From: a virus
Strand: one strand, 5' to 3'
DNA length: 64,000 nt
IMG/VR virus record: IMGVR_UViG_3300025118_000006
Span: 1-64,000 of that record
Position numbers and translations under genes: made by a program. The first letter of the stretch is position 1. Each line of letters begins with the position of its first letter. Below are positions 1 to 64,000 of this stretch, one piece after another. The notes beneath the pieces are model-generated. The model did no database searches and was not told the origin of the DNA. It saw only the letters and a program-made list of their open reading frames with translations.

Positions 1-1021
1 GGCTTTGTCGGTCGCACGGGCTCGTGTTAGCGAGAAGCCAGTGACGGACGAAGGGATTATTGCGATGGAGGAGCGGTTAGCTGTTTTGCGTGATGATCTT
101 CGCGATTACGCATCGTACACTACACGTGCAAGCGAGCTTGAATCTTCGCGGGCCGAAGACAAAGCCGAGCTTTCGAGGCTCGAAGGTGAGCTTGCGAAAG
201 TTAGCCAGATAATTCCTAGCGTACAGGCTTCGCTTGAGGCTCTGGGTGCAGTGCCGTCCGTCGAAGCAGAAAATGAGCGATACAAAGCTGTGCGGGCGCA
301 GTACGATGTGATTTACGCGAAGCGCATGGAGGTCGTACGCTTCGGTGAACAGAAAGCAGATGAACGTAAGCGTCTCAATTCTGAGCGTGAGCGTATTAGT
401 AACGTGTTGAACGAGTTAAAGCTGGCTCTTGCCGGTTTTGAAAAAGAGGAGAAGATGCTCGATGAAGCTGAAACCAGAGCTAAAGAAAGTCATATTGAAT
501 CGACTGCGTGGAAGGCTCTCGCAGTGGGGCTTGGATCTTTTGGAGTCCAGGCTTTGGAAATTGACGCAGCCGGACCAAGAGTCTCAACCATCGCAAATGA
601 GCTTCTACGAGCGAGCCACGGTGCGCGGTTTGAGGTTCATGTCGTTACTTCCAAAGCCAAAACTTCAGGTAAAGGTTTTACCGAGAACTTCTCAGTCGAG
701 GTCATCGATCACGTTCGTGGTAATGCTTCGGACCTTGCCAACCTTTCGGGCGGAGAAAAAGTCATCGTCGATGAGGCGATCAGGCTCGCAATCAGCCTCT
801 TCCGAAACGAAGAACTCAAGACTCCGTGGAAAACGCTCTGGCGGGACGAAACCACGGGTGCTTTGGATGCCGAAAACGCGGGGAAATACATAGCGATGTT
901 GCGAAAGGCCCAGGAGATTGGGGGGTTCGATCAGGTTGTATTCATCGCACACCAGCAAGACGTAATCGAGGCTGCCGATGCACGAGTTGAGCTAGTGAAT
1001 AGCCGGGTTTCGATTTCATGA
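1..1021 (+). CDS. SbcC/Rad50/gp46-type recombination ATPase, C-terminal part (cut by window start)
   Basis: The reading frame is open to the first base, so the real start lies upstream. What remains is a long charged coiled coil (about residues 15-165) followed by the C-terminal ABC ATPase half: signature motif LSGGE near residue 247, a Walker-B/D-loop segment reading TLWRDETTGALD near 280, and an H-loop FIAHQQ near 314. SbcC, Rad50 and T4 gp46 form a complex with an Mre11-type nuclease that resects DNA ends for recombination. The Arg directly before the Walker-B Asp is odd, because a hydrophobic residue is usual there. The stop overlaps the next start (ATGA), tying it to the RecU gene. A nuclease partner probably lies upstream, outside the window. 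Confidence 0.88.
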   Translation, partial: ALSVARARVSEKPVTDEGIIAMEERLAVLRDDLRDYASYTTRASELESSRAEDKAELSRLEGELAKVSQIIPSVQASLEALGAVPSVEAENERYKAVRAQYDVIYAKRMEVVRFGEQKADERKRLNSERERISNVLNELKLALAGFEKEEKMLDEAETRAKESHIESTAWKALAVGLGSFGVQALEIDAAGPRVSTIANELLRASHGARFEVHVVTSKAKTSGKGFTENFSVEVIDHVRGNASDLANLSGGEKVIVDEAIRLAISLFRNEELKTPWKTLWRDETTGALDAENAGKYIAMLRKAQEIGGFDQVVFIAHQQDVIEAADARVELVNSRVSIS

Positions 1022-1515
1022 TAAAAAACTATGCAAACCGAGGTCGCGCAACCGAAGACATGCTTAACCTCGCGCACCAAAGCATGGCTGTCCGAGGTAT
1101 CGCTTGGATACGAAAAATACCTACGCCAATAAAGGTTCTCAGACCGCTCGGCGCAGGAAAGTTCTTGGCAGTCTTTAGCGCGAGCGCGGGTGCTGATTAC
1201 GTCGGCACTTTAGAGGGTGGTAGAGCGGTAGTGGTTGAGGCAAAGGAGCTTAAAAAAGGCCCCAGCCTCCCTGCCCGACGGTTCACTGGTGCAGAGGTGG
1301 ACCACCTTACGAATACGATGGAGGCCGGGGGGTTGGCCATCGTATTCGTAAGACGGGTGATCGATGGGTCGCTGTGGGCAATCCCGTGGTCCGAATATTC
1401 AGCCATTCTGGCCACCGGGCGCAAGAGCATGAATTTAGATAAGGCCCCAGAGTTTCGGGTAGCCAAAGTCATTGATTACATTGAAGAGAGTTTGAAATGG
1501 GAAGAACAGGATTAG
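1018..1515 (+). CDS. recU: RecU-like Holliday junction resolvase
   Basis: The 165-residue product starts with the NRG box typical of RecU (NYANRGRATED), then a segment like the family's IHKKPTPI (WIRKIPTPIKVLRP), then the nuclease core GADYVGTLEGG...VVVEAKELKK with the catalytic Asp, Glu and Lys of the PD-(D/E)XK fold. RecU cleaves four-way junctions symmetrically. It is somewhat shorter than the roughly 200 residues of Bacillus RecU. The ATGA overlap with the upstream ATPase gene and the family match suggest the two act in the same recombination pathway. RecU is mainly known from Firmicutes and their phages, which makes it a weak host hint only. Confidence 0.85.
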   Translation: MIKNYANRGRATEDMLNLAHQSMAVRGIAWIRKIPTPIKVLRPLGAGKFLAVFSASAGADYVGTLEGGRAVVVEAKELKKGPSLPARRFTGAEVDHLTNTMEAGGLAIVFVRRVIDGSLWAIPWSEYSAILATGRKSMNLDKAPEFRVAKVIDYIEESLKWEEQD

Positions 1516-1979
1516 AGCAAGCATCCGAGTGTGCGCGAGAGCTAGTCGATGAGTGTGGGCTTTTCTGTGCGCTGGCATACGTCCAGCGGGTTATGACCCA
1601 CCTTTACGAGGAAGGTCAGGTGGCCAGCCCTAGCGAGATGAAAGTGTGCGTTTATGCGTATTTTAAGGCTTTGAATGTCGATGTTGATGATTCGATAGAC
1701 AATATTGCCATTCGTTGGCAGGACTCGACCAAGGCAATTGGTGACAACGTGTGCGCTCGAATTTGGAGAAAGGCTCTGGAGCTATGTTGTGCCGATGTGG
1801 TTGTGACACTCTCTACCGCATCCCCACAGCGCAAGTACAAAACAGTGAGCTTTCACATGCCCCAGGACGAGTATGATCGCTTGATCGAAAGCTCGCTTGG
1901 TGGGCTGTCTCTGTCGGAGTGGATGAGGGACGCTGTTCGTCTAAAAGCGAGGTCGCATGAGCAATCAATCAGCGCGTAA
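1497..1979 (+). CDS. Putative ribbon-helix-helix DNA-binding protein A
   Basis: No named family recognised. The 160-residue product has a helical N-terminal region and a C-terminal segment (KYKTVSFHMPQDEYDRLI then LSLSEWMRDAVRLK, about residues 112-152) with the strand-helix-helix pattern of MetJ/Arc-type ribbon-helix-helix domains. Its ATG lies inside the end of recU and its stop lies inside the next gene, so the three are translationally coupled. The next gene has the same layout (helical part, then RHH-like tail), which suggests a duplicated pair. A transcription-regulator role is inferred from the fold pattern only. Confidence 0.7.
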   Translation: MGRTGLEQASECARELVDECGLFCALAYVQRVMTHLYEEGQVASPSEMKVCVYAYFKALNVDVDDSIDNIAIRWQDSTKAIGDNVCARIWRKALELCCADVVVTLSTASPQRKYKTVSFHMPQDEYDRLIESSLGGLSLSEWMRDAVRLKARSHEQSISA

Positions 1980-2418
1980 ATTGGGGTGGAAGATGTCTCC
2001 CGGCCTGATGAAAAGAAAGCTTGAGCCGCTTCAAGCGACGATTAGTCATTTAATGGACTCTGGCGAGCTTGCATCGGTTGGCGAGGTCTCGCATTTCCTG
2101 AAGGGAATATGCGATGCGATGGGCATAAGCTTTGACGCGCTCGTAATTCACATTCCGAGCAAAGACGGTTCAGAGGAATACGCTGGAGGTCTTGCCGCTA
2201 CCGCACTACACCAGCGTGGCCATTACAGAGCTACTCAGCCTGTTAGTTTCACGATAAATACAGAGTCGTCTGGACGGCTTGTGCCCATAACGCTTCGCCT
2301 GCCGGAAGCCGACGCATTGTCGATAAAGAAACGTGCTCTCGCGCAAAAGACCACGCCCGCAAAAATGCTGGAAGCGTTGGTATTGGAGGTATTCAATGGA
2401 ACAACCAAAAACAGTTGA
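1957..2418 (+). CDS. Putative ribbon-helix-helix DNA-binding protein B
   Basis: The 153-residue product has an N-terminal helical segment (ISHLMDSGELASVGEVSHF) resembling that of the preceding protein (MTHLYEEGQVASPSEMKV). Its C-terminus, VPITLRLPEADALSIKKRAL and following residues, again fits a ribbon-helix-helix strand followed by two helices. It overlaps the preceding gene by 23 bases and the following gene by 23 bases. The function is unknown; a DNA-binding or autoregulatory role is inferred. The two proteins could act as a heterodimer or recognise different operators. Confidence 0.68.
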   Translation: MSNQSARKLGWKMSPGLMKRKLEPLQATISHLMDSGELASVGEVSHFLKGICDAMGISFDALVIHIPSKDGSEEYAGGLAATALHQRGHYRATQPVSFTINTESSGRLVPITLRLPEADALSIKKRALAQKTTPAKMLEALVLEVFNGTTKNS

Positions 2419-3094
2419 TGAGTTTTGGCGTAACCTGATGCTTTACTCAGTCAATTTGGAGCCTTCTCGAACTACTAAAAAGCAAAACTATGCACCTCTT
2501 TTCGCTCACGTTTTAGAGCCGAAAATATACAAGGAGCCACCGCTTGAAAATTGCGCGGGGCTTCGCAATGCTTTGCGGTCGAACGACTGGGAGTGGTTTT
2601 TTGAAACCATGAGGCGGGACGGCGGTTTTTTAGCGACGACCCTAGCAGCGGTCTGTGACCACGAAGATGTTGATGATGACTTGAGATTACATATAGCCCG
2701 GTCGGTCGGTGGCCTTTGTTCGATCAAGGTCGATGGTGAACTGAAGTATTTGATGACGAACCAGTGGTCCACAAAGCAACGGGTCGCTACCTTCATACGT
2801 TACGTGATGAATGTTGGCGTTGAGACGCCGTGGCAACTCGGTTTTGCCGCCATCGCTCACAACGTAAGCCCAGCCGCCATCGCGAGGAGCCTTGTGGCCC
2901 ACCGAAAATTCATGCGTCGTTGCGGAATCACGTTTGAGGTTGGTGATGACGTTGGACCACCCGTGGCCGGTGCAAATAAGATGGTGTGGTTTAACTACAA
3001 GTCATTAGAAGTACAGAGATTTTGGTGTCACGGCGATTTGGGTATATGCGGTAGGCCGGGACAGGTAATAACGAAATTGCGGTTTGAGGTGTGA
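2396..3094 (+). CDS. Hypothetical protein
   Basis: A 232-residue protein that I do not recognise. I chose the ATG at 2396 because it follows a GGAGG box (TTGGAGGTATTCAATGG); the frame stays open upstream to 2333, but that part is an antiframe of the previous gene. The product is soluble-looking, with no signal peptide or membrane segment, several Trp residues and an acidic patch (CDHEDVDDDLRL). The context is the recombination and methylation cluster, and it overlaps the gene before it. Confidence 0.7.
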   Translation: MEQPKTVDEFWRNLMLYSVNLEPSRTTKKQNYAPLFAHVLEPKIYKEPPLENCAGLRNALRSNDWEWFFETMRRDGGFLATTLAAVCDHEDVDDDLRLHIARSVGGLCSIKVDGELKYLMTNQWSTKQRVATFIRYVMNVGVETPWQLGFAAIAHNVSPAAIARSLVAHRKFMRRCGITFEVGDDVGPPVAGANKMVWFNYKSLEVQRFWCHGDLGICGRPGQVITKLRFEV

Positions 3095-3096
3095 AA

Positions 3097-3333
3097 ATGA
3101 GTGTAGACGTTGTGATCGGTCAGATTTGGGCTGACCTAGATTCGCGAAACAAAGGCAGGTTGCTTCAGGTTGTTGGTGTGACGCCAACGCACGCCATCTG
3201 CGAAGTTATTGTCTCAGCGCAAGGCAAGGCGAACAGGCGGAACGGTGTATCGATAAGAATTGATCGAATGAGTCCCGGTTCCAGGGGCTATAAACTTTTA
3301 CGAGGAAGGGAAGATGACAATGAGCGAGAGTGA
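3097..3333 (+). CDS. Small conserved phage protein, DUF6354-like
   Basis: A 78-residue protein from the ATG at 3097; a GTG at 3091 is the alternative. The pattern GQIWADLDSRNKGRLLQVVG ... ISIRIDRMSPGSRGYKLL resembles small phage proteins of the DUF6354 type (GQVW.D.D.R..GR, then a closing ..GY.LL). The family match is from memory and no function is known. It overlaps the methyltransferase gene behind it, and the shared DNA there encodes an acidic Ser-Glu repeat in the next frame. Confidence 0.6.
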   Translation: MSVDVVIGQIWADLDSRNKGRLLQVVGVTPTHAICEVIVSAQGKANRRNGVSIRIDRMSPGSRGYKLLRGREDDNERE

Positions 3334-3829
3334 GAGTGAGAATGAGAACCAGGGTGAGCAACGCGCTTACATAATGCCAGCGGCTAAAACGAATTGGCAC
3401 ACACCACAGGTGGTGATTGATTTAGTCGAAAAGTTCGACATGGTCGGCCTGGACCCCTGCTGGGAAGAGGGATGCCTCGTTAAACCGATGCGGCGGTTTA
3501 CGAAGCGCGACGACGGACTAATTCGAGATTGGCGAGGGTACGGTACTGTTTTTGTAAACCCACCCTACGACGACCTTCGTCGGTGGTGCGAAAAGATATC
3601 GATGGAAGGCGAGAGGGGTGTTGAGATTATTGCGCTTTTGCCTAGCAGGACAGACACCAAGGCTTTTCAAGAGCGTGTCTCGAAAGCTACATGTATGTGC
3701 TTTTGGAAAGGGCGTTTGAGATTTGTGGGAGCCAAGGCTTCTGCTCCATTTCCTAGCCTCCTCGCATATTGGGGTGACAGGTATGATCGATTCTACGAGA
3801 TTTTTGCGGACAAAGGAGTTATCGCATGA
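3314..3829 (+). CDS. Phage DNA N-6-adenine methyltransferase (Dam family)
   Basis: The 171-residue product carries the hallmarks of the phage Dam family (PF05869-type): TNWHTPQVVIDLVEKF near the N-terminus, GLDPCW in the cofactor-binding region and the catalytic NPPY motif (VFVNPPYDDLRRW, about residue 78). Such enzymes transfer methyl from S-adenosylmethionine to adenine N6 and often protect phage DNA from host restriction. An acidic Ser-Glu-Asn run at the N-terminus is encoded by a GAGAGTGAGAGTGAGAATGAG repeat overlapping the previous gene, so the true start may be the ATG at 3374. It is followed with ATGA overlap by a second methyltransferase. Confidence 0.85.
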   Translation: MTMSESESENENQGEQRAYIMPAAKTNWHTPQVVIDLVEKFDMVGLDPCWEEGCLVKPMRRFTKRDDGLIRDWRGYGTVFVNPPYDDLRRWCEKISMEGERGVEIIALLPSRTDTKAFQERVSKATCMCFWKGRLRFVGAKASAPFPSLLAYWGDRYDRFYEIFADKGVIA

Positions 3830-4365
3830 AGTTCGATATCGTGTACGCGGACCCGCCTTGGGACTACAAAGGCCAAAAGCAGCACACAGGTGCCGGGGGC
3901 GTGTCCTCTGGAGGCGCAATCGAGCACTACTCTACACTGACCCTCGGACAGCTTAAAAAGCTACCTGTAAGCGAAATCTGTGCGAATGACTGCCTTTTGT
4001 TCATGTGGGCTACCAGCCCGCATCTTGATCAGGCTATTGACCTGCTGAAGGCGTGGGGCTTCAAGTGGGCAACCGTTGGGTTTGTCTGGAACAAACTGCG
4101 AGTAAATCCAGGCTTCTACACGATGTCGCAGTGCGAGATTTGCTTGATTGGAAAGCGTGGGAAGATACCTCAACCAAGAGGTGCCAGGAATATCAGACAG
4201 TTAGTCGAATCTGCGAGGGCTGACCATAGCGCAAAACCGAAGGAGGTTCGCAGACGCATCGAGCAGATGTTCCCGACGCAAAATAAGGTTGAGCTATTCG
4301 CACGAGAGCCTTCGAGCGGGTGGAGCGTTTGGGGTGATGAGGTCGAGAGCGATATCAGCATATAA
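3826..4365 (+). CDS. MT-A70 family adenine methyltransferase
   Basis: The 179-residue product opens with the MT-A70 signature FDIVYADPPWDYKG (DPPW at residues 8-11) and ends with the family's usual NKVELFAREPSSGWSVWGDE. MT-A70 proteins methylate adenine N6 in DNA or RNA. The gene overlaps the Dam-type gene by four bases, so two adenine methyltransferases of different families are made together. Different target sequences, or protection of different life-cycle stages, are inferences. It is the last gene of its transcript: a strong hairpin begins four bases after its stop. Confidence 0.87.
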   Translation: MKFDIVYADPPWDYKGQKQHTGAGGVSSGGAIEHYSTLTLGQLKKLPVSEICANDCLLFMWATSPHLDQAIDLLKAWGFKWATVGFVWNKLRVNPGFYTMSQCEICLIGKRGKIPQPRGARNIRQLVESARADHSAKPKEVRRRIEQMFPTQNKVELFAREPSSGWSVWGDEVESDISI

Positions 4366-4368
4366 AAA

Positions 4369-4403
4369 AAGCCCCCCGAACCGTGCGCCGTCTCGGGGGG
4401 CTT
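4369..4403. terminator. Bidirectional rho-independent terminator between convergent genes
   Basis: A perfect 11-bp stem (AAGCCCCCCGA at 4369-4379, TCGGGGGGCTT at 4393-4403) with a 13-nt loop. On the minus strand it is followed by seven U residues (plus-strand A run 4364-4370), making it a classical terminator for the leftward lytic gene. On the plus strand it ends the methyltransferase transcript with only a short U tract. Confidence 0.9.
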
Positions 4404-4483
4404 ATACAGACAATACCGCTTCTGGGAAGGGAGAAACGGTGAGGTAAGCTGCCTCATTACACTGCCAAAAAACCTACTTTTGG

Positions 4484-4960
4484 TCAACGATTCGAGTGCC
4501 GTCTCCACAACCTCCGATACTTTTTTGATGCGCGAACAACGCTCTTCGCCCAGCGAAAAGACTTAGTGTGCTCACCTTTGCATCGACCAGAGTTGTACGA
4601 GCAGATAGCCCACTCCAATCCGTGCTTCCTCTCAAACCGGCTTCTAAAGCGATTTAACGCACGAACGCCAGCCTCGACCAGATCGCAATCGCGAGTTGAT
4701 CGGCTTTCACACCAGATTCTCGGAATGACCTGAAGTGGCCCCACAGCACCACGGTGGCTGCGTACAACATCACCACGCCGGTTGAGGTATTGCATCCTGC
4801 TTTCGTGCCAGGATAGCGCGGTTACAAGGAAGGGGTCTTCGCCTTGGCGTTCAGCCTCGTTTACTAAAAGAATGCAAGTTGACTCGCGTTCTTGCCGGAC
4901 GTTTTCGTTCAACGCCGGAAGAAACTGCGTCAACATCGCGCAATAGAGCAGTGCGTTCAT
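4484..4960 (-). CDS. Lytic transglycosylase-like protein (SLT fold)
   Basis: The 158-residue product has a hydrophobic N-terminus (NALLYCAMLTQFLPAL), then the soluble-lytic-transglycosylase pattern: ALSWHESR with the catalytic Glu (about residue 53), GAVGPLQVIPRIW, and a late CSYNSGR. Enzymes of this fold cleave the glycan backbone of peptidoglycan. It sits alone with a 36-residue partner on the minus strand, among early genes and far from the endolysin at 26844. It could be a virion- or entry-associated enzyme, or a second lysis enzyme. Its ATG overlaps the stop of the upstream small gene. Confidence 0.78.
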   Translation of the reverse strand: MNALLYCAMLTQFLPALNENVRQERESTCILLVNEAERQGEDPFLVTALSWHESRMQYLNRRGDVVRSHRGAVGPLQVIPRIWCESRSTRDCDLVEAGVRALNRFRSRFERKHGLEWAICSYNSGRCKGEHTKSFRWAKSVVRASKKYRRLWRRHSNR

Positions 4961-5067
4961 TTTGACTCCTTTTCGATTACATCAATCACTTTTGCGTTAG
5001 CGGGGTACCTTGCCACAAGCTCTGCGAGTTTTGCCAGCGTTAATGCCATTATTTTCTTTTTCATCAT
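4957..5067 (-). CDS. Small basic peptide upstream of transglycosylase gene
   Basis: A 36-codon gene: ATG at 5067 (an ATG ATG pair), TGA at 4957 overlapping the ATG of the transglycosylase gene. A ribosome binding site (GTGGAGAAT) stands five bases before it. The peptide begins MMKKKIMALTLAKLAEL and ends VIDVIEKESK, helical and amphipathic. The tight coupling and good start signals support a real gene. Possible roles (leader for coupling, regulator, anti-holin-like) are guesses. Confidence 0.6.
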   Translation of the reverse strand: MMKKKIMALTLAKLAELVARYPANAKVIDVIEKESK

Positions 5068-5114
5068 ATTCTCCACGAGTTGTTATTGCTCTACGCTAAC
5101 CGATAATCGCGCCG

Positions 5115-5170
5115 CGTCAAAAAAAATCAATGTGTTGACAATGCCACCGCCCCGGATGTAATTTAACGTC
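5115..5170. promoter_or_regulatory. Divergent early promoter region P1 (class A)
   Basis: Rightward: TTGACA at 5135-5140, 16-nt spacer, TGTAAT at 5157-5162. The -35 is embedded in GTTGACAATGCCACC, which recurs at two other early promoters (6667 and 8985). A box TTAACGTCA lies at 5163-5171, the reverse complement of the box found downstream of promoters P2-P5. Leftward: TTGACG (5120-5115 on the minus strand) may drive the 5067-4484 genes, but no good -10 is seen. Confidence 0.65.
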
Positions 5171-5470
5171 ATGATTATAGTTATTTTAATATTGCTTGGT
5201 GCGCGAGCCTATCGCGCTGAAAATGTTGGCTTGGGCACACTCTTTGAGCGCATGGCTTCAATCTGTGCGGTCATCGCTCTTGTAGGCATACTTTACACTG
5301 GCGTGTACTACTCGTCTGCGACTGTAGACCACGCGAGCGCGGAAGCGCGTGTGGAGCTACTGAAAGGCCAGCCACCAGAGGTTTCGCAAGACGCGGTCGG
5401 TGAATCCGCTGCTGCAATTGAAAGGAAGAGGCTATCGGTACGGTGGCTCATCTTTTTTGTCGTAATTTAG
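5171..5470 (+). CDS. Small membrane protein
   Basis: The 99-residue product has an N-terminal hydrophobic run (IIVILILLGA), a second membrane segment (ASICAVIALVGILYTGVYY) and a hydrophobic C-terminus (WLIFFVVI). No family recognised. The ATG at 5171 is only nine bases beyond the -10 hexamer of P1, which would give an almost leaderless mRNA with no ribosome binding site. An internal ATG near 5252 is the alternative and would keep the second membrane segment. It is first in an early transcript; its stop lies in the next gene's ribosome binding site. Confidence 0.55.
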   Translation: MIIVILILLGARAYRAENVGLGTLFERMASICAVIALVGILYTGVYYSSATVDHASAEARVELLKGQPPEVSQDAVGESAAAIERKRLSVRWLIFFVVI

Positions 5471-5479
5471 GAGAATCAA

Positions 5480-6286
5480 ATGACTAACGTAGACCACCTT
5501 TCATGCTTGTCTTACTCTATACCTGACGAAGGCCCACCGATGGACCTTGCTGACACCGAGGTTTTGAGCACCCTGCTTGGTCGTGAAATGCACGCGATAT
5601 CCGATTGGCGATGTGTTCATTTAGCCGCGAAGCGAGTATTTCCTTCTAAAGGCACACAATTGGTACGTGACCGGCGGTCAAGGATGCTCGCCAAGGTCAC
5701 AGTTACGGAGCGGGTGAAAAGCAAATCGCGAAGGACGGAGTTTAAGGTAGCTGATAACTTTGAGGTTACGTGTGACCGCGATGATCCACGGGTCGGCGCG
5801 TTCCAGTCCCACCTAAAAGCACTTTCCGGGTCGTTCGACATGGAGTGCCTTCGATTCGCGCTTCTAAACCTGATGGAAGAAGAGGGCTGCGTTATGCTCC
5901 GCTCCGGTGGTGGCCTTTACTGGGTTCCGGCAGACGCGAGGGTGCGCTTCTCGAAGGTTCATGAGGCCGCCGCGTCTGTAGGCGCGGAAATCGACGTTTT
6001 CAGGCTACAAGACGACCCAGACACCGTTTCTTGGCTTGCGAAGCAGGCTGTGAGAGGGCTGGAAAGCGATTGGTCCAGGGTCCAGAAGGAAATGGCACGC
6101 TCGCGGTTCGTGAGGTCTTACCTGTTGGCTGGACGCTTTCGTGGTCGAGCCGAGGGCGCAGCGTGCGCGGACCTCGTACCAACACACCGAAAGAGCAAGC
6201 TGGACATGCTCCAGGCGGTAGATCGCCGGATGGCTGAGATACAGGCTGAAAACCCTGTCGCAATAGCTAAATCGAAGGCGGTCTAG
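5480..6286 (+). CDS. Hypothetical phage protein, possibly DUF6744-like
   Basis: A 268-residue protein with a clear AGGAG box ten bases before its ATG. It holds a motif LRSGGGLYWVPADA (about residues 139-152) like the GGVYFVP motif of uncharacterised phage proteins of the DUF6744 type; this link is from memory and weak. The rest is mixed alpha/beta with a basic central region (KSKSRRTEFK) and a helical C-terminus. It is the second gene of the P1 transcript and is not membrane-bound. No function can be given. Confidence 0.65.
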   Translation: MTNVDHLSCLSYSIPDEGPPMDLADTEVLSTLLGREMHAISDWRCVHLAAKRVFPSKGTQLVRDRRSRMLAKVTVTERVKSKSRRTEFKVADNFEVTCDRDDPRVGAFQSHLKALSGSFDMECLRFALLNLMEEEGCVMLRSGGGLYWVPADARVRFSKVHEAAASVGAEIDVFRLQDDPDTVSWLAKQAVRGLESDWSRVQKEMARSRFVRSYLLAGRFRGRAEGAACADLVPTHRKSKLDMLQAVDRRMAEIQAENPVAIAKSKAV

Positions 6287-6296
6287 CCAGTGCACC

Positions 6297-6338
6297 CGTT
6301 CGCAACCACTTGACAATACTAGGGAAACGTGGTAAGCT
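6297..6338 (+). promoter_or_regulatory. Early promoter P6 (class C)
   Basis: TTGACA at 6310-6315, 17-nt spacer, TAAGCT at 6333-6338, 27 bases before the next start. Bases 6297-6317 (starting CGTTCGCAACC, ending TTGACAAT) are identical over 21 bp to the leftward promoter P7 at 19474-19494. Confidence 0.75.
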
Positions 6339-6364
6339 CCAGTTAAACCAATTGGAGTTTGTCT

Positions 6365-6613
6365 ATGGTAGATCGCAAGAAAATCCGAGGACGGTGGTAC
6401 TCCATCGTCGAAGACGTGCCCAAGGCGGGTGACTACGTCTTCTACTATGACCGAGGCTGGCGCGGAGGCTTCATTGACCGGGTCCACAACGGACGCAAGC
6501 ACAGGTACGTAGTGATAGCCCCGATGAAGCTAAAGATCGGCAGGAAGAACCACGTAATTCGACCAAAGAAAAAAGTCGAACTGCGTGCAATCAGAGAAAT
6601 CTGCCGCCGATGA
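6365..6613 (+). CDS. Small basic hypothetical protein
   Basis: An 82-residue, strongly basic product (about a third Lys and Arg) with many aromatic residues (GDYVFYYDRGWRGGFI). I placed the start at the ATG at 6365 because TTGGAG stands seven bases before it; a TTG at 6359 is in frame but badly spaced. It is the only gene between promoter P6 and the hairpin at 6615, so it is probably expressed as a single-gene early unit. The basic character suggests nucleic acid binding, which is inference. The shape (short, beta-rich, basic) recalls small SH3-like early phage proteins. Confidence 0.68.
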   Translation: MVDRKKIRGRWYSIVEDVPKAGDYVFYYDRGWRGGFIDRVHNGRKHRYVVIAPMKLKIGRKNHVIRPKKKVELRAIREICRR

Positions 6614-6614
6614 C

Positions 6615-6646
6615 AGTGGCGCAGTAAGTCTTTCGCAACTTTTTTT
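6615..6646 (+). terminator. Weak rho-independent terminator
   Basis: An imperfect 7-bp stem (AGTGGCG 6615-6621, CGCAACT 6634-6640, one G-A mismatch) followed by seven T residues (6640-6646), directly after the 6365-6613 gene and before promoter P2. Confidence 0.45.
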
Positions 6647-6666
6647 CAGAAAAGTGTTAGCAAGGA

Positions 6667-6715
6667 GTTGACAACACCACCAGCCGTATGCTCTAAATCG
6701 TATGGTGACGTTAAT
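6667..6715 (+). promoter_or_regulatory. Early promoter P2 (class A) with TGACGTTAAT box
   Basis: TTGACA at 6668-6673 in the class A context GTTGACAACACCACC. The -10 is most likely TCTAAA (6692-6697, 18-nt spacer). Box TGACGTTAAT at 6706-6715, then TTTGGAGAA as ribosome binding site for the gene at 6737. The sequence upstream of the -35 (GAAAAGTGTTAGCAAGG) also matches P3. Confidence 0.75.
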
Positions 6716-6736
6716 AACTTATTTGGAGAACAGAAA

Positions 6737-7198
6737 ATGACTGAGACTTTCACATTCAAAATCGCAGAAACGAAACTCAACCCCCACTCGAAACAGCAGC
6801 GCGAAGCCGATGTGTATTGCGAGCTTTGCGGGCGCGGCATTTGGCAACGAAACAACGCGCACGTCGTGTTGACTGGAGACGAATCGAGGGAAGAGCGTCT
6901 AAGAAGCGGCAGTGTGACCCTGGAGAAGTTCGATAAAAGCCTACTCGGCACTGACTCTGCTGAATGGGGCATCTTCGTTGGGTCGCGCTGCGCGAAGCAA
7001 ATCCCTCGCGAGTTCAAGGTGTCGCAAAAGGTTGTCATGAAGCACGTCTTCGATGCCGCAAGGCGTCAAGCGACGGCATCGAAGGAAGAGCGTGATCAGT
7101 TGGATAGCGATTGGAACGAACGCTTTCTGGCTGGAGCAACCGCTGAGGAAAGAGCCGAGTGGAATCAAGTTCTCGCACTCGCTAAGGAGGTGTCCTAA
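6737..7198 (+). CDS. Hypothetical protein with one CxxC zinc-type motif
   Basis: A 153-residue product from the ATG at 6737, seven bases after TTTGGAGAA. It begins with a beta region and a YCELCGRGIWQRN motif (about residues 34-46), then a charged helical C-terminal half (KEERDQLDSDWNERFLAG). Only one CxxC is visible, with a further Cys near residue 85, so metal binding would need another ligand or a dimer. It is the first gene of a four-gene early transcript; its stop overlaps the next start (TAATG). Function unknown. Confidence 0.7.
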   Translation: MTETFTFKIAETKLNPHSKQQREADVYCELCGRGIWQRNNAHVVLTGDESREERLRSGSVTLEKFDKSLLGTDSAEWGIFVGSRCAKQIPREFKVSQKVVMKHVFDAARRQATASKEERDQLDSDWNERFLAGATAEERAEWNQVLALAKEVS

Positions 7199-7794
7199 TG
7201 AACACATTAAACACCACACCGGGTCGGCGCTACCCCGTCCAATTTAAAGTTCGCGTGATTGTAGACCAGCCAGCCCTTGGCCGAGACTTCTATGGCGAGG
7301 CTCGCTTCGCCACAGAGGAGGAGGCCCAGGCGGCATTGCGGGATGCGAGAATCGAAGTTACCGACAGCGGGCCTAGCTGTACACAGTACAGCAAGTGGGA
7401 CTACTCCGACCGGACCCTTCTGGTTGAGGACACACCCAACGCTCGCGCCTTCGTCGAGAAGCACTCGTACACTCACCTCGACGCTATGATGCGCGACACC
7501 CTTCGTGCAGTCGCCAGCGAGGGCGGTGCAGTTGAGGAGATGCTTTCAGACATCGAGGGGCGCATTGTGGAGGGCAGCTTATTAGACCGACTGATGCCCC
7601 TGGGTAACCCGCATTATATGCTTCCCGGCATCCCGTCGCCTGCGATGATTGGCGAGGACGTGAAGCTAGAGCTTCGTGCGCTGGCTATCGCTACTGACCT
7701 CGTGGTCACGGGTAACGTGCAACGTAGGCGCGGACGCATCAGCAGATTGCAGAACAAATTAGACCGGGCCGGTTATGGCCCGGTGGGAGGTTAG
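7198..7794 (+). CDS. Hypothetical protein
   Basis: A 198-residue product, not recognised. AAGGAGGTGTCCTAATG gives a strong ribosome binding site overlapping the end of the preceding gene. The N-terminal third looks beta-rich (YPVQFKVRVIVDQPALG), then a helical part with acidic patches, ending in a basic helix (RRRGRISRLQNKLDRAG). No membrane segments, Cys clusters or nuclease motifs are visible. It is co-transcribed with the genes on both sides. Confidence 0.68.
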   Translation: MNTLNTTPGRRYPVQFKVRVIVDQPALGRDFYGEARFATEEEAQAALRDARIEVTDSGPSCTQYSKWDYSDRTLLVEDTPNARAFVEKHSYTHLDAMMRDTLRAVASEGGAVEEMLSDIEGRIVEGSLLDRLMPLGNPHYMLPGIPSPAMIGEDVKLELRALAIATDLVVTGNVQRRRGRISRLQNKLDRAGYGPVGG

Positions 7795-7796
7795 TC

Positions 7797-8534
7797 ATGG
7801 TTAAGAAACCCGTTTTCAAGTTCACCGAAGAGAAGCCTCACCCGTGGCCTGATGCGCCCGCGCCTATCAAGGCCATCGAGCGCCGCTTGCTCATGGCCAA
7901 GAAGGCTGCGGAAAAGGAGTACGCCGATTTAACTGAGATGCTGTTAGACGATGTCCTGGCAAACTTTTGGGATACGATGCTGGAGCAGCTTACAGCTTGC
8001 GAAGACCCGCTACCGCTCATCACACAGACACCTCCAAAGGCCCCTAAAGCGCCCCCAGTTCGCCCAAACGACTTTTGGGAAGGGTACACCAGCGTTAAAA
8101 ACCGCGCCGCCCGCGAGAGGGCTGTTCTGGAGGCGATGAACGGTCACTGGTTTGAGGCAAACAGCCGGTCTGCCTCAAACATCGGTGCGCCCGCGCAAAA
8201 GTTACGCTCGATTCTAGCTGGCCTGGAAGAGACTGGTCGCGTCGAGACTCGACGCGGGCGGTTGGCAGGAAAGGGCCGCGTCACACAATACCGAGCGGTC
8301 CTAGCGTGGGGTTCAGTGGATTCAAGCTCCACAAGAGCGCGTGAGGAGTTAGAGGTGCTAGAGGTCTTGCAGCGGTGGCGCAGCGCAAAGCAAGCGAAAG
8401 AACAGCTTGGCGCAGACCTGCCCAAGAAAAAGGTCGATGCGGCTATCGCTCGACTGTACGCCAACAACAAACTCGCTCGACGCTCAGGACAGACCGGGTC
8501 CGTCGAGTATATAACGAAGGAGAATTCGAGATGA
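7797..8534 (+). CDS. Putative winged-helix DNA-binding protein
   Basis: A 245-residue product with an N-terminal helix, a Pro-rich linker (TPPKAPKAPPVRP, about residues 80-93) and two C-terminal segments that each look like a winged helix: one around ANSRSASNIGAPAQKLRSIL...GRVETRRGR, the other around AKEQLGADLPKKKVDAAI...NNKLARRSGQ. The double arrangement suggests a DNA-binding early regulator, but no family was recognised. Its stop overlaps the next start (ATGA). Confidence 0.65.
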   Translation: MVKKPVFKFTEEKPHPWPDAPAPIKAIERRLLMAKKAAEKEYADLTEMLLDDVLANFWDTMLEQLTACEDPLPLITQTPPKAPKAPPVRPNDFWEGYTSVKNRAARERAVLEAMNGHWFEANSRSASNIGAPAQKLRSILAGLEETGRVETRRGRLAGKGRVTQYRAVLAWGSVDSSSTRAREELEVLEVLQRWRSAKQAKEQLGADLPKKKVDAAIARLYANNKLARRSGQTGSVEYITKENSR

Positions 8535-8929
8535 AAGTATTTAAATGCACGTATAAACACACTATTGGCGAAGCCTCAGTTACCTGCGATGCGCCCATCA
8601 ACTGGGAGGGCAAGGGCAGGCACCCGAAGTATTGCGAGGCCCATAAAGGTGGCAAGGAACACCCGAGCCACTACGAAATCTGGGGCCACAGGGTGTTGAG
8701 TCGGGAAAAGTCTGTGACGGAAGGGTACAAGGCTATGCCATCGTTCGACGAGCCGGTTTACGCGGAGCCAGAGCTACTCGACACCGCCAAGACCTCGAAG
8801 GAGGCTAACTTTATGCGAATGGAATATGCGTTCGCCTTCAACCGTGCCAAGGGTGCTCGCCGTGAGTTCGGAATTGACCCCTGGAAAATTGAGATCGTTG
8901 CGTACTATCATGGGCAGGGGGGAGGTTAA
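8531..8929 (+). CDS. Hypothetical protein with zinc-finger-like N-terminus
   Basis: A 132-residue product from the ATG at 8531, after AAGGAGAATTCGAG. The N-terminal part carries C-x9-H or C-x12-C and CEAHKGG groups (MKVFKCTYKHTIGEAS, then VTCDAPINW, then KYCEAHK), which could bind zinc. The C-terminal half is helical and ends with a Gly-rich tail. It is the last gene of the P2 transcript. I do not recognise it. Confidence 0.65.
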   Translation: MKVFKCTYKHTIGEASVTCDAPINWEGKGRHPKYCEAHKGGKEHPSHYEIWGHRVLSREKSVTEGYKAMPSFDEPVYAEPELLDTAKTSKEANFMRMEYAFAFNRAKGARREFGIDPWKIEIVAYYHGQGGG

Positions 8930-8984
8930 ATTCGATGCACTGCTCCCCACTCGAAAATAAAGTTACTGAAAACGCTTGCAAGGT

Positions 8985-9032
8985 GTTGACAACGCCACCT
9001 TCTTATGGCAGTTTTGTGAACGTGACGTTAAT
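8985..9032 (+). promoter_or_regulatory. Early promoter P3 (class A) with TGACGTTAAT box
   Basis: TTGACA at 8986-8991 in context GTTGACAACGCCACC, preceded by GAAAACGCTTGCAAGG, which closely matches P2. The -10 is poor (CAGTTT at 9009 with 17-nt spacing). Box TGACGTTAAT at 9023-9032, then GATTGGAGATTAAAG before the ATG at 9049. The weak -10 suggests activator dependence. Confidence 0.7.
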
Positions 9033-9048
9033 TGATTGGAGATTAAAG

Positions 9049-9318
9049 ATGACTAAGCGAAAAGCAAAATTGATTGAAGACGCTCGGGCCGCTGGCTTTG
9101 AGGTCAACGAGGGCACGCAAGGCGAGTGGCATTTCGAGCGATGGAGCAAACACAAGAAGTCTCGCTACGGCAACGGTGGCCCGCGACTTCTTGCCGGGAT
9201 GACTCTTTACGAGTATCCCGGCACTGCGATCTCAAAGATGTGCGACCTTGTCGATGCCATTGGCATTCAGAGTTATGCACAGATGCGTTCAGTGCTGGGC
9301 TTGGGCAAGGAGGTTTAA
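9049..9318 (+). CDS. Small hypothetical protein
   Basis: An 89-residue basic product whose N-terminus (MTKRKAKLIEDARAAGFEV) and central region (GEWHFERWSKHKKSRYGNGG) suggest a nucleic-acid-associated role, though no family is recognised. TTGGAG eight bases ahead fixes the ATG at 9049; the frame is open further upstream only through the promoter. It is first of four small genes ending at 10310. Confidence 0.65.
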   Translation: MTKRKAKLIEDARAAGFEVNEGTQGEWHFERWSKHKKSRYGNGGPRLLAGMTLYEYPGTAISKMCDLVDAIGIQSYAQMRSVLGLGKEV

Positions 9319-9319
9319 G

Positions 9320-9592
9320 ATGACTATCGAAATAGAAACATACATCTTGGATGCAGACCGTGAAGAGTTGGAGGTCGTCGTTGAGGTGACCAAGTACAGC
9401 TACGACGGTGGCTACGCTGGCTACACTTACGGGCCTCCGGGGCAGTGCTATCAGGGAGAAGGCGCGACTGCTGAACTCGAAGAGTATGTCATTCGAGATG
9501 CTAACACGAGCAAGGTTATCGCATTGGAGCTTCAAGAAGAGGACCGTGCTTCTATCGAAGAGCGGATTTGTGAGATTGAGGCCGAGCGATGA
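9320..9592 (+). CDS. Small acidic hypothetical protein
   Basis: A 90-residue acidic product. The ATG at 9320 follows AAGGAGGTTTAAG, which overlaps the stop of the previous gene. It has a Tyr/Gly-rich centre (YSYDGGYAGYTYGPPGQCYQ) and an acidic helical C-terminus (ELQEEDRASIEERICEIEAE). Its stop overlaps the following ATG. No function can be assigned. Acidic small proteins early in phage genomes are often inhibitors of host factors, but nothing here proves that. Confidence 0.65.
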   Translation: MTIEIETYILDADREELEVVVEVTKYSYDGGYAGYTYGPPGQCYQGEGATAELEEYVIRDANTSKVIALELQEEDRASIEERICEIEAER

Positions 9593-9873
9593 AACCCTGT
9601 GCCTACGACCCTGCGAATGTCGAGCATTTGATTGCTGACCTTTCGACGAAGAGGGAGTGCTCAGTTTGCCACTCTCTCTTCGAGCCGGGGGAGCACTACA
9701 AGCGCGTGACCTGGGATAATGTAGCCGGTGTGGTGGTGAGCTTTTACCACTGGATCGGTTGCAGCGAGAAGGCCGAGTCTTCGGGTGAAGATTGGCTTCA
9801 TGAGAATTGTTCAGGCGACCCGAAGAACATTGAGGCCGCCGTTGATTTTGTTAAGAAATTGCAAGGAGATTAG
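9589..9873 (+). CDS. Small zinc-ribbon-like protein
   Basis: A 94-residue product with ECSVCHSLFEPGEHYKRV (CxxC with a following His, about residues 24-38) and later WIGCSEK and HENCSGD, which together provide four Cys and nearby His as possible zinc ligands. The start overlaps the preceding gene by four bases (ATGA). It ends in a Lys-rich helix. Family unknown. The third of four early genes expressed from P3. Confidence 0.62.
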   Translation: MKPCAYDPANVEHLIADLSTKRECSVCHSLFEPGEHYKRVTWDNVAGVVVSFYHWIGCSEKAESSGEDWLHENCSGDPKNIEAAVDFVKKLQGD

Positions 9874-9875
9874 TG

Positions 9876-10310
9876 ATGATTAAGAAGTTTACAGACGAAG
9901 AAATTAACGCAGTTGAAGAGTTGTCACTGAAGATGTCGGCTGCTGCACGAAGCCTGAACGAAGAGATAAAGGCGTTCAATCGGGTGATTGCGAATCGATA
10001 CGTTGAAGTTGAGCTTGAGCGTGAAAAGTACGAGAAGCTTGTAGTTGAGTCGCGCAACCTCCTCGCGAATCTTTGGGGTCGAGTTTTTCACACGGTTCGG
10101 GAGGCAACAGAGTTGAATGGTCCGAAGTGGATGCGAACCGACGAAGGCCAGAACCTCACGTACTGGATGGACCTGCTGAATCACCACTTTGAGGTTGAGG
10201 AATTGGAAGTCCACACGCCGGGTGTTTTTCCAGAGATGCAGCCGCAAGAAGACCTCTCGCACAACCTTGACGTGCCGATGTCGCTTGAGGAACTCGCAAA
10301 CAGGTTTTAG
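9876..10310 (+). CDS. Hypothetical helical protein
   Basis: A 144-residue, mostly helical acidic protein (TDEEINAVEELSLKMSAAA ... EELANRF). I chose the ATG at 9876, nine bases after AAGGAG; a GTG at 9873 is equally possible. The N-terminal two thirds fit a coiled coil (VIANRYVEVELEREKYEKLV). It is the last gene of the P3 transcript. No family recognised. Confidence 0.65.
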   Translation: MIKKFTDEEINAVEELSLKMSAAARSLNEEIKAFNRVIANRYVEVELEREKYEKLVVESRNLLANLWGRVFHTVREATELNGPKWMRTDEGQNLTYWMDLLNHHFEVEELEVHTPGVFPEMQPQEDLSHNLDVPMSLEELANRF

Positions 10311-10311
10311 T

Positions 10312-10340
10312 TTGACGCCAGCGACCGGCTGGCTTATCTA
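10312..10340 (+). promoter_or_regulatory. Promoter P8 upstream of dnaB, with inverted repeat in spacer
   Basis: TTGACG at 10312-10317, 17-nt spacer, TATCTA at 10335-10340. The spacer contains the inverted repeat GCCAGC (10317-10322) / GCTGGC (10328-10333), a possible operator. Transcripts starting near 10347 would run into the terminator at 10380-10438 before dnaB. Confidence 0.6.
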
Positions 10341-10379
10341 ACGTGTACTTCGCTGGGTCAACCGTTGCGGGGTACCGAA

Positions 10380-10438
10380 GGGGTCTGCGCGGGTTCTCCA
10401 ATCTAAGAACGTCACAACCGCGCAGGCCCTCTTTTTTT
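10380..10438 (+). terminator. Strong rho-independent terminator / candidate attenuator before dnaB
   Basis: Left arm 10380-10392 (GGGGTCTGCGCGG) pairs with right arm 10418-10430 (CCGCGCAGGCCCT) with G-U wobbles, followed by T7 at 10432-10438. It lies after promoter P8 and only 18 bases before the dnaB ATG, so it either ends the upstream transcript or attenuates dnaB expression. Confidence 0.8.
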
Positions 10439-10455
10439 CAGGGAAGGACACACAC

Positions 10456-11844
10456 ATGGACCCAAAAGCGTTTCCAAATTCGCTACAGGCTGAGCAGGCG
10501 ATTTTAGGCACAGTATTATTAGACCCTCAAACATACATTCTCATTGGTGAGAAGATATCCCCAGACGATTTTTTCAAGACCGCACACGGTGTCATTTGGC
10601 AGGCCGTCAAGAAGGTAGTGAAGGACGGTCGGAATCCAGACGCTACCGAGGTTATCGACCGGCTAACCCTCGCACATGAACTCGATGTTGTCGGTGGTGC
10701 GACATACGTGATGGAACTACTTGACCATACGTGCGTGCCAGTCATCGCTGAACAATATGTAGACATAATCAAAGCGCATTCGCTTCGTAGACAATTAATC
10801 CTAAACGCACACAAAATTGCGAAGGCTGCTAGGACCGAAGAGGCCCCGGACTCCGTTGCGGCAACCGCGATCCAATCGCTCTTGACGACCGTCGAGGACC
10901 GGGATGAGCCCGAGGCCAGACCAGCCGCCGACATCGTTACCGAGCGCCTCGCTAAAACGAAGGAAGCATTGGAACGAGAAGAGAGCAGCATCGGAATTCC
11001 TAGCGGTTACGATAAGTTAGACGAACTCACTCTTGGATTTCACGGTGGAAACTACATTGTAGTGGCGGCTCGACCGGGAATGGGAAAAAGCGCGTTCGCC
11101 CTAAGCCTATCGCTTAACGCAACACGAAAAGATAGATCTGTCGCATTCGTGTCCCTTGAGATGTCCGAAGAGCAGATGGCAGACCGGCTCATGGCGATGG
11201 AGTCGGGTGTGTCTATGCAGAACATTAGGCGAGGGGATATCAGCGAATACGATGTTGGTAGACTTGAGAAGGGCGCTAGGAATATCCAGCCTCTCCCGCT
11301 GTACATCTCAGTCCAGACCAGAATCAATATCGATGGGCTTAGGATGTTCGCTCGTCGAATGAAAATGCGTAACCAATGTGACATGCTTATCATCGACTAC
11401 CTCCAGCTAGTAATGCCCAGGAAAGGCTTTGGCAATCGAGAACAGGCGGTAGCTGATATGAGCCGGACCATCAAGGCTATCGCTCTTGAGCTAGACATCC
11501 CCATCATCGCGCTGGCTCAACTTAATCGTCAGGTTGACGGGAGGGCTAGTAAGCGGCCTATACTCTCGGACCTGCGAGAGTCTGGCTCAATCGAGCAGGA
11601 TGCTGACGCCGTTATGTTCCTGTATCGAGATGAGGTCTACGACCCGAATACTCAGGACAAAGGGAAGGCTGAAGTTATTGTAGCAAAGCAGCGCAATGGC
11701 CCAACCGGAATCGTCACACTTGACTTCGATGCTGAACGTAACATTTTTAAGAACGAGAATCCTTACATTCCAAATCATTCCTATTCACACACTACTACTA
11801 CCCAGGCCCAAGTTTGGGCCAATCGCTATGGAGATGACAGATGA
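10456..11844 (+). CDS. dnaB: Replicative DNA helicase (DnaB family)
   Basis: The 462-residue product matches DnaB throughout. It has an N-terminal primase-interaction domain (PNSLQAEQAILGTVLLDP at the start), a linker helix, and a RecA-like C-terminal domain from about residue 175 with Walker A ARPGMGKSAF (about 205), SLEMSEEQM, Walker B LIIDYLQLV (about 310), the motif SDLRESGSIEQDADAVMFLYR and AKQRNGPTG. It unwinds DNA at the replication fork as a hexamer. GGGAAGGACACACAC provides the ribosome binding site. It overlaps the next gene by four bases and stands upstream of the initiator and loader candidates. The normal family length is about 450-470 residues, so it is complete. Confidence 0.96.
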   Translation: MDPKAFPNSLQAEQAILGTVLLDPQTYILIGEKISPDDFFKTAHGVIWQAVKKVVKDGRNPDATEVIDRLTLAHELDVVGGATYVMELLDHTCVPVIAEQYVDIIKAHSLRRQLILNAHKIAKAARTEEAPDSVAATAIQSLLTTVEDRDEPEARPAADIVTERLAKTKEALEREESSIGIPSGYDKLDELTLGFHGGNYIVVAARPGMGKSAFALSLSLNATRKDRSVAFVSLEMSEEQMADRLMAMESGVSMQNIRRGDISEYDVGRLEKGARNIQPLPLYISVQTRINIDGLRMFARRMKMRNQCDMLIIDYLQLVMPRKGFGNREQAVADMSRTIKAIALELDIPIIALAQLNRQVDGRASKRPILSDLRESGSIEQDADAVMFLYRDEVYDPNTQDKGKAEVIVAKQRNGPTGIVTLDFDAERNIFKNENPYIPNHSYSHTTTTQAQVWANRYGDDR

Positions 11845-12320
11845 CCCAGCCAATTGACCTTTCACCAAGACCCCAGCTTTCACCAGAAGAGGCCGCAGTC
11901 GTAAACGCAGCCCAACAGCTTGTTCCTATCTACCAAAAAATGGCCGAAGCGGGACTCGTTGACGGTGAAATAACACTGAACGCCATCGTGCTTACAGCTA
12001 CCCGAATCGGTATCGACACGATGATAAACCACGCTATTTCGCAGGGTTACATGGAAGACCCTCGCGTTGCCGCAGCCGCCGAAAGCGCAAGCAAAGAGGG
12101 CTACATGGGTGACCTTGAACGGCGCGATACCGAGGCCGCCAACCAGACCGAAGAGGAAGAGGCCATTGCCGAAGCCGATGCCGATGAGCTTATGGAAATG
12201 GACAGCGATGCCGTTGAGGAGGCCGCCAAAGACCTGTGCCCACCGACTGACCTTGCAGAGCTTCCAGAGCCCTCCGAGGCACTTTCACAACCGCTTGACA
12301 ACGTGGCAGAGCAAGCGTAG
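11841..12320 (+). CDS. Acidic hypothetical protein
   Basis: A 159-residue, very acidic protein, coupled to dnaB by ATGA overlap. The N-terminal 80 residues are predicted helical (EEAAVVNAAQQLVPIYQKMA). The C-terminal half is an Ala/Glu/Asp-rich low-complexity region (EEEEAIAEADADELMEMDSD). A DNA-mimic or chaperone-like role in replication can be imagined from charge and position but is not shown. Confidence 0.65.
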   Translation: MTQPIDLSPRPQLSPEEAAVVNAAQQLVPIYQKMAEAGLVDGEITLNAIVLTATRIGIDTMINHAISQGYMEDPRVAAAAESASKEGYMGDLERRDTEAANQTEEEEAIAEADADELMEMDSDAVEEAAKDLCPPTDLAELPEPSEALSQPLDNVAEQA

Positions 12321-12325
12321 AAACG

Positions 12326-12369
12326 AGTGATGGGCGGTATGCGTGGGAAGGGACGCGCCGCCCATCACT
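12326..12369 (+). other. Long perfect hairpin in dnaB-initiator intergenic gap
   Basis: A 12-bp perfect stem, AGTGATGGGCGG (12326-12337) with CCGCCCATCACT (12358-12369), plus an inner GCGT/ACGC pairing in the 20-nt loop. No T run follows, so it is not a standard terminator. It could be an mRNA processing or stability element, or a protein-binding site near the origin. Confidence 0.7.
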
Positions 12370-12390
12370 ACAAGCTAAATGAGGTAAGCC

Positions 12391-13476
12391 ATGACCAGCG
12401 AAAAGGTATGTGTTTTTCGGCCCTGGAGAGCGTTTCAGGGGGCACACATCCCGATGGTCATCCTAACTGCTAACGACCTAAGCCCAGGCGCAAAGTTGCT
12501 ATGGGCGTTACTAGCTAAATATGCCGGGGAGAACGGTGCAGCGTACCCCAAGCAGCGCAAACTAGCCGAAGACATGGCCGTGAACATCAAAACCCTACGC
12601 AAGAGGCTCGAAGAGCTAACCAGCAAGGGCTACATAGTTCAAAGTAGAGACAGGGGTGACCGACGGGCACACAAGCCGTTTAATTATCAGTTCATCTGGA
12701 GAGACGAGTTTGAACCCGGACTTTTAAGGCCGTTGTCGGCATTGCGCCGGGTTGAAGTGGAGGTCCATAGGGATGGTACTCCACTCGAAGTCCACAAGGG
12801 TGGCACTCCAGAAGAAAACCCCACGGGTGGACCTCCAATCGAGAGCCCCACGGGTGGTACTCCTATCGAGTACCATACGGGTGGTACTCCAGAGCAGAAT
12901 GAGTTGCCTGAAATCGAGGCCCTCGAAAACCATACGGGTGGACCTGCGGATGTCCATACGGGTGGTTCTCGAATTAATAGGAGTCAAGAGATTCAATTAA
13001 GAGAATTAGAACAAAACCCCCTAACCCCCTTGCAGGGGGAACCTTCGGCTGAAGATGATTGGCCGGGTTTTCCATTTGAAGAGATACGCGAAGCGTACAA
13101 CTCTGTAGCGAAGGTCGAGGGGTGGGTCGTGATGCGTAAGCGCGAGCGTCCACCCAGGGGTAAGCGTGAGCATAAAGTCATCCGAGAGTTGCGTGCCCAG
13201 TGGAAACGCCACAAATCCTCTGTATGCGAGGTTTTGGATGTTTCGGGTACAGAATGGTTCGAGAGGTACTTTCAGGCGTGTAGAGGCTATGTTACGTGGG
13301 ATTGGAGGCCACATCTTGAGTATTGGGCGAGGCTAGATACAGAGGAGGCTATTTTGGACCGCAAGAATAGTGTCTCCCAATTTCCTTCTTCTTCTGGTAG
13401 ACTGGGGGCAGCTTATCAATCGCTTATGAACGCTGCCGACCGAGTAACTGAGATGCAGGAGAGTGAAAATGGCTAA
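12391..13476 (+). CDS. Replication initiator, lambda O-like, with embedded iterons
   Basis: The 361-residue product has an N-terminal helix-turn-helix region (LLWALLAKYAGENGAAYPKQ, KLAEDMAVNIKTLRKRLEEL, about residues 30-85) as in phage O-type and DnaD-type initiators. It is followed by a low-complexity linker (about 120-195) of repeated HTGGTP-like hexads. The C-terminal part (about 215-345) contains basic and aromatic helices ending in RGYVTWDWRPHLEYW. The linker's DNA is a seven-copy iteron array followed by an AT-rich tract, as in lambda O. Position between DnaB and a loader candidate supports an initiator that binds its own gene. Confidence 0.72.
   Translation: MTSEKVCVFRPWRAFQGAHIPMVILTANDLSPGAKLLWALLAKYAGENGAAYPKQRKLAEDMAVNIKTLRKRLEELTSKGYIVQSRDRGDRRAHKPFNYQFIWRDEFEPGLLRPLSALRRVEVEVHRDGTPLEVHKGGTPEENPTGGPPIESPTGGTPIEYHTGGTPEQNELPEIEALENHTGGPADVHTGGSRINRSQEIQLRELEQNPLTPLQGEPSAEDDWPGFPFEEIREAYNSVAKVEGWVVMRKRERPPRGKREHKVIRELRAQWKRHKSSVCEVLDVSGTEWFERYFQACRGYVTWDWRPHLEYWARLDTEEAILDRKNSVSQFPSSSGRLGAAYQSLMNAADRVTEMQESENG
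12765..12971 (+). repeat. Seven iterons, candidate replication origin
   Basis: Copies of CCATACGGGTGGTACTCC begin at 12765, 12792, 12819, 12846, 12873, 12930 and 12954. The first five have an exact 27-bp period; the sixth is offset by 57 (two periods plus 3) and the seventh by 24. They are translated as a H(K/T)GGTP-like repeat inside the initiator linker. Confidence 0.72.
12971..13017. other. AT-rich tract next to iterons (possible unwinding element)
   Basis: About 47 bases of low G+C (GAATTAATAGG ... ATTCAATTAAGAGAATTAG ... ACAAAACC) lie directly after the last iteron, then a short CCCCC/GGGGG palindrome at 13025-13039. Iterons followed by an AT-rich, easily melted stretch is the arrangement of the lambda origin. 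Confidence 0.55.
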
Positions 13477-14005
13477 CCCTAGAACCATAGCTTCCGCGAT
13501 AACACGCCTAATTGCAGCCGGGTTTAGACCTCCTGCGGGCATAGATATGAACGATCAAGAAGGTCAGACTGCCTTCATCGCTGTTTGGTCTGATGCGCTT
13601 TCAGACATCGAAGACCACGAGTTGAATTCGGCGGTGCGAGCTTTTATTAAAACATCGATGGAGCCTTGGTTCCCGGTGCCCGCAAAGTTGAGGTCGTTGG
13701 TACCTCGCGTGAGTCTGTCGATAATAGATGACTCAGCAGATGCTTTTAGTGAAGTGCTGTCTTTGGTTGGTCGCTTCCACCACTACAAGCACCCGTCGCT
13801 TAAAGACTTGGATACGAATCCAATCCGCGCTCGCGCAAAGTCGAGGGCCATTAAGTCTGTTGGTGGTTGGGAGAGGATATGTGAAAGCAGGTCAGGTGAC
13901 CGTGCGCTCATGTCAGCTTTTCGCCAGTCGTATAAGACATCGGCTGCTGCTGCTACAGCTACAGCCTTGGAGAGTGGTGGCTCGAAGATGTTGGGAGTCG
14001 GCTGA
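13469..14005 (+). CDS. Probable helicase loader (G39P / lambda P-like)
   Basis: A 178-residue product from the ATG at 13469 (GTG at 13463 also possible), overlapping the initiator gene. The N-terminal two thirds show the pattern of phage helicase loaders of the G39P type: helices with a conserved Trp (FIAVWSDALSDIEDHELNSA) and then a Pro-containing end (SMEPWFPVPAKLRSLV). The C-terminal part has RAIKSVGGWERICESR and a basic FRQSYKT. Its place right after the initiator and close to dnaB agrees with a loader that brings DnaB to the origin. Sequence support is modest. Confidence 0.62.
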   Translation: MANPRTIASAITRLIAAGFRPPAGIDMNDQEGQTAFIAVWSDALSDIEDHELNSAVRAFIKTSMEPWFPVPAKLRSLVPRVSLSIIDDSADAFSEVLSLVGRFHHYKHPSLKDLDTNPIRARAKSRAIKSVGGWERICESRSGDRALMSAFRQSYKTSAAAATATALESGGSKMLGVG

Positions 14006-14370
14006 TGGTTGGAAAGGATTCTTTCGCAATCGTAAAAAAAGTTGCGCTTTTGGCCGCAATTCTTGGGGTGTCGGCTGTAAATTCGAGCTATTCGCACACT
14101 TCTTGGCACGATGCTTACGTTATGCATAAGTGCGAAACTTGTCCAGACTGTTGCGTATCCGCGCACAAAGAAGAGCCAATGGATATCGCGTGCAGTTTTT
14201 TGATGGACCTCACAGCCCCTTATCCAATCGATACCGCAGATTGGTGTGACAGACCTGGGTTCATGGAGCCGGATCAGCGGGTGTGTTGTGTTTGGGACGA
14301 AGAGTATATGTGGTGCACGGGCATTCAGAACCCATGTAGCGGGTGGGAGTACATTGAAGATGGCTGTTAA
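14005..14370 (+). CDS. Secreted Cys-rich protein
   Basis: The 121-residue product starts with a basic N-region and hydrophobic core (VKKVALLAAILGVSAVNSSY) that fit a signal peptide. The mature part carries eleven Cys, several as pairs (KCETCPDCC, VCCVW), suggesting disulfide bonds outside the cytoplasm. It is encoded between the loader and small terminase genes. No family is recognised. A superinfection-exclusion or envelope role is possible but only inferred from export. Confidence 0.65.
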   Translation: MVGKDSFAIVKKVALLAAILGVSAVNSSYSHTSWHDAYVMHKCETCPDCCVSAHKEEPMDIACSFLMDLTAPYPIDTADWCDRPGFMEPDQRVCCVWDEEYMWCTGIQNPCSGWEYIEDGC

Positions 14371-14929
14371 GAAGACACCAGCGAAGCGAAAGAAGAAGGT
14401 AGTTCAGAAGCGGAACACAGGCCGAAGAACAGCCGCCGAGGTTGAGATTCTGAAGTCGCAGGCGAAGACCGCAATTCTCCGAGGTGCCACCGCACATGAA
14501 TGCTGCAAAAATATGGGCGTGGACCGGAACACCATGAACAGGTGGCTCGTAGACATACATGCTGAGTGGAGCCAGAGTGTAGAGCCGGAACGATTAGAGG
14601 CCGAGCGAGCGCGACTGATAGCAGAGGCAAGGGAGGTTCAAAGAGACGCTTGGACCTTCGCCAATTTATTGATTGATGAAACTCAGGCCAGAGAAAGAAG
14701 GGGCTGGATGGGGTTGGTGCTGGCAAGCATCAAGCAGCAGTCGGAATTGCTTGGTCTGAATAAAGTTAATATCCAGGCTATAAGCACAGAAATCAACATG
14801 CAGCAAAACAACATAAACCAAGCCGACATGAGGCTACTCGACAAGATACCAGACAACGTGCTAGACAGCCTGGGTACCGCAGTAGCGAGAGCCATGAGTG
14901 ACAACGTCGTTGTCCTCGACACAGATTAG
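14360..14929 (+). CDS. Putative terminase small subunit
   Basis: A 189-residue product from the ATG at 14360, overlapping the previous gene by 11 bases. A Lys/Arg-rich N-terminus (KKTPAKRKKKVVQKR) precedes a helix-turn-helix region (LKSQAKTAILRGATAHECCK, NMGVDRNTMNRWL, about residues 33-65), a central long helix and a C-terminal helical region. This layout (basic HTH plus oligomerisation helices) is that of small terminases, which bind pac or cos sites and hand DNA to the large subunit encoded at 19506. The separation from terL by the leftward cluster is unusual, and another DNA-binding role cannot be excluded. Confidence 0.58.
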   Translation: MAVKKTPAKRKKKVVQKRNTGRRTAAEVEILKSQAKTAILRGATAHECCKNMGVDRNTMNRWLVDIHAEWSQSVEPERLEAERARLIAEAREVQRDAWTFANLLIDETQARERRGWMGLVLASIKQQSELLGLNKVNIQAISTEINMQQNNINQADMRLLDKIPDNVLDSLGTAVARAMSDNVVVLDTD

Positions 14930-15169
14930 GCGAAAAGGCTTGCTACGACTGGTTGACCGGACTGGGTAGCTGTGATTCGTATTGTCCACCCGGTTTAAGC
15001 TTGCACTCGTCCTTGTGTGGGCTGGCCAGAGGTATCTAACTCACTCCTTCAAGGTCCATTTCTGGTTGGAACGCTAGTGAGTCAGTCGCATTGCCCAAAG
15101 AGGCCCCGGCCTTCGAGGGTATGCGTACATTTTGGTGACTTGCGGGCTCACCTCTTGTAGAATTCGAGT
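14930..15169. other. Non-coding gap upstream of small membrane genes
   Basis: 240 bases without a convincing gene. TTGACC at 14953-14958 with TTCGTA at 14976-14981 (17-nt spacing) is a weak promoter candidate. TAGAAT at 15158-15163 is a good -10 but has no matching -35, and lies seven bases before the ATG at 15170. No hairpin terminator was found. Confidence 0.4.
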
Positions 15170-15496
15170 ATGAGCCAAGACTTGCTAAAAGAGCTATTGG
15201 ACTTTGGCGCACTGGGAATCTTCGCTGGGTTTTTGGTGTGGCAGCATCTCGGAATGCAGAAGCGGCTGGACCGTTCGGTTGGTGACTTTCACGCAGGACT
15301 AAAGCGTAACACCGAGTTCTTCGACGAGCGCACAAAGATGATTAGTGACCGACACGACGCTGCAATCGGCGCAATGCGTGAAGATCATCGTGCGGAACGC
15401 GAGAGGCTAGAGCAGAAGGTTTCAGAGCTTCAGCGCGATCTTCTAACTAGAGAGCGAGAATCGTTGATGCACTTTAAGTTAAAAAGAGATTCGTAG
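15170..15496 (+). CDS. Small membrane-anchored coiled-coil protein
   Basis: The 108-residue product has one N-terminal membrane segment (FGALGIFAGFLVWQHLG) and a long charged coiled coil (about residues 35-100, DRHDAAIGAMREDHRAERER). This is the layout of inner-membrane spanin-like or holin-partner proteins, but no family is recognised. A possible -10 (TAGAAT) only seven bases before the ATG would make the message almost leaderless. It resembles in layout the proteins at 15662, 27818 and 28539. Confidence 0.6.
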   Translation: MSQDLLKELLDFGALGIFAGFLVWQHLGMQKRLDRSVGDFHAGLKRNTEFFDERTKMISDRHDAAIGAMREDHRAERERLEQKVSELQRDLLTRERESLMHFKLKRDS

Positions 15497-15498
15497 AA

Positions 15499-15537
15499 GT
15501 GTGTTTTTAAGCACATTTTCTGGCTTATATTTTATAG
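15499..15537 (+). promoter_or_regulatory. GTGTGTTTTTA element, candidate late or middle promoter
   Basis: GTGTGTTTTTA at 15499-15509 begins an AT-rich stretch with AAGCACATTTT and then TTATATT. The same element followed by similar sequence recurs before the gene at 21203. It sits immediately after the stop of the 15170 gene. Confidence 0.5.
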
Positions 15538-15587
15538 ACAGTCTGGGTCTACGCGGGTACCCTCCGTGGGCACTCGATGGAGCAACA

Positions 15588-15659
15588 ATGGAAGTTCTCG
15601 AATTCTACAGCATGTGCCTTTGGGTCGCAGTCCTTCATTGCTTAACGGTCTGGAAATAA
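15588..15659 (+). CDS. 23-residue hydrophobic peptide
   Basis: A very short frame: ATG at 15588 behind ATGGAGCAACA, TAA at 15657-15659, two bases before the next ATG. The peptide (MEVLEFYSMCLWVAVLHCLT...) is a single hydrophobic helix. Good start signals and tight spacing to the next gene argue for translation, either as a mini-membrane protein or as a leader that couples translation of the next gene. Confidence 0.42.
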   Translation: MEVLEFYSMCLWVAVLHCLTVWK

Positions 15660-15661
15660 AC

Positions 15662-15937
15662 ATGGAAGCAAACCTTGGAAACCGAGTGCAAGGAATCATC
15701 GTCGCACTCATTGTGGCCGCCATAATCGGTGGCTGGAACTGGATGCAAGATATGACGACGCGGGTTGCCTTGCTCGAAGATGACCTCACAGAAACAATAG
15801 AGGTCTTGCACACGATCAACAGACCTCTTCGCCAAAGGCCGAAGGCAGAACGCGACGTAGTCGAGCGCAAGCGTAGAAAGCAATCGAAGCGTGCAAAGCG
15901 CCGAAGCCAGCTAAAAGCTTTGAGTAACACCCCGTGA
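15662..15937 (+). CDS. Small membrane protein with basic tail
   Basis: The 91-residue product has a strong N-terminal membrane segment (GIIVALIVAAIIGGWNW), a short coiled coil (TRVALLEDDLTETIEVLHTI) and a Lys/Arg-rich C-terminal tail (KRRKQSKRAKRRSQLK). I placed the start at 15662, just after the preceding micro-gene; the frame extends upstream to 15566 but that portion lacks coding character. It may be a holin-like or membrane-anchoring protein; no family is recognised. Confidence 0.58.
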   Translation: MEANLGNRVQGIIVALIVAAIIGGWNWMQDMTTRVALLEDDLTETIEVLHTINRPLRQRPKAERDVVERKRRKQSKRAKRRSQLKALSNTP

Positions 15938-16065
15938 CCCAAATCTGGGACTCGGCAACGTGGGTGATTCACTGGCAGGTTATCATCGGTAACATCGAGC
16001 CAGAGGCTATACCTATCGGGTATCTGGTTGATGCCCTCTACGGCACCGACTATCCGAGGGCCTAG
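15934..16065 (+). CDS. Small hypothetical protein, GTG start
   Basis: A 43-codon frame opening with GTG overlapping the TGA of the preceding gene (GTGA). The product (TQIWDSATWVIHWQVIIGN at the start) is hydrophobic and aromatic and ends acidic. There is no clear ribosome binding site, so it would depend on translational coupling. It is the last rightward frame before the convergent leftward cluster. It may be spurious. Confidence 0.38.
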   Translation: MTQIWDSATWVIHWQVIIGNIEPEAIPIGYLVDALYGTDYPRA

Positions 16066-16143
16066 AAGTGGTCGGCCAGGTCGCGATCATCAATCGCGCT
16101 CGTCTCTTCCGGTCCATTCATTCTATCCCCCTACAGAAGGCAA

Positions 16144-16182
16144 CAGCCCCACCCAACAGTCCAACGTAAATAGGCGGGGCTG
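16144..16182 (-). terminator. Hairpin ending the leftward early cluster
   Basis: On the minus strand CAGCCCCGCC pairs with GGTGGGGCTG (one G-U) around a 19-nt loop; on the plus strand the same position is an A-C mismatch. No U run follows, so it may need Rho or act as an mRNA 3' end stabiliser. It lies between the convergent gene ends at 16065 and 16190. Confidence 0.5.
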
Positions 16183-16189
16183 CGTGCCT

Positions 16190-16414
16190 TCATTCCTCGT
16201 TTCGTTTTTGAAGCTCTGAAATAAGCTCCGAGAATCCATCCAGTTCGTCATAGAGCTTACGGACCTTCTCTGCAAGCACCTTTGTTTCGTCTGTTAGTTT
16301 CCAGACTGCCTCTTGATGCTCTGCGTAAGTGTGTCCAATCGCAGCACAAAGCTGCTCAGTGGTTAGGTCACTGGGTATCTTTGCGGTACCGTCTTCGTCC
16401 ATAAATATTATCAT
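16190..16414 (-). CDS. Small hypothetical protein
   Basis: A 74-residue acidic product from the ATG at 16414, which overlaps the stop of the upstream gene (ATGA). An AGAGG box eight bases before supports this start. The C-terminal half is a heptad-like helix (LTDETKVLAEKVRKLYDELD), probably a coiled coil. It is the last gene of the leftward transcript starting at promoter P4. Function unknown. Confidence 0.65.
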   Translation of the reverse strand: MIIFMDEDGTAKIPSDLTTEQLCAAIGHTYAEHQEAVWKLTDETKVLAEKVRKLYDELDGFSELISELQKRNEE

Positions 16415-16776
16415 TGCATACACCTCTCAGGTACGAAGAGTACGTCGCCAACCAACTCGAATCCGACCCGGTCGGATGCTGATAGGTTCGGGGGAAGCTC
16501 TTTGAGCCTGCCATCCTCGTTGAAGACCGCCACCCATCGAGGTGCGTACTTCTTGACCTCCACATAGCCTCCTACGTGCCTCTGAAGCTCGTCTAAGGCG
16601 AAGTGTTTGCCATCCACGGGTCGAACTATGTCTATCGAGCCAGTGGCTCGATAGAGGAAAGCCTCAGTCGATTTAGAACGCGCCATCATATCCTCCGTAA
16701 TCTTGTAACAATCTTTGCAGACCTCGTTACCAGCGGGGATGCGAGCCGCGCAACTAAAGCACACTATTTCTGCCAT
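16411..16776 (-). CDS. Zinc-finger protein with DUF3846-like domain
   Basis: A 121-residue product with an N-terminal zinc motif (VCFSCAARI ... EVCKDC, two CxxC pairs, about residues 5-25). It is followed by a DUF3846-type domain: FALDELQRHVGGYVEVKKYA, then WVAVFNEDGRLKELPPNLSA and a closing VGDVLFV. DUF3846 occurs in many phage and plasmid early regions, without a known function. The start at 16776 follows GGAGG that overlaps the stop of the upstream gene. The fusion of a zinc finger to DUF3846 could be a regulator of host or phage processes, by inference. Confidence 0.7.
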   Translation of the reverse strand: MAEIVCFSCAARIPAGNEVCKDCYKITEDMMARSKSTEAFLYRATGSIDIVRPVDGKHFALDELQRHVGGYVEVKKYAPRWVAVFNEDGRLKELPPNLSASDRVGFELVGDVLFVPERCMQ

Positions 16777-16778
16777 GA

Positions 16779-17228
16779 TTAACCTCCATCCGACTTGTAT
16801 TTTAACACCCCGAAGCGCAAAGACCACTCTTCTGTGGTCACTCGCTCTGGTAGCGCGTAGCGGCGGCCCTTGTAGTTGATGGCGATGATGTCACCGGCCA
16901 CTCCAACCGGATCGAACCGGATTGGCTCACCCTCGGGCACATCGATAGCCAGCGTTTTAAAAAGCTCTTCGACGTTGAGCCGATATTTTAGCTGCCTTGA
17001 AAGAGCCTCTCGCTCCGCGTACCGGCCTTCAAGCCGATTAATTAACTCATCTCTTTTACTCATTGCGCCCTTAGCCTCCGTGCTCGGGTTCATCGATAGC
17101 CTAAGCTTGTCGGCTATATAAAATTGGAGATCCGAGGTAAGGCTTTTTGGGATGTTGGCGACCGCCTTATCTCTGTCGTAGTCGTGTTCTGACATGAGTC
17201 GGTCTGCCCATATTTTATCTTCAGTCAT
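16779..17228 (-). CDS. Hypothetical protein
   Basis: A 149-residue product; the ATG at 17228 follows AAGGAGCACAACGATC. It begins with a charged helical half (KIWADRLMSEHDYDRDKA) and has a long amphipathic helix (KRDELINRLEGRYAEREALS), then a beta-rich C-terminus (DIIAINYKGRRYALPERV). Nothing suggests a membrane location. It is the third gene of the P4 transcript. Confidence 0.65.
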   Translation of the reverse strand: MTEDKIWADRLMSEHDYDRDKAVANIPKSLTSDLQFYIADKLRLSMNPSTEAKGAMSKRDELINRLEGRYAEREALSRQLKYRLNVEELFKTLAIDVPEGEPIRFDPVGVAGDIIAINYKGRRYALPERVTTEEWSLRFGVLKYKSDGG

Positions 17229-17242
17229 GATCGTTGTGCTCC

Positions 17243-17641
17243 TTACGCAAGACATTGTTCTTTTTCATCGACCCATGCTTCTGATCGAGGGGCCACCATC
17301 GCGGGCAGAACCGTGAGGCTCGGAAAGTGTTCAGCGAGGAAAGTGTCGATCACAGCCATCGCCGCTTCTTTTGTGTCTTCGATACCGCTGGTGCAGCGAC
17401 CATCGCCGTCGGGGCAGCTTTTGTAGCCCCAACCATTGGTTCCACCGTGCGCGTCTCCGAAGCCGCCTAACCAAGAGGTCACGATTGCGACCTGCTTCCC
17501 CATCCCATTGACTCGGACGAATTTCGGTGGATAAGAAGAATCGGGTGCCCACGGAAGAACCACCTTGGCTAAGACCTTCTGGGCTTCACGTATGGAACTG
17601 GGGTCTTGGGTGTCGAAGGATTTAAGGTTATTAGTGACCAT
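17243..17641 (-). CDS. Hypothetical protein
   Basis: A 132-residue product from the ATG at 17641, behind AAGGAGGCTGTG. It has a Gly-rich central segment (GGFGDAHGGTNGWGYKSC) with two Cys (SCPDGDGRC) and otherwise alternating hydrophobic strands and helices. No family is recognised. It stands second in the P4 transcript, ten bases after the first gene. Confidence 0.65.
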   Translation of the reverse strand: MVTNNLKSFDTQDPSSIREAQKVLAKVVLPWAPDSSYPPKFVRVNGMGKQVAIVTSWLGGFGDAHGGTNGWGYKSCPDGDGRCTSGIEDTKEAAMAVIDTFLAEHFPSLTVLPAMVAPRSEAWVDEKEQCLA

Positions 17642-17651
17642 CACAGCCTCC

Positions 17652-18119
17652 TTATTTCTGGCAATTCAGCAGCTTGGTGTTGCCGTAAATGTCACGAATG
17701 ACCGTGAACGGTGAGGTGTTTGGCTCATCAGGAACGGCCTCAATAAGGGCAGTCTTCACGTAGGTTTCTTCGCCTGTCTCGGCGCAGAAAATCTTTGTCA
17801 GGCCGCCGGTCTTGTTTCCGTAGCCAAGTTGAGCAGCGGTGCGAGCGCGGAGCACGGTGTAGGTCCGGTCGCGATGAAGCATAACCGACACCGACCTTGG
17901 CGCGAGCCGTGTCTCGCCAGCACTGTTCAGTCCATGCGAGCGGGGGCTGTCGTACCAAGCGTTACGCTCGTCTTGCGTAATAGGTCGGCTGGAATGAACT
18001 GTTCCGTCCATGTCGTTGCCATAGGTTTCGAGGGGATACTCAAGCTCGCCACCCTCTTTGTTGGTGAAGCACTTGGCTACGTTTAATCGAACGATGGTAT
18101 TTTTGAGAATCTTAGTCAT
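17652..18119 (-). CDS. Hypothetical protein, first gene after promoter P4
   Basis: A 155-residue product. TTGGAGACAGAAA directly before the ATG at 18119 defines the start, although the frame is open far upstream through the promoter. The protein is beta-rich with many Thr, Arg and Tyr residues (SVSVMLHRDRTYTVLRARTA) and two Cys. No membrane segment is present and no family is recognised. Confidence 0.66.
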   Translation of the reverse strand: MTKILKNTIVRLNVAKCFTNKEGGELEYPLETYGNDMDGTVHSSRPITQDERNAWYDSPRSHGLNSAGETRLAPRSVSVMLHRDRTYTVLRARTAAQLGYGNKTGGLTKIFCAETGEETYVKTALIEAVPDEPNTSPFTVIRDIYGNTKLLNCQK

Positions 18120-18143
18120 TTTCTGTCTCCAATCAAGATTTGC

Positions 18144-18202
18144 TAACGTCACATTCAGGATTATAGGCATAGCCCTGGGGGCACGGTCAAGTACTTTATT
18201 AC
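18144..18202 (-). promoter_or_regulatory. Leftward early promoter P4 (class B) with TGACGTTA box
   Basis: On the minus strand: TTGACC (18190-18185), TATAAT (18165-18160, 19-nt spacer; CTATAA at 18 nt), box TGACGTTA (18151-18144), then TTGGAGAC for the gene starting at 18119. The 17 bases ending in the -35 core (GTAATAAAGTACTTGAC) match P5 with two differences. Confidence 0.8.
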
Positions 18203-18501
18203 ATAAAAGTTGAGAAAAAGAACTCGAACTCTGCCGACTCAGCCGCAGCAAGTCGATTAGCGAGTTCATTTTTTTCGTCTTCATCCTGCAATTCACGCGC
18301 AATCGCACCCCATGAGCAGTCGCCAGATTGGCATTCTGCCTTACCCTCGCGACGGGTAACGCGCTCAATAGCACGCTCTTCAGCGCCCATAGATGCGCGG
18401 GAGCAGGAGGAGCCGGGGGAGCCCTTACCTGGGTCACCCCAGAAAGAGCCCCGGCGGCCTCGGTGTCGAGGGACTAATGATTTAGAAGTAGATGCAGCCA
18501 T
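18199..18501 (-). CDS. Hypothetical protein
   Basis: A 100-residue product; GCGGAGGTAAAGTAATC before the ATG at 18501 is a strong start signal. The N-terminal half is Gly/Ser/Arg-rich and probably disordered (RHRGRRGSFWGDPGKGSPGS). The C-terminal half is an acidic helix (EDEKNELANRLAAAESAEFE) ending in a run of Phe. It has four Cys. The last gene of the P5 transcript, its stop lying within promoter P4. Unrecognised. Confidence 0.62.
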   Translation of the reverse strand: MAASTSKSLVPRHRGRRGSFWGDPGKGSPGSSCSRASMGAEERAIERVTRREGKAECQSGDCSWGAIARELQDEDEKNELANRLAAAESAEFEFFFSTFM

Positions 18502-18503
18502 GA

Positions 18504-18725
18504 TTACTTTACCTCCGCTTTGCGAGCACGCTTCCATTTGGGCTTTGTAGGCTCTCTCAGTTCGCAGCCCTTTGGGCATTTCATCTCCGTAAGACCCTCC
18601 ACGAGAGGAACGCTACCCCACCCGCCACAGACGCACTCGTTGTGCATCCACGTGGGCCGTGGGTATGGAAGGTTTGCTCGCCATGGAATGGTCGCTGACT
18701 CTGTTCTTATTGTGTTCGTATTCAT
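18504..18725 (-). CDS. Small zinc-ribbon protein
   Basis: A 73-residue product with four well spaced Cys (NECVCGGWG and MKCPKGCEL, about residues 29-55), forming a zinc-ribbon pattern, and a basic C-terminal tail (KPKWKRARKAEVK). It starts at TAATG overlapping the upstream gene, behind GGAGGTTAAG. Nucleic acid binding or a host-protein interaction is likely for this kind of protein but unproven. Confidence 0.68.
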   Translation of the reverse strand: MNTNTIRTESATIPWRANLPYPRPTWMHNECVCGGWGSVPLVEGLTEMKCPKGCELREPTKPKWKRARKAEVK

Positions 18726-18907
18726 TACTTAACCTCCACTGGCTCGGCTACGGCTTTGCCAAGCGTCCATACACCGCCCATCGACTCGACCATCTCGTAT
18801 AGTGAGCGGTGGAACTTGTAGCGGCAATCATCAACGCTATTCGCGATGTACGTTACGTTTTCTTCGCCACTGTTGACGGGCGCAAGGTCTGTGATTCTAA
18901 CTTTCAT
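18725..18907 (-). CDS. Small hypothetical protein, first gene after promoter P5
   Basis: A 60-residue product from the ATG at 18907 behind TTTGGAGAAAAAA. It is a compact alpha/beta-looking sequence (MKVRITDLAPVNSGEENVTY and following). Upstream in-frame codons run through promoter P5 and were discarded. Its stop overlaps the next start. No family is recognised. Confidence 0.65.
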   Translation of the reverse strand: MKVRITDLAPVNSGEENVTYIANSVDDCRYKFHRSLYEMVESMGGVWTLGKAVAEPVEVK

Positions 18908-18923
18908 TTTTTTCTCCAAATAA

Positions 18924-18982
18924 ATTAACGTCACCCGATAAGTTATAAGCCCTACCAAGCCTGTAGTCAAGCACTTTACTAC
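18924..18982 (-). promoter_or_regulatory. Leftward early promoter P5 (class B) with TGACGTTAAT box
   Basis: On the minus strand: TTGACT (18970-18965), 17-nt spacer, TATAAC (18947-18942), box TGACGTTAAT (18933-18924), then TTTGGAG. The upstream context GTAGTAAAGTGCTTGAC parallels P4. Confidence 0.8.
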
Positions 18983-18999
18983 AAGTTTGTGAAAAAAAG

Positions 19000-19176
19000 T
19001 TAATAACCGAGCAACAGCGCGACAGTGCCTATTGCGACAACGGCGCAACTAATGGTGACGATAGGGTCAAAAACTATGCGCCCAGTGAATGGGCTCTTGT
19101 GGGTGTAGAACGACGGTTCCTTCGCGTGAGGGTTTACCGTCCATTCACCACAGTGGTTACATTTAAGCCTTTCCAT
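19000..19176 (-). CDS. Small zinc-ribbon, tail-anchored membrane protein
   Basis: A 58-residue product from the ATG at 19176; an in-frame ATG at 19203 would add nine residues. The N-terminus has CNHCGEW and the C-terminus a single membrane segment (TISCAVVAIGTVALLLGY) reaching the end of the chain. It overlaps the end of the upstream gene by 14 bases. A membrane-tethered small regulator is a reasonable picture, not a demonstrated one. Confidence 0.55.
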   Translation of the reverse strand: MERLKCNHCGEWTVNPHAKEPSFYTHKSPFTGRIVFDPIVTISCAVVAIGTVALLLGY

Positions 19177-19414
19177 AACAGCCCCCCGTTCGCTCACGAG
19201 CATCGAACTCGCTTGCTGCTCTGATCAAGTGCGTGGCAAGGTTACGTGCTTGGGCAGATGACAGGTTGAGGCTTGGTCCTGGGTGCTCGATACGGACGGT
19301 GAAGAGGTTGCCTTCATCATATCCACCACAGACGCTCACGATGCCGTTAAGTGTGTTTATACCAGTACATTCCAGGCCCTCAAGCTCCGGCTGATTCATT
19401 TCATTGCTAGTCAT
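19163..19414 (-). CDS. Hypothetical protein, first gene after promoter P7
   Basis: An 83-residue product with GAGGACACCTTT before its ATG at 19414. It has a Gly/Cys segment (TLNGIVSVCGGYDEGNLFTV) and a helical C-terminal half (SAQARNLATHLIRAASEFDA). No family is recognised. It is the first leftward gene next to the divergent terminase gene. Confidence 0.65.
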   Translation of the reverse strand: MTSNEMNQPELEGLECTGINTLNGIVSVCGGYDEGNLFTVRIEHPGPSLNLSSAQARNLATHLIRAASEFDARERTGGCYGKA

Positions 19415-19452
19415 AAAGGTGTCCTCTCGATAAAATAGTAGTAGTTACGCCA

Positions 19453-19494
19453 AATTTACAGCCCGTGGGGAAGATTGTCAAGTGGTTGCGAACG
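19453..19494 (-). promoter_or_regulatory. Leftward early promoter P7 (class C)
   Basis: On the minus strand: TTGACA (19481-19476), 17-nt spacer, TAAATT (19458-19453). Its upstream part is identical over 21 bp to P6 (19474-19494 versus 6297-6317). The element overlaps the upstream-most possible start codon of the terminase gene (GTG at 19482). Confidence 0.75.
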
Positions 19495-19505
19495 AACACA
19501 GTGAT

Positions 19506-21143
19506 ATGGCCGCCAACATACTAGCTACGACAGCAGGTCGCAGGCGAATGTCTACGGCCTCTTTAATATACTTTGACACATACTATTGCGGCATGGCCTA
19601 CGCGGAACACAGGCAGAGGTGGTTGGACATTCTAGCGACCGCATATCGCAAGGGTCAGTCATCACGGGATGACCAGTCTTTACTGCTTCTGGCCCCTCGA
19701 AAGCATGGAAAGACTGAGCTTGCAGTTACATTCACGCTCTGGCTTATCTGCATGAACCGGAACATTCGTGTGCTTTGGATTGGTTCCAAAGCTGACTTGG
19801 CGAAGAAGCGTTTGGCGAGGTGTAAGGCCCTGCTAGAGAGCGCAAGAGTCCAGAATGACTGGTGCGGTGAGCCTGAAACCGGGTTCGGGCCTTGGCGTGG
19901 GGATTCTGGCGATGTTGAGTGGGACAAGAGCCGTATCCGAATCACGCGCAGCGCGGCACTTATTGACCCAACGATTGAAGCAGTCGGTATGCGTGGCGCA
20001 ATCACAGGTGGTCACTTCGATGTTATTATTCTGGATGACGTGGAGGACGAGAATTCGGTGCGCTCGGGTAGCGTGCGCGAGCACACGAGAGAGTGGTTCG
20101 AGGGAACGCTTACACCGATGTTAAATCAGGGTGGGCTCATGCTTTGCATTGGTACCCGAAAGCATTTCGACGATCTTTACGGTCGTTTGGATGAAAATCC
20201 CATGTGGCAAATCATCACCGACAAAGCCATTATGCAATGGCCTGATAAGTATGAGCCGACGTACGAGGAAATCGACGGCAAGGATATATTCACAGGCGTT
20301 TCGGTGGAGGGTGAGGCGAAGGTTTTGTGGCCTGAACAGCGACCGTTCGAGTACATGATTCGTCAGAGAATTAAGATGGGTTCGACGATTTTCGCTCGCG
20401 AGATGCAGAACGAGGTAGTGGATGATGAGACGGCCCAATTCAGGCTTGCTTGGCTGAAAGACGCTATGGCGAACGGGTCGAACTATAGTCTTTACGAGTT
20501 CCCGCCAAACGTGGACATCGTAGACATCGTGCAAGGCTGGGATCTCGCGCTAGTTACAGATCAAAGAAAGGCAGACGAGGGCGATAGGGACTTCACAGTA
20601 GGCGTGACGTGGGGTCGAGATGCGAAGGGAAATCGGTATCTTCTAGGAATGAGGCGGGAGCGAGGTATCACCCCAGGAACATTGCGGAACTCCATCATCA
20701 AAGAGCATGAACGCTTTGCTGGAAAGGTTCGAGCTATTGCTATTGAGAAGAACAGCTTTGGCGAACTCCACTTCCTCGGACTTCAGAAAACCACAGATTT
20801 ACCTCTAAAGGCACACATTACGGGGCGAAACAAAACCGACTCATGGGAAGGCGTACCGTCGATGGCGGCGCTTTTTGAAAACGGCAAGGTTCACTTCCCA
20901 AGCAAGACCCTGCGCGACAAGGAGATCATGAAGGACGTGATCGCGGAATTCCACGGCCTTGGCAGGGAGCGACACGACGACATCGTAATGTCTATGTGGA
21001 TAGCTGAAACCGTGCTACGCAAAGGTGGCTTCCAGTATCGTGCCGCGCAGGGAGACGACCTAATAGAGACGGATATTGTTGGCGCAGACGACTTCTCTCA
21101 TTTCGGTGGCGGGTTCGACGACCTACCCTTCCTTGACGATTGA
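19506..21143 (+). CDS. terL: Terminase large subunit
   Basis: A DNA-packaging motor protein with an N-terminal ATPase and a C-terminal nuclease. Visible motifs: Walker A LLLAPRKHGKTEL, Walker B FDVIILDDVEDE, coupling region LCIGTRKHFDD. The RNase-H-type nuclease acids are at VQGWDLAL, AIEKNSFGE and RHDDIVMSM. Frame from the GTG at 19482 gives 553 residues; I prefer the ATG at 19506 because 19474-19494 is a promoter element duplicated at P6. No start has a good ribosome binding site, and ATG 19548 is a third option. It translocates DNA into the prohead through the portal encoded at 29296. Confidence 0.93.
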   Translation: MAANILATTAGRRRMSTASLIYFDTYYCGMAYAEHRQRWLDILATAYRKGQSSRDDQSLLLLAPRKHGKTELAVTFTLWLICMNRNIRVLWIGSKADLAKKRLARCKALLESARVQNDWCGEPETGFGPWRGDSGDVEWDKSRIRITRSAALIDPTIEAVGMRGAITGGHFDVIILDDVEDENSVRSGSVREHTREWFEGTLTPMLNQGGLMLCIGTRKHFDDLYGRLDENPMWQIITDKAIMQWPDKYEPTYEEIDGKDIFTGVSVEGEAKVLWPEQRPFEYMIRQRIKMGSTIFAREMQNEVVDDETAQFRLAWLKDAMANGSNYSLYEFPPNVDIVDIVQGWDLALVTDQRKADEGDRDFTVGVTWGRDAKGNRYLLGMRRERGITPGTLRNSIIKEHERFAGKVRAIAIEKNSFGELHFLGLQKTTDLPLKAHITGRNKTDSWEGVPSMAALFENGKVHFPSKTLRDKEIMKDVIAEFHGLGRERHDDIVMSMWIAETVLRKGGFQYRAAQGDDLIETDIVGADDFSHFGGGFDDLPFLDD

Positions 21144-21145
21144 CG

Positions 21146-21174
21146 TTGACCAGAGTGTGTTTTTAGACATAATT
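21146..21174 (+). promoter_or_regulatory. Candidate late promoter with GTGTGTTTTTA element
   Basis: TTGACC at 21146-21151, 16-nt spacer, CATAAT at 21168-21173; the spacer contains GTGTGTTTTTA (21155-21165). The same element recurs at 15499. It precedes the first virion accessory gene after terL. Confidence 0.55.
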
Positions 21175-21202
21175 TCATAATAGAATCTCGGAGTAGAAGC
21201 TC

Positions 21203-21586
21203 ATGCCTCAGATGCAAAAAAACAAGAAGTTCACCTTTCAGGCCACTAACGGCCAAGAGAAGGTTTTTAATTTAAATAGACGAAACCTCGGCTTTAACCC
21301 AAGCCAAACCTTCGACCATCACCAGATACAGGTGTACGCGAGCAACACGTCCCACGCTATTGCGACGGACCAGATTTCGCTGACCTTCAAACCTGTTAAT
21401 TCAGATGTCTTTGCTAGTCTGTCTGGCTCCACAACAATGGACAACGGTGACGTTTTTCTCGTTGATGTTGGTCCGTGGGAGGAGATAAAGGTGACCCTGT
21501 CAGCAACGCACGGGTTGGCCACATCGGCTGATAACGTGACAGTCGTGTGCAATTCCTTCGTGGCCTTCGGCGGCATGGGACAATAA
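21203..21586 (+). CDS. Putative virion structural protein, beta-rich
   Basis: A 127-residue product behind CGGAGTAGAAGCTC. The sequence is a succession of short beta strands with no membrane segment or Cys cluster (HHQIQVYASNTSHAIATDQI, then VDVGPWEEIKVTLSATHGLA). It precedes the fibre gene and may be a fibre-associated or capsid-surface protein; this rests on position and composition only. Confidence 0.58.
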   Translation: MPQMQKNKKFTFQATNGQEKVFNLNRRNLGFNPSQTFDHHQIQVYASNTSHAIATDQISLTFKPVNSDVFASLSGSTTMDNGDVFLVDVGPWEEIKVTLSATHGLATSADNVTVVCNSFVAFGGMGQ

Positions 21587-21606
21587 AAAATTAGGAGAGT
21601 CGAAAG

Positions 21607-24600
21607 ATGGCAACTGTAATACGGGCCTCTGTATCAACAACTAGCTCTAAAGAGGGTGTTCAGACTCTCGCAGCACTGAAGGCGCTTACGGTACGAACAG
21701 ATAAAGAAGTTCGACTCGTGGAGGATTCTGGAATCCAGTATCGGTGGGATGCTGACAGCACGGCTACGTCGGAAGATTTCGACATCGTGCGCCCAACGGA
21801 TGTTGGTTCGGACGCATCCGCTGGACGCTGGCTCCGTATTTTCGGTAACATTCAAAGCGTAGCAGGCAGGACTGGGGTTATCACGCTTGCTTCAAGCGAC
21901 CTCACAGACTGGGGTGCGGCTACACCCCTGGCGTTTAGAACCACCACGAACGAAAACAAGATCACCTTTGGCGCGGCTGATATCGGAATTGCCAACAAGG
22001 ACGGTACCGATCTGGTTTTCTTCTCAGACGCTGCGGGCGAGATATTGTTCGCGGACGGTGGGCGAACCGGAAACGTCAAGATGGCCATTGACATGGACGC
22101 TGGCGGCGTCTCCATCGGGAACAATGTTCACAGCAACACACCGCCAACGAGCGGCCTCTACGTCGAAGGCAGCGTTGGTGTTGGCGTAGCACCAAAGACT
22201 CAGCTATCGGTTGAGGGCGCGGTTACCATCAAGGAGCAGGCGGCGGCTGATTCAGACACAGCCGCCTACGGGCAGTTGTGGGTCAAGACAGCTACACCGA
22301 ATGAATTGTATTTCACCACAGACGCGGGAAATGACATTCAGATCACCACTGGCTCGTCGATAGTCGCTGCGAGCGGTGGGTCCACTGCGGCAGATGACAT
22401 TACAGCCGGTGATGCGGCGGTAAGTGTTGCGACAAGCAGCGGTGCTGTCGTTATTGACTCCAACGCGAGCACTGTGACAGTAGACGGCCACACTGGCGTG
22501 ACCGTGACTTCGTCGAATTCGGGAGAGGTTGATATAACCTCGGCTGCGAACGTAGACATCAACGCTACGACCGGGGTCACGATAGACGGAACAACCGTTT
22601 CTATCGACGGGACCGATACGACTAACCTTACGATGACCGCTAACAGCAGTAGCGCCAAGGCGTTGACCATTGACGCTGTAAATTCCGGTTCAGGGGTCGC
22701 GAGCATTTCGTTGGGAACCACGAGCGGAACGGCGATCAGTATTGGACATTCAACCTCCGAAACGACCGTCAACGACAACCTGACCGTGACCGGTAATTTG
22801 ACCGTTGACGGAACGACCACGACGATCAACTCAACCACGCTTACCGTAGACGACAAGGTAGTCGTTATTGCGTCCGGCGCTGCGGATTCCGCTGCTGCTG
22901 ATGGTGCAGGTATCTCGGTTGACGGCGCGAGCGCCACGATACTTTATGACCACACTGGCACTCAATGGGAAATGAACAAGCCCCTTGAGATCACTGGCAC
23001 GTTAGCCACGACAGGTGACGTGACTTTCGGTGTGGACGATACGGGCGTAGACGTGCGTATGTTTAGCGCGACAGCTTCCGAGGGTGTGCTCTATGACGCC
23101 TCCGAGGACGAGCTTGCTTTGTTACTCACAACCAAGCTGAAGTTTCATGATGTAGGTGGTGGCGAGGAAATTTTTGCTTCAGCAGACGGACACCTTGAGG
23201 TGAACGCTGGTACGACGCTGGACATGACTGCGCCGACAGTGGATATGAACGCCTCAACAGCAGTAACTATTGACGGACCAGCAGTGACAGTTGCCGACAG
23301 TGCTGCTGGTAAGCCAGTGCTTACCTTAAAAACAACGCACACAACCAAGACATCTTCAAGTGAATTACAGTTCTTGAAAGACGCTGCTGATACAGAAGAC
23401 GGCGAGGTTCTGGGTCAGATCACATTCTATGGCGAAGATGAAGGAAATAATAATACACAGTTTGCCGGCATTGTAGCGTCGATTAGTGAATCCGACGAAA
23501 CTGACGAAGCAGGCAAATTAGAGCTTCAGGTTGCTGAGAGCGATGGTACAAATACAGCTATGACGACCGGCTTAACCCTAGAGGGTGAGCACGCAACTGA
23601 TGGTCAGATTGACGTAACAATCGCTGCCGGTGCAGCATCCACAACAACAGTTGCCGGTGACTTATCAGTTACCACCGACCTTACAGTTAACGGAGATGGA
23701 ACATTCCATAACGCAAGTAGCAACTGTTTAATTTCGTTAGAGGCATTATCAGGAGCAAACTCTGCAATAGAATTTAGAGAAGGAAGCCTCTATTGGCAAA
23801 TGGGTCATCGAGGAAGCAATAACGCCTTCTACCTTAGAGATGCTCTTTCGACTACAGGCGACGTTATACAAATTGAAGAAAATGCTGGTGACAATCTCAT
23901 ATATGGTAAAGCCGGATCTCTTTTGGGTATCAATACAGATGCCCCAACACACACTCTTACTGTAGCCGGAACATCTTTGATTACAGGCGACGCAACATTC
24001 GGCGTTGATGATACTGGAGTAGACGTAAGGCTCTTTAGTGCCACCGCAAGCGAAGGTGTGCTCTACGACGCATCCGAAGACGAGCTTGCCCTGCTTCTTA
24101 CTACGAAGCTCAAGTTCCACGACGTTGGTGGTGGTGAAGAAATCTTTGCGTCTGCTAACGGACACCTTGAGGTGAACGCTGGGACAACGCTGGATATGAC
24201 AGCGCCAACGGTTGACATCAACGCATCTACAACACTGACCATTGATTCGCCGAGCGTAGTAATCTCTAGCTCTACAGATGACAAGCCGCTGGTTGAGATT
24301 GTGTCAACAAACGCTGGTGCGAACCCACCAACGCTTCTCTTGAATCATGCTAGCGCCTCTCCTGCTGACAACGATGAGATTGGCGAGATTGTCTTTAACG
24401 GCAACGACGACGGCGGCTCGTCCACTATGATGGCGAAGATCGTAGCAACATCCCCGGATGTTTCTAATGGCTCTGAAGATGGTAAGATTGCGTTTAAGCT
24501 GCGTACCGCAGGGGCAGTATTGACGCCTGTTGAAATCGTAGGAGCAGGTTTAACGATTGGTTCTGCCACTGAAGCAGACTCTATGATTATCTTCGACGGT

Positions 24601-25140
24601 CACGCTCAAGACTACCGAATTGGTATTGACGACGGGACCGACACCTTAGAGATTGGGCACGGAACGGCGCATGGAACCAACACTGGGCTTACGATTAACT
24701 CTTCGGGTGATGTAACAAAGATTGGTCAAGACACACCAAGTGATGCCCAGGTCCTTACATGGGACAACAGCAACACGAAGGTTGTTTGGTCTGATGCCTC
24801 AGGTGGTGGCGGTGCTCAAGAGAAAGCAATCACAATCCTCGCATCCGGCAACAGCCCACTAGAACTAACAACAAGCCACGGCGTTATCCTTGTGGACACC
24901 AGTGCAGGCGCATATCAGGTAAACCTACCAAGCTCAGACTTAGCTGACGGGCAGGTTTGGCACATCAAAGATCAGGATGGAAATGCTTCTGCGAACAATA
25001 TATCCATCGCGCTTGTAGACACAACAAACGACCGGATTGACGGGTCGACAGCCAACGTCGTCATTAACCAAGACTATGGCTCCGTCACTCTCACCCAATA
25101 CGAGGTTTCGTCGGGCGTTTACCAATACTTCATCTTGTAG
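21607..25140 (+). CDS. Large repetitive fibre-like structural protein
   Basis: The 1177-residue product is Thr/Ser/Asp/Gly-rich with short beta repeats typical of phage fibres (VDINATTGVTIDGTTVSIDG). A module of about 77 residues occurs twice, near residues 474-550 and 798-874 (FGVDDTGVDVRMFSATASEG, KLKFHDVGGGEEIFAS, HLEVNAGTTLDMTAPTVD), differing mainly at synonymous bases. Between the copies the DNA (about 23280-24000) is clearly richer in A+T. The N-terminal 90 residues probably attach it to the virion; the C-terminal 120 (AITILASGNSPLELTTSHG onward) form a different beta domain. It is likely a receptor-binding or head/tail fibre. Confidence 0.8.
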   Translation: MATVIRASVSTTSSKEGVQTLAALKALTVRTDKEVRLVEDSGIQYRWDADSTATSEDFDIVRPTDVGSDASAGRWLRIFGNIQSVAGRTGVITLASSDLTDWGAATPLAFRTTTNENKITFGAADIGIANKDGTDLVFFSDAAGEILFADGGRTGNVKMAIDMDAGGVSIGNNVHSNTPPTSGLYVEGSVGVGVAPKTQLSVEGAVTIKEQAAADSDTAAYGQLWVKTATPNELYFTTDAGNDIQITTGSSIVAASGGSTAADDITAGDAAVSVATSSGAVVIDSNASTVTVDGHTGVTVTSSNSGEVDITSAANVDINATTGVTIDGTTVSIDGTDTTNLTMTANSSSAKALTIDAVNSGSGVASISLGTTSGTAISIGHSTSETTVNDNLTVTGNLTVDGTTTTINSTTLTVDDKVVVIASGAADSAAADGAGISVDGASATILYDHTGTQWEMNKPLEITGTLATTGDVTFGVDDTGVDVRMFSATASEGVLYDASEDELALLLTTKLKFHDVGGGEEIFASADGHLEVNAGTTLDMTAPTVDMNASTAVTIDGPAVTVADSAAGKPVLTLKTTHTTKTSSSELQFLKDAADTEDGEVLGQITFYGEDEGNNNTQFAGIVASISESDETDEAGKLELQVAESDGTNTAMTTGLTLEGEHATDGQIDVTIAAGAASTTTVAGDLSVTTDLTVNGDGTFHNASSNCLISLEALSGANSAIEFREGSLYWQMGHRGSNNAFYLRDALSTTGDVIQIEENAGDNLIYGKAGSLLGINTDAPTHTLTVAGTSLITGDATFGVDDTGVDVRLFSATASEGVLYDASEDELALLLTTKLKFHDVGGGEEIFASANGHLEVNAGTTLDMTAPTVDINASTTLTIDSPSVVISSSTDDKPLVEIVSTNAGANPPTLLLNHASASPADNDEIGEIVFNGNDDGGSSTMMAKIVATSPDVSNGSEDGKIAFKLRTAGAVLTPVEIVGAGLTIGSATEADSMIIFDGHAQDYRIGIDDGTDTLEIGHGTAHGTNTGLTINSSGDVTKIGQDTPSDAQVLTWDNSNTKVVWSDASGGGGAQEKAITILASGNSPLELTTSHGVILVDTSAGAYQVNLPSSDLADGQVWHIKDQDGNASANNISIALVDTTNDRIDGSTANVVINQDYGSVTLTQYEVSSGVYQYFIL
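23026..23256 (+). repeat. Fibre repeat module, copy 1
   Basis: Encodes the GVDDTGVDVR...TLDMTAPTVDMNAS module; pairs with 23998-24228 at the protein level, with many synonymous DNA differences. Confidence 0.8.
23998..24228 (+). repeat. Fibre repeat module, copy 2
   Basis: Second copy of the module at 23026-23256, 972 bases downstream, nearly identical in protein. Confidence 0.8.
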
Positions 25141-25148
25141 GTGGCACT

Positions 25149-25625
25149 ATGACCGTAGGACTAGGAATACTTGAACCTATTTTTCACCAGCGCAACTACG
25201 CGCCTGGGCTGGGCGCGGGGCGTGACACGTTCAACAACGGCGCGAATCAGATGCACATTGCGACGGTAGCCATGCCAAAGGATATGACTACTCGCGATTA
25301 CATTGTGATGATGTGGGCGGGTACAATCCAGACAGACGGTGACGACCCTGGGTACAAGGTAGAGATAGCAGACGAGGCTGGCAATTCACACAGCACGGCC
25401 TGGGAGTACAACAAGGGCTCGTCTATGGCATTCCGTGTAGCCGATTGCACACGATACACAGCCGAAAAAGCAGTTAGCACCGACCTACGCGATTACTGCA
25501 CAGGCTCGGGCTCTGGTGGTAGCGCAGCCGACGCACACCTTTCTCGGGTGGACCACTACAACGCAAACACCAGCGAGGGGCTTTCGACGGTATACGGGTT
25601 CACCATGTTTCTTCGGAGAGGCTGA
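25149..25625 (+). CDS. Small virion protein, tandem paralogue 1
   Basis: A 158-residue beta-rich product. A segment KDMTTRDYIVMMWAGTIQTD (about residues 41-60) aligns with GLTTRDVIHVRVGIKEPD in the next protein and DLTANDRIHLNIPFRN in the third. Its C-terminus (STVYGFTMFLRRG) resembles the second protein's GTVYMHGLLAWVEKN. The three therefore form a tandem family after the fibre gene. They may be fibre-tip, chaperone or neck/collar proteins. Confidence 0.65.
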   Translation: MTVGLGILEPIFHQRNYAPGLGAGRDTFNNGANQMHIATVAMPKDMTTRDYIVMMWAGTIQTDGDDPGYKVEIADEAGNSHSTAWEYNKGSSMAFRVADCTRYTAEKAVSTDLRDYCTGSGSGGSAADAHLSRVDHYNANTSEGLSTVYGFTMFLRRG

Positions 25626-26104
25626 TGACCTACAAGCACCGATATTGCATCCCATTCCTGCAATACAAACGGTCGAATGGGACCACAGACCCTGTCTCTG
25701 GTGGTTGGACCAAATCTTGTGGCTCCGACGAGTCCTCGCCAAGCAGCCTGTGGTACTTTGGTTTACCGCTCGGATTAACAACGCGAGACGTGATTCACGT
25801 TCGTGTTGGTATTAAAGAGCCGGATGATGTCAACAGAGGGTTCAAACTTTACTTTGCCACTGCGAACACTAGCTATTCCGCAGATGATCTGAAAGAAACA
25901 TACATCCTAAACCCAAGCGATACAGCCAACGAGGCTAAATACCCTGTAATGCAGATAACGACTCGTGTGAACGCAGACCTTGTTACCGCCAGCGCAAACC
26001 ACACTGCAATGCGCTCGTGGGTGAGCCCTTCGGAGTCAGGCTCGGGAACGGTGTACATGCACGGGCTATTGGCCTGGGTAGAAAAAAATGTTGGGGGTCC
26101 ATAA
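25625..26104 (+). CDS. Small virion protein, tandem paralogue 2
   Basis: A 159-residue product starting at the last base of the preceding stop, sharing the LTTRDVIHVRVGI segment (about residues 50-62) and the C-terminal GTVYMHGLLAWVE with its neighbour. It opens with YKHRYCIPFLQYKRS, matched by YKRDDDVIPLLFCNYL in the following protein, which strengthens the family relation. It is beta-rich, with no export signal. A role in the fibre complex is inferred from position. Confidence 0.65.
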   Translation: MTYKHRYCIPFLQYKRSNGTTDPVSGGWTKSCGSDESSPSSLWYFGLPLGLTTRDVIHVRVGIKEPDDVNRGFKLYFATANTSYSADDLKETYILNPSDTANEAKYPVMQITTRVNADLVTASANHTAMRSWVSPSESGSGTVYMHGLLAWVEKNVGGP

Positions 26105-26559
26105 TGACGTACAAGCGCGACGACGACGTTATACCACTTTTGTTCTGCAACTACTTGGGTCCGAAGCCTAATGTGGTTATACCGTTTCACCTTCCAGAAG
26201 ATCTGACAGCCAACGACCGGATTCACCTAAACATCCCGTTTAGAAACAACGCTACCTCTGGAAACATCACGGCGACCGGCCACATCCAGAAAGCAAACGA
26301 CTCCGACGCAGACTTTGATATCACTGGTACAGGGAATGCGACGGCCTTTAGTACAGCATGGGAGTCCGACGCTAATGTTACCGTCACGGGCTCAAGCGGG
26401 TCTTACATGAAGCAAATTGCCCGGTTCGTTTTCTCACCCGACAACGCTGACTACCTCACGCACGCGGCGGCGGGAAAGCTATTTGTGTTTACCATCACGG
26501 TAGATAGCGGTGCGCTAACAGCACTGAACTCACACGCATATATTCAAAGGTGCAGATAG
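26104..26559 (+). CDS. Small virion protein, tandem paralogue 3
   Basis: A 151-residue product from the ATG at 26104 (TAATG overlap with the previous stop). It shares the DLTANDRIHLNIPF segment with the two preceding proteins and a similar N-terminus. The rest is a Thr/Ser/Asn-rich beta region (TSGNITATGHIQKANDSDAD). Function unknown; position suggests a virion surface or fibre-associated part. Confidence 0.65.
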   Translation: MTYKRDDDVIPLLFCNYLGPKPNVVIPFHLPEDLTANDRIHLNIPFRNNATSGNITATGHIQKANDSDADFDITGTGNATAFSTAWESDANVTVTGSSGSYMKQIARFVFSPDNADYLTHAAAGKLFVFTITVDSGALTALNSHAYIQRCR

Positions 26560-26561
26560 TC

Positions 26562-26834
26562 ATGCCAACGCTTAATTTAGGCTTAGTCAGCCCAGGATTT
26601 TTCAATGATGGCGACCTCGAAATTAACGGAGAGCAGCTAGGCGCATTAGAGGTTTTAGCGGCTGACTCGGATAACGCACTAGCGGACGCCATAAGCGGCT
26701 TTGACAACCTAACAGCCACCGTAAGCGAAACAGGCGAATTGGTGATAGAATGGAGTGGAGTGCTTTCGGTAGACGGCCAAGACCCTACCGGAGGCGGGGC
26801 CATAAACGACCTTCAGGCAGGGTCTTACGAATAG
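26562..26834 (+). CDS. Small acidic hypothetical protein
   Basis: A 90-residue acidic product starting two bases after the preceding stop. No Lys or Arg is present, which is striking (PTLNLGLVSPGFFNDGDLEI and onward). It lies between the three paralogues and the endolysin gene. Perhaps a small virion component; not recognised. Confidence 0.6.
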   Translation: MPTLNLGLVSPGFFNDGDLEINGEQLGALEVLAADSDNALADAISGFDNLTATVSETGELVIEWSGVLSVDGQDPTGGGAINDLQAGSYE

Positions 26835-26843
26835 GAGTGAAAG

Positions 26844-27809
26844 ATGATCAAGCGGGGAAGCAAGGGTCGCTTGGTTTCGGAGTTGCAGCTAGGGCTTGCA
26901 AGGCTCGGATACCACCCAGGACAGGCCGATGGAATATACGGCGGGCTAACAGAACAGGCAGTGGCAGAATTCCAGACAAAAGCACACATTTTGTCCGACG
27001 GGGTTTTTGGGCCAATAACACGCGAGGCTTTCAACGCATCTTTGAAGGAAGCTGGCATTGGTGAGCTTAGAGTTGCGATGGAGCAACCAAAGAAGTCGGT
27101 CCACGCGGTTCCAGACAAGCTACTAAGATGGGTTCGATGCCCAGCCGACACGGTTGAGGGTTATGCGGGATACTCACGAACCACTCTTCGCGAGGGAGGC
27201 GTTGCGGATGCTTACAAGCAGCTACACAAAGAGGTGAAGAGTTTGGGCGGGGTAATCACCTCTGCTGGTGGCAGGCGGTCGCTTTCAAGCAAGGCAAGCC
27301 CGTCGCGTTCAAAGTGCAGTATGCACTACCTCGGTAGAGCCTTCGATATGTCAATTTACTCAGGCATGGTGAAGCCTGAGAAAGACCCATTCATAATAAC
27401 GAAGGATACGACGGACCCTCGCGGAAGAAAGTGGGTTGTCTGGTGCAGGACTGAGAGCATGGATGTTCCCCCAGTTTCACTAGATGCGGTCTACGTGACG
27501 AGAGGAAAGAACGCCAAGGGCAGAAAATACACACAAATACACACAAAGCCGGTGACAGCCCGTGCGTTCAACTTCACAGACCTCTGCGCCAAGCACGGGT
27601 TCTACAACATCAGTGCTCGCTCATCATTCTTCAGGGGAGGCAGTTTTGGTGGCGCAGAGTGGTGGCATTTTCAGTGGGAGGACGGATTGATTCATGGTAA
27701 GACCACATTCGGGCAAGAGCTTTTAAAGGTTTACCCAGTCGAGAAGTGCAAAGAGTTCGTTTATTGGAATGTCGTAAAAGACTTTGTGTTCGGAGAGCAT
27801 TGGAATTGA
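26844..27809 (+). CDS. Endolysin: peptidoglycan-binding domain plus M15-type peptidase
   Basis: The 321-residue product has an N-terminal PG_binding_1 domain (LVSELQLGLARLGYHPGQAD, GIYGGLTEQAVAEFQ, residues about 8-65). A zinc carboxypeptidase/endopeptidase domain of the D-Ala-D-Ala (M15) type follows, with ligands in SMHYLGRAFDMS (His and Asp, about 159-170) and AEWWHFQW (about 272-279). Such enzymes cut the peptide part of peptidoglycan at lysis. There is no signal peptide, so a holin or other export route is expected, and holin-like genes follow directly. Confidence 0.88.
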   Translation: MIKRGSKGRLVSELQLGLARLGYHPGQADGIYGGLTEQAVAEFQTKAHILSDGVFGPITREAFNASLKEAGIGELRVAMEQPKKSVHAVPDKLLRWVRCPADTVEGYAGYSRTTLREGGVADAYKQLHKEVKSLGGVITSAGGRRSLSSKASPSRSKCSMHYLGRAFDMSIYSGMVKPEKDPFIITKDTTDPRGRKWVVWCRTESMDVPPVSLDAVYVTRGKNAKGRKYTQIHTKPVTARAFNFTDLCAKHGFYNISARSSFFRGGSFGGAEWWHFQWEDGLIHGKTTFGQELLKVYPVEKCKEFVYWNVVKDFVFGEHWN

Positions 27810-27817
27810 GTGAAGAC

Positions 27818-28102
27818 ATGCAGCAAATGGTGACGCTTTTCGCGGCTATCGCGGGAGTGATACTGCCAGCCGTATGGCACCTATCCACCCGTATCCAGAG
27901 GATACAGGGGTCACAGGAGACTCACTCACGCACAGTCGAAACAAAGCTGGACAACATTGAGGTTGACCTTCGGCACGTTCGGGATGAAATCAAAGCTGCT
28001 CGCGAGGGAAGAGCGAATCTTTGGGAGCAATTGAACAGGACACGAACCCGTGTGACGCGGGTGGAAACAGTTGTAGAAATGAAAAAAGGAGAAGGCGCAT
28101 GA
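27818..28102 (+). CDS. Small membrane coiled-coil protein (lysis cassette, holin-like XhlA type layout)
   Basis: A 94-residue product: a hydrophobic N-terminal segment (TLFAAIAGVILPAVWHLS), then a coiled coil (ETKLDNIEVDLRHVRDEIK). The start is the ATG at 27818, or a TTG at 27806 overlapping the endolysin stop. The size and order resemble XhlA-type lysis accessory proteins with the polarity reversed. Together with the next genes it probably makes the membrane part of the lysis machine. Confidence 0.6.
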   Translation: MQQMVTLFAAIAGVILPAVWHLSTRIQRIQGSQETHSRTVETKLDNIEVDLRHVRDEIKAAREGRANLWEQLNRTRTRVTRVETVVEMKKGEGA

Positions 28103-28539
28103 GCGTAACTATCACAAAGACTAATAACATCTCCGCTGAAGGCGATGTCCCGACGCTGGAGCAGACTATTCACGTAACCGCTGCGCCGTCGGTGCCTGTT
28201 GCGGCTCCGGCAAAGCCAGATGCGAATGACATTGCTTCTATCGCAATTATTGGTGCGACATGTGCAGTCATTGCCTACGGCTGCACTCAGGTGATTAAGT
28301 CGTTCTGCCAAGATCTGTTTCGGGTCCGCAAGATGGAAAAACCTTGGTGGTACCTCAGTCTGATAAGATTGCTTTGTATTGTTTTCGGTGGTGTTGCGGG
28401 GTTCTACTTGCAGGACTCGTTCGGTCCAGCCGAAGCGCATTTTGCAGTAGCTACTGGTTGCGGTGCGGGCGTCCTCTCTACATCAATCGTAGCGGTTGTG
28501 AAGAAGAAGATTAAAGCGGCTGCACCTTCGGACAAGTAA
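28099..28539 (+). CDS. Putative holin
   Basis: A 146-residue product from the ATG at 28099 (ATGA overlap). A polar N-terminal 45 residues are followed by three hydrophobic stretches (SIAIIGATCAVIAYGCTQVI, LIRLLCIVFGGVAGFYL, FAVATGCGAGVLSTSIVAVV) and a basic C-terminus (KKKIKAAAPSDK). Topology, charged tail and position after the endolysin gene suit a holin that permeabilises the inner membrane. No holin family was recognised by sequence. Confidence 0.6.
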   Translation: MSVTITKTNNISAEGDVPTLEQTIHVTAAPSVPVAAPAKPDANDIASIAIIGATCAVIAYGCTQVIKSFCQDLFRVRKMEKPWWYLSLIRLLCIVFGGVAGFYLQDSFGPAEAHFAVATGCGAGVLSTSIVAVVKKKIKAAAPSDK

Positions 28540-28883
28540 TGATACCCAGTTGGTTAAACAAAGCTTTGGGTGTCCCTATTGTTAAGTGGCTAATCGGGGC
28601 GGTTGCGCTCTTACTTGTGATTGTATGGGTGGCACTCAAGCGTATGTGGCTGCTCCAGCAACGGCTTATTGTGACACAGCAAATTCGCAACGTAGAGAAC
28701 AGCTACAATCGAGAGCGTGCAAAATTGCGATCAGACCAGCTATCAAAGCTAAATGCGCTGGCACTGAAGAGGGAGCGGCGGCATATCGAGCTAGAGCGTT
28801 CGAGGCGGGTCATTCGGAAGGCGCAAAACGAGGGTGTTGATGCGGTTGCTGGGATCGTAAACAAGGCTTTTAAGGGGAAATGA
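28539..28883 (+). CDS. Membrane-anchored coiled-coil protein, i-spanin-like
   Basis: A 114-residue product with one N-terminal membrane segment (KWLIGAVALLLVIVWVALK) and a long, very basic coiled coil (NRERAKLRSDQLSKLNALAL, KRERRHIELERSRRVI). The layout is that of inner-membrane spanins such as Rz. The gene starts at the last base of the holin stop and overlaps the next gene, whose product is exported, which would suit a spanin pair. An o-spanin lipobox is not obvious in that partner, so this is tentative. Confidence 0.55.
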   Translation: MIPSWLNKALGVPIVKWLIGAVALLLVIVWVALKRMWLLQQRLIVTQQIRNVENSYNRERAKLRSDQLSKLNALALKRERRHIELERSRRVIRKAQNEGVDAVAGIVNKAFKGK

Positions 28884-29293
28884 TGCGGTCGGTTGCGCTG
28901 ATGCTTGTTATGGTTCTAGTTGGGCAAACCTCTCTAAAAGCACAGGTTTGCACTCAGGCGGTCGGAATCGAGGCTGGCGTCGTAACACCGTGCGACGGTG
29001 TGCTTTGGAGCCCTACGCACTCAGTACAGGCTGTGGAGTGCGTGTCTGTAGATCTACCGAAGTGTGTTGCAGATGTGGATTACCATAGCGGTCGGTCTGC
29101 TACTTGTCGCCAGCACATCTCGAAACTGGAGACATTGTGCGACGGGAAGATCGGCCAACTAATCGACATTGCTGAAGATGCTGCGGGCCTGAAGCCGGAG
29201 CCGTGGTATAAGAACCCGTGGCTGATGTTGGGATTAGGGGTGGTCATAGGCGGGGCTTCGGTTTACTATATTGGTACGAACTACGGGAACTAA
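28880..29293 (+). CDS. Exported Cys-rich protein with C-terminal membrane segment
   Basis: A 137-residue product with a signal peptide (SVALMLVMVLVGQTSLKAQV), six to eight Cys in the mature part (VCTQAV, VECVSVDLPKCV, ATCRQH, TLCDGK) and a C-terminal hydrophobic segment (PWLMLGLGVVIGGASVYYIG). It would sit in the periplasm or cell surface anchored by its tail. It is the last gene of the lysis cassette and may pair with the preceding coiled-coil protein. A superinfection-immunity role is an alternative. Confidence 0.58.
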   Translation: MMRSVALMLVMVLVGQTSLKAQVCTQAVGIEAGVVTPCDGVLWSPTHSVQAVECVSVDLPKCVADVDYHSGRSATCRQHISKLETLCDGKIGQLIDIAEDAAGLKPEPWYKNPWLMLGLGVVIGGASVYYIGTNYGN

Positions 29294-29295
29294 GC

Positions 29296-30912
29296 ATGGG
29301 TTGGTTAAAAAACATCGTTGCGCCAGACGTTATTGATCTGGAAAAAGCACGCAAAGCCGAGGTTGTGAACAAGTCAAAGGCTTGGAGCTTCGACCCAAAC
29401 GAGCTACGGACAGGTCTGTACGGCGGGCCTGAAGTAGCGGAGCACCAAGGTACGCTAGGGGTCAATTACAACACACTTATGGTTATGAGCCGGGTGCCCA
29501 TTATAGGTGCCATTATACAGCTTAGAACAAACCAGTTAGCTGAATTCGCGATGCCACAAATGTCGCGCTACGGCCTTGGATTTAAGATCGCGATGCGCGA
29601 CAAAAAAGCCAAGGCGACGACAGCAGCGGAAAATCAGATTAAGGAAATACAGACGCTCATACAGACATGTGGTGGCTACAAGTACGAACCCCAAGGTTTC
29701 GAGGGTTTCATGCGGAAGATTGTTCGAGATTCGCTCACCTATGATCAAGCGAACTTCGAGGTTGTTTACAACAAGGCCGGTAAGCCCGGAGCTTTCTGCG
29801 CTGTGGATGCGATGACAATCAGAAGAGCTATCCCAAAGGACGCCAAGCGCAAGGGCGGGGCAGCAGGTCTTGACAGCAACGATAAGGATGCTTTCGTTCA
29901 GGTTCTAGGCAATAAGCAGGTAGCTGAATTCGGAAGGCAGGAGATGGCTTGGGGGATTAGAAGACCCAGGACTTGGATGAGAGTAAACGGCTACGGCTAT
30001 CCAGAGTTGGAAGAGTCGATGAGGATCATAACAAACCTCTTGAATGCGGCTGAATACAACTCAAACAACTTCACTCATGGAGTTCACGCGAATTCGATTC
30101 TGACAGTGAAGTCTGGGATGTCGAAAGAGGTGTTTGCGGCTTTCAGGCGACAGTTTTACGCAATGGTTTCCGGGGTTCGCAATGCGAAGAGAACACCGAT
30201 TATCCAGCTTGACCCAGAGATGAAGGAAGAAATCTCAAACGTGTCAATGAGCCAATCGAACAAGGAAATGGAATACTCCAACTGGATGTCTTTCCTCCTT
30301 AAAGTCTTGTGTAGCGTGTACGGCCTGGACGCGGCAGAGCTAGGCTTCGTGTATGGCAACGAAGGGCAGGCGGCTTCACTCTCGCAAAAAGGGCCGGAGG
30401 AGCGAATTGTCGCGTCGAAGGAGCGTGGGTTGAGGCCGCTCGTTCGTGCCGTACAGGGATGGATGAATCAGTGGGTTGTTTACCCGGTAGACGAGGATTT
30501 TGAGATTCAATTCGTAGGTTTCGACGCTCACTCTGAATCAGAAAAGGTAGAGCTAGACACGAAGGCTGTAAAAGCGTTTAAAACCGTAAACGAAATCCGC
30601 GCAGAACACGACCTACCGCCACTCGAAGACAGCGTTGCTGACATGGTCTTAGATCCAACTTACGTGCAGTTTGCAACGGCGGGTGGAGAAGAAGAGGGCG
30701 GCGAGGAAGAAGGCGACTACGGGTCATATTTTGATGACTCTAAAGGCGACGAAGGCGAAGATGACGAGGAAAAGGGAGAAGAGGAAGTGCCCAGTGGCAA
30801 GCCGAAGAAGCCAGAGCCTCGAAAAAAAGAAGGCGGCAAAGGCGACTATAGTGACTCCTTTGAAGAGAAAACAGAAAAAGGGCTCCGAACGGTCACTATC
30901 GAGGTGACCTAG
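29296..30912 (+). CDS. Portal protein
   Basis: A 538-residue product matching the portal pattern: VPIIGAIIQLRTNQLAEFAM near the N-terminus, FMRKIVRDSLTYDQANFEVV, RTWMRVNGYGYPELEESMRI, and a long helical segment with SQSNKEMEYSNWMSFLLKVL, then GNEGQAASLSQKG. The C-terminal 90 residues are a Glu/Lys/Gly-rich disordered tail. The portal forms the dodecameric DNA channel at one capsid vertex, to which the terminase docks. The order portal, MuF protein, protease, capsid is standard. It overlaps the next gene start by one base. Confidence 0.88.
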   Translation: MGWLKNIVAPDVIDLEKARKAEVVNKSKAWSFDPNELRTGLYGGPEVAEHQGTLGVNYNTLMVMSRVPIIGAIIQLRTNQLAEFAMPQMSRYGLGFKIAMRDKKAKATTAAENQIKEIQTLIQTCGGYKYEPQGFEGFMRKIVRDSLTYDQANFEVVYNKAGKPGAFCAVDAMTIRRAIPKDAKRKGGAAGLDSNDKDAFVQVLGNKQVAEFGRQEMAWGIRRPRTWMRVNGYGYPELEESMRIITNLLNAAEYNSNNFTHGVHANSILTVKSGMSKEVFAAFRRQFYAMVSGVRNAKRTPIIQLDPEMKEEISNVSMSQSNKEMEYSNWMSFLLKVLCSVYGLDAAELGFVYGNEGQAASLSQKGPEERIVASKERGLRPLVRAVQGWMNQWVVYPVDEDFEIQFVGFDAHSESEKVELDTKAVKAFKTVNEIRAEHDLPPLEDSVADMVLDPTYVQFATAGGEEEGGEEEGDYGSYFDDSKGDEGEDDEEKGEEEVPSGKPKKPEPRKKEGGKGDYSDSFEEKTEKGLRTVTIEVT

Positions 30913-31202
30913 TGAAAGTAATCGTAAAAGAATCCTTTTCAGGAGAGCTTGACAGTCGCCACGCGGTAGAAAAATTGGAACAGGCTATAAGCGAGTTCTC
31001 AGAACTTGCTGGGTTGGGGGTGGGTAATTCGTTCCAAAAGCACACTTGTGATGGCCACGAGGTTTTGGAAAAGGCCGTAAAGACACACGACCACCGAGTG
31101 GACGCTGTCGATGAGATGGTTGAGTTAATGCGTAAGGCTTATGAGAAGCGCATGAAGGCGATGGTCAAAGACATCGCGAAGCGTGTCAGCGATGGCGTCT
31201 AA
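30912..31202 (+). CDS. Small helical protein between portal and MuF genes
   Basis: A 96-residue product with a GTG start overlapping the portal stop (TAGTG). It is helical and charged (LDSRHAVEKLEQAISEFSEL, then VELMRKAYEKRMKAMVKDIA) with two His-rich spots (KHTCDGHEV, THDHRVD). The tight coupling suggests that it is made in proportion with the portal and may be a portal-associated or head-assembly cofactor. Not recognised. Confidence 0.58.
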   Translation: MKVIVKESFSGELDSRHAVEKLEQAISEFSELAGLGVGNSFQKHTCDGHEVLEKAVKTHDHRVDAVDEMVELMRKAYEKRMKAMVKDIAKRVSDGV

Positions 31203-33682
31203 TGTCCTTACCACCAAAAATAGATGACATAGTATCCGCGCACCACGATGGGTTCCTCTACGATCTTTTTGGAGAAAGCCTCGGTCTTCCACTGGAAAGG
31301 GTCGCTGAGTTGCGAAGTATGGGGATACTTCCTGATATCCCGGTACCAATTTTAGCCCGTGCAGGGCTGGACGTATTGGCTGCTCGCCCGCTCATGATGG
31401 CCATGATGATTGGTGCCGCAAAGCAGTCGATGGAACCTGGGAGGCGAAAACAGGCAGACCGATGGCCCGCAAAGAAGTGGGCCAAGCAAATCATCAGAGA
31501 TGCCCCTTCGGTAAGTTCACCACCCCCGACTATCCCCTCGGTGACACCTATCGGTGGCGATACGCCTGACCTTCCACCACCACCTCCTCCTCCTCCGACC
31601 GGATCGGGAGGTGGTGGGCCTAAACCACCGGACCCACCGGACTTTTTGACCGACCTACAGAGGCACTCTTGGACGCAAGCAAGGGAGCGTGCAGGATCGT
31701 TTGTTCGAGGGCTAGGTAACATTGTCACAGCAGAAGCAGAAACAACGCTTGCGGAAGTGTGGAACGGAGAGCAAATAGAGCGCGAGACAGACGCAGATAA
31801 GCGTGCAGAGGTTGTCGATATCATTCGGGAAGAGACGGCGGCAGCCACCGCCAACAACACGAAGTGGAGATCTAGTACAGCGCAAAAGCTCGCATCAAAC
31901 CTTGCACACAGGACTGGTGACTGGAGTCGCAATTGGGAGCGGATAGCGCGAACGGAGCTTCAGGGTGCGTACAATGAGGGCAGTGTGTTGGAGGCCATCG
32001 AATGGGACGGCCCAGACGCGCTCATAGCCAGAATACCTGAGCCAAGCGCGTGCGCTGATTGCCGACGTGTACACATGACACGAGATGGCAGGCCACGGGT
32101 TTTCAAGGCGAGCGACCTCATAAACAATGGTACAAATGTAGGCCGAAAACGCGCACAGTGGCAGGCTACTATCTGGCCCGTTCACCCGAATTGTAGATGC
32201 GACACGCAACACATCCCCGAGGGAATGGAGTTCGATGATGAGTGGGGGCTTGTATACAAGGCGTATTCATTCTCGCAGTTAGCGAACCTTGTAAAGGCCA
32301 AGGGCTATCTATACAAGGCAGGGCCTTTTATCGGTCCACGCGGTGGCAAGTGGGCTGACGCGAAGCATACGATAGCCTGGAAGGAAAAACAGACAACAAG
32401 GACTAAGGGGCATGAAATAGCAAGACTCCCGCCAGAGGTTCAATCAGAAATAGCAGGGGCGGTCACTTTTGTGACCCGCCTTTTTCCAGAATTGCAAGAT
32501 GTCCGCGTGGTGATTGCAGATCATGATCTTGGCCATTCTCACGCCACTAAGGACAGTAAAAAAATCAAGCTCAACCCCACAACTTGGCTGGACGTAAATA
32601 AGCTAAAACAGCAACGGGATGAGGCGGCAGGGCTGGTGGTAGATGGGTCGATCAAGGGCATTATCGTACACGAGTTAGGCCATATACTGGCTGGCCGAAT
32701 ACTCAACGCGCTTGGATCGAAAAAGTACAACGAAATAGCGCAAAAGCACTTAGGCGTACCGCAAGATGGCTTAGATCCGTGGGGAGAGCCTGTATTCACC
32801 ACGCTGTCTAACTCTGACATGCCAAGCGCATACGCTATGGATAACAGGAGCGAGTACGAGGCAGAAGCCTTTTCAGCAGCGGTATTTGGAAAAGCAGAAA
32901 CGAACCCCAAGTGGGCGGCAGGGGCTGTAAACAAGTCTAAAGCGTATTGGGCAGACATGCTCCACGCTTATCGAAATCTAAGCAAGTCATTAGCAAAATC
33001 CGGTCCCTACATCGGCCCTCGCGGTGGTAAGTGGGCTGACGCCAAGCATACAATTGCGTGGAAGGAAAAGTCTAAGAGGCAGCTTAAAAGGGAGGCTTCG
33101 GAGAAGAGAAAGAAGGCGCGAGCGAGCGCAGAAGGGCCTGCGGTAGAGGCGTATAACAAGGCCGTTAAAGACCACAACGAACACGATGACGCTGGGTATG
33201 ACGCAAACGCTTCGGACATGGTCGATGTCGCGTACGGCGGGTACGCACCGGCAAAAATAGACGCCATGAAGGTTTGGGCCAAAAAGGTGGGGCTAGAGGT
33301 TGGCGAAACTGATTTTTCAGGTGGAGCATCGTATGGCAGCGCGTACATACAATTGAAAGTTCCAGGCATCGGCGCGGTGGGAGGATCAGGACGGTTGGAC
33401 CGGGCCGTTGTTGTGAGAATGTCGGATCACGGAAACATGGCGCGAGTTGGCGGGCGGCTGCAAACTGACACAAACATAGCGCCTGATTTTGGTTGGACTT
33501 TCATGAAAGGGATAGGGCACGCGATTGGTATCTTGCGCGAACGCTTTCAAGAGCACCTCGACAACGCAGACGACGACGATTATTTCGACCAAGACCCAGA
33601 TGGCGATGCAGAGCGCAAGCGAATGGAAGAGGCTATGCCACTTCTTGACAAGCTCGGAAAGCTGTACCGAAAACCCGGTTAA
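31202..33682 (+). CDS. MuF-type minor head protein fused to metallopeptidase-like domain
   Basis: The 826-residue product has a helical N-terminus, a Pro/Gly linker (about residues 100-140) and a MuF head-morphogenesis domain with its Cys/His cluster (ACADCRRVHM, WPVHPNCRCDTQHI, about 281-337). A linker IGPRGGKWADAKHTIAW follows (about 377), then a domain with a zinc-peptidase motif IVHELGHILAG (HELGH at 490-494; a downstream Glu in SEYEAEAFS may be the third ligand). A second copy of the linker (about 602) precedes a C-terminal domain (about 640-826) that I do not recognise. MuF proteins sit at the portal and can carry effector domains delivered with the DNA. The peptidase may act in the new host or in maturation. 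Confidence 0.82.
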   Translation: MSLPPKIDDIVSAHHDGFLYDLFGESLGLPLERVAELRSMGILPDIPVPILARAGLDVLAARPLMMAMMIGAAKQSMEPGRRKQADRWPAKKWAKQIIRDAPSVSSPPPTIPSVTPIGGDTPDLPPPPPPPPTGSGGGGPKPPDPPDFLTDLQRHSWTQARERAGSFVRGLGNIVTAEAETTLAEVWNGEQIERETDADKRAEVVDIIREETAAATANNTKWRSSTAQKLASNLAHRTGDWSRNWERIARTELQGAYNEGSVLEAIEWDGPDALIARIPEPSACADCRRVHMTRDGRPRVFKASDLINNGTNVGRKRAQWQATIWPVHPNCRCDTQHIPEGMEFDDEWGLVYKAYSFSQLANLVKAKGYLYKAGPFIGPRGGKWADAKHTIAWKEKQTTRTKGHEIARLPPEVQSEIAGAVTFVTRLFPELQDVRVVIADHDLGHSHATKDSKKIKLNPTTWLDVNKLKQQRDEAAGLVVDGSIKGIIVHELGHILAGRILNALGSKKYNEIAQKHLGVPQDGLDPWGEPVFTTLSNSDMPSAYAMDNRSEYEAEAFSAAVFGKAETNPKWAAGAVNKSKAYWADMLHAYRNLSKSLAKSGPYIGPRGGKWADAKHTIAWKEKSKRQLKREASEKRKKARASAEGPAVEAYNKAVKDHNEHDDAGYDANASDMVDVAYGGYAPAKIDAMKVWAKKVGLEVGETDFSGGASYGSAYIQLKVPGIGAVGGSGRLDRAVVVRMSDHGNMARVGGRLQTDTNIAPDFGWTFMKGIGHAIGILRERFQEHLDNADDDDYFDQDPDGDAERKRMEEAMPLLDKLGKLYRKPG

Positions 33683-33746
33683 AAACACACTTGTTGAACT
33701 GAAAGCCACTCCATAGTAATTTGAACTGAACAACTCGGAGCCCACA
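33679..33746. promoter_or_regulatory. Intergenic element: inverted late motif and direct repeats
   Basis: TAAAAACACAC at 33680-33690 is the reverse complement of the GTGTGTTTTTA element. TTGAACTGAA occurs twice (33694-33703 and 33721-33730), 27 bp apart. The gap lies between the MuF gene and the acidic gene at 33747. Confidence 0.4.
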
Positions 33747-34496
33747 ATGAAGACTTTTCAAAGCCTGAACGACATTTACAAGGCTGCAAAGAAGCCAAAG
33801 AAGGAAGAGAAGGAACCTGAAGAAGAGGTGTCCGAGGGGCAAATGTCCTTGTTTGACGGCCTAAAAAAGGCCGCAGACGAAGAAGAGGACGAGGACGAGA
33901 AGCGCGACAAGAAGCTGCAACAACGGCTCGACGAAGAGGCGGCTGGTGGCGAGGAAGAGTATAAGCGGATGAAAGAGGAAGAGGCTGAGAAGTCTTTCTC
34001 GGGCCTCGAAGGAATGGACATTGTCAAAAACATGGCCAAGGTCCAGGCCGAAATGAAGAGCGGGAAGTCCGCGAAAGAAGCTGTTCAGGCCGCATACCCG
34101 GATTACACCGAAGAGCAGGTAGAGATCTTTGTGAAGGACATGAAGAAAGGCTACGGCGTCTATCGTGCCAAGAAGGAAAAGAAGATGATTAAGTCAGACA
34201 ATGAGAACACACGGCTTGTGGTGAGCCTCACAAAAGGCGCATTGGAAGAGAGCGTTTCGATCATGCGAGGTGGTCCAAGTCGAGCAGACGTGGCTACAGC
34301 GTTGGCTTCATCGATTAAGAAGGGTTTCAACATCCCTGCGGAGTTCCCAGAGATGATGTTAGACGATCTCGACACATGCTCTAACGTAGCTCGCAAGAGC
34401 TTTGCTAATGCGTGCATGATGACCGCATCGGGATACCCAGAATTGCAGGTAGCTGGCGACATGGTCGGGTACCTTGAAGAGCTTACAGAAGGATAA
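33747..34496 (+). CDS. Charged helical protein, possible internal head protein
   Basis: A 249-residue product. It opens MKTFQSLNDIYKAAKK, which resembles the FTNFSDLFKA and FTNFSDLLKS motifs of the giant protein next door. Residues 17-90 are extremely rich in Glu and Lys (EEKEPEEEVSEGQMSLFDGL), followed by helical regions (KSGKSAKEAVQAAYPDYTEE). The position and shared motif suggest an internal or injected head protein, or a scaffold-like component. Not recognised as a family. Confidence 0.6.
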   Translation: MKTFQSLNDIYKAAKKPKKEEKEPEEEVSEGQMSLFDGLKKAADEEEDEDEKRDKKLQQRLDEEAAGGEEEYKRMKEEEAEKSFSGLEGMDIVKNMAKVQAEMKSGKSAKEAVQAAYPDYTEEQVEIFVKDMKKGYGVYRAKKEKKMIKSDNENTRLVVSLTKGALEESVSIMRGGPSRADVATALASSIKKGFNIPAEFPEMMLDDLDTCSNVARKSFANACMMTASGYPELQVAGDMVGYLEELTEG

Positions 34497-34499
34497 ATT

Positions 34500-37400
34500 A
34501 TGGCAGATTTTACGTCGCTAATTCATGGTGGGCTCAACGATCTCCGCAAGGGGAAGGGTCCGTTTATCGGACCCCGTGGCGGCAAGTGGGCCGATGCCAA
34601 GCATACAATTGCGTGGAAAGAGGACGGTGGGAAGTCGGGTGGTAAAAAGTTCAAGCCGGACCCTGAGTATAAGTTAAGCTCGGAGGGGCATAACAAAAAA
34701 GACTACAACCGTGGCCTGAAGGAGGGGATGTCTAGCACGACAATCCCGCAAACGTCCGAAAAAGATAAGAAAGACACGAGCTATATGGCTGGCCTGAAAC
34801 AGGGCTTAATGGTGCAGATTAAGGCAAAAGACCACGCGAAAGCTCGCTATAAAATGCTGCGAGAAAGAGCAGACCGAGGTGAAAAGGGTGGGATTCCGAA
34901 GGGGTCTAGTGTCACCGAGAAAGTCTACATCGAGGCAAACACCGACGCCATCATGGAGAACATCCTGTCCGGCATGGAGCCGGACGGAAAGGGTGGCTAC
35001 AAGGGTGGCTATAGAAAAGCCTCCACCACCTTCTCGGACCTCGCGAAAGGAAAGCCCACAAAGTATCTCAAGCGTAAACGCGGCAAGGGTGGTCGCTACG
35101 AGTACACCTACGCCGAAGACGGTAAACCTAAGAAGAAGAAGGGCCGCTTTGGGAACCTTCTAAGCACGTTGATGGGTGTCGTTAAGAAGCATCCATACGC
35201 GCTGATGGGTGAGTTTAAGTCGATGGTACGCGACTTCGATTTGGATGAGCTAATTGAGATGCGCTCCGAGATCAAAGACGCACTCGAAGCGAAACCTGAG
35301 AAGAAGGCTCCGGGCGAGAAGAAGGCTCCCAAGAAAGAAACCGCCGAAAAGAAAAAGCCAGCCCCAAAGAAAGGCCCGTCGGAGAAAGATATTCTTCGCC
35401 AGATGCTCAAGGCCATCGACAAGATGATCGCCAAGAAGCAGGAGGCGAACTCGAAGCTAAGTCTGAGGAGCTTGGTCGCGGGCTATCACAAGGGCGACAC
35501 TGAAGCGATTAAAGAGCTATACAAGAGAGCGCAGGAATTGCTTCCTGGCATTCGCATCTCAGACGCTCTTAACGTGGTCGCAACGGCGGCTGAAAACTAC
35601 GGGAAATTGCCGAAAGAATTTGTGGACGAGATGATTCGGGAGAACCGGGTCAAGGGCAAGAAGCCACCCGCAGCCGCTACAGAAGAGGCTCCGAAGCCCG
35701 CTGCCAAATACGAACGCTCAAAGTGGGCTGATTTTAAGAGCCAAATGGCCTCGTCTGACGGCGGCGCAAAATTAAACAGGCAATACGCGGAATTCGCGAA
35801 AAACGCACTGAAAGCCACGTCAAAGAAAGACCTAAAGCACGCCATCGAACAGGCGAAGGCAGCGAGTAGAAAGGATGACACGGTGGTCACTAGGACTGGT
35901 GTCGGGTATTCGACAGGAATCAAAGGCAAATTAAAGCGATTGCAAGCCCACTTGGAAAACAAGCTCAAGCTAGTGTCCAAGTATGGCGAGAGCGGGTTGG
36001 CCAAAGAAAGCGAAAAAAAGCAGAAAGAAAAGAAGCCAGTCACTCCGCAAGTTCCCGCGATGGAGGGCATGGCACCACTTGGAATAGCTCCGAAGCCCGC
36101 TGGCGAGGACATTGGCGTAGCCAAAGAGAGAGGCGACAACCGATACAAAAGCTCTGGCACCACCGACAAGGCCACGAATCACGATGAGATTATCGCCGCT
36201 GGCGGGGAATACCTCGGTCAAGGTGTGTACACGGATAAAGGTCCACCCAAGGCAAAGCGTGGGAAAAAGGGCAAGGTTGAGATCGTCCACCGTGGAGAAA
36301 AGAAACTGACCGATGGGACCATCTACGGCAAGGGTGACTGGGCCATCACTAAGCAACTTGAGTCGAAAAGGGTTACAGTGACAAACATAGCTACCGGGCA
36401 CTCCATCGGTGGCGAGATGTCCGGGCCACAGGCTTCGTACTTGATGGACCAAGTCATGGAATTGGAAGCGAGTGGAAAGCTGGACGGGTTCGACCCAGAC
36501 AATTTGTCCTCATCGTCATCAAAACCAGCGTTTGATGCTCTCAAGAAAGTCGCAGACGAAGTGCGCGAGGAAGGTAACTCTGGTATGCCTATCTGGAGCC
36601 GACGAAACAAGGCGAAACGAGAGGCTAACAGGCGGGCGAAGGTCGAGAAGCTCACCGAAGCAGCGTCCGTGAAAGGCGTCATCAGCCGCCCACTAGCCCT
36701 GGCTGATGTGAAAAGAAAAGAGCACAAGAGCGGAGAGGCCGCTCACAAGCGGGCAAGAAATTTTCAATCTACAGACGAATTCCGACTAAATCTTCAGCAG
36801 TCCATAGTAGACCGTTTCGAGGGCGAGCAGTACATGATTTCAACGGACGGCCACAGGATGGCGTTGATACCAGTATCGAATGACGTGAAACAAGGGGTGG
36901 GCTACGGCGAGGGTTCGCGAGATGCTCTGGGTGGAGGACGTGAATTTCCAAACTATAAGCAGGTCATACCGGATGACCGGAAGGCAAATGACACCCACGA
37001 CTTCGACGCCGAAACACTGCTGGCGCACGCGAAGCTGGGGGCATCGACGCCGGGTGTCATGGCGGGTTACGTTCATTTATACGCAGACGGTGGTGCCCAC
37101 AAAGCCCAAGCCAGTCATTCGGCTGTGATATCGCCTGAAGTTGACGAGAGGGAAAAGGGCATGGCGGGGATCGCTCTTGCGGAGTCCAAGCGCCCTTCCA
37201 CTGCGGGCGAGCCCACCGGAGGCGACAGCAAGAGCATCTCGGTGAACGCAAGGTATTTGGTAGACGCCCTTGAGGGCGCAAAAGGCTCAGTGTCCGTGTA
37301 TTACAAGGACAAAGGTAGCCAGATGATCATTGAAAGAGCCGATGGCGAGATACACGTCATCATGCCTGTGCGTGATGCTATGCCGAAGGACCACCCACAC

Positions 37401-39818
37401 AGGACGGAAGAGTGGGAGGTAAGCCCAGCCAGCAAGTCCTTCACCAACTTCTCCGATCTTTTCAAAGCGAAGCCCACCAAGTACAAGACTCGCAAGCGCG
37501 GAAAGGACGGAAGGTGGGTTTACACGTATGCTGAGAAGAAGGCACCGAAATCGCGGATGGGCGCGTTCTTGAACAAGATTGTCGGCTTTTTCTCTGAGCA
37601 CCACGACAAAGAGGATAACCTCATAGCGGCAGAAAAGAAGCTCATCTACGATCTGGAAACGCCACAGCTTGAGATGCTTAGGGATGCGATAAAGGCCGAA
37701 CTGGCCGCGATGGAAAAGAAGCCTGTTCCGGGGGCAAAGAAAAAGAAGCCCTCAAAGAAACGCTCGGGAGCACCCGTAACAGCAGAAAAGAAGGGGCCGT
37801 CACGCAAGCAAATTCTTCAGCAACTTCTTGCGAAGATCGATGGAGAGTTGGCTGCTCGCGCAATCGTGGGCTCCGCACCAACGGAGTCCGAAGACAACTT
37901 CGAGACGATGCCTGATGAGGAGTCCATCGGGCACCGTAGAGCCCGAGAAGTAATGGCCATGACCGTGAGCGATGCTTCACGGCTTGCGAGCGAAGAGCCA
38001 GGGACTCCGTTACGAGCCCCACACCACACAACATCGACACAAGGTTTACTCGGTGAACTTGACCAAGCGCAGGGGGGCATCCTATTTCTCGACCAGATCG
38101 AGGACTTCTCCCTTGAGTCGATCAAAAAGCTCGCAGTTGCGATGCGAGACAACCCCTATGTGATGATCGGGTACAGAACCACCGGCACCGGCACCGAAAC
38201 CGACAAGGTGAAGCTGAAGGCCCGCCTCGAAGCCCTGGGTGTTGATGTCAGCATGTGGGATGCCAATGAGGGCGTATCCGAAGACAACTTCGAGACGATT
38301 CAAGAGCACTATAGCGCGAAGAAGCAGCTTCTCAGAGACGTGGACGTTGTTCGCGCCTCGAAACTTAATGAGCTTAACGTGCCGTCACACTCGGAAATTA
38401 TGGACCACGCGGTCAATCATTCCCATTATAGGCACGTTAAGCCAGCCTTTAAGAGTGCCAAGGAGAAAATTGACCGCCTAAATGAAGCTCTTGCGGCGCT
38501 AGGTGTAAGAGAGTGGCGGGGTTACAAAATAAAGCCGTTCGCCTCTAGCGACTTAGATGACTTAATCGCGATGAGGGATCAGATACGGCGCGATGAAGAA
38601 GCCCTAAGCGCGAGGGTGGGCTTGGTTTCGGTAGACCTTCCGTCGAATTCAATGATTGGCCGTGAGCATCCCGAGGTAGGGCCACAGATCAGGGAGGAAA
38701 GGGAGAAGTTAGAGGAGGTCAAATCGGCTATTGCAGCTTACAACAATGAGGGCACATCCGAAGACAACTTCGAGACGATGCCTGAAGCAACCACGCCCGT
38801 AAGCCAAGCGCATGAAGAGAATCGCCTGGACGCTGAGTTGCGAAGCAACAACACCAGCGAGCAGAAGGCCAACGAGAACATCTTCACGTATGCCGAAAAT
38901 GCCTTGGACCCGGACTCGCTTAAATTCGTCATCGAGTGGTCAGAAAGTGGTGCTGTAGAAGACGGCCAAGAGTTCGCATCAGTCAATGAGCTTAACGCCA
39001 AATTGCAGGAAATATCCGACCACCATAGGGAGCGGTACGGTCTTGGTGGTGGCTACTTTAAGACAAAGGTCTACGCTGAACTTGAGGGCAATCGGTTCTT
39101 TGGCAACCGTCTGGACGTTACATCGGGCGGCGAAGACGTAAATCTGGTAGATCACATGACTGCGATTTCTCATTATTACCAGTCCGACAGGGGTCGAGAA
39201 TATTGGTCGGCGGTTCAGGCTAACCAACGTGACAGGGGTGAAGAGACAGGCGAGCAGGCGCACGAGCGGGCGCAGTCGTATAAGAACATGGTTCAGCTAG
39301 TGCGGGACCATCAAAGAATTGCCAGTGGCTACGACATCGCAGGGGGCGACCCTCCTCAAGTAAAGTCTAAGAGAGAGTTAGACAAACTATCCGAAACAAG
39401 AAGAGCACAGGCCGATGCTTGGGAACAAGCAGAGCGAGAGGCCGAACAAAGAGCCGCCCAGGATGCTCACGCGGCTCGAACAGCAGGCTGGGAAGCCCCG
39501 CAGAGCAGGCGAGAGGTAACCAAGCGCGTTAAGCGAGCTATCGTTCAGGCGACTGGTTTGCCAGCGAAGGACGTTAGCGTTCGTGGTTCAACAGGGACCG
39601 CCTGGGGGTGGGTACGGATAAGCGGAAAAACGCAAGCAGCGCAAGCGGCTATTGATGCGTTTCAGGGAAGGACTTATTGGGGCAACATTTCTCCAGATGA
39701 CTGGGACAGGGCAACGCTAGAGTTTGAAATTGGTGCGGGCATTCACACTCCGGGCTCTATCTCGCGAGGCGGCTTCACTAACTTCTCAGACCTGCTCAAA
39801 TCAATAGGCCGTGCCTAA
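34500..39818 (+). CDS. Giant polyvalent-type multidomain protein (injected-protein candidate)
   Basis: The 1772-residue chain is a string of different domains joined by Lys/Ala/Pro-rich linkers. Residues about 20-41: linker IGPRGGKWADAKHTIAW, also in the MuF protein twice. About 175-210 and 978-1018: a second linker type, FSDLxKxKPTKY...GRxxYTYAE. About 745-960: a segment like the DnaN sliding clamp (MISTDGHRMALIPV, REFPNYKQVIP, SVNARYLVDALEG, IHVIMPVRD). About 1145-1227: a ComM/Mg-chelatase-like piece (TPLRAPHHTTSTQ, GGILFLDQIEDFS) with no P-loop. About 1462-1530: an LPD-like region (DPDSLKFVIEWSE). The chain ends FTNFSDLLKSIGRA. Polyvalent proteins are described as large mobile-element proteins thought to be delivered with DNA; applying this here is inference. 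Confidence 0.78.
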   Translation: MADFTSLIHGGLNDLRKGKGPFIGPRGGKWADAKHTIAWKEDGGKSGGKKFKPDPEYKLSSEGHNKKDYNRGLKEGMSSTTIPQTSEKDKKDTSYMAGLKQGLMVQIKAKDHAKARYKMLRERADRGEKGGIPKGSSVTEKVYIEANTDAIMENILSGMEPDGKGGYKGGYRKASTTFSDLAKGKPTKYLKRKRGKGGRYEYTYAEDGKPKKKKGRFGNLLSTLMGVVKKHPYALMGEFKSMVRDFDLDELIEMRSEIKDALEAKPEKKAPGEKKAPKKETAEKKKPAPKKGPSEKDILRQMLKAIDKMIAKKQEANSKLSLRSLVAGYHKGDTEAIKELYKRAQELLPGIRISDALNVVATAAENYGKLPKEFVDEMIRENRVKGKKPPAAATEEAPKPAAKYERSKWADFKSQMASSDGGAKLNRQYAEFAKNALKATSKKDLKHAIEQAKAASRKDDTVVTRTGVGYSTGIKGKLKRLQAHLENKLKLVSKYGESGLAKESEKKQKEKKPVTPQVPAMEGMAPLGIAPKPAGEDIGVAKERGDNRYKSSGTTDKATNHDEIIAAGGEYLGQGVYTDKGPPKAKRGKKGKVEIVHRGEKKLTDGTIYGKGDWAITKQLESKRVTVTNIATGHSIGGEMSGPQASYLMDQVMELEASGKLDGFDPDNLSSSSSKPAFDALKKVADEVREEGNSGMPIWSRRNKAKREANRRAKVEKLTEAASVKGVISRPLALADVKRKEHKSGEAAHKRARNFQSTDEFRLNLQQSIVDRFEGEQYMISTDGHRMALIPVSNDVKQGVGYGEGSRDALGGGREFPNYKQVIPDDRKANDTHDFDAETLLAHAKLGASTPGVMAGYVHLYADGGAHKAQASHSAVISPEVDEREKGMAGIALAESKRPSTAGEPTGGDSKSISVNARYLVDALEGAKGSVSVYYKDKGSQMIIERADGEIHVIMPVRDAMPKDHPHRTEEWEVSPASKSFTNFSDLFKAKPTKYKTRKRGKDGRWVYTYAEKKAPKSRMGAFLNKIVGFFSEHHDKEDNLIAAEKKLIYDLETPQLEMLRDAIKAELAAMEKKPVPGAKKKKPSKKRSGAPVTAEKKGPSRKQILQQLLAKIDGELAARAIVGSAPTESEDNFETMPDEESIGHRRAREVMAMTVSDASRLASEEPGTPLRAPHHTTSTQGLLGELDQAQGGILFLDQIEDFSLESIKKLAVAMRDNPYVMIGYRTTGTGTETDKVKLKARLEALGVDVSMWDANEGVSEDNFETIQEHYSAKKQLLRDVDVVRASKLNELNVPSHSEIMDHAVNHSHYRHVKPAFKSAKEKIDRLNEALAALGVREWRGYKIKPFASSDLDDLIAMRDQIRRDEEALSARVGLVSVDLPSNSMIGREHPEVGPQIREEREKLEEVKSAIAAYNNEGTSEDNFETMPEATTPVSQAHEENRLDAELRSNNTSEQKANENIFTYAENALDPDSLKFVIEWSESGAVEDGQEFASVNELNAKLQEISDHHRERYGLGGGYFKTKVYAELEGNRFFGNRLDVTSGGEDVNLVDHMTAISHYYQSDRGREYWSAVQANQRDRGEETGEQAHERAQSYKNMVQLVRDHQRIASGYDIAGGDPPQVKSKRELDKLSETRRAQADAWEQAEREAEQRAAQDAHAARTAGWEAPQSRREVTKRVKRAIVQATGLPAKDVSVRGSTGTAWGWVRISGKTQAAQAAIDAFQGRTYWGNISPDDWDRATLEFEIGAGIHTPGSISRGGFTNFSDLLKSIGRA
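37887..38783 (+). repeat. Three short repeats SEDNFET flanking modules in the giant gene
   Basis: TCCGAAGACAACTTCGAGAC followed by GAT occurs at 37887, 38277 and 38757, identical over at least 23 bases; copies 2 and 3 also share preceding bases AATGAGGGC. They separate the ComM-like segment and the following helical segment from their surroundings. Confidence 0.8.
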
Positions 39819-40036
39819 TGCAGCCAGCCCAGCCCCCAAAGGATACAGCAATTGTGTGCGATTACTGCGGTTTTCGCTTGGGCGTCTGGGTTAAATCACG
39901 CCTAAAGATACACGTTCGGAGTCGGCTTTTAGTGGTAAGAAAAAGTGGACAAGCTGAGTTGAGATGTCACAATTGTAAAAGCGACACTCTACTTCCTCTT
40001 TTTCTACCTCTGGAGCAGCCATGTTCATCTGGTTAA
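39818..40036 (+). CDS. Com-like small zinc-ribbon protein
   Basis: A 72-residue product with two CxxC pairs (VCDYCGFRL and LRCHNCKSD, about residues 13-57), the layout of Mu Com and related zinc-ribbon proteins, which in Mu activate translation of a downstream gene. It starts at the last base of the giant gene's stop and overlaps the metallopeptidase gene that follows, so a translational regulator of its neighbour is conceivable. Identification is by pattern only. Confidence 0.6.
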   Translation: MQPAQPPKDTAIVCDYCGFRLGVWVKSRLKIHVRSRLLVVRKSGQAELRCHNCKSDTLLPLFLPLEQPCSSG

Positions 40037-40476
40037 ACGTACTTCTGACTATGATGTTCCTTCCGGTTGCGCTGTTGTTTGGTAAAATTAAGCGAGTCGG
40101 GCTCTGTAAGGACGCAGTAAACGATCAGGTAAACGAAGCGTTTCCCGTGTCGAAGTGGACCCCGTATTTAGATCTTGAACCACGAGGCTGGTTTAGGTGT
40201 TGGATGGAGAGGAATGGGATCGGTGGTATGGCGTGCCTCGGGTACGTGTTTATCCAACAAAGACACGAGTTAATTGTGTTCCATGAGTGCGTGCATGTGA
40301 TGCAGCAGAGCGCGGTGAGCCCTGCACTGATAGGTCTTACCTACCTTCTGGACATAATCGTGTTCCTTCCGTGGCGTGGATGGTTCAAGGAGGGAGAGGC
40401 TAAGAGGGTGTCCACGGTAGAGGTCGTAGCGTACCGGGTGACAGGGCAAGACGAGTGGTCTTCGGGACAAGATTAA
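40021..40476 (+). CDS. Membrane-bound zinc metallopeptidase-like protein
   Basis: A 151-residue product with an N-terminal membrane segment (WLNVLLTMMFLPVALLFG), a zinc-peptidase motif VFHECVHVMQQ (HExxH, about residues 82-92), a second hydrophobic stretch (ALIGLTYLLDIIVFLPW) and a later Glu in TVEVVAYRVTG that may be the third metal ligand. CTGGAGCAGCC sets the start. Its role is unknown: candidates are processing of virion or membrane proteins. A second HExxH protein near the MuF peptidase makes this region unusual. Confidence 0.65.
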   Translation: MFIWLNVLLTMMFLPVALLFGKIKRVGLCKDAVNDQVNEAFPVSKWTPYLDLEPRGWFRCWMERNGIGGMACLGYVFIQQRHELIVFHECVHVMQQSAVSPALIGLTYLLDIIVFLPWRGWFKEGEAKRVSTVEVVAYRVTGQDEWSSGQD

Positions 40477-40480
40477 ATAC

Positions 40481-40509
40481 TTGACACCGATCTTGGCCCG
40501 GACAAGAAT
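40481..40509 (+). promoter_or_regulatory. Promoter candidate before capsid operon
   Basis: TTGACA at 40481-40486, 17-nt spacer, AAGAAT at 40504-40509, 74 bases before the protease start. A GTGTGGTTTTTG variant of the late element lies at 40547-40558. Confidence 0.55.
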
Positions 40510-40582
40510 GTGCAGAGAGGCCCGTAGTTTAGGGGCGCGAGAATCCGTGTGGTTTTTGTGCCTTTTTTTGTTTTGGTGATTT

Positions 40583-41341
40583 ATGTACGAGAATAATATC
40601 GACGTATTCAGCGCATGGACCCCGTTCGACGTTGTCGAAAAGGGTGAGTCCGAAAGCAGTCCTAGTGGTCGTATCTCCGGTGTTGTTTCAACTGAGACGG
40701 TAGACCAACAGGGCGAGCAGGTTGTACAGAAGGGCCTCGACTGGGACTATTTCCTGAGCAAGGGTTGGTTCAACTGGGAGCACGCGGCTGGGCCTGAAAA
40801 TGTTCTAGGGTACCCAGACAAGGTTGAACCCGTAGAAATCAACGGAACCCACGCAACTCGCGTAGAGGGCCGTCTCTTGATGAACAAGGCTAAGGCCAAA
40901 GAAATTTACAATACGGCGGTAAGTCTACAGAAGTCGGAATCAAACCGACGGCTTGGATTTTCCATCGAGGGTCAGGTGTTAGAGCGCGAAGGGAAGACGA
41001 TCAAAAAAGCTCGTATTCTCAATGTTGCGATAACTGCTCACCCGATTCATCCAGACGCACGTTTGGAGATCCTAGCGCAATCACTCCTCGCCCGCGCCGC
41101 CTCTGTCGGCTATCAAACCCCAGCCGGTGAGGGCGGCTCTATAGCACCTTTGGTCGCACAATCTCTGGAAGGCTCAGTTTCAACTGCCACCTTCGGGGCT
41201 CGTGGTCTTGAAGCGTATTTGAAGAGCTTGAAAGAGGAAGACCTGATTGCGCTGCGTATTCTAAAGAGCTTTCCAACGCTCAATTTTGGAGACGCACATT
41301 CCATAGTAACAGACTTTTTACGAAAAAAGGGAGTCCTCTAA
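40583..41341 (+). CDS. Prohead (capsid maturation) protease, HK97/U35 type
   Basis: The 252-residue product has the prohead protease core: GRISGVVSTETVDQQGEQVV, then WFNWEHA with the catalytic His (about residue 70), and NRRLGFSIEGQVLE with the catalytic Ser (about 131), then ILNVAITAHPIHPDA. It removes scaffold and N-terminal parts during capsid maturation. The C-terminal 80 residues contain VGYQTPAGEGGSIAPLVAQS, which matches the N-terminus of the major capsid protein. It overlaps the scaffold candidate by one base. Confidence 0.88.
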   Translation: MYENNIDVFSAWTPFDVVEKGESESSPSGRISGVVSTETVDQQGEQVVQKGLDWDYFLSKGWFNWEHAAGPENVLGYPDKVEPVEINGTHATRVEGRLLMNKAKAKEIYNTAVSLQKSESNRRLGFSIEGQVLEREGKTIKKARILNVAITAHPIHPDARLEILAQSLLARAASVGYQTPAGEGGSIAPLVAQSLEGSVSTATFGARGLEAYLKSLKEEDLIALRILKSFPTLNFGDAHSIVTDFLRKKGVL

Positions 41342-42063
41342 TGAAGAAGGCAACGCAACTCCGAGAGGAGTTAAACGGCGTGCTTGCGGACGGGGAAGTA
41401 GATCGCGTAGTAAAATCCGCGATTGACGCTGGAACAGTCGAGAATGACATCGACTACAAGCCAGCGGTAGATCCAGAAGCACTCGACGTAGCACTCGAAG
41501 CCGTTAAGAAAGCGATGAATATCGCTAAAGAAGAAGTATCAACTGAGCAAGCACTAGCTCAAGCCGAAGAGATTGAGGAAGAAGTTTCCAAGTCTCTTAG
41601 CTTTGACGAAGTCGCTCTCGCAGAAGAAGAGGACTACGTTGATGTAACGGACGTTCTCGACACAATCACAAAGGGCGCAGACAGCCTTCTGAGTGAGATT
41701 CGCCACGAGCACACAGTGTTGGCAAGCGCAATCACTGAGATGACTGCTGTATACCGCGACATCGCTAAGGGCATCAACGCGCTTAGTGGTCGAGTCGGTG
41801 ACCTAGAGAACGAAACCAAAGAGGTCCAAAAGGGTCTTGCCATTACTCCTGAACGTAAATCCGTTACAGGCACGTTAGAGGCAGTTCCCCACCCAGGTGA
41901 CGCTCCAGTGCAGCTTGACCGCGCCGGACTCATCCAGAAGGGCCTGACACTTCTTGAAACTTCGACTGAGCCAATGAAGCAAGCAGAACTCTCGAAAGCC
42001 ATTTCGCTTTTGGAGTCTGGTGCTGACATTAACGAAGTCGTAAGCAATTACCATCTTAACTAA
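41341..42063 (+). CDS. Probable scaffolding protein
   Basis: A 240-residue acidic helical protein (KAMNIAKEEVSTEQALAQAE, coiled-coil region about 125-170) located exactly between the protease and capsid genes, where scaffold proteins are encoded. Its central KSLSFDEVALAEEED recalls the FSDL-type motifs of the neighbouring head proteins. Scaffolds guide capsid assembly and are then digested by the protease. No sequence family was recognised, so the call rests on place and composition. Confidence 0.6.
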   Translation: MKKATQLREELNGVLADGEVDRVVKSAIDAGTVENDIDYKPAVDPEALDVALEAVKKAMNIAKEEVSTEQALAQAEEIEEEVSKSLSFDEVALAEEEDYVDVTDVLDTITKGADSLLSEIRHEHTVLASAITEMTAVYRDIAKGINALSGRVGDLENETKEVQKGLAITPERKSVTGTLEAVPHPGDAPVQLDRAGLIQKGLTLLETSTEPMKQAELSKAISLLESGADINEVVSNYHLN

Positions 42064-42077
42064 GGAGGGCTTTCATT

Positions 42078-43508
42078 ATGCTTTCAATGCCCCAAGCAAA
42101 CGACCTAGTGTCGGTGAAGGACTTGCATGAGCTTAACAAAGCTCTCCGCAAGGCCACAGCGGCTGGCTACCAGACACCAGCCAGCCAAACACCAGACGGC
42201 AACACCACCTTTAGCCCACTGGTGCCTCAATCTATTGAGGCGACTCTCGCTTCAAAAACTTTCACTATGGACGAACTCGTTCTGTGGAAAATGCTGCCTA
42301 AACGCGCAGTTTCTCAAACCGTTCATGAGTACACCGTTGTAAATGAGCATGGTGGAGATATGGACCCATTCTTCGTGGAAGGTGGTGGTGGATATGAATC
42401 CCTCAGCACTTACGAAAGAAAGAGTCTGCGAATCAAGTACCTCATGGAAAAGCGAGAGGTTACTGACGTGGCCTCTATGGTCGGAATCATCGGCAATAAC
42501 GCAAACGCTATTGCTGAAGCCACCGAGCGTGGAACCATCTCTCTTTTGAGCAAGTTGGAGAAGCAGCTTTTTATCGCTGACTCCAGCATCAACCCACTTG
42601 CATTCGATGGTATCGATAAGCAGATGGCTGATGGCGCTCCTAACAATGTCAGCAACCTTGCTGGTGATGACCTTACTCCAATGAAGTTGCAGGAAATCCT
42701 GTCTGGCTCCTATGCCGAGCCAAACTTCGGTAAGCCATCCGTAGTTCTCGTTGAGCCTCGCGTACACGCGCAGCTTATTGAGCAGGCTACTGCTTATGGT
42801 CGCCACGACATGATGGGCACGGGACAGGGAACAATGACCTTCGGTCGTTCCGACCTCCGCATCTCGGTGCCTTACGGTACTGGTTCCGTACCTGTAGTTG
42901 GTTGCCCGTTCTTGTACCCAGAAGGTGCACCGAACGCAGCCGCTGTTGGTACTGCACCGACAGCACCTTCTGCTTTCAACACCCCTACCGTTGCAACTCA
43001 CGCTTCTTCCCTGTTCCTCTCCGGCGATGCCGGAACTTACTACTACCACGCGGTAGCAGTAGGACAGGGCGGTAAGTCAGCACCGATTGTGTCGGCTGCT
43101 ATAACAGTAGCTGCTGGTGAGCGAGTATCCGTTGGTATTAACGATGACGCCCTTGCTACACCAGTAAGCGGCTCCGAGAACACTGCAAGTATCTTGTACT
43201 ACAAGATTTATCGCAGCACGACCGGCGTCCACGCTGATGCAAAGTGGGCCTTCAACGTCAAGAAAGCGGATACCAGTAGTGACACCGCATTCAACGATGA
43301 CAACCTTCACCGCCCTGGCATGTCCAAGGCGTATGCTCTTCAGATGACTCCAGATGTAATCGAGTGGGTAAAACTTCTCGACTTCATCCGTCGTCCTCTT
43401 GCAGAGGTGAAGACCACTAAACCATTCTTGCTCATGCTCTTTGGTGCGCTAAACATCAAAGTTCCGACCAAGAACTGGCTTATCCGTAACATCAAGACTA
43501 ATCCTTGA
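42078..43508 (+). CDS. Major capsid protein (HK97 fold)
   Basis: A 476-residue product; AAGGAGGGC precedes the ATG. Features of the HK97-like family: an N-arm (TAAGYQTPASQT, FSPLVPQSIEATLA, residues about 25-60), a region with MLPKRAVSQTVHEYTVVNEH, an E-loop-like KYLMEKREVTDV, and a late LDFIRRPLAEVKTTKPFLLM. An inserted Ala/Thr/Gly-rich domain around residues 275-400 (SSLFLSGDAGTYYYHAVAVG) looks like an Ig-type insertion exposed on the capsid surface. A strong stem-loop follows the gene. Confidence 0.87.
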   Translation: MLSMPQANDLVSVKDLHELNKALRKATAAGYQTPASQTPDGNTTFSPLVPQSIEATLASKTFTMDELVLWKMLPKRAVSQTVHEYTVVNEHGGDMDPFFVEGGGGYESLSTYERKSLRIKYLMEKREVTDVASMVGIIGNNANAIAEATERGTISLLSKLEKQLFIADSSINPLAFDGIDKQMADGAPNNVSNLAGDDLTPMKLQEILSGSYAEPNFGKPSVVLVEPRVHAQLIEQATAYGRHDMMGTGQGTMTFGRSDLRISVPYGTGSVPVVGCPFLYPEGAPNAAAVGTAPTAPSAFNTPTVATHASSLFLSGDAGTYYYHAVAVGQGGKSAPIVSAAITVAAGERVSVGINDDALATPVSGSENTASILYYKIYRSTTGVHADAKWAFNVKKADTSSDTAFNDDNLHRPGMSKAYALQMTPDVIEWVKLLDFIRRPLAEVKTTKPFLLMLFGALNIKVPTKNWLIRNIKTNP

Positions 43509-43527
43509 TGTTATAGTACTATGAGTT

Positions 43528-43557
43528 AGCCGCCTCTTCTTAGCGGGGGAGGCGGCT
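43528..43557 (+). terminator. Stem-loop after capsid gene (partial terminator or mRNA stabiliser)
   Basis: A perfect 9-bp stem AGCCGCCTC (43528-43536) / GAGGCGGCT (43549-43557), 12-nt loop; no immediate T run. Downstream at 43562-43572 lies GTGTGCTTTTA, a variant of the late element. Such hairpins after capsid genes often limit read-through or protect the capsid message. Confidence 0.65.
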
Positions 43558-43600
43558 GCTTGTGTGCTTTTAGTGTTAATTAACCTGGGAGGAAGTACCG

Positions 43601-43861
43601 ATGGCGGTAATCTGGAAACATAAAACAATTCGCAACAGCACTGTTGTGGTTGGCTCTGAAACCTATCAGATTGATGGAGAAGGCGTTTTGTCGCCTGAAT
43701 TGTCGGAGCCAGCATCAACACGTTTGCTAGGTATTCCCGGCTATTCGTGTTCGCGAGTGCCCGATGCGAAGCCAAAAGAAAAACCTGCGCCGAAGAAAAA
43801 TCCAGCAGCCAAAAAGGCTGCCCCAAAGAAAAAAGCGGCTGCAAAGCCTAAGAAAAAATAA
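43601..43861 (+). CDS. Small head-associated protein with histone H1-like tail
   Basis: An 86-residue product behind GGGAGGAAGTACCG. The first 55 residues look like a compact beta domain (VVVGSETYQIDGEGVLSPEL). The last 30 are a Lys/Ala/Pro tail (KEKPAPKKNPAAKKAAPKKK) like histone H1 and phage DNA-binding tails. It lies between capsid and connector genes; it may link capsid and DNA or act as a head-completion protein. Confidence 0.62.
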   Translation: MAVIWKHKTIRNSTVVVGSETYQIDGEGVLSPELSEPASTRLLGIPGYSCSRVPDAKPKEKPAPKKNPAAKKAAPKKKAAAKPKKK

Positions 43862-43872
43862 GGAGAATTCTC

Positions 43873-44403
43873 ATGGCCGATCCTACCGGAACCAACATGA
43901 CAGCCGCGAAAGCCAAGGCGATTGACGCGACTGACCCTGCCCTCTACGAATTACGTCTTTGCGAGCGTGTGCAACAGCTTCGCACAGACCACGAAAACCC
44001 AGTTCTCAGCACTGTGTCTGCGCCTGCGAGCACCACAACCACGCTCACATCCGCACAGTCCGGCAGCGTGGTGCTTATGGCACCGAACGCAGCCGCAATC
44101 GTACTGCCTACGCCATCTGTTGGCCTGAACTACAAAATTGTTCTCACAGCAGACTACGCCACGGCTGTATGCACTGTGAAAACAGCGACCACAGACGGTT
44201 CGGTGCATTTTGTCGGTGGCTGGACCTCTCCAGACTCTAACCACGGAGCGGCGTCCAACAACAGCAGCAATGATGCCATCACCTTCGGCGCTGATACAGA
44301 GGCGGGTGACAACATCGACCTGACCTGCATTAGTGCCACACAGTGGCTTGTGACCGGGTTCTCGAACGCGACGACGAACGGAATCACAATCGCTGACGCA
44401 TAG
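43873..44403 (+). CDS. Putative capsid decoration or head protein
   Basis: A 176-residue product with an N-terminal helix (AAKAKAIDATDPALYELRLC) and a long beta-rich part (VSAPASTTTTLTSAQSGSVV, LNYKIVLTADYATAVCTVKT). It is encoded just after the capsid genes, where decoration proteins or head fibres are typical. The sequence resembles the Thr/Ser-rich structural proteins of environmental phages. No firm family. Confidence 0.58.
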   Translation: MADPTGTNMTAAKAKAIDATDPALYELRLCERVQQLRTDHENPVLSTVSAPASTTTTLTSAQSGSVVLMAPNAAAIVLPTPSVGLNYKIVLTADYATAVCTVKTATTDGSVHFVGGWTSPDSNHGAASNNSSNDAITFGADTEAGDNIDLTCISATQWLVTGFSNATTNGITIADA

Positions 44404-44427
44404 TCTTAGTCAATAAGGAGATAGGCG

Positions 44428-45171
44428 GTGGCCATCGCAGATCAAGTTTCAGTCAGCTTTCTCAAGACCAACTTTTTAGCTGGTGTTGACCTGACATTTG
44501 ATGATGGCACCGCCTACCCCGACTCTCTTTATCAGCAGAGTATTGATGCAGCCATTTCTTGGCTAGAAGCAGACCTTGAGGTGGTGTTCGATGATGCCAC
44601 CTTCACGGAACGCTACGATGCGCGTGATATTGATCGCAACGCATTCTGGTTAATTCACGTAAATAAGCGTCCGATAAAATCTGTTACGTCGTTAAAGGCA
44701 CGCTACGGGTCTTTCGACGGGGTAACATTCCCGGTAGATTGGATTCACATATCTTCGGAGATAGGTGGCCAGCTTCAGGTCATTCCGGGTCCATCGAGTA
44801 TGGGTAGTTTTGCGTTTACATCCGGTGTACCGTTGCTTATTGGCGACGTGTTTATGCCAGTGGAGTACATGCCGTTGTGGTGGGAGATTACTTACACGGC
44901 GGGGTTTACCAGTCTTCCAAAAGACCTTATCCATGCGATAGCTCTGAAGGCAGCCTTACTCCCTCTTGATGTTGCCGGTGACCTCATTGCGGGCGCAGGC
45001 ATCGCGAACAAGTCGATTTCTGTCGATGGGTTGAGCCAGACAATTGGCACGACGGCATCGGCTACGAACGCTGGCTATGGTAGTCGGATTCTTCAATATG
45101 AACGGGAGCTTAAAGCACTCTTGCCACAGCTTCGGAAGCGTTATCGCGGCAAGAACATGATGGTGATCTAA
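44428..45171 (+). CDS. Head-tail connector (adaptor) protein
   Basis: A 247-residue product with a GTG start behind AAGGAGATAGGCG. It shows the connector pattern: an N-terminal helix with DSLYQQSIDAAISWLEADLE, a central beta region (FDGVTFPVDWIHISSE) and an end with ITYTAGFTSLPKDLIHAIAL followed by helices. gp6/gp15-like adaptors attach under the portal and give the tail its docking site. The order capsid, adaptor, neck proteins, sheath agrees. Confidence 0.68.
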   Translation: MAIADQVSVSFLKTNFLAGVDLTFDDGTAYPDSLYQQSIDAAISWLEADLEVVFDDATFTERYDARDIDRNAFWLIHVNKRPIKSVTSLKARYGSFDGVTFPVDWIHISSEIGGQLQVIPGPSSMGSFAFTSGVPLLIGDVFMPVEYMPLWWEITYTAGFTSLPKDLIHAIALKAALLPLDVAGDLIAGAGIANKSISVDGLSQTIGTTASATNAGYGSRILQYERELKALLPQLRKRYRGKNMMVI

Positions 45172-46373
45172 TGCTTCTGCCGGTAGATACCCCAGCAAAG
45201 CTGTCGCCAAGAGTCGATTTCCGACCAGAGGAATTTAAGAAGCTACTGTTCTCGCACGGTCTACGTTTGAAGTGGGAACAAGCAGCGACTTGCCCCTGCA
45301 ACATAAAGGTGACCGCAAACGAAGGTGTCGCTGCTTATCTGAAGACAGGCTTTACTGGAGAGACGCGGGTTGCGTGCCCTGCCTGCAACGGCACAGGTGT
45401 TATCTACCACAGTAGCCAAGAGGTTCGCGCTATCGTCACGAGCGCAAGAACGAATCCAGAACGCTTTAAACTCTACGGAGAGCACGCTGAAGGCGCGATG
45501 GGGCTCACGCTATTACCAGAACACCTTCCGGGCTTCTTAGACCGATTTACGCTCCTTGATGCCGTCATTGTGTACACGGAGACACGCGAGCGAAAGAAGG
45601 CCAAGGCTTCCGCAACCATTACCGTTACATCGGGTTCAGCGCAAACGGTGGGTGACAAGGTGACGATTAACGTACCTGTTGCAGCCGGTGGCACTGGGTC
45701 TGCTATAGACGTACCTTTAGTGGCGAGCAACGGGGTGCCAAGCCTCGAATCAGCAAACTCCTTTCAGTCCTCAACGGACAAGGTCGAGCAAGCCAGATAT
45801 ATAGCAGCCGCGATCAACAACGCGGTTTCAGGTGTCTTTGCATCTACAGAAAACCGGCCTGTGGTTACGATACAAGCTACGACATCTGGCACTGCTGGAA
45901 ACGCTATAACGGTGGTGGCGACACAGTCGAGTAGTTGGATGACGGTTTCGGGCTCACCACTGAGTGGTGGCGACGATAACGTGATGAAGATGCGGTACCC
46001 GATTGTGAAACGAACGCTCGCGCTCACGGGCGGGAGCAAAACTTTTGGAACGATGTATCTTCGTAGCGCACTGACCGATAATGTCATGGGTAATATCGCC
46101 ACGACCGTTTGCGCTGAGGATACGGACTTCAGCGTGAACGGCGATGGTGACCTCGATTTTTCGTCGGCAACATCGAAGACCCCAGCGGTAGGAAATATGT
46201 TTACGGTTTCGTACTACGCCAATCCGAGATTCATAGTACGTGACCACCCACATAGCCTCCGAGTCTCATACGTGAAGGAAAAAAGCGTATCCGCAACGAA
46301 GACGGAGATGCCTGTAAATGTAAATTGCTGGCTCGAATTCAGAGGCGACCCTGAGAGGTTTAGTGATGGCTGA
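45171..46373 (+). CDS. Putative neck or tail-completion protein with zinc ribbon
   Basis: A 400-residue product that starts at the last base of the adaptor stop. The N-terminal part has a Cys-rich motif (TCPCNIKV ... ACPACNGTGV, about residues 41-75) like the zinc knuckles of DnaJ. A middle beta domain (about 145-280, ITVTSGSAQTVGDKVTINVP to SGGDDN) of the kind inserted in virion surface proteins follows, and a C-terminal domain resumes. It lies between adaptor and sheath genes, so a neck, collar or tail-completion role is inferred. Confidence 0.58.
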   Translation: MLLPVDTPAKLSPRVDFRPEEFKKLLFSHGLRLKWEQAATCPCNIKVTANEGVAAYLKTGFTGETRVACPACNGTGVIYHSSQEVRAIVTSARTNPERFKLYGEHAEGAMGLTLLPEHLPGFLDRFTLLDAVIVYTETRERKKAKASATITVTSGSAQTVGDKVTINVPVAAGGTGSAIDVPLVASNGVPSLESANSFQSSTDKVEQARYIAAAINNAVSGVFASTENRPVVTIQATTSGTAGNAITVVATQSSSWMTVSGSPLSGGDDNVMKMRYPIVKRTLALTGGSKTFGTMYLRSALTDNVMGNIATTVCAEDTDFSVNGDGDLDFSSATSKTPAVGNMFTVSYYANPRFIVRDHPHSLRVSYVKEKSVSATKTEMPVNVNCWLEFRGDPERFSDG

Positions 46374-47079
46374 GTTACGCGCTGAAACTATCGACCTAAG
46401 CAAGGTTGTGCGAGCGAGCAAAAGCCAGAACGCGAAGCTCATTCGGTCTATCGCGATTCGGGTTAAGATGGAAATTCTGAAGGAGGCAAGGAATAGCCTC
46501 GGTACGACGCTGAATGATTACATTCGCGGCCTCCAGATTGATCACATTTCCGAAACCAGTGCTCGCATCGTCTTGACTGGCCCGATTGCGAATATGATCG
46601 AGCAGGGCTTAGGTAGCGGGGGGATTGGGACAACCGGACCACGGGATATGCGTGCAGTGCTTCTAAAGCCCGGAACAAGAAGCTTGCGGCATGGTAAAAA
46701 CGGCATGTACCTGCACGTCCCGTTTACGCACACGAAGGGATCTATCGAGTCAAAGGGCGGGGCCAGTGCCATGACGGCTGCAAGACGGCTATCCCCGACG
46801 CAAACCAGCCAGAGAGGGGCAAGTCGGGTCACGCGGTGGGCTCCGGGCGAAACGGGCCGTCTTGGCAATGAGTTTCACAAACACCTAACGGGTATGGTGA
46901 GGCTTGAAAAACAGTATGCGGGAGCGACACAAAGCACATACCGGACTTGGCGTACAATATCCGAGGCGTCAAAGACCGGGTGGATAGCCGCGCCGATTAA
47001 AGCTCGCAATTTCTTTGAAAAAATAAACATGCTTGTGCCACAGTTCGTAAACGAAGCTCGTGCGAGGATGAATCAATAA
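46366..47079 (+). CDS. Minor head-tail joining protein (gp10-like position)
   Basis: A 237-residue basic product from the ATG at 46366 (GTG at 46363 also possible), AGAGG upstream. It contains IANMIEQGLGSGGIGTTGPR, then a basic region and GMYLHVPFTHTKG, which recalls HK97 gp10-type head-tail proteins and minor tail-joining proteins, but the match is weak. Its place between the neck candidate and tail terminator supports head-tail joining. Confidence 0.55.
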   Translation: MAELRAETIDLSKVVRASKSQNAKLIRSIAIRVKMEILKEARNSLGTTLNDYIRGLQIDHISETSARIVLTGPIANMIEQGLGSGGIGTTGPRDMRAVLLKPGTRSLRHGKNGMYLHVPFTHTKGSIESKGGASAMTAARRLSPTQTSQRGASRVTRWAPGETGRLGNEFHKHLTGMVRLEKQYAGATQSTYRTWRTISEASKTGWIAAPIKARNFFEKINMLVPQFVNEARARMNQ

Positions 47080-47741
47080 TGTTGGATAGACACACACTTT
47101 TAGTGCTGCAAGCCGGTTGGCAAACCTTGATCGATGACCGGGTGATGTTCCACGATCTTTATCCAATCGCATCGGATTCAGAGATCGAAAGCTGGCGAGC
47201 GGCCTTCAAAAAGCATCCGGTGGTCTTTAAGGCGGCGTTTGCTCCGGGCGAAGAAGAGCTACCGCTTTGTGTGGTCCAATTGTCGTCGGAGTCCGTTGAA
47301 GTTCAGCCGCTAGGCGGCGTTGGTGGTTGGACACCAAACCAGTCCACAGGCTCGGTCACGATGTCTAGTGCTGGCGTACCGTCCCACGCTTCTGGCGTTC
47401 GAGATTACTTCCACTACGGAATTCGGCAGAACGTGAACATATCATGCTACACCGAGCACCCCGATCTTACGCGATCACTACATTACGGGCTTCGTGCGGT
47501 TATGTTTGCAGCCCAGGATTGGTTTCTCGGGAGCGGGTATTCAACAATCGAATATCAATCGGCCTCTGATCTAACAACAGAGCTAGAGCTTCTTTTTGGG
47601 TATGTAAGGCAAATGAGTTGGTCCGCGCTACGTATGGAGCAAATTACGGGCGTAAGCCGACTCGCACACAGTATTTCAGTTCACATGAATGATATTGTTG
47701 TCGCTGGGGTAACTGGTGGTACAATAGCTCTTAACGAATAG
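47079..47741 (+). CDS. Putative tail terminator / neck protein
   Basis: A 220-residue product starting at the last base of the previous stop. The first half is mixed (HTLLVLQAGWQTLIDDRVMF); the second half has SGVRDYFHYGIRQNVNISCY, a strand that suits the conserved core of tail terminators, followed by a helix (LTRSLHYGLRAVMFAAQDWF). It lies directly before the sheath gene, the usual position of the tail terminator that caps sheath and tube. Assigned by position. Confidence 0.52.
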   Translation: MLDRHTLLVLQAGWQTLIDDRVMFHDLYPIASDSEIESWRAAFKKHPVVFKAAFAPGEEELPLCVVQLSSESVEVQPLGGVGGWTPNQSTGSVTMSSAGVPSHASGVRDYFHYGIRQNVNISCYTEHPDLTRSLHYGLRAVMFAAQDWFLGSGYSTIEYQSASDLTTELELLFGYVRQMSWSALRMEQITGVSRLAHSISVHMNDIVVAGVTGGTIALNE

Positions 47742-47755
47742 TAAGGAGGCACGCG

Positions 47756-49771
47756 ATGTCAGCGTCCACATTAACCTTCGGTGGTTTCCAAACACGGCGG
47801 CCCGGTACATACGCGCTGGTAGATGCCTCTGCTTTAGGCGGCAAGCAACTAACAGTAGGTCGATTGGGAATCGTTGGTGACTTCCCGTTCCTGCAACAAA
47901 ACACAGCGAAAGAGGTCACTTCACCTCTGGCGATGTCACAGCTTGACTCGACGAACGAGGATCTACAAGTCATTACGCGACTTGCGTTCACTCCATCAAA
48001 CGATGAGCGGGTTCCGGGTGGAGCTACAGCGGTAGTCCTTATGAACGCGGCTGTCACGACTCAGGCCAGCAAGGCAGTGTCTTCGTCGGGTGCTGAAGAC
48101 GTACTTCTTTTAAAAAGTCGAATCTGGGGAGCCTCTGGGAACCGTATGCGCTACGCAATCGCAGCAGGGACCAACGAGGGGAAAAAGCTCACCATTGAAC
48201 ACAATGGAACATCTGAGGTTCACGACAATGTGACCTGGGGAACCATCTTACAGGTGAACTACAGCGGTAGCTCGTTTGCGACTGCGACCATGTACGTGGA
48301 CAACTCGTCGGCTGGAAACGGGTTGGTGATCAACGCTACGCGCTCGCTTGGAACCTCCACTGGATCGCACGCCTTGGCTACCCCAGCCGACGGAAAGGTG
48401 ACCATCACATCAAACGCCATCGGTGCAGCCGACGCCAACATAACTGTTGTTGTCTCGGGAACAGCCTTGGTAGATGGTGTGGCCACAACAGGCCAAACCG
48501 AAACAATCGTGTTCAATAACACGAGCGGAACCTCGAAAGAGGGAACTAAGCACTTTACGCACATCACAACAATTGCGAACACGCACACGAACATTGCAAA
48601 CGCTGCGACTGCACAGTTCGACGTTTTCACAGCGAAAGACAGTGGTTCGACTAACCAGAGCCATAACTTCGCGAAGATTTCAGACGCAGTTGAGGAACTG
48701 ACTAGCTACACAGATTTCGCTGCGACATCCGTATCTCCAAGAGTCTCAAGCTTGAAGATAAGTGAGCTTGATGACTTCGCATCGTCCGGGTCACCAACTT
48801 CCATCAAGGCGTCTCTCCAAGATTTGACTGCGGAACTTCACGCAGTCAACGCTGCTTTCAATAGCAGTGCGCTCGTGTCATCGACTGTTTCCCTTGAGGG
48901 AGCGCGCAAGAATGTCGCGAATGTCACAGCAACCTATCTTATTGGTGGGACTGCGACAGCACCTACGACTTCAGGCTACCAGACAGCCTTGGAAAACCTA
49001 GAAAGCCAGAACGCGCAAGTGCTCGCGGTTCTTTCCGATAACGCGACTGTTCACGGTTACACAGTCACGCACTGCAAGAAGATGGCGGGCCTCGGTAAAT
49101 CAGAGCGTAACGCCTGGGTAGGTGCAGCCGCTTCCGAGGCGTTGTCAGCACTGAAGACTCGCGCAAAGGCAATAAACTCTCGACACGTCGCTTTGGTCGG
49201 CCAAGAGATATATATCGCCAACGCGAAAGGGACTTTAGCCTACTACGCGCCAATGTATTTAGCATTGCAGCTTGCAGCTATGCAGTGCGGGACACCAGTT
49301 GCTACGCCTCTCACACGTAAGCTGCCAGCACTGAGTGGGTTTCGGCAAGCAGCATCATGGTCGCCTGATAAAAACGCAGAGGAACTTCTCTCTAACGGTA
49401 TTTGCTTTCTCGTGGATACCGATTTAACGCCACGAGTCGAGCGTTCTATTACGACCTACCTCACGGACGACAACGCTATCTTCTCTGAAGTTTCAGCTAA
49501 TGAGTCTGTAAACACGTCGGTACGTGACTTGCGTGCAGAATTGGACACTTTCATCGGTTCCGCGTCGGTGGCAGGTACAACTGCGCTAATCAAAGAGTTG
49601 GCCGTTTCGAGGCTTAAAAAACAGGTTGAGCTTGGCTATATCAAGGCATTTAGAAATGTCTCGATTGACGACCTTGGCGATACTTTCCGTATCAACTACG
49701 AAGTAGCTGCCACCGAGCCAATCAACTTCATCCTCATCGTCGCACACGTTGTGCGAATTGCGGCTGCATAA
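47756..49771 (+). CDS. Tail sheath protein
   Basis: The 671-residue product has the sheath architecture: an N-terminal domain (TLTFGGFQTRRPGTYALVDA), inserted beta domains in the middle (about residues 95-300, NRMRYAIAAGTNEGKKLTIE), and a conserved C-terminal domain (ARVERSITTYLTDD-like segment, FREVSANESVNTSV region) ending with VAATEPINFILIVAHVVRIA. Sheath subunits contract to drive the tube through the envelope. Tube gene follows at 13 bases. It identifies the phage as a myovirus. Confidence 0.85.
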   Translation: MSASTLTFGGFQTRRPGTYALVDASALGGKQLTVGRLGIVGDFPFLQQNTAKEVTSPLAMSQLDSTNEDLQVITRLAFTPSNDERVPGGATAVVLMNAAVTTQASKAVSSSGAEDVLLLKSRIWGASGNRMRYAIAAGTNEGKKLTIEHNGTSEVHDNVTWGTILQVNYSGSSFATATMYVDNSSAGNGLVINATRSLGTSTGSHALATPADGKVTITSNAIGAADANITVVVSGTALVDGVATTGQTETIVFNNTSGTSKEGTKHFTHITTIANTHTNIANAATAQFDVFTAKDSGSTNQSHNFAKISDAVEELTSYTDFAATSVSPRVSSLKISELDDFASSGSPTSIKASLQDLTAELHAVNAAFNSSALVSSTVSLEGARKNVANVTATYLIGGTATAPTTSGYQTALENLESQNAQVLAVLSDNATVHGYTVTHCKKMAGLGKSERNAWVGAAASEALSALKTRAKAINSRHVALVGQEIYIANAKGTLAYYAPMYLALQLAAMQCGTPVATPLTRKLPALSGFRQAASWSPDKNAEELLSNGICFLVDTDLTPRVERSITTYLTDDNAIFSEVSANESVNTSVRDLRAELDTFIGSASVAGTTALIKELAVSRLKKQVELGYIKAFRNVSIDDLGDTFRINYEVAATEPINFILIVAHVVRIAAA

Positions 49772-49783
49772 GGAGTATAAAAA

Positions 49784-50254
49784 ATGGCAACTGAATTAGG
49801 ACGTGTATTCTCGGGTGCTCGCGCAGAGATACACATAAAAGGCTCTCAAGGCTTAGAACGAGTCGGCTACGCGACTGGGGTGACTGGGACAGAAACGCTC
49901 ACGCTTCAAGAGGTTGAGGTGCTTGGTCACATCGACCCTATCGAAATCGAGCCCATCGGGCGAAGGGTTACTGTCACAGCGGACTTTGTTCGTTTCGTTG
50001 GCACGAGCCTGAGAAGCAAAGGTTTGTGGCCGAAAGCTGGGGCAGATGCCAACTCGGCAGTGTCGGAGGTGATCAATTTTCCAGACCTTGAGTTCATTGT
50101 CTTCGATGCAATCAGTGGCCAGAAGATCTTCAAGGTTGAGGGTATCAAGTGTGAAACAAGGACGTTCCGAGTTGACCGCGCCGGTCTAACTACGACAAAC
50201 GCAACATTTAGAGGTCTTCGCATGACCGACGAAGGTGATGCGTCTAACGAATAA
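49784..50254 (+). CDS. Tail tube protein
   Basis: A 156-residue beta-rich product directly after the sheath, AAGGAGTATAAAAA upstream. Its fold pattern (GRVFSGARAEIHIKGSQGLE at the start; VTVTADFVRFVG; RTFRVDRAGLTTTNATFRGL near the end) and length fit tube proteins of contractile tails. The sheath-tube-chaperone-tape measure order is canonical. Confidence 0.8.
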   Translation: MATELGRVFSGARAEIHIKGSQGLERVGYATGVTGTETLTLQEVEVLGHIDPIEIEPIGRRVTVTADFVRFVGTSLRSKGLWPKAGADANSAVSEVINFPDLEFIVFDAISGQKIFKVEGIKCETRTFRVDRAGLTTTNATFRGLRMTDEGDASNE

Positions 50255-50284
50255 TCGCAATATAAACACACGGGGAGGTAAAGT

Positions 50285-50779
50285 GTGTCTTTAGATGATA
50301 TTAGGCAACTCGGAGAAACTTCTGAGTCAGAAAAGGTTTACGAGCGTGAACACACGTTCGTTGTTAGGTACAAGTGCCCGGAGGGTCGCCAGTACGAAGC
50401 GGCCATTACTTCTAAGATTCTTTCGGGCGATGATCGCAACAAGGTAGCGCGAATTGCAGCACAGATAGCAGCGTGCCCCTGGGATCAGCTTCCGATGGGT
50501 GAGCAAATCCGAATTTATGGCCTTGCCGTGTGCTCTGTCGCACTCGATAGCCCGCCAGACTGGATAAATAAATTCATTACGGAAGACCCTGCTTTGTTAG
50601 GCGGCATCTATGAGGAGGTGGCCCGACATGACACGGGCTGGTTTCGTTCAGGTGGTGGATCGGGTAGCGAGGACGAGGAAGAGGCCAGAGTTTCAATTTC
50701 TTCAGAAGCACCTACCTCAACTCCAGACGAGCGAATGCAGCCCATTAGTTCCAAACCTATGCTTGGCCGATCTGTATGA
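50285..50779 (+). CDS. Tail assembly chaperone, upstream frame
   Basis: A 164-residue product with a GTG start behind GGGGAGGTAAA. It has a small folded domain (HTFVVRYKCPEGRQYEAAIT, then QIAACPWDQLPMGEQIRIYG) and an acidic C-terminal part (SGSEDEEEARVSISSEAPTS). By position (tube to tape measure) and overlap with a second frame it is the G-like chaperone. The second frame begins inside it and is shifted by +1 (equal to -2). Part of the product may therefore be extended by frameshifting, as in other tail chaperones. Confidence 0.72.
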   Translation: MSLDDIRQLGETSESEKVYEREHTFVVRYKCPEGRQYEAAITSKILSGDDRNKVARIAAQIAACPWDQLPMGEQIRIYGLAVCSVALDSPPDWINKFITEDPALLGGIYEEVARHDTGWFRSGGGSGSEDEEEARVSISSEAPTSTPDERMQPISSKPMLGRSV

Positions 50780-50993
50780 GGCTAATTTTCTTCGCATGGA
50801 AGATAAGCATTGGAATGAGTTCTTAGCTAGTAGGGCGTCTACCGGAGAAGGGTTAGTGACCGGCGATCAGGTTTTCGATGAAATGGAGCGTAAGCTCTTC
50901 TCGGAGCTTGATGGTGGCGAAGAAGTGGAGACAATTTCCGCAGCTAATGGTACAAATGAGGTAGATAAGAAGCCGGAGAAAGAAGATGCCTGA
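50628..50993 (+). CDS. Tail assembly chaperone, downstream frame
   Basis: The second chaperone frame, open from 50610; an ATG at 50628 follows AGGAGGTG by eight bases, so independent initiation is possible. It encodes FQFLQKHLPQLQTSECSPLV then CLADLYEANFLRMEDKHWNE and an acidic tail (ELDGGEEVETISAAN). It is the T-like partner that in related phages is made as a fusion by programmed frameshift. Relative to the first frame it is +1/-2, the direction used by Mu (-2) rather than lambda (-1). It overlaps the tape measure start by eight bases. Confidence 0.6.
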   Translation: MTRAGFVQVVDRVARTRKRPEFQFLQKHLPQLQTSECSPLVPNLCLADLYEANFLRMEDKHWNEFLASRASTGEGLVTGDQVFDEMERKLFSELDGGEEVETISAANGTNEVDKKPEKEDA

Positions 50994-52656
50994 GCAGCGG
51001 CATAGAACTATACTCGACATCCAAGCTGACACGTCTAGCGCAGAGCAGGCGATTCAGCGTTTAGAGGATAGGATACGGTCGATGCAGCAGGCGGCTAACA
51101 TCACATTCGGTGGTGGAGGCGGCGGTGGCGGTGGTGGCGGTGGTGGCCAAATCAACGCGGGAGCTTCAGGTACCGGCTCACACAGGCGCGGTCGGTACGG
51201 CGGGTCAGATCAAGTAAGGGACAGCCAGGGAAGATTCGTTGGCGAAGGTGGTGGAAGCGGTGGCGGCAGCATGTTTCAGGGCCTTGGTCGAGGTTTGCTC
51301 GGGCTTGGCGCTGTCGGCTTTGCGGGTCAAGTAGGTGGATACTCTGCTGGGCAAGTCTCCCCAGGATATGGCGGCGTAGCTGCTCGCCAACAGCAGCGTT
51401 TAGCGATGGGCCAGACAGCCGGTATGACAGCCGGTGGCGCATTGATGATGACAGGCAACCCGGCTCTTATGGCTGGTGGTGCGCTGCTCTCTATCGGTAG
51501 CTCGTTCTTCGGGTCACGCTCGCGTGCAGACCTTCAGCGACAGCAGAATCAGGCTCAAATGCGTCAATCGGTAGCCGAACGAAGCATTAGCATTAACATG
51601 GCCATGCGAAGAGCTTCCTTTCAGGGCGCGAACGTGTTTGGAGCAGACGCAAGCGCGCAGAACGACCCATTTTCAATGTTGCGTACGGGTGCCAATTTGG
51701 GCATGGACCCAACACAAGCGGCTGGAATGCTTCAGCAAATCACCACGGCTGGTGGTGGTGGCTTTAACGGTGACTTCATGGGTCGAAACCCACAGACCTT
51801 CGCAACCAACCTCATTCAAAGCCTCGCAGCCGGTGTCAGCGCGGGGGGGATGGGGAATTTTGCAGGGCAGTTTAGGGCCGGTGGTGGTTTTCGTATGGGT
51901 GGAAACCGAGGGCTCGGCGGTGGCGAGTTGATGATGGGGCTTATACGCAGCGGGCAAGAGCAAGGTCTTGGCTCCGCTGGTATCGACCAGATGTTATCTT
52001 CGTTCACTCGTATCGGGCAGATGATGGAGGAGAAGGGCATGAAAATAGCCCCAGAATCCATCCTGAGCTTCTCTGAGAGCCTTCGTGGGCACGGGGGCAT
52101 GAATGGCCCATTCGCGGGCGCACAGGGCATGAGAGCGGCCCAGACGATGATACAAAGCAACCTGGGTGCGCGGGATAAGTTACTTTCTCCCTTCCAGGGG
52201 CTAGGCCAAACGATGGCGATGGCGACGGCACTAGATAAAACGGGCGGTAACCTTGTGGCCGCAACCGACCTGCTAGAAACGGGTGGCCCCGGATTCGCGG
52301 CTAACTCGGTGCTCGGCTTTGGTGGAGAGGATTCGTTTTTGTCGAAGATGGTTTTCCGGTCTATGGGGTTCGGGGGAGGTCAGGCTGATGTCCTTGCTTC
52401 CGGTGGCTTTAGGAACGTGAACACGGCGGGATTAGCAGACCAACTCGACACATCGTTTGCTATGGGCGGGGGAATGGACATTGCAGCACCGGACGCACCG
52501 GGGGCCGCCGTAGCCCAGGCATCGAAGACCCTTCGCCAACAACAGATGATTAGTGGTGGCGAAGCGACGAACATAATTAGGTCATTGGCAAATATGGAGG
52601 ATGCGTGGGTACGCACGGCATCTTCTCTTGAGAAGTACGTGACCAAGAATTACTAA
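50986..52656 (+). CDS. Tape measure protein
   Basis: The 556-residue product has a helical N-terminus (DTSSAEQAIQRLEDRIRSMQ), a run of 13 Gly (about residues 43-55), then hydrophobic, Gly/Met/Ala-rich segments (GMTAGGALMMTGNPALMAGG) and helical repeats, as expected for the tail-length ruler. It is short for a tape measure, implying a tail in the range of 80 nm if the usual scale of about 0.15 nm per residue holds. It follows the two chaperone frames. Confidence 0.78.
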   Translation: MPEQRHRTILDIQADTSSAEQAIQRLEDRIRSMQQAANITFGGGGGGGGGGGGGQINAGASGTGSHRRGRYGGSDQVRDSQGRFVGEGGGSGGGSMFQGLGRGLLGLGAVGFAGQVGGYSAGQVSPGYGGVAARQQQRLAMGQTAGMTAGGALMMTGNPALMAGGALLSIGSSFFGSRSRADLQRQQNQAQMRQSVAERSISINMAMRRASFQGANVFGADASAQNDPFSMLRTGANLGMDPTQAAGMLQQITTAGGGGFNGDFMGRNPQTFATNLIQSLAAGVSAGGMGNFAGQFRAGGGFRMGGNRGLGGGELMMGLIRSGQEQGLGSAGIDQMLSSFTRIGQMMEEKGMKIAPESILSFSESLRGHGGMNGPFAGAQGMRAAQTMIQSNLGARDKLLSPFQGLGQTMAMATALDKTGGNLVAATDLLETGGPGFAANSVLGFGGEDSFLSKMVFRSMGFGGGQADVLASGGFRNVNTAGLADQLDTSFAMGGGMDIAAPDAPGAAVAQASKTLRQQQMISGGEATNIIRSLANMEDAWVRTASSLEKYVTKNY

Positions 52657-55091
52657 TGACCACGAAAACACCAAACGAAGATGTCGGCTTTGCTTCCGCT
52701 GGAATTTGCGTCGAATTGCACACTTTCGACAAGAACACGGTCTTGGACCTGAGTGACGCTGCCAAAGCTGAGGGCCTCAATACCCAACTTTCATCGTGGC
52801 TGCTGGCCTCGGATAACAGTGTCCAGGGAATTGATGATGGTTGGCTCAAAGATGTGGTGAGAGGTAATAATCTAGGCGACCTGACGGAAAAAACAGGCGG
52901 CCAGGTTTCGGAACCGAAGATACCCGACGCATCCGCTTGGCAGGGAGGAGGTATCCCGCTAGACGTGACCTGCTGGGTGAAAAGCCTCTCTTGGTCACAG
53001 TCTACGACGCCACCATACGACACAATATCTGTAGAGCTTGCCTTGCCTGTTGCAGACGCAGGGTGGCTCGCAAAGCACCTAATGAGCGATGCCCAAGGCG
53101 GTTGCGTCGTAGTTCGCCGTCGCGGTGGGTACTCAACCAACACAACAACCGATTGGCCAGCCGTGGCGTGGGGTTTTATTGACAACGTAGAGCACGGTGC
53201 GAGCGCGGGTCAGAATGGTGAAATCAGAAGTTATGGTGTCCAGATTAAGACTATCAGTTGGTTTCAATATCTTCGGTACACGAGGCCGATAGTGGACGTT
53301 TTTCAGGCGGCACAGGCGAAGGCAGCGGGCTCTGAAATTGGCGGGTTTAGGATTGGGACGCTATTTTCGTTGTCGAGTTGGTACAAAGGTGTAGTTACAC
53401 CTATGCTCAAAGGCATGACGGGCGTCCGCGTTCACCGGCTGGTAAGATCGCTCCTGAAAGTTCTGGGCTCTCCACAAATACCAAAGTCACTCACTCCAGG
53501 CGCAAATAGTAGCAGGGACAGGGAAATCGGTCGGTCGGTTTACGTGTATCAATCGATGGGTGCAGACATGGTGTACAACCATGCTTACACACCGACTGGT
53601 GATGTCGGGAAACAGGAGTTGGAAAAATGGGCGGCTGGCGGCGTTAATGCGATTCATCCGACAGCAAACGTGTCTGTTCCTGCACCACCACCGGGAGCAA
53701 GAGTTGTGTGCCCACCCGGCATCGCAATGCTGAATCTTGGCGACTGGAAACAGACATCGTCTGTACATGACATGATTCGTCAGAATTTCGCGCCAGACGA
53801 CGCGCTCATCGAGATGTTCCCATCGCTTGTTCCGCTCGACCACCATTTAAAAGAAAACGCTAATTTCGGGAAGGACTGTAAGTATTGGAAAGGCGATAAA
53901 TCGCTTACACCATTAGGCCGTGGCCTAAATGCGTTCCCGACCCTTATCTATCGCTTCATACCGGACGCTGGAGAGACTTACAGTGGAGAGATGGCGCATG
54001 TTCTTATCGGAGGCTCGACACGAGAAGGCTCTAAGTTTAGCGAGAATCGAATCAAAGTAAATCAGGTTATGAGCTACCGAATTCGTTACGAGGAATCCTC
54101 TCGAATGAACGTGTTCGCTGCAATCTTTCCGCTTTCGCCTGAGTCTGAGATAAAATTCAAAGGCGGGCTTCCCATTTATCTTAGCTCGTCCATGAAAAGG
54201 TTCGGCTGTAGGGCATACGAGCCCAACTACACCTTCATCGGCTTACCGAAGCAAAAGCGTGAAGACAATCATTACATTACTGGCATGAATGATGCCGAAA
54301 TTAAGGCAGTTGCAGAGTATATGGTCAAGCACGGAAAGGTTGACCAGTTCGGTAATGTGACATCTATGATGGACTCCACGACCACTGACCAGATAGCGCG
54401 TCTGACTGGCCAATTCGGGACGAGCCAAGATAAAGTCATGGAGAAGATGACTGCGTTTTCTAAGTACGCGCAAGCGGCGTTTGAGGTGAAGGAGCGTGTC
54501 GAAAGCGGTCAATCGGACGGCATGGCGGCTGCCGACAACATGGAAGGTGCGCTTTTGCAGGCGAGGGGTTACGCAGATCAGGTACAACAGGCTTTAATCT
54601 TCACACTTCTTCGCCAAGTCAATGAATACAGCGCAAAAGTACATTACTGGGGTCCACTTGTTGGGAATTGCTCTGCGAGCACAGCGTACACACCGGAGCT
54701 TCAGGCCGGGATGCACGTAGAGTTGACCCCGTTTCCAGACCAGCTTCACACAAAAAAGCGGTATGGGGCAGCGGTCGATCAGGCGTACTCGTCGTTTGAC
54801 CCGGCAACTGGAAAGCCACAAGCGAAGGGCTTTGATGATTTCACAATTGACGGGTACTGCACTGAGGTGACGCATTCAATTTCTGTGGGTGAGTCTGGGG
54901 CTGTTAGTAGGCGAACAGATATGTCATTGGCGCGAGCAAGAACATTTCACGGTTTTCCAGGCCCAGGTTCATCGTTAGACATGGACTTTCGATCTTTTCG
55001 TGGAATGAGTGACGAGCAGGCAAGGAAGGTCGCAGACGAGCTACCCAGTGCGACTGGAAGCGACTGGTCATCCGATTCAGGCGATAGGTAA
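52656..55091 (+). CDS. Putative baseplate hub protein
   Basis: An 811-residue product starting at the last base of the tape measure stop. The region after residue 105 (LSWSQSTTPPYDTISVELAL) has the beta pattern seen in hub proteins (gpD/gp27-like), and a late TEVTHSISVGESGAVSRRTD fits the hub's C-terminal strands. The middle part is long and unrecognised (VYVYQSMGADMVYNHAYTPT). Order tape measure, hub, spike, LysM/gp25, J supports the call. Hubs form the central baseplate ring under the tube. Confidence 0.62.
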   Translation: MTTKTPNEDVGFASAGICVELHTFDKNTVLDLSDAAKAEGLNTQLSSWLLASDNSVQGIDDGWLKDVVRGNNLGDLTEKTGGQVSEPKIPDASAWQGGGIPLDVTCWVKSLSWSQSTTPPYDTISVELALPVADAGWLAKHLMSDAQGGCVVVRRRGGYSTNTTTDWPAVAWGFIDNVEHGASAGQNGEIRSYGVQIKTISWFQYLRYTRPIVDVFQAAQAKAAGSEIGGFRIGTLFSLSSWYKGVVTPMLKGMTGVRVHRLVRSLLKVLGSPQIPKSLTPGANSSRDREIGRSVYVYQSMGADMVYNHAYTPTGDVGKQELEKWAAGGVNAIHPTANVSVPAPPPGARVVCPPGIAMLNLGDWKQTSSVHDMIRQNFAPDDALIEMFPSLVPLDHHLKENANFGKDCKYWKGDKSLTPLGRGLNAFPTLIYRFIPDAGETYSGEMAHVLIGGSTREGSKFSENRIKVNQVMSYRIRYEESSRMNVFAAIFPLSPESEIKFKGGLPIYLSSSMKRFGCRAYEPNYTFIGLPKQKREDNHYITGMNDAEIKAVAEYMVKHGKVDQFGNVTSMMDSTTTDQIARLTGQFGTSQDKVMEKMTAFSKYAQAAFEVKERVESGQSDGMAAADNMEGALLQARGYADQVQQALIFTLLRQVNEYSAKVHYWGPLVGNCSASTAYTPELQAGMHVELTPFPDQLHTKKRYGAAVDQAYSSFDPATGKPQAKGFDDFTIDGYCTEVTHSISVGESGAVSRRTDMSLARARTFHGFPGPGSSLDMDFRSFRGMSDEQARKVADELPSATGSDWSSDSGDR

Positions 55092-55097
55092 CGAGAT

Positions 55098-57050
55098 ATG
55101 GATTTTGTTCAAAAATGTGGAGGCAGGTTGCCCGCTGGAGGCACCTCAGACGTGAACAACGTCGGGTCGATTAGGGAGTTCACAAAGGGCCTTCTTATGT
55201 CCTACGGGCCTGCCGCAGACGGCGGGATGGTGGGAGAGGTATTCGATTTACATGGGTGTCATGTGTATACGGAGTGCCAATTTCTTCATCACGGCGGGAT
55301 GTCCGAAGGCAAGATGAACTGGGACTTTGGTTACGAGCCACCACACCCGGATGTTATGGATAGCCTCATGGGTAACAGGCCGATGTCGGGAGAGGCTGGT
55401 GGGTCAGAGTGGGATAAGGCCAGTTTTGTGCTTTTAGGCTTCATTAACGAAGGCTCTACCCGGATGCCGGTCATCATGGGCCAACTACTCAGCTTGAAGC
55501 AGCGGGTTCTGATGGCTGCCACGTTTGCCGATGACCAAACTGCAAACCGGGGCTCGGGGTCGCTTCTTGGTGGCCGTGTTTCAGGGCGTGACCTTGTAAG
55601 ACAGGCGGGAGGCACGCTATTTCAGATATCATACCAAGGCGGCGTCACGTTTGACACGAACTGGCTATCTAAGTCGGACATGCTTGCCGACTCTGTTAGC
55701 AAGGGACTAGCGGACGCATCAGAGCAGAATGCCCGACCGGGCACGGGATCATCTCGCGTATCAACATCCAGCGATGGAGTCTCGCGGGAGTGGTTACCAA
55801 AGACGCCATATATCAGATTTATCTGCACGCACACCGAGGAGGGATTGCGTGGGGAGGTGTCAGTTATCCTTCAGAGGTGGTCTTGGAAAAAAGCAAAAGC
55901 AGGCGGTGGATGGGGAACGGAGTACCCGTCCGAAGAAAGAAAAAACGCGATACTGAAGCGTGACTTTCCCATGCTCGGACAGCGGGTATCAACTTTAATG
56001 TATGCAGCGTTCAAACATTTTGAGCAGCGTATTTTCCAACTCGAAACCCAGATGTTGTGGTGCTGGAATCAGTTCATCACAGTCGAAAAAGAATTTGGTA
56101 AACTCGATGGTGCAGTTGTCTTGGGTACGGGGTCTTTTAACGGAACCCTAAAGACTCCTCTGGCTACGGTGGCTGGAGGCCCCGTCACAACACCCCACTC
56201 ATATTATTGGGGCAGCAAGGGCCTTTTTGAGCACTCAGACCAGAACTCGACGAAAACCGGCAAACATTACATAAGCGGGGCTGCTGGAAATCAGCGCGAT
56301 GGGTGGGGAAGCAGAATCCCCTACGGCGTGCCAACCACGCCAGAGCACGTAAAGGCGTATGATGCCAACCACAGTAAGAACTCCTCGTCGCAAGAGGAGG
56401 CCGCGATGGCATCGACGGTCAAGATGACTGAAAAAAACACCGCCAAAAGCGCAAATTTTGTCAGTGAATTAAATGAGCAGCGGGAGAATTGTGCTCGACC
56501 ACCATCCTACGGAGAGCGTGTCCGGGGTCTGGTTCGGTGGTATCAGGGAGGCTACAATAGCGCCTGGGTGAATTGGCCTGGGCGGTCTTCTTTGACCATC
56601 AAAAATCCAACGTGGGAAAAGGATATATCAGCGTTCAGTAACATCAAAAACATGAATCCCGTCTCAGGCGCGGGCGCGGGCTCAGGCAGGCTCCATCCGG
56701 TTACCAGTGTTGCTAATAGCCCCTACAACGAAACATCAACCAATATTCAGAAAGCTCTGCCAGCGTCGATAGAATTTCACTTTCCCTGCGATGCCAAGAT
56801 CGCAACTCCATTTTTTAAGAAGCAAGACGTAGGATATGGTCACTACGCACTAAACAGCCCAGAACAGAATGCGCCGATGATCGCCGCGATGACGTTCTCA
56901 GAAACAGCGATGAATCTATTTACCGCTGGCATCCACGTCTCGGGAATGAGCGTGGATGAAGACAGCCCATCGTTCGGATTCGAGACTGTGATGAACAAAA
57001 AAGAAGAATCTGTCACGCAAGATCTACGAAAATTCTTTCACGAGAGTTAA
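55098..57050 (+). CDS. Putative baseplate spike / gp5-like OB-fold protein
   Basis: A 650-residue product whose region about 100-140 reads ASFVLLGFINEGSTRMPVIM then GQL, strongly like the OB-fold of gp5/VgrG/gpV spike proteins (V.V.F..G....PVI.G). The large remainder includes a helical and Trp-rich part (RVRGLVRWYQGGYNSAWVNW) of unknown fold. It directly follows the hub candidate. It would form or hold the central spike that pierces the outer envelope. Confidence 0.62.
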   Translation: MDFVQKCGGRLPAGGTSDVNNVGSIREFTKGLLMSYGPAADGGMVGEVFDLHGCHVYTECQFLHHGGMSEGKMNWDFGYEPPHPDVMDSLMGNRPMSGEAGGSEWDKASFVLLGFINEGSTRMPVIMGQLLSLKQRVLMAATFADDQTANRGSGSLLGGRVSGRDLVRQAGGTLFQISYQGGVTFDTNWLSKSDMLADSVSKGLADASEQNARPGTGSSRVSTSSDGVSREWLPKTPYIRFICTHTEEGLRGEVSVILQRWSWKKAKAGGGWGTEYPSEERKNAILKRDFPMLGQRVSTLMYAAFKHFEQRIFQLETQMLWCWNQFITVEKEFGKLDGAVVLGTGSFNGTLKTPLATVAGGPVTTPHSYYWGSKGLFEHSDQNSTKTGKHYISGAAGNQRDGWGSRIPYGVPTTPEHVKAYDANHSKNSSSQEEAAMASTVKMTEKNTAKSANFVSELNEQRENCARPPSYGERVRGLVRWYQGGYNSAWVNWPGRSSLTIKNPTWEKDISAFSNIKNMNPVSGAGAGSGRLHPVTSVANSPYNETSTNIQKALPASIEFHFPCDAKIATPFFKKQDVGYGHYALNSPEQNAPMIAAMTFSETAMNLFTAGIHVSGMSVDEDSPSFGFETVMNKKEESVTQDLRKFFHES

Positions 57051-57053
57051 AAT

Positions 57054-57063
57054 GTGTGTTTTT
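57054..57063 (+). promoter_or_regulatory. GTGTGTTTTT element adjoining ribosome binding site
   Basis: GTGTGTTTTT at 57054-57063 runs directly into GGAGGTAAATT, 11 bases before the ATG at 57075. Another copy of the late-region element, here partly merged with the Shine-Dalgarno sequence. Confidence 0.45.
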
Positions 57064-57074
57064 GGAGGTAAATT

Positions 57075-58856
57075 ATGGAATTTCTAGGAAGCCTAAATCC
57101 GCACGCGACTCCGATTAAATATATAATTGAGTACACAACGAGCGGTGGTGACGTGAAATACATACCGCTCCCATACAACCCGATACAGATTCGCTTCAAC
57201 AAACAATTTGCGACGGTGGTGACCCCGACCCTTGGCCGGCTTCCTGTGGTAGAGCATTCAGGCCCTCGGTTCATGGAGATTGAGCTTCAGGGTCGCACGG
57301 GCCTCAAAGAGCGAAGACAGGTGTTAGACGGGGGGTGGTGGTCACCAAACAACATCTTCGACGGTTACGCGGCATTCTCGAAGCTGTACAAGGCTTTGGT
57401 GGATTGGGAATCGGAGGCCGCCTCGATTGAAGCCGAACACCATAGTGAAAAAAAGCCCTTTAGGCTCGCAGCCTCTTCTTTTACTGGGTTAAAGTTCGAC
57501 GATGCAGACCAGAACCTAACGCGGTCTGGTGGTCGAATGGTTTTACGCGCACTTGACGAGCAAATCGAATACCACGTTGAGCCAACCTCGTTCACTTGGT
57601 CAAGGCGGGCGTCTGGGCCTCGTTTTGGGTACCAGTACACACTAAACCTTAAGGGGTACGGCGAAGCAGAGAGGATATCCAAGCCTAGCGTTGTCGAGAT
57701 GGCGTTTAGTGCGTACGCGGGAGCAACCGCGTTTATCGATACCTACCGGCGTGGCGTTCAAAATCTGACCGGCATTGTGAGCGACCTCAATGCTTTGGTC
57801 CACGGCGCGTCAACTCAGATCAAAAGAACCGCGCTCACTGTCATAAATATGGGCAACGAGCTTGTGGCTACATCGCGAGCGTTAAAAAACACTCCAGGCA
57901 ATTTAAGCCTCAACGCGCTGGAGGTATCAAACAGATATAAAGCTCTTATGAACGACTTGCAGAACGCATTCGATGACGAGGACGTATACGACGCGGACAC
58001 TGATCCTCAAACAAACGCAGTAGCCAAATCGAGCGTTCACGACTTCCTGCTGGCACTAGCCCCAACGATAAATGCCGCGAATTTAACAGCCGCATCAACG
58101 CTCCAACTCCACTACCAACCGAACATGCCATACGTGTATTTCCAGTCACAGTTGGATGTTGAGAAGCAGATGGGGCTAGAGTCGATGGATGGTGCGATAC
58201 TCAGTGACGAGCGCAATCGATCACATGCAGTCGAGGCTGGTTTTGATGGTGGCGACTGCGTCTACCATACAGTCGGTGTTGGCGAAAGCCTGTATGAAAT
58301 TGCTGAAAAGTATTACAACTCCCGACATTCGGTTGGCCTCTTGATGCTGGCTAATCCGGCCCTTGATGAGATGTACGCCTCGGACGCTGGGACGCCAGGG
58401 TATTTAGAGGTCGGTAGCGTGCTTATTGTGCCAAGCCCATCAAATAAAGAGCAGGGAATCGTTGATCCTAACAACCCACTCGTTCAAGGGCTCTTTGGAA
58501 TCGACCTAATGCTCGACGAAGACGGTGATCTAAAGATCAAAGGTGATGATAGCGATGATATCGCGTTGATCCGGGGGCATGAAAATCTTCGACAGGGCCT
58601 TCTGAACAAGCTAAAAACATATCGTGGCGACAACAAGGTTTTCCCTGAAATCGGCCTACCGATACGTCCTGGCGACCCTTCGTCTACGGAATCTATCGCG
58701 ATTCTTTTGTCCGAACTGAAGAATCAGATTGTAGGAGATAAGCGGGTTTCCAGGCTGCAAGACGTACAGATTGTGGACGGTGGCGACCGCCTCGCGGTAA
58801 GATGCGATGTGTATCCTGTGGCTGGTGGATTTATACCGGCTGAGATACCGATTTAG
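57075..58856 (+). CDS. LysM domain fused to gp25-like baseplate wedge protein
   Basis: The 593-residue product combines an N-terminal domain (residues about 1-215, beta-rich, IQIRFNKQFATVVTPTLGRL), a helical middle, a LysM domain at about 395-455 (YHTVGVGESLYEIAEKYYNS, LMLANPALDE) and a C-terminal gp25/gpW-lysozyme-like domain (FGIDLMLDEDGDLKIKGDDS, IRGHENLRQGLLNKLKTYRG, PEIGLPIRPG). LysM proteins connect hub to tape measure, and gp25 joins the sheath to the baseplate; here both are one chain. The upstream gap holds a late-type element and a GGAGGT ribosome binding site. Confidence 0.8.
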   Translation: MEFLGSLNPHATPIKYIIEYTTSGGDVKYIPLPYNPIQIRFNKQFATVVTPTLGRLPVVEHSGPRFMEIELQGRTGLKERRQVLDGGWWSPNNIFDGYAAFSKLYKALVDWESEAASIEAEHHSEKKPFRLAASSFTGLKFDDADQNLTRSGGRMVLRALDEQIEYHVEPTSFTWSRRASGPRFGYQYTLNLKGYGEAERISKPSVVEMAFSAYAGATAFIDTYRRGVQNLTGIVSDLNALVHGASTQIKRTALTVINMGNELVATSRALKNTPGNLSLNALEVSNRYKALMNDLQNAFDDEDVYDADTDPQTNAVAKSSVHDFLLALAPTINAANLTAASTLQLHYQPNMPYVYFQSQLDVEKQMGLESMDGAILSDERNRSHAVEAGFDGGDCVYHTVGVGESLYEIAEKYYNSRHSVGLLMLANPALDEMYASDAGTPGYLEVGSVLIVPSPSNKEQGIVDPNNPLVQGLFGIDLMLDEDGDLKIKGDDSDDIALIRGHENLRQGLLNKLKTYRGDNKVFPEIGLPIRPGDPSSTESIAILLSELKNQIVGDKRVSRLQDVQIVDGGDRLAVRCDVYPVAGGFIPAEIPI

Positions 58857-58864
58857 GGGTTCCA

Positions 58865-60304
58865 ATGCCATTCACACCACGCCTAAGAAATGAAATCTTG
58901 CAAGACATGGTCGCTCGCGTCGTTGCGAGGACCGAATTAAATGACCTCAACGCAGGCTCGGTGTTGTTACAAATCCTGGGTTCTGTAGCTGAAGAGCTTG
59001 AGCATATTGAGCTACGGATGAAGTCGGTTCGTGACAGTTACTTTCTCGAAGGTGTTTTCGGATCGGAGCTTGATGAGCGCGTTGCTGAACTACCACCGAA
59101 CGGCGTTATAAGAAAGGGTGCGGTTTCTGCACGCGGGACAGTGACGATTCAGAGAACAGTATCCGCTGGTGATGCTGGCCTTTCTGTTCCGGTCGGCGGC
59201 CTGATTGTGTCCTCGACTTTTAATCCTGGGGTCACCTACACAAACGACGCGGTAATCAGCTTTGCGACCGATGCAGCGAGCGCAAACGCTAATGTGGTAT
59301 CGCTAGTCCCAGGCACGTCCAGCAATACAGCGGCAGGCACGATTAACTCGATTGACTTGAGCCCGAGCCCCTCGGTGTTTAGCGTTACCAACGCTGCACC
59401 AATAGCGGGCGGCCAAACAAGGGAGAGTGACGCATCACTACGCGCTCGCGCTAAAAAATACCTAAAGTCCCTATCTCGATGCCAGCGGCCCGCGCTGGAG
59501 TATAAGGCGATAACTTTTACCGGCAGTAATGGTGACACTTTCAAAAATGCGACTGTCTATGAAGATGTCAGCCGACCCGGCTATTGTGAATTGGTTGTGG
59601 ACGATAAAGGTACCACCGCGAATGGTGTGTCTTTAGGCGCAATTCCTCCACAGGTGACAGTCCCATCGACAGGTATTTCGCAGTTATACTTTCAGGCCCC
59701 GGCGCAGGACGCGCCAAAAATATTTAAGAAAGCGAGTGGTGCATCGACGTTTACAGAGCTAGAGCCCGATGTCTACAAGTCGGACTTTACAATCATCGAG
59801 GAGCGAGGCGTTGTTTACATCAATAACCCTGAGCTTTTCTCGACTGGCGATACCATAGCCGTCGGAGTTGTTGCTGACACGTCAGCGGACTTGATCGATG
59901 CAACGCAATCCGGCTACTACGTTTACGGTGCTTCGATCAAAGAGCTTCAAGATCAGTTGGAGGGTGACCTCAATAAAGGCGCGGGCTTTTACGGTTTCCG
60001 TGCAGCCGGAACCAGGGTCCGGGTGGTGCCACCGACAGCGCAGTATTTTGATGTAGAATTCACAGCAACTTATACGACAGCGTCGGAAGTAGCTCTTTTC
60101 GGAGAACAGGCTCAGTTGGCCGTCGTTGACTATGTGAACGAATTGGCCCCAGGGCAGCCAGCCCTGCTCGCAGAAATGTCGCGCAGAATTATGGATATCT
60201 CTGGTGTAACGAACGTGCTCATAAATGAGCCACAGACTGACGTGTATCCTAAGTCGATGCGTCACAGCCTTCGCGTCGAGAAGGCCAATATTACGGTGGT
60301 CTAA
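58865..60304 (+). CDS. Baseplate J-like wedge protein
   Basis: The 479-residue product fits the baseplate J (gp6-like) family: an N-terminal helical part (LNDLNAGSVLLQILGSVAEE, LDERVAELPPNGVIRKGAVS), a beta part with GTVTIQRTVSAGDAGLSVPV and AAPIAGGQTRESDASLRARA, then KYLKSLSRCQRPALEYKAIT and later domains ending FEARAQLAVVDYVNEL-like helices. J proteins assemble as wedges around the hub. It directly follows the gp25 fusion. Confidence 0.85.
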   Translation: MPFTPRLRNEILQDMVARVVARTELNDLNAGSVLLQILGSVAEELEHIELRMKSVRDSYFLEGVFGSELDERVAELPPNGVIRKGAVSARGTVTIQRTVSAGDAGLSVPVGGLIVSSTFNPGVTYTNDAVISFATDAASANANVVSLVPGTSSNTAAGTINSIDLSPSPSVFSVTNAAPIAGGQTRESDASLRARAKKYLKSLSRCQRPALEYKAITFTGSNGDTFKNATVYEDVSRPGYCELVVDDKGTTANGVSLGAIPPQVTVPSTGISQLYFQAPAQDAPKIFKKASGASTFTELEPDVYKSDFTIIEERGVVYINNPELFSTGDTIAVGVVADTSADLIDATQSGYYVYGASIKELQDQLEGDLNKGAGFYGFRAAGTRVRVVPPTAQYFDVEFTATYTTASEVALFGEQAQLAVVDYVNELAPGQPALLAEMSRRIMDISGVTNVLINEPQTDVYPKSMRHSLRVEKANITVV

Positions 60305-60306
60305 AA

Positions 60307-62430
60307 ATGGATAAAGTAAAGCTACATGACCTAGAACGCTTAGACATCCCAGATGCTAACGCGCTTCAAGATTTGGTCTACACCTACTGTTCTCGATTCA
60401 TTGGCCAGATTTTGGGCCAAGGGAATTGGACGCATGACCAGAAGAGCTTCAATCGTGGCGGCGTGTTTTCAAAACCGGACCTCACAATTACGCACAACGC
60501 AGTTGGCGTAGCTGGGAGCGATGCGTTTAAACGAACGCAGTTGAAGGTGACGCTAGGCAGTAAGTTCATGGTTTATCATTACGCGACTGACGACACTGCA
60601 ATCAGCGTGAGTGCGGATGACCCTCGCGAGGTCGAGGGCCACATCCTATCCATTGACCCATCGAACGCGCAGCAGCAGGACAAGTTTGACCTAATCGGCG
60701 TACAGGACGCTTTCGATTCGACTGGGCAACACCCTTACGTTTGGGTTCGGCCTGTAGCATACGATGCTGATACGGCTACCCGAAGAAAGTGGTCTACGAC
60801 AACTTCTAAGGAAGTAGCTGTCGCGCTAAAAACACGCATTCGCACGGTGGCTGAGTTCGCCTTCCAGGCTGATGACCCAGGCCCCGAATGGTGTGCGATT
60901 GGACGTATTTTGATGCACAAACCGGAAACTGCCGGAACGGGCGCACAAAAACCAGAGATTAAATGGTTCCACTGGAGCGACATGGAAGCCTTTGGTGGAG
61001 AGATCCCAAAGGGCCTTTTGGGTGAGCTAGGCTTATACTCCAGCACATCGACTGGCTACAACATTCAGGGAAAGGATGGTCGAAGAATCGACGGGCTTGT
61101 GAACCAATTAACTGAGATCAAGAGGCAGATTGCACGTCTCTACGGGGGCAACCCGCATTTTCCAGAGCATGATTACTGGCATCACTGGCGTGCCGGTGTG
61201 CTCGACACGGTGCCGCAACCGCAAGGTATAATGAGCCTTACGCGGAGGCAGCGAGAGCTAAAGGAACTTTGGGGAGCTAACGGGTACGCTATCGAGGAGT
61301 TAGTTGATGATGCTCCGACATCTCAGTTTAGCTGGGACAAGTTCATTTCAGACAACGGGCTTTCTGACGGGACTTACAATTTCCCGATCAACGTAACCGC
61401 TGGCATTCTTCACGACGAAGATGGCGAGCAAGTGTACGATACGCCCGAAGAGCAGGGAGCCGATGGTGGTTTGAATTTAAGGGTAGAGATTGTTGTGTCG
61501 GGTGGAGCACTGGATAGCAGCGTTTTCTTCCTCGGTGCCACCGAAGAGTTCTCGCCGGGTGCTGGATATGGTTTTATGGCCAACCAACCCGGAAAACCAT
61601 TCAAGGTAACGTCGAAGGGTTTCACAGCAGAGAGCCTGACTCACCTCGCTTTTGTAAACTCTGCGTGGTCTGGGACTGCGACCGTCGGAACCGAATTGAA
61701 GTCGCTCGACAAGGATGATTTCGACCGGAGAATACAGGCCAACGTAGACGAGAGTTTAACTGCCTCCACCATGCCAGTCGCAGTGTTCCACGCAGCGCAC
61801 ACGTTAGAAGGTTTCACGGGTGCTGAGTCGGATGGTGAGTGGAACGAAAAAAGGAACTGGAATTACTCATACCAGCATCGCAATGGTAAAACCGTTCGAT
61901 TTTGGCGAGTCGCTCGCGGGACATACGTGTTGGACTTTGGTTCCAAGGTGAATTGCGTGGTCGCTACGTCCACCCAGTTCAACGGGTCTGCAACCGTGGC
62001 CGCGTTGGACCCAAACACAGACCCGTTGAACGGAACGTCGTCCACTGGTGCGAAGGGTCCGAAAACATGGGTGGTGCAGGGCCAAAATCCACAACAGGCT
62101 TCAGGCGCAACCTCGGACCTTTCTGGACCGACCGCGCCCACACGTTACTGGCTCGTTAGAACGCAGTATTACGCAGGCCACCAAGACTACATTAGCGAGG
62201 TTGGCGAGGGCTGGATTAGTGGTCGAGAGGAGCCTATGACCTCCTACGAAAACTTGAGCCAAGAGGCGGGTGGGTTTTTTGAAAAACTCGAAAACGTCCA
62301 CGATGCGTCGTTTAGTTTGGCGGCATGGCTAATTTCCAGCGCAACTGGTGGTCGAGTGGTCAAGCAACAAAAGACGCTGATTGAAGGTGACCTTGAAGGC
62401 AATGGCTTTGGTGGCATCTTAAATGACTAG
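60307..62430 (+). CDS. Baseplate wedge / tail-fibre connector candidate
   Basis: A 707-residue product starting two bases after the J stop. The N-terminus is helical (ANALQDLVYTYCSRFIGQIL), the middle beta-rich with VNQLTEIKRQIARLYGGNPH, and the C-terminal half contains many Trp, Gly and Thr residues typical of surface-exposed fibre connectors (RFWRVARGTYVLDFGSKVNC). Its place after J corresponds to gpI or gp7-like proteins, but no family was recognised. Confidence 0.6.
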   Translation: MDKVKLHDLERLDIPDANALQDLVYTYCSRFIGQILGQGNWTHDQKSFNRGGVFSKPDLTITHNAVGVAGSDAFKRTQLKVTLGSKFMVYHYATDDTAISVSADDPREVEGHILSIDPSNAQQQDKFDLIGVQDAFDSTGQHPYVWVRPVAYDADTATRRKWSTTTSKEVAVALKTRIRTVAEFAFQADDPGPEWCAIGRILMHKPETAGTGAQKPEIKWFHWSDMEAFGGEIPKGLLGELGLYSSTSTGYNIQGKDGRRIDGLVNQLTEIKRQIARLYGGNPHFPEHDYWHHWRAGVLDTVPQPQGIMSLTRRQRELKELWGANGYAIEELVDDAPTSQFSWDKFISDNGLSDGTYNFPINVTAGILHDEDGEQVYDTPEEQGADGGLNLRVEIVVSGGALDSSVFFLGATEEFSPGAGYGFMANQPGKPFKVTSKGFTAESLTHLAFVNSAWSGTATVGTELKSLDKDDFDRRIQANVDESLTASTMPVAVFHAAHTLEGFTGAESDGEWNEKRNWNYSYQHRNGKTVRFWRVARGTYVLDFGSKVNCVVATSTQFNGSATVAALDPNTDPLNGTSSTGAKGPKTWVVQGQNPQQASGATSDLSGPTAPTRYWLVRTQYYAGHQDYISEVGEGWISGREEPMTSYENLSQEAGGFFEKLENVHDASFSLAAWLISSATGGRVVKQQKTLIEGDLEGNGFGGILND

Positions 62431-62442
62431 GAGTAGATAGAG

Positions 62443-63657
62443 ATGGCAGCACCGATAGCCACAGCTAAAATTGGAACCTCCAGCGAGGCGACGTATCTTT
62501 ATTCAGACGTTGTCTCGGGCGGGGGTGTTTCAAGCATAACTTTAACCGGGGCCGGTACTGCGGACGGTGGGGCTACAATTGCCTCCTACAAGTGGTATAT
62601 AATTTCTCAGCCACCAAACGGTACTGCGGTTCTTTCATCCGACACAGCGCAAAACCCGACCATCGGGCCGATTAGCAAGTGGGGTAACTACCGCGTACTT
62701 TTGGTGGTGACTGATTCGGCTGGCGTTACTTCTGCCACTGACCCACTTTTAGCACCGGATAGCGCGTTCGCTACCGTGCGAGTTCGTGGCCCGAACGTCA
62801 AGCTTGCTGGGTACCCAGGCGACCCTGCCGCTATTGGGCTGATAAAGCCAGCGGCTACCGAGCGAAATTGGTACGATGAGTATTGGGAGCTTGTTGAGGC
62901 GGTTTCAGATAACGCCAATCGTTGGCCAGTCATTGAGCACACAGACGTTACCGCTTGCACAGGCCCCAATTTGGATGAGCTTGTTTCAGGCGATTACACT
63001 ACTCTGCACAAGCATCAAGGCGATTCGATTGAGGCGTCTACTGCGAGTGCCCCCGGAACTGTCGTCTTACGCGACACGCCAGCGGATGCGGCTACTCCGA
63101 AGGCAGTGAACTACGAGTATTTTGTTTACACCGCGCAGGTTTACGGATCGTTCTATATCGACCTCCGAAATGGAGTCACCACACCTTTGCCATACTGGAT
63201 TGCATCTACAGACACTTCCAGCCTAACAGGCGCAGGGCAGGGTGGTGCGTTCACTCAGGATGGACTCTCTCACGTTGTGGCTCGACCTCACGTAATGTTT
63301 ACATTGCCGAAGACAGGCGCGAGCGCAAACCTAACGATGGATTTGTGGCAAGTCACAGTAAATATGGCCGATTCTGGCTTTGATTCAGGTGGTAGCGGAA
63401 GCTATCAGTTCAAGGTTGTCGAGGGTAGTGCGGCTGAGTGGGCTGCGAATGCGCTTATCGACGGCTCGGGAGGATTAGATTCAAAGCACACGATTTCTGG
63501 CTCTGTTGGTACAGCCCGTTCACCACTCTCCATCGATAGCTATGTTGGTGGGTCGGTTCAACTTAGCGATGCACACTTTGGGCTTGTCTGCACGGGTGCT
63601 CCGGCCAACATCGGTGGAGGCATGAGCGTAACCATTATATTGAGGCACAGAGTATGA
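62443..63657 (+). CDS. Distal tail protein with PKD/Ig-like domain
   Basis: A 404-residue product. The first 100 residues look like a PKD/Ig-type beta sandwich (ASYKWYIISQPPNGTAVLSS, then NYRVLLVVTDSAGVTSATDP). The rest is beta-rich (WYDEYWELVEAVSDNANRWP, then FVYTAQVYGSFYIDLRNGVT) and may be a carbohydrate-binding or fibre part. It has a good ribosome binding site (TAGGAGTAGATAGAG) and overlaps the next gene (ATGA). Likely a receptor-contact or baseplate-decorating protein. Confidence 0.65.
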   Translation: MAAPIATAKIGTSSEATYLYSDVVSGGGVSSITLTGAGTADGGATIASYKWYIISQPPNGTAVLSSDTAQNPTIGPISKWGNYRVLLVVTDSAGVTSATDPLLAPDSAFATVRVRGPNVKLAGYPGDPAAIGLIKPAATERNWYDEYWELVEAVSDNANRWPVIEHTDVTACTGPNLDELVSGDYTTLHKHQGDSIEASTASAPGTVVLRDTPADAATPKAVNYEYFVYTAQVYGSFYIDLRNGVTTPLPYWIASTDTSSLTGAGQGGAFTQDGLSHVVARPHVMFTLPKTGASANLTMDLWQVTVNMADSGFDSGGSGSYQFKVVEGSAAEWAANALIDGSGGLDSKHTISGSVGTARSPLSIDSYVGGSVQLSDAHFGLVCTGAPANIGGGMSVTIILRHRV

Positions 63658-64000
63658 GTCCTACTTTCGATCTACCACTGTTTATCCCTAGTTCGGTCGG
63701 GTCTGGTACAGCCCTTAATGCTACCCAGGCGACCGCGAAGATCACAGTTTCAGGTAACCCTTCGTCGAATCCGACGTTTAAGGTAAATGGTTTAGACACA
63801 GAGGTGACGCGAGGCGTCTCGACTACAGCGACAGCGACAGCCATTGCGGCTGCGCTACTCGCGGCTGGCAACGGCTGCGTGGCTGAATCTGATGGTGCCG
63901 TTGTTACCCTCACTTCCTCGGTTCGGGGTCCGGTTGGTAACAACATGAGCTTAGGTTTGGTGAGTGCTGGAGGCGGGACCATCACGGTGACGGGTTTTAG
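63654..64000 (+). CDS. Virion protein, N-terminal part (cut by window end)
   Basis: An open frame from the ATG at 63654 (ATGA overlap with the previous stop) to the last base, 115 codons and two bases, with no stop yet. The product has a domain ATAKITVSGNPSSNPTFKVN ... GPVGNNMSLGLVSAGGG, the same kind of beta domain as inserted in the neck protein at 45171 (ITVTSGSAQTVGDKVTINVP ... SGTAGNAITVV). Probably a further distal tail or fibre protein. Confidence 0.68.
   Translation, partial: MSPTFDLPLFIPSSVGSGTALNATQATAKITVSGNPSSNPTFKVNGLDTEVTRGVSTTATATAIAAALLAAGNGCVAESDGAVVTLTSSVRGPVGNNMSLGLVSAGGGTITVTGF

Follow-up and report, generated by a model that had tools for sequence, protein, structure and literature searches.

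A probable iteron-type replication origin within the initiator gene of an uncultured phage

Replication genes and their surroundings

The window analyzed here (i.e., the whole 64-kb stretch of DNA) comprises bases 1–64000 of the 78,499-bp virus record IMGVR_UViG_3300025118_000006, whose source phage is uncultured and known from metagenome sequence only. Its plus strand carries the gene of a 361-aa replication initiator (12391–13476). The N-terminus of this protein is an HTH_36 winged helix (residues 29–82; Pfam E 8e-14), and the protein matches phrog_270, phrog_1032, and other PHROGs annotated as 'replication initiation protein'. Upstream on the same strand, the phage encodes its own replicative helicase of the DnaB family (10456–11844; Pfam DnaB_C, E 1.9e-91; phrog_19, E 9.3e-108). 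Between the two genes lies an acidic 159-aa ORF (11841–12320), for which PHROG and other profile searches returned no convincing family match. The ORF that adjoins the initiator on its other side (13463–14005, plus strand) is, by position, a candidate helicase loader. Its PHROG matches were confined to families of unknown function (phrog_9804, E 4.6e-11), Pfam and NCBIfam gave no match and the PDB no convincing one, and these searches identified no G39P-like helicase loader beside the initiator.

Farther downstream are a small-terminase-like gene (14246–14929), which starts ~1.3 kb beyond the repeat array described below, and the large terminase gene (19482–21143). A block of minus-strand ORFs (16190–19414) separates the two, and both the GC skew and the AT skew are turned over its length. 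The original prediction had offered cumulative GC skew as a check on an origin in the initiator gene; across the whole 78.5-kb record, no turning point was seen at that gene, and the check was uninformative. We also note that the DnaA-box consensus TTATNCACA has its sole exact match in the whole record at 9273–9281, ~3.5 kb upstream of the iterons, which is probably a chance occurrence.

The leader of the initiator gene is structured. In the gap that separates the 159-aa ORF from the initiator gene, a perfect inverted repeat has 12-bp arms and a loop of 20 bases (12326–12369), and the leader as RNA (12318–12392) folded far better than its shuffles (z -5.3). No Rfam match was found for this leader and no T-run follows the inverted repeat, which is possibly a control element.

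With regard to kinship, the origin was described in the original prediction as lambda-like by convergence. Our profile searches did not support convergence, and they did not prove kinship either, since the initiator matches O-like profiles weakly (phrog_345, E 1.3e-4, residues 34–298; phrog_391, E 3.9e-4) while comparing it directly with lambda O by profile gave no significant result. Lambda O likewise matches phrog_345 and phrog_391, and these shared matches are a pointer to distant kinship with lambda O, at least in the winged helix. No Pfam match to Phage_rep_O was detected in the initiator. A structure predicted from the single sequence had a confidence too low for use (pLDDT 35).

Iteron array within the initiator gene

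Seven copies of an 18-bp unit, the first five with an exact 27-bp period, had been predicted, and the positions and spacings bear this out. On the plus strand, the copies start at 12765, 12792, 12819, 12846, 12873, 12930, and 12954 (spacings of 27, 27, 27, 27, 57, and 24 bp), and the array spans 12765–12971, all of it inside the initiator ORF (12391–13476). Each copy agrees with the consensus CCATACGGGTGGTACTCC at 14–18 of 18 positions. The array received the top Tandem Repeats Finder score of the 64-kb window (107, vs. 58 for the next). Within the 78.5-kb record, the iteron site is unique to the array: when a weight matrix built from the seven copies was run over all 78,499 bp, the copies scored 25–30 bits and the best site outside the array scored 9.6.

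The 18-bp core is indeed repeated seven times, but the true unit is longer. Together with GA at positions -5/-4, it becomes a 22-bp imperfect dyad with a pattern of roughly GARnnCC...GGnnCTC, in which 10–18 of the 22 positions are symmetric. Symmetry at the dyad axis was 60%, compared with at most 40% at the other axes tried. The first four plus-strand dyads are located at 12760–12781 (iteron 1; core 12765–12782, 14/22 positions symmetric), 12787–12808 (iteron 2; core 12792–12809, 12/22), 12814–12835 (iteron 3; core 12819–12836, 12/22), and 12841–12862 (iteron 4; core 12846–12863, 14/22). Iteron 5 (12868–12889; core 12873–12890) is the consensus copy, with 18/22 symmetric positions, and as a single strand its folding was equaled by just 2 of 200 shuffles. 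Iterons 6 (12925–12946; core 12930–12947, 10/22) and 7 (12949–12970; core 12954–12971, 12/22) complete the array on the same strand. Such dyad iterons are as expected for lambda-type iterons that bind a dimer, and the initiator may bind them in this form.

Constraint on the iterons at the DNA level

Because the only close relative that we found is 99.88% identical and none was found at an intermediate distance, constraint was assessed by a synonymous-site test within the gene. The seven protein copies were held fixed and codons were drawn from the phage's own usage (20,000 draws). Third codon bases of the iterons are pairwise identical at 75%, compared with an expected 29%, and none of the 20,000 draws reached 75%. 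Four of the seven codon columns have a third base that is invariant across all seven copies. The third base of codon 1 is always C (amino acids V, V, N, S, Y, N, V), that of codon 3 is always G (R, K, or T), and that of codon 6 is always T (T, P, or S).

Among the five copies with the 27-bp period, third-base agreement was 76% in the iteron and 35% in the spacer codons. Since the spacer codons agree less than the iteron codons of the same 27-bp unit, recent duplication alone is insufficient to account for the agreement. These results are evidence that the iterons are conserved as DNA sequence.

AT-rich stretch beside the array

The AT-rich DNA of about 47 bases that was predicted to follow the array within the coding sequence is present (12969–13015; 72% AT), inside the ORF at 12391–13476. 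Within the initiator gene, the 40 bp of lowest stability begin at nt 582 (12972), immediately after the last iteron core, whose final base is nt 581. Among the non-overlapping sites of the whole record, the 40-bp stretch that starts at 12972 and the 50-bp one from 12967 each rank second in instability.

This instability is set at the DNA level. The stretch at 12970–13017 was less stable than all of 20,000 synonymous recodings of its peptide (20,000/20,000), and when the recoding test was run along the gene in 44 stretches, the most extreme value fell at the AT-rich position. We regard the stretch (12970–13017) as a putative DNA unwinding element that adjoins the iterons and would melt there.

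The small palindrome of the original prediction also exists (CCCCCT-TGC-AGGGGG, 13025–13039), but it is not significant against shuffled sequences, of which 19 of 200 folded equally well as DNA and 36 of 200 as RNA. We rejected it as a significant element, and a role for it is unsupported.

Near copy and search for relatives

The near copy (L003; IMGVR_UViG_3300006738_000045) differs from the window at 12 of 9,934 positions (99.88% identity over 9.9 kb). Five of these 12 differences are found within 37 bases (12957–12993) that cover iteron 7, where two of the changes fall, and the AT-rich stretch. Such a cluster never arose in 200,000 random placements, and recombination over a short patch at the origin may be its source. 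The near copy has a slightly better score for iteron 7 (26.8 vs. 25.5 in the window), and the least stable 40 bp are less stable there (-42.1 vs. -43.3 kcal/mol in the window). This is weak evidence that the changes fit a kept function.

Searches for further relatives of the initiator returned none in INPHARED (tblastn) and only the near-identical L001/L003 contig in the viral contig collection, which was also the only contig matched in a pattern search for iteron pairs. A hit in the genome contig collection (L014) was rejected as a chance match inside an unrelated long ORF. Phages with a related large terminase (TerL) were mostly without an HTH_36 match, and many of these records are fragments.

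Comparison with other phages

Lambda (gene O; PMC5043065), SPP1 (oriL in gene 38; PMC6316719), and TP901-1 and Tuc2009 (PMC8965321) are established cases of an origin within the initiator gene, and one has been argued for 80alpha (PMC5499656). Lambda O binds as a dimer to iterons that have the form of inverted repeats, whereas plasmid iterons are bound by monomers and generally show helical phasing (PMC5043065). Our array fits the lambda type in its dyad symmetry and in the lack of phasing of its 27-bp spacing. As noted in the original prediction, a 27-bp period does not amount to a whole number of helical turns. However, this is not odd, as the four lambda iterons are spaced by 20, 24, and 23 bp. 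Like lambda O, the initiator gene encodes an N-terminal DNA-binding domain, followed by iterons of inverted symmetry and then directly by the 40 bp of lowest stability in the gene. The two systems differ in that the lambda iterons are four in number and of unrelated sequence, that O belongs to Phage_rep_O in Pfam and our initiator to HTH_36, and that lambda uses the host DnaB while this phage encodes its own.

From the literature, the replication module of SPP1 (G38P initiator, G39P loader, and G40P DnaB-type helicase) resembles that of our phage in the direct repeats and AT-rich unwinding element within the initiator gene and in the phage DnaB-type helicase (PMC6316719). It differs by having a second origin of similar organization (oriR), whereas our iteron occurs at one place only, and by its G39P loader, for which no similar protein was identifiable in our phage. 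TP901-1 ORF13 and Tuc2009 Rep are also comparable as replisome organizers that bind repeats within their own genes (PMC8965321), and the TP901-1 protein has an HTH_36-like N-terminus. The C-terminal domains of these proteins belong to other families (DnaB_2, Rep_Org_C), and their repeat sequences are different.

The same measurements were applied to other phages. In lambda O, the four annotated iterons occupy nt 349–433 of the gene, and its 40 bp of lowest stability follow at nt 437–476; this is the known origin. Two uncultured phages gave comparable layouts. One of them (L008) has an HTH_36 protein gene near a distantly related DnaB gene; its three site copies contain GGGTGACAC and are 81–100% identical over 21 bp, with repeats that end at nt 447 and least stable 40 bp that begin at nt 444. 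The other (L049) has a TerL that is 49% identical to that of the window and an initiator beside a DnaB-like gene, with an HTH_36-like match (E 4.8e-4) below the cut-off of Pfam. The region L049:1877–2115 holds six 21-bp iterons (97% matches) containing GGGACACAGTGTCCC, after which comes a perfect 12-bp tandem repeat, TCTGACTCTGTA, inside the same initiator gene. The least stable 40 bp are 64 nt beyond the iterons. For the initiators of both phages, no further relatives were found in the viral contig collection. In TP901-1 and Tuc2009, repeats were detected in the gene, and the least stable 40 bp were not beside them. Taken across lambda O, the two uncultured phages, TP901-1, and Tuc2009, the layout is recurrent and the adjacency of the least stable stretch is common, though not universal, while the iteron sequences are unrelated.

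Interpretation as a replication origin

It is highly probable, in our assessment, that the region 12760–13017 is the replication origin of the phage, located within the gene of its own initiator. An iteron origin on the lambda plan had been predicted for this gene, and the DNA-level constraint, the uniqueness of the site, and the layout shared with lambda O argue well for it. The sequence itself displays the initiator gene with its DnaB neighbor and the unique dyad iterons, along with DNA-level constraint and adjacent instability; from these features we infer that the initiator binds the iterons, that the AT-rich stretch melts, that the helicase is loaded, and that the region acts as an origin.

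Three other explanations need to be weighed against an origin. The array could be a protein repeat only, that is, a flexible GGTP-rich linker that arose by recent in-frame tandem duplication and has no role as DNA. As such a linker would have it, every spacing is divisible by three and the repeat can be seen in the protein. Yet synonymous positions are fixed in the iterons and not in the spacers of the same unit, third bases stay constant despite changes of amino acid, and the adjacent AT-rich stretch is likewise extreme at its synonymous positions, so we consider a linker without a DNA role to be very improbable.

Replication might alternatively start elsewhere, with the initiator-bound iterons serving autorepression or copy-number control by handcuffing. 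It is common for winged-helix initiators to bind control sites of their own, and just before the initiator gene stands a structured leader whose 12-bp stem is perfect. We nonetheless give a purely regulatory array little credence, given that the sites lie in the middle of the gene rather than at a promoter, that they directly adjoin a stretch that is among the least stable in the record, and that no second copy of the site is found elsewhere in the record as a possible origin. A packaging (pac) or partition site would be in keeping with the small-terminase-like gene (14246–14929) that starts ~1.3 kb downstream. This is extremely unlikely considering that the array is in the initiator gene near that of DnaB and beside an unstable stretch, and not in the terminase gene.

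For an origin at this site, we propose that a dimer of the initiator would bind the seven dyad iterons, encoded by the initiator's own linker, through its N-terminal winged helix. The assembled complex could then open the AT-rich stretch that adjoins the last iteron, and the phage DnaB (10456–11844) would be loaded on the opened strand, perhaps aided by the product of the ORF at 13463–14005.

This class of origin has been known since lambda, and the iteron sequence is new. As a tentative and rather doubtful generalization, HTH_36 initiators of uncultured phages may keep a fixed gene plan, with the winged helix first, then the iterons in the linker, and then an unwinding element near the last of them, while the iterons themselves are exchanged in full from one phage to another. 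The amino acids of the linker would in that case be dictated by the DNA-binding sites rather than by what the protein does. For the phage studied here, the analysis provides an uncultured virus with a well-defined candidate origin and an initiator with a new iteron sequence. More broadly, a simple rule (iterons in the linker, with the least stable stretch close after the last of them) could help to call origins in metagenomic phages.
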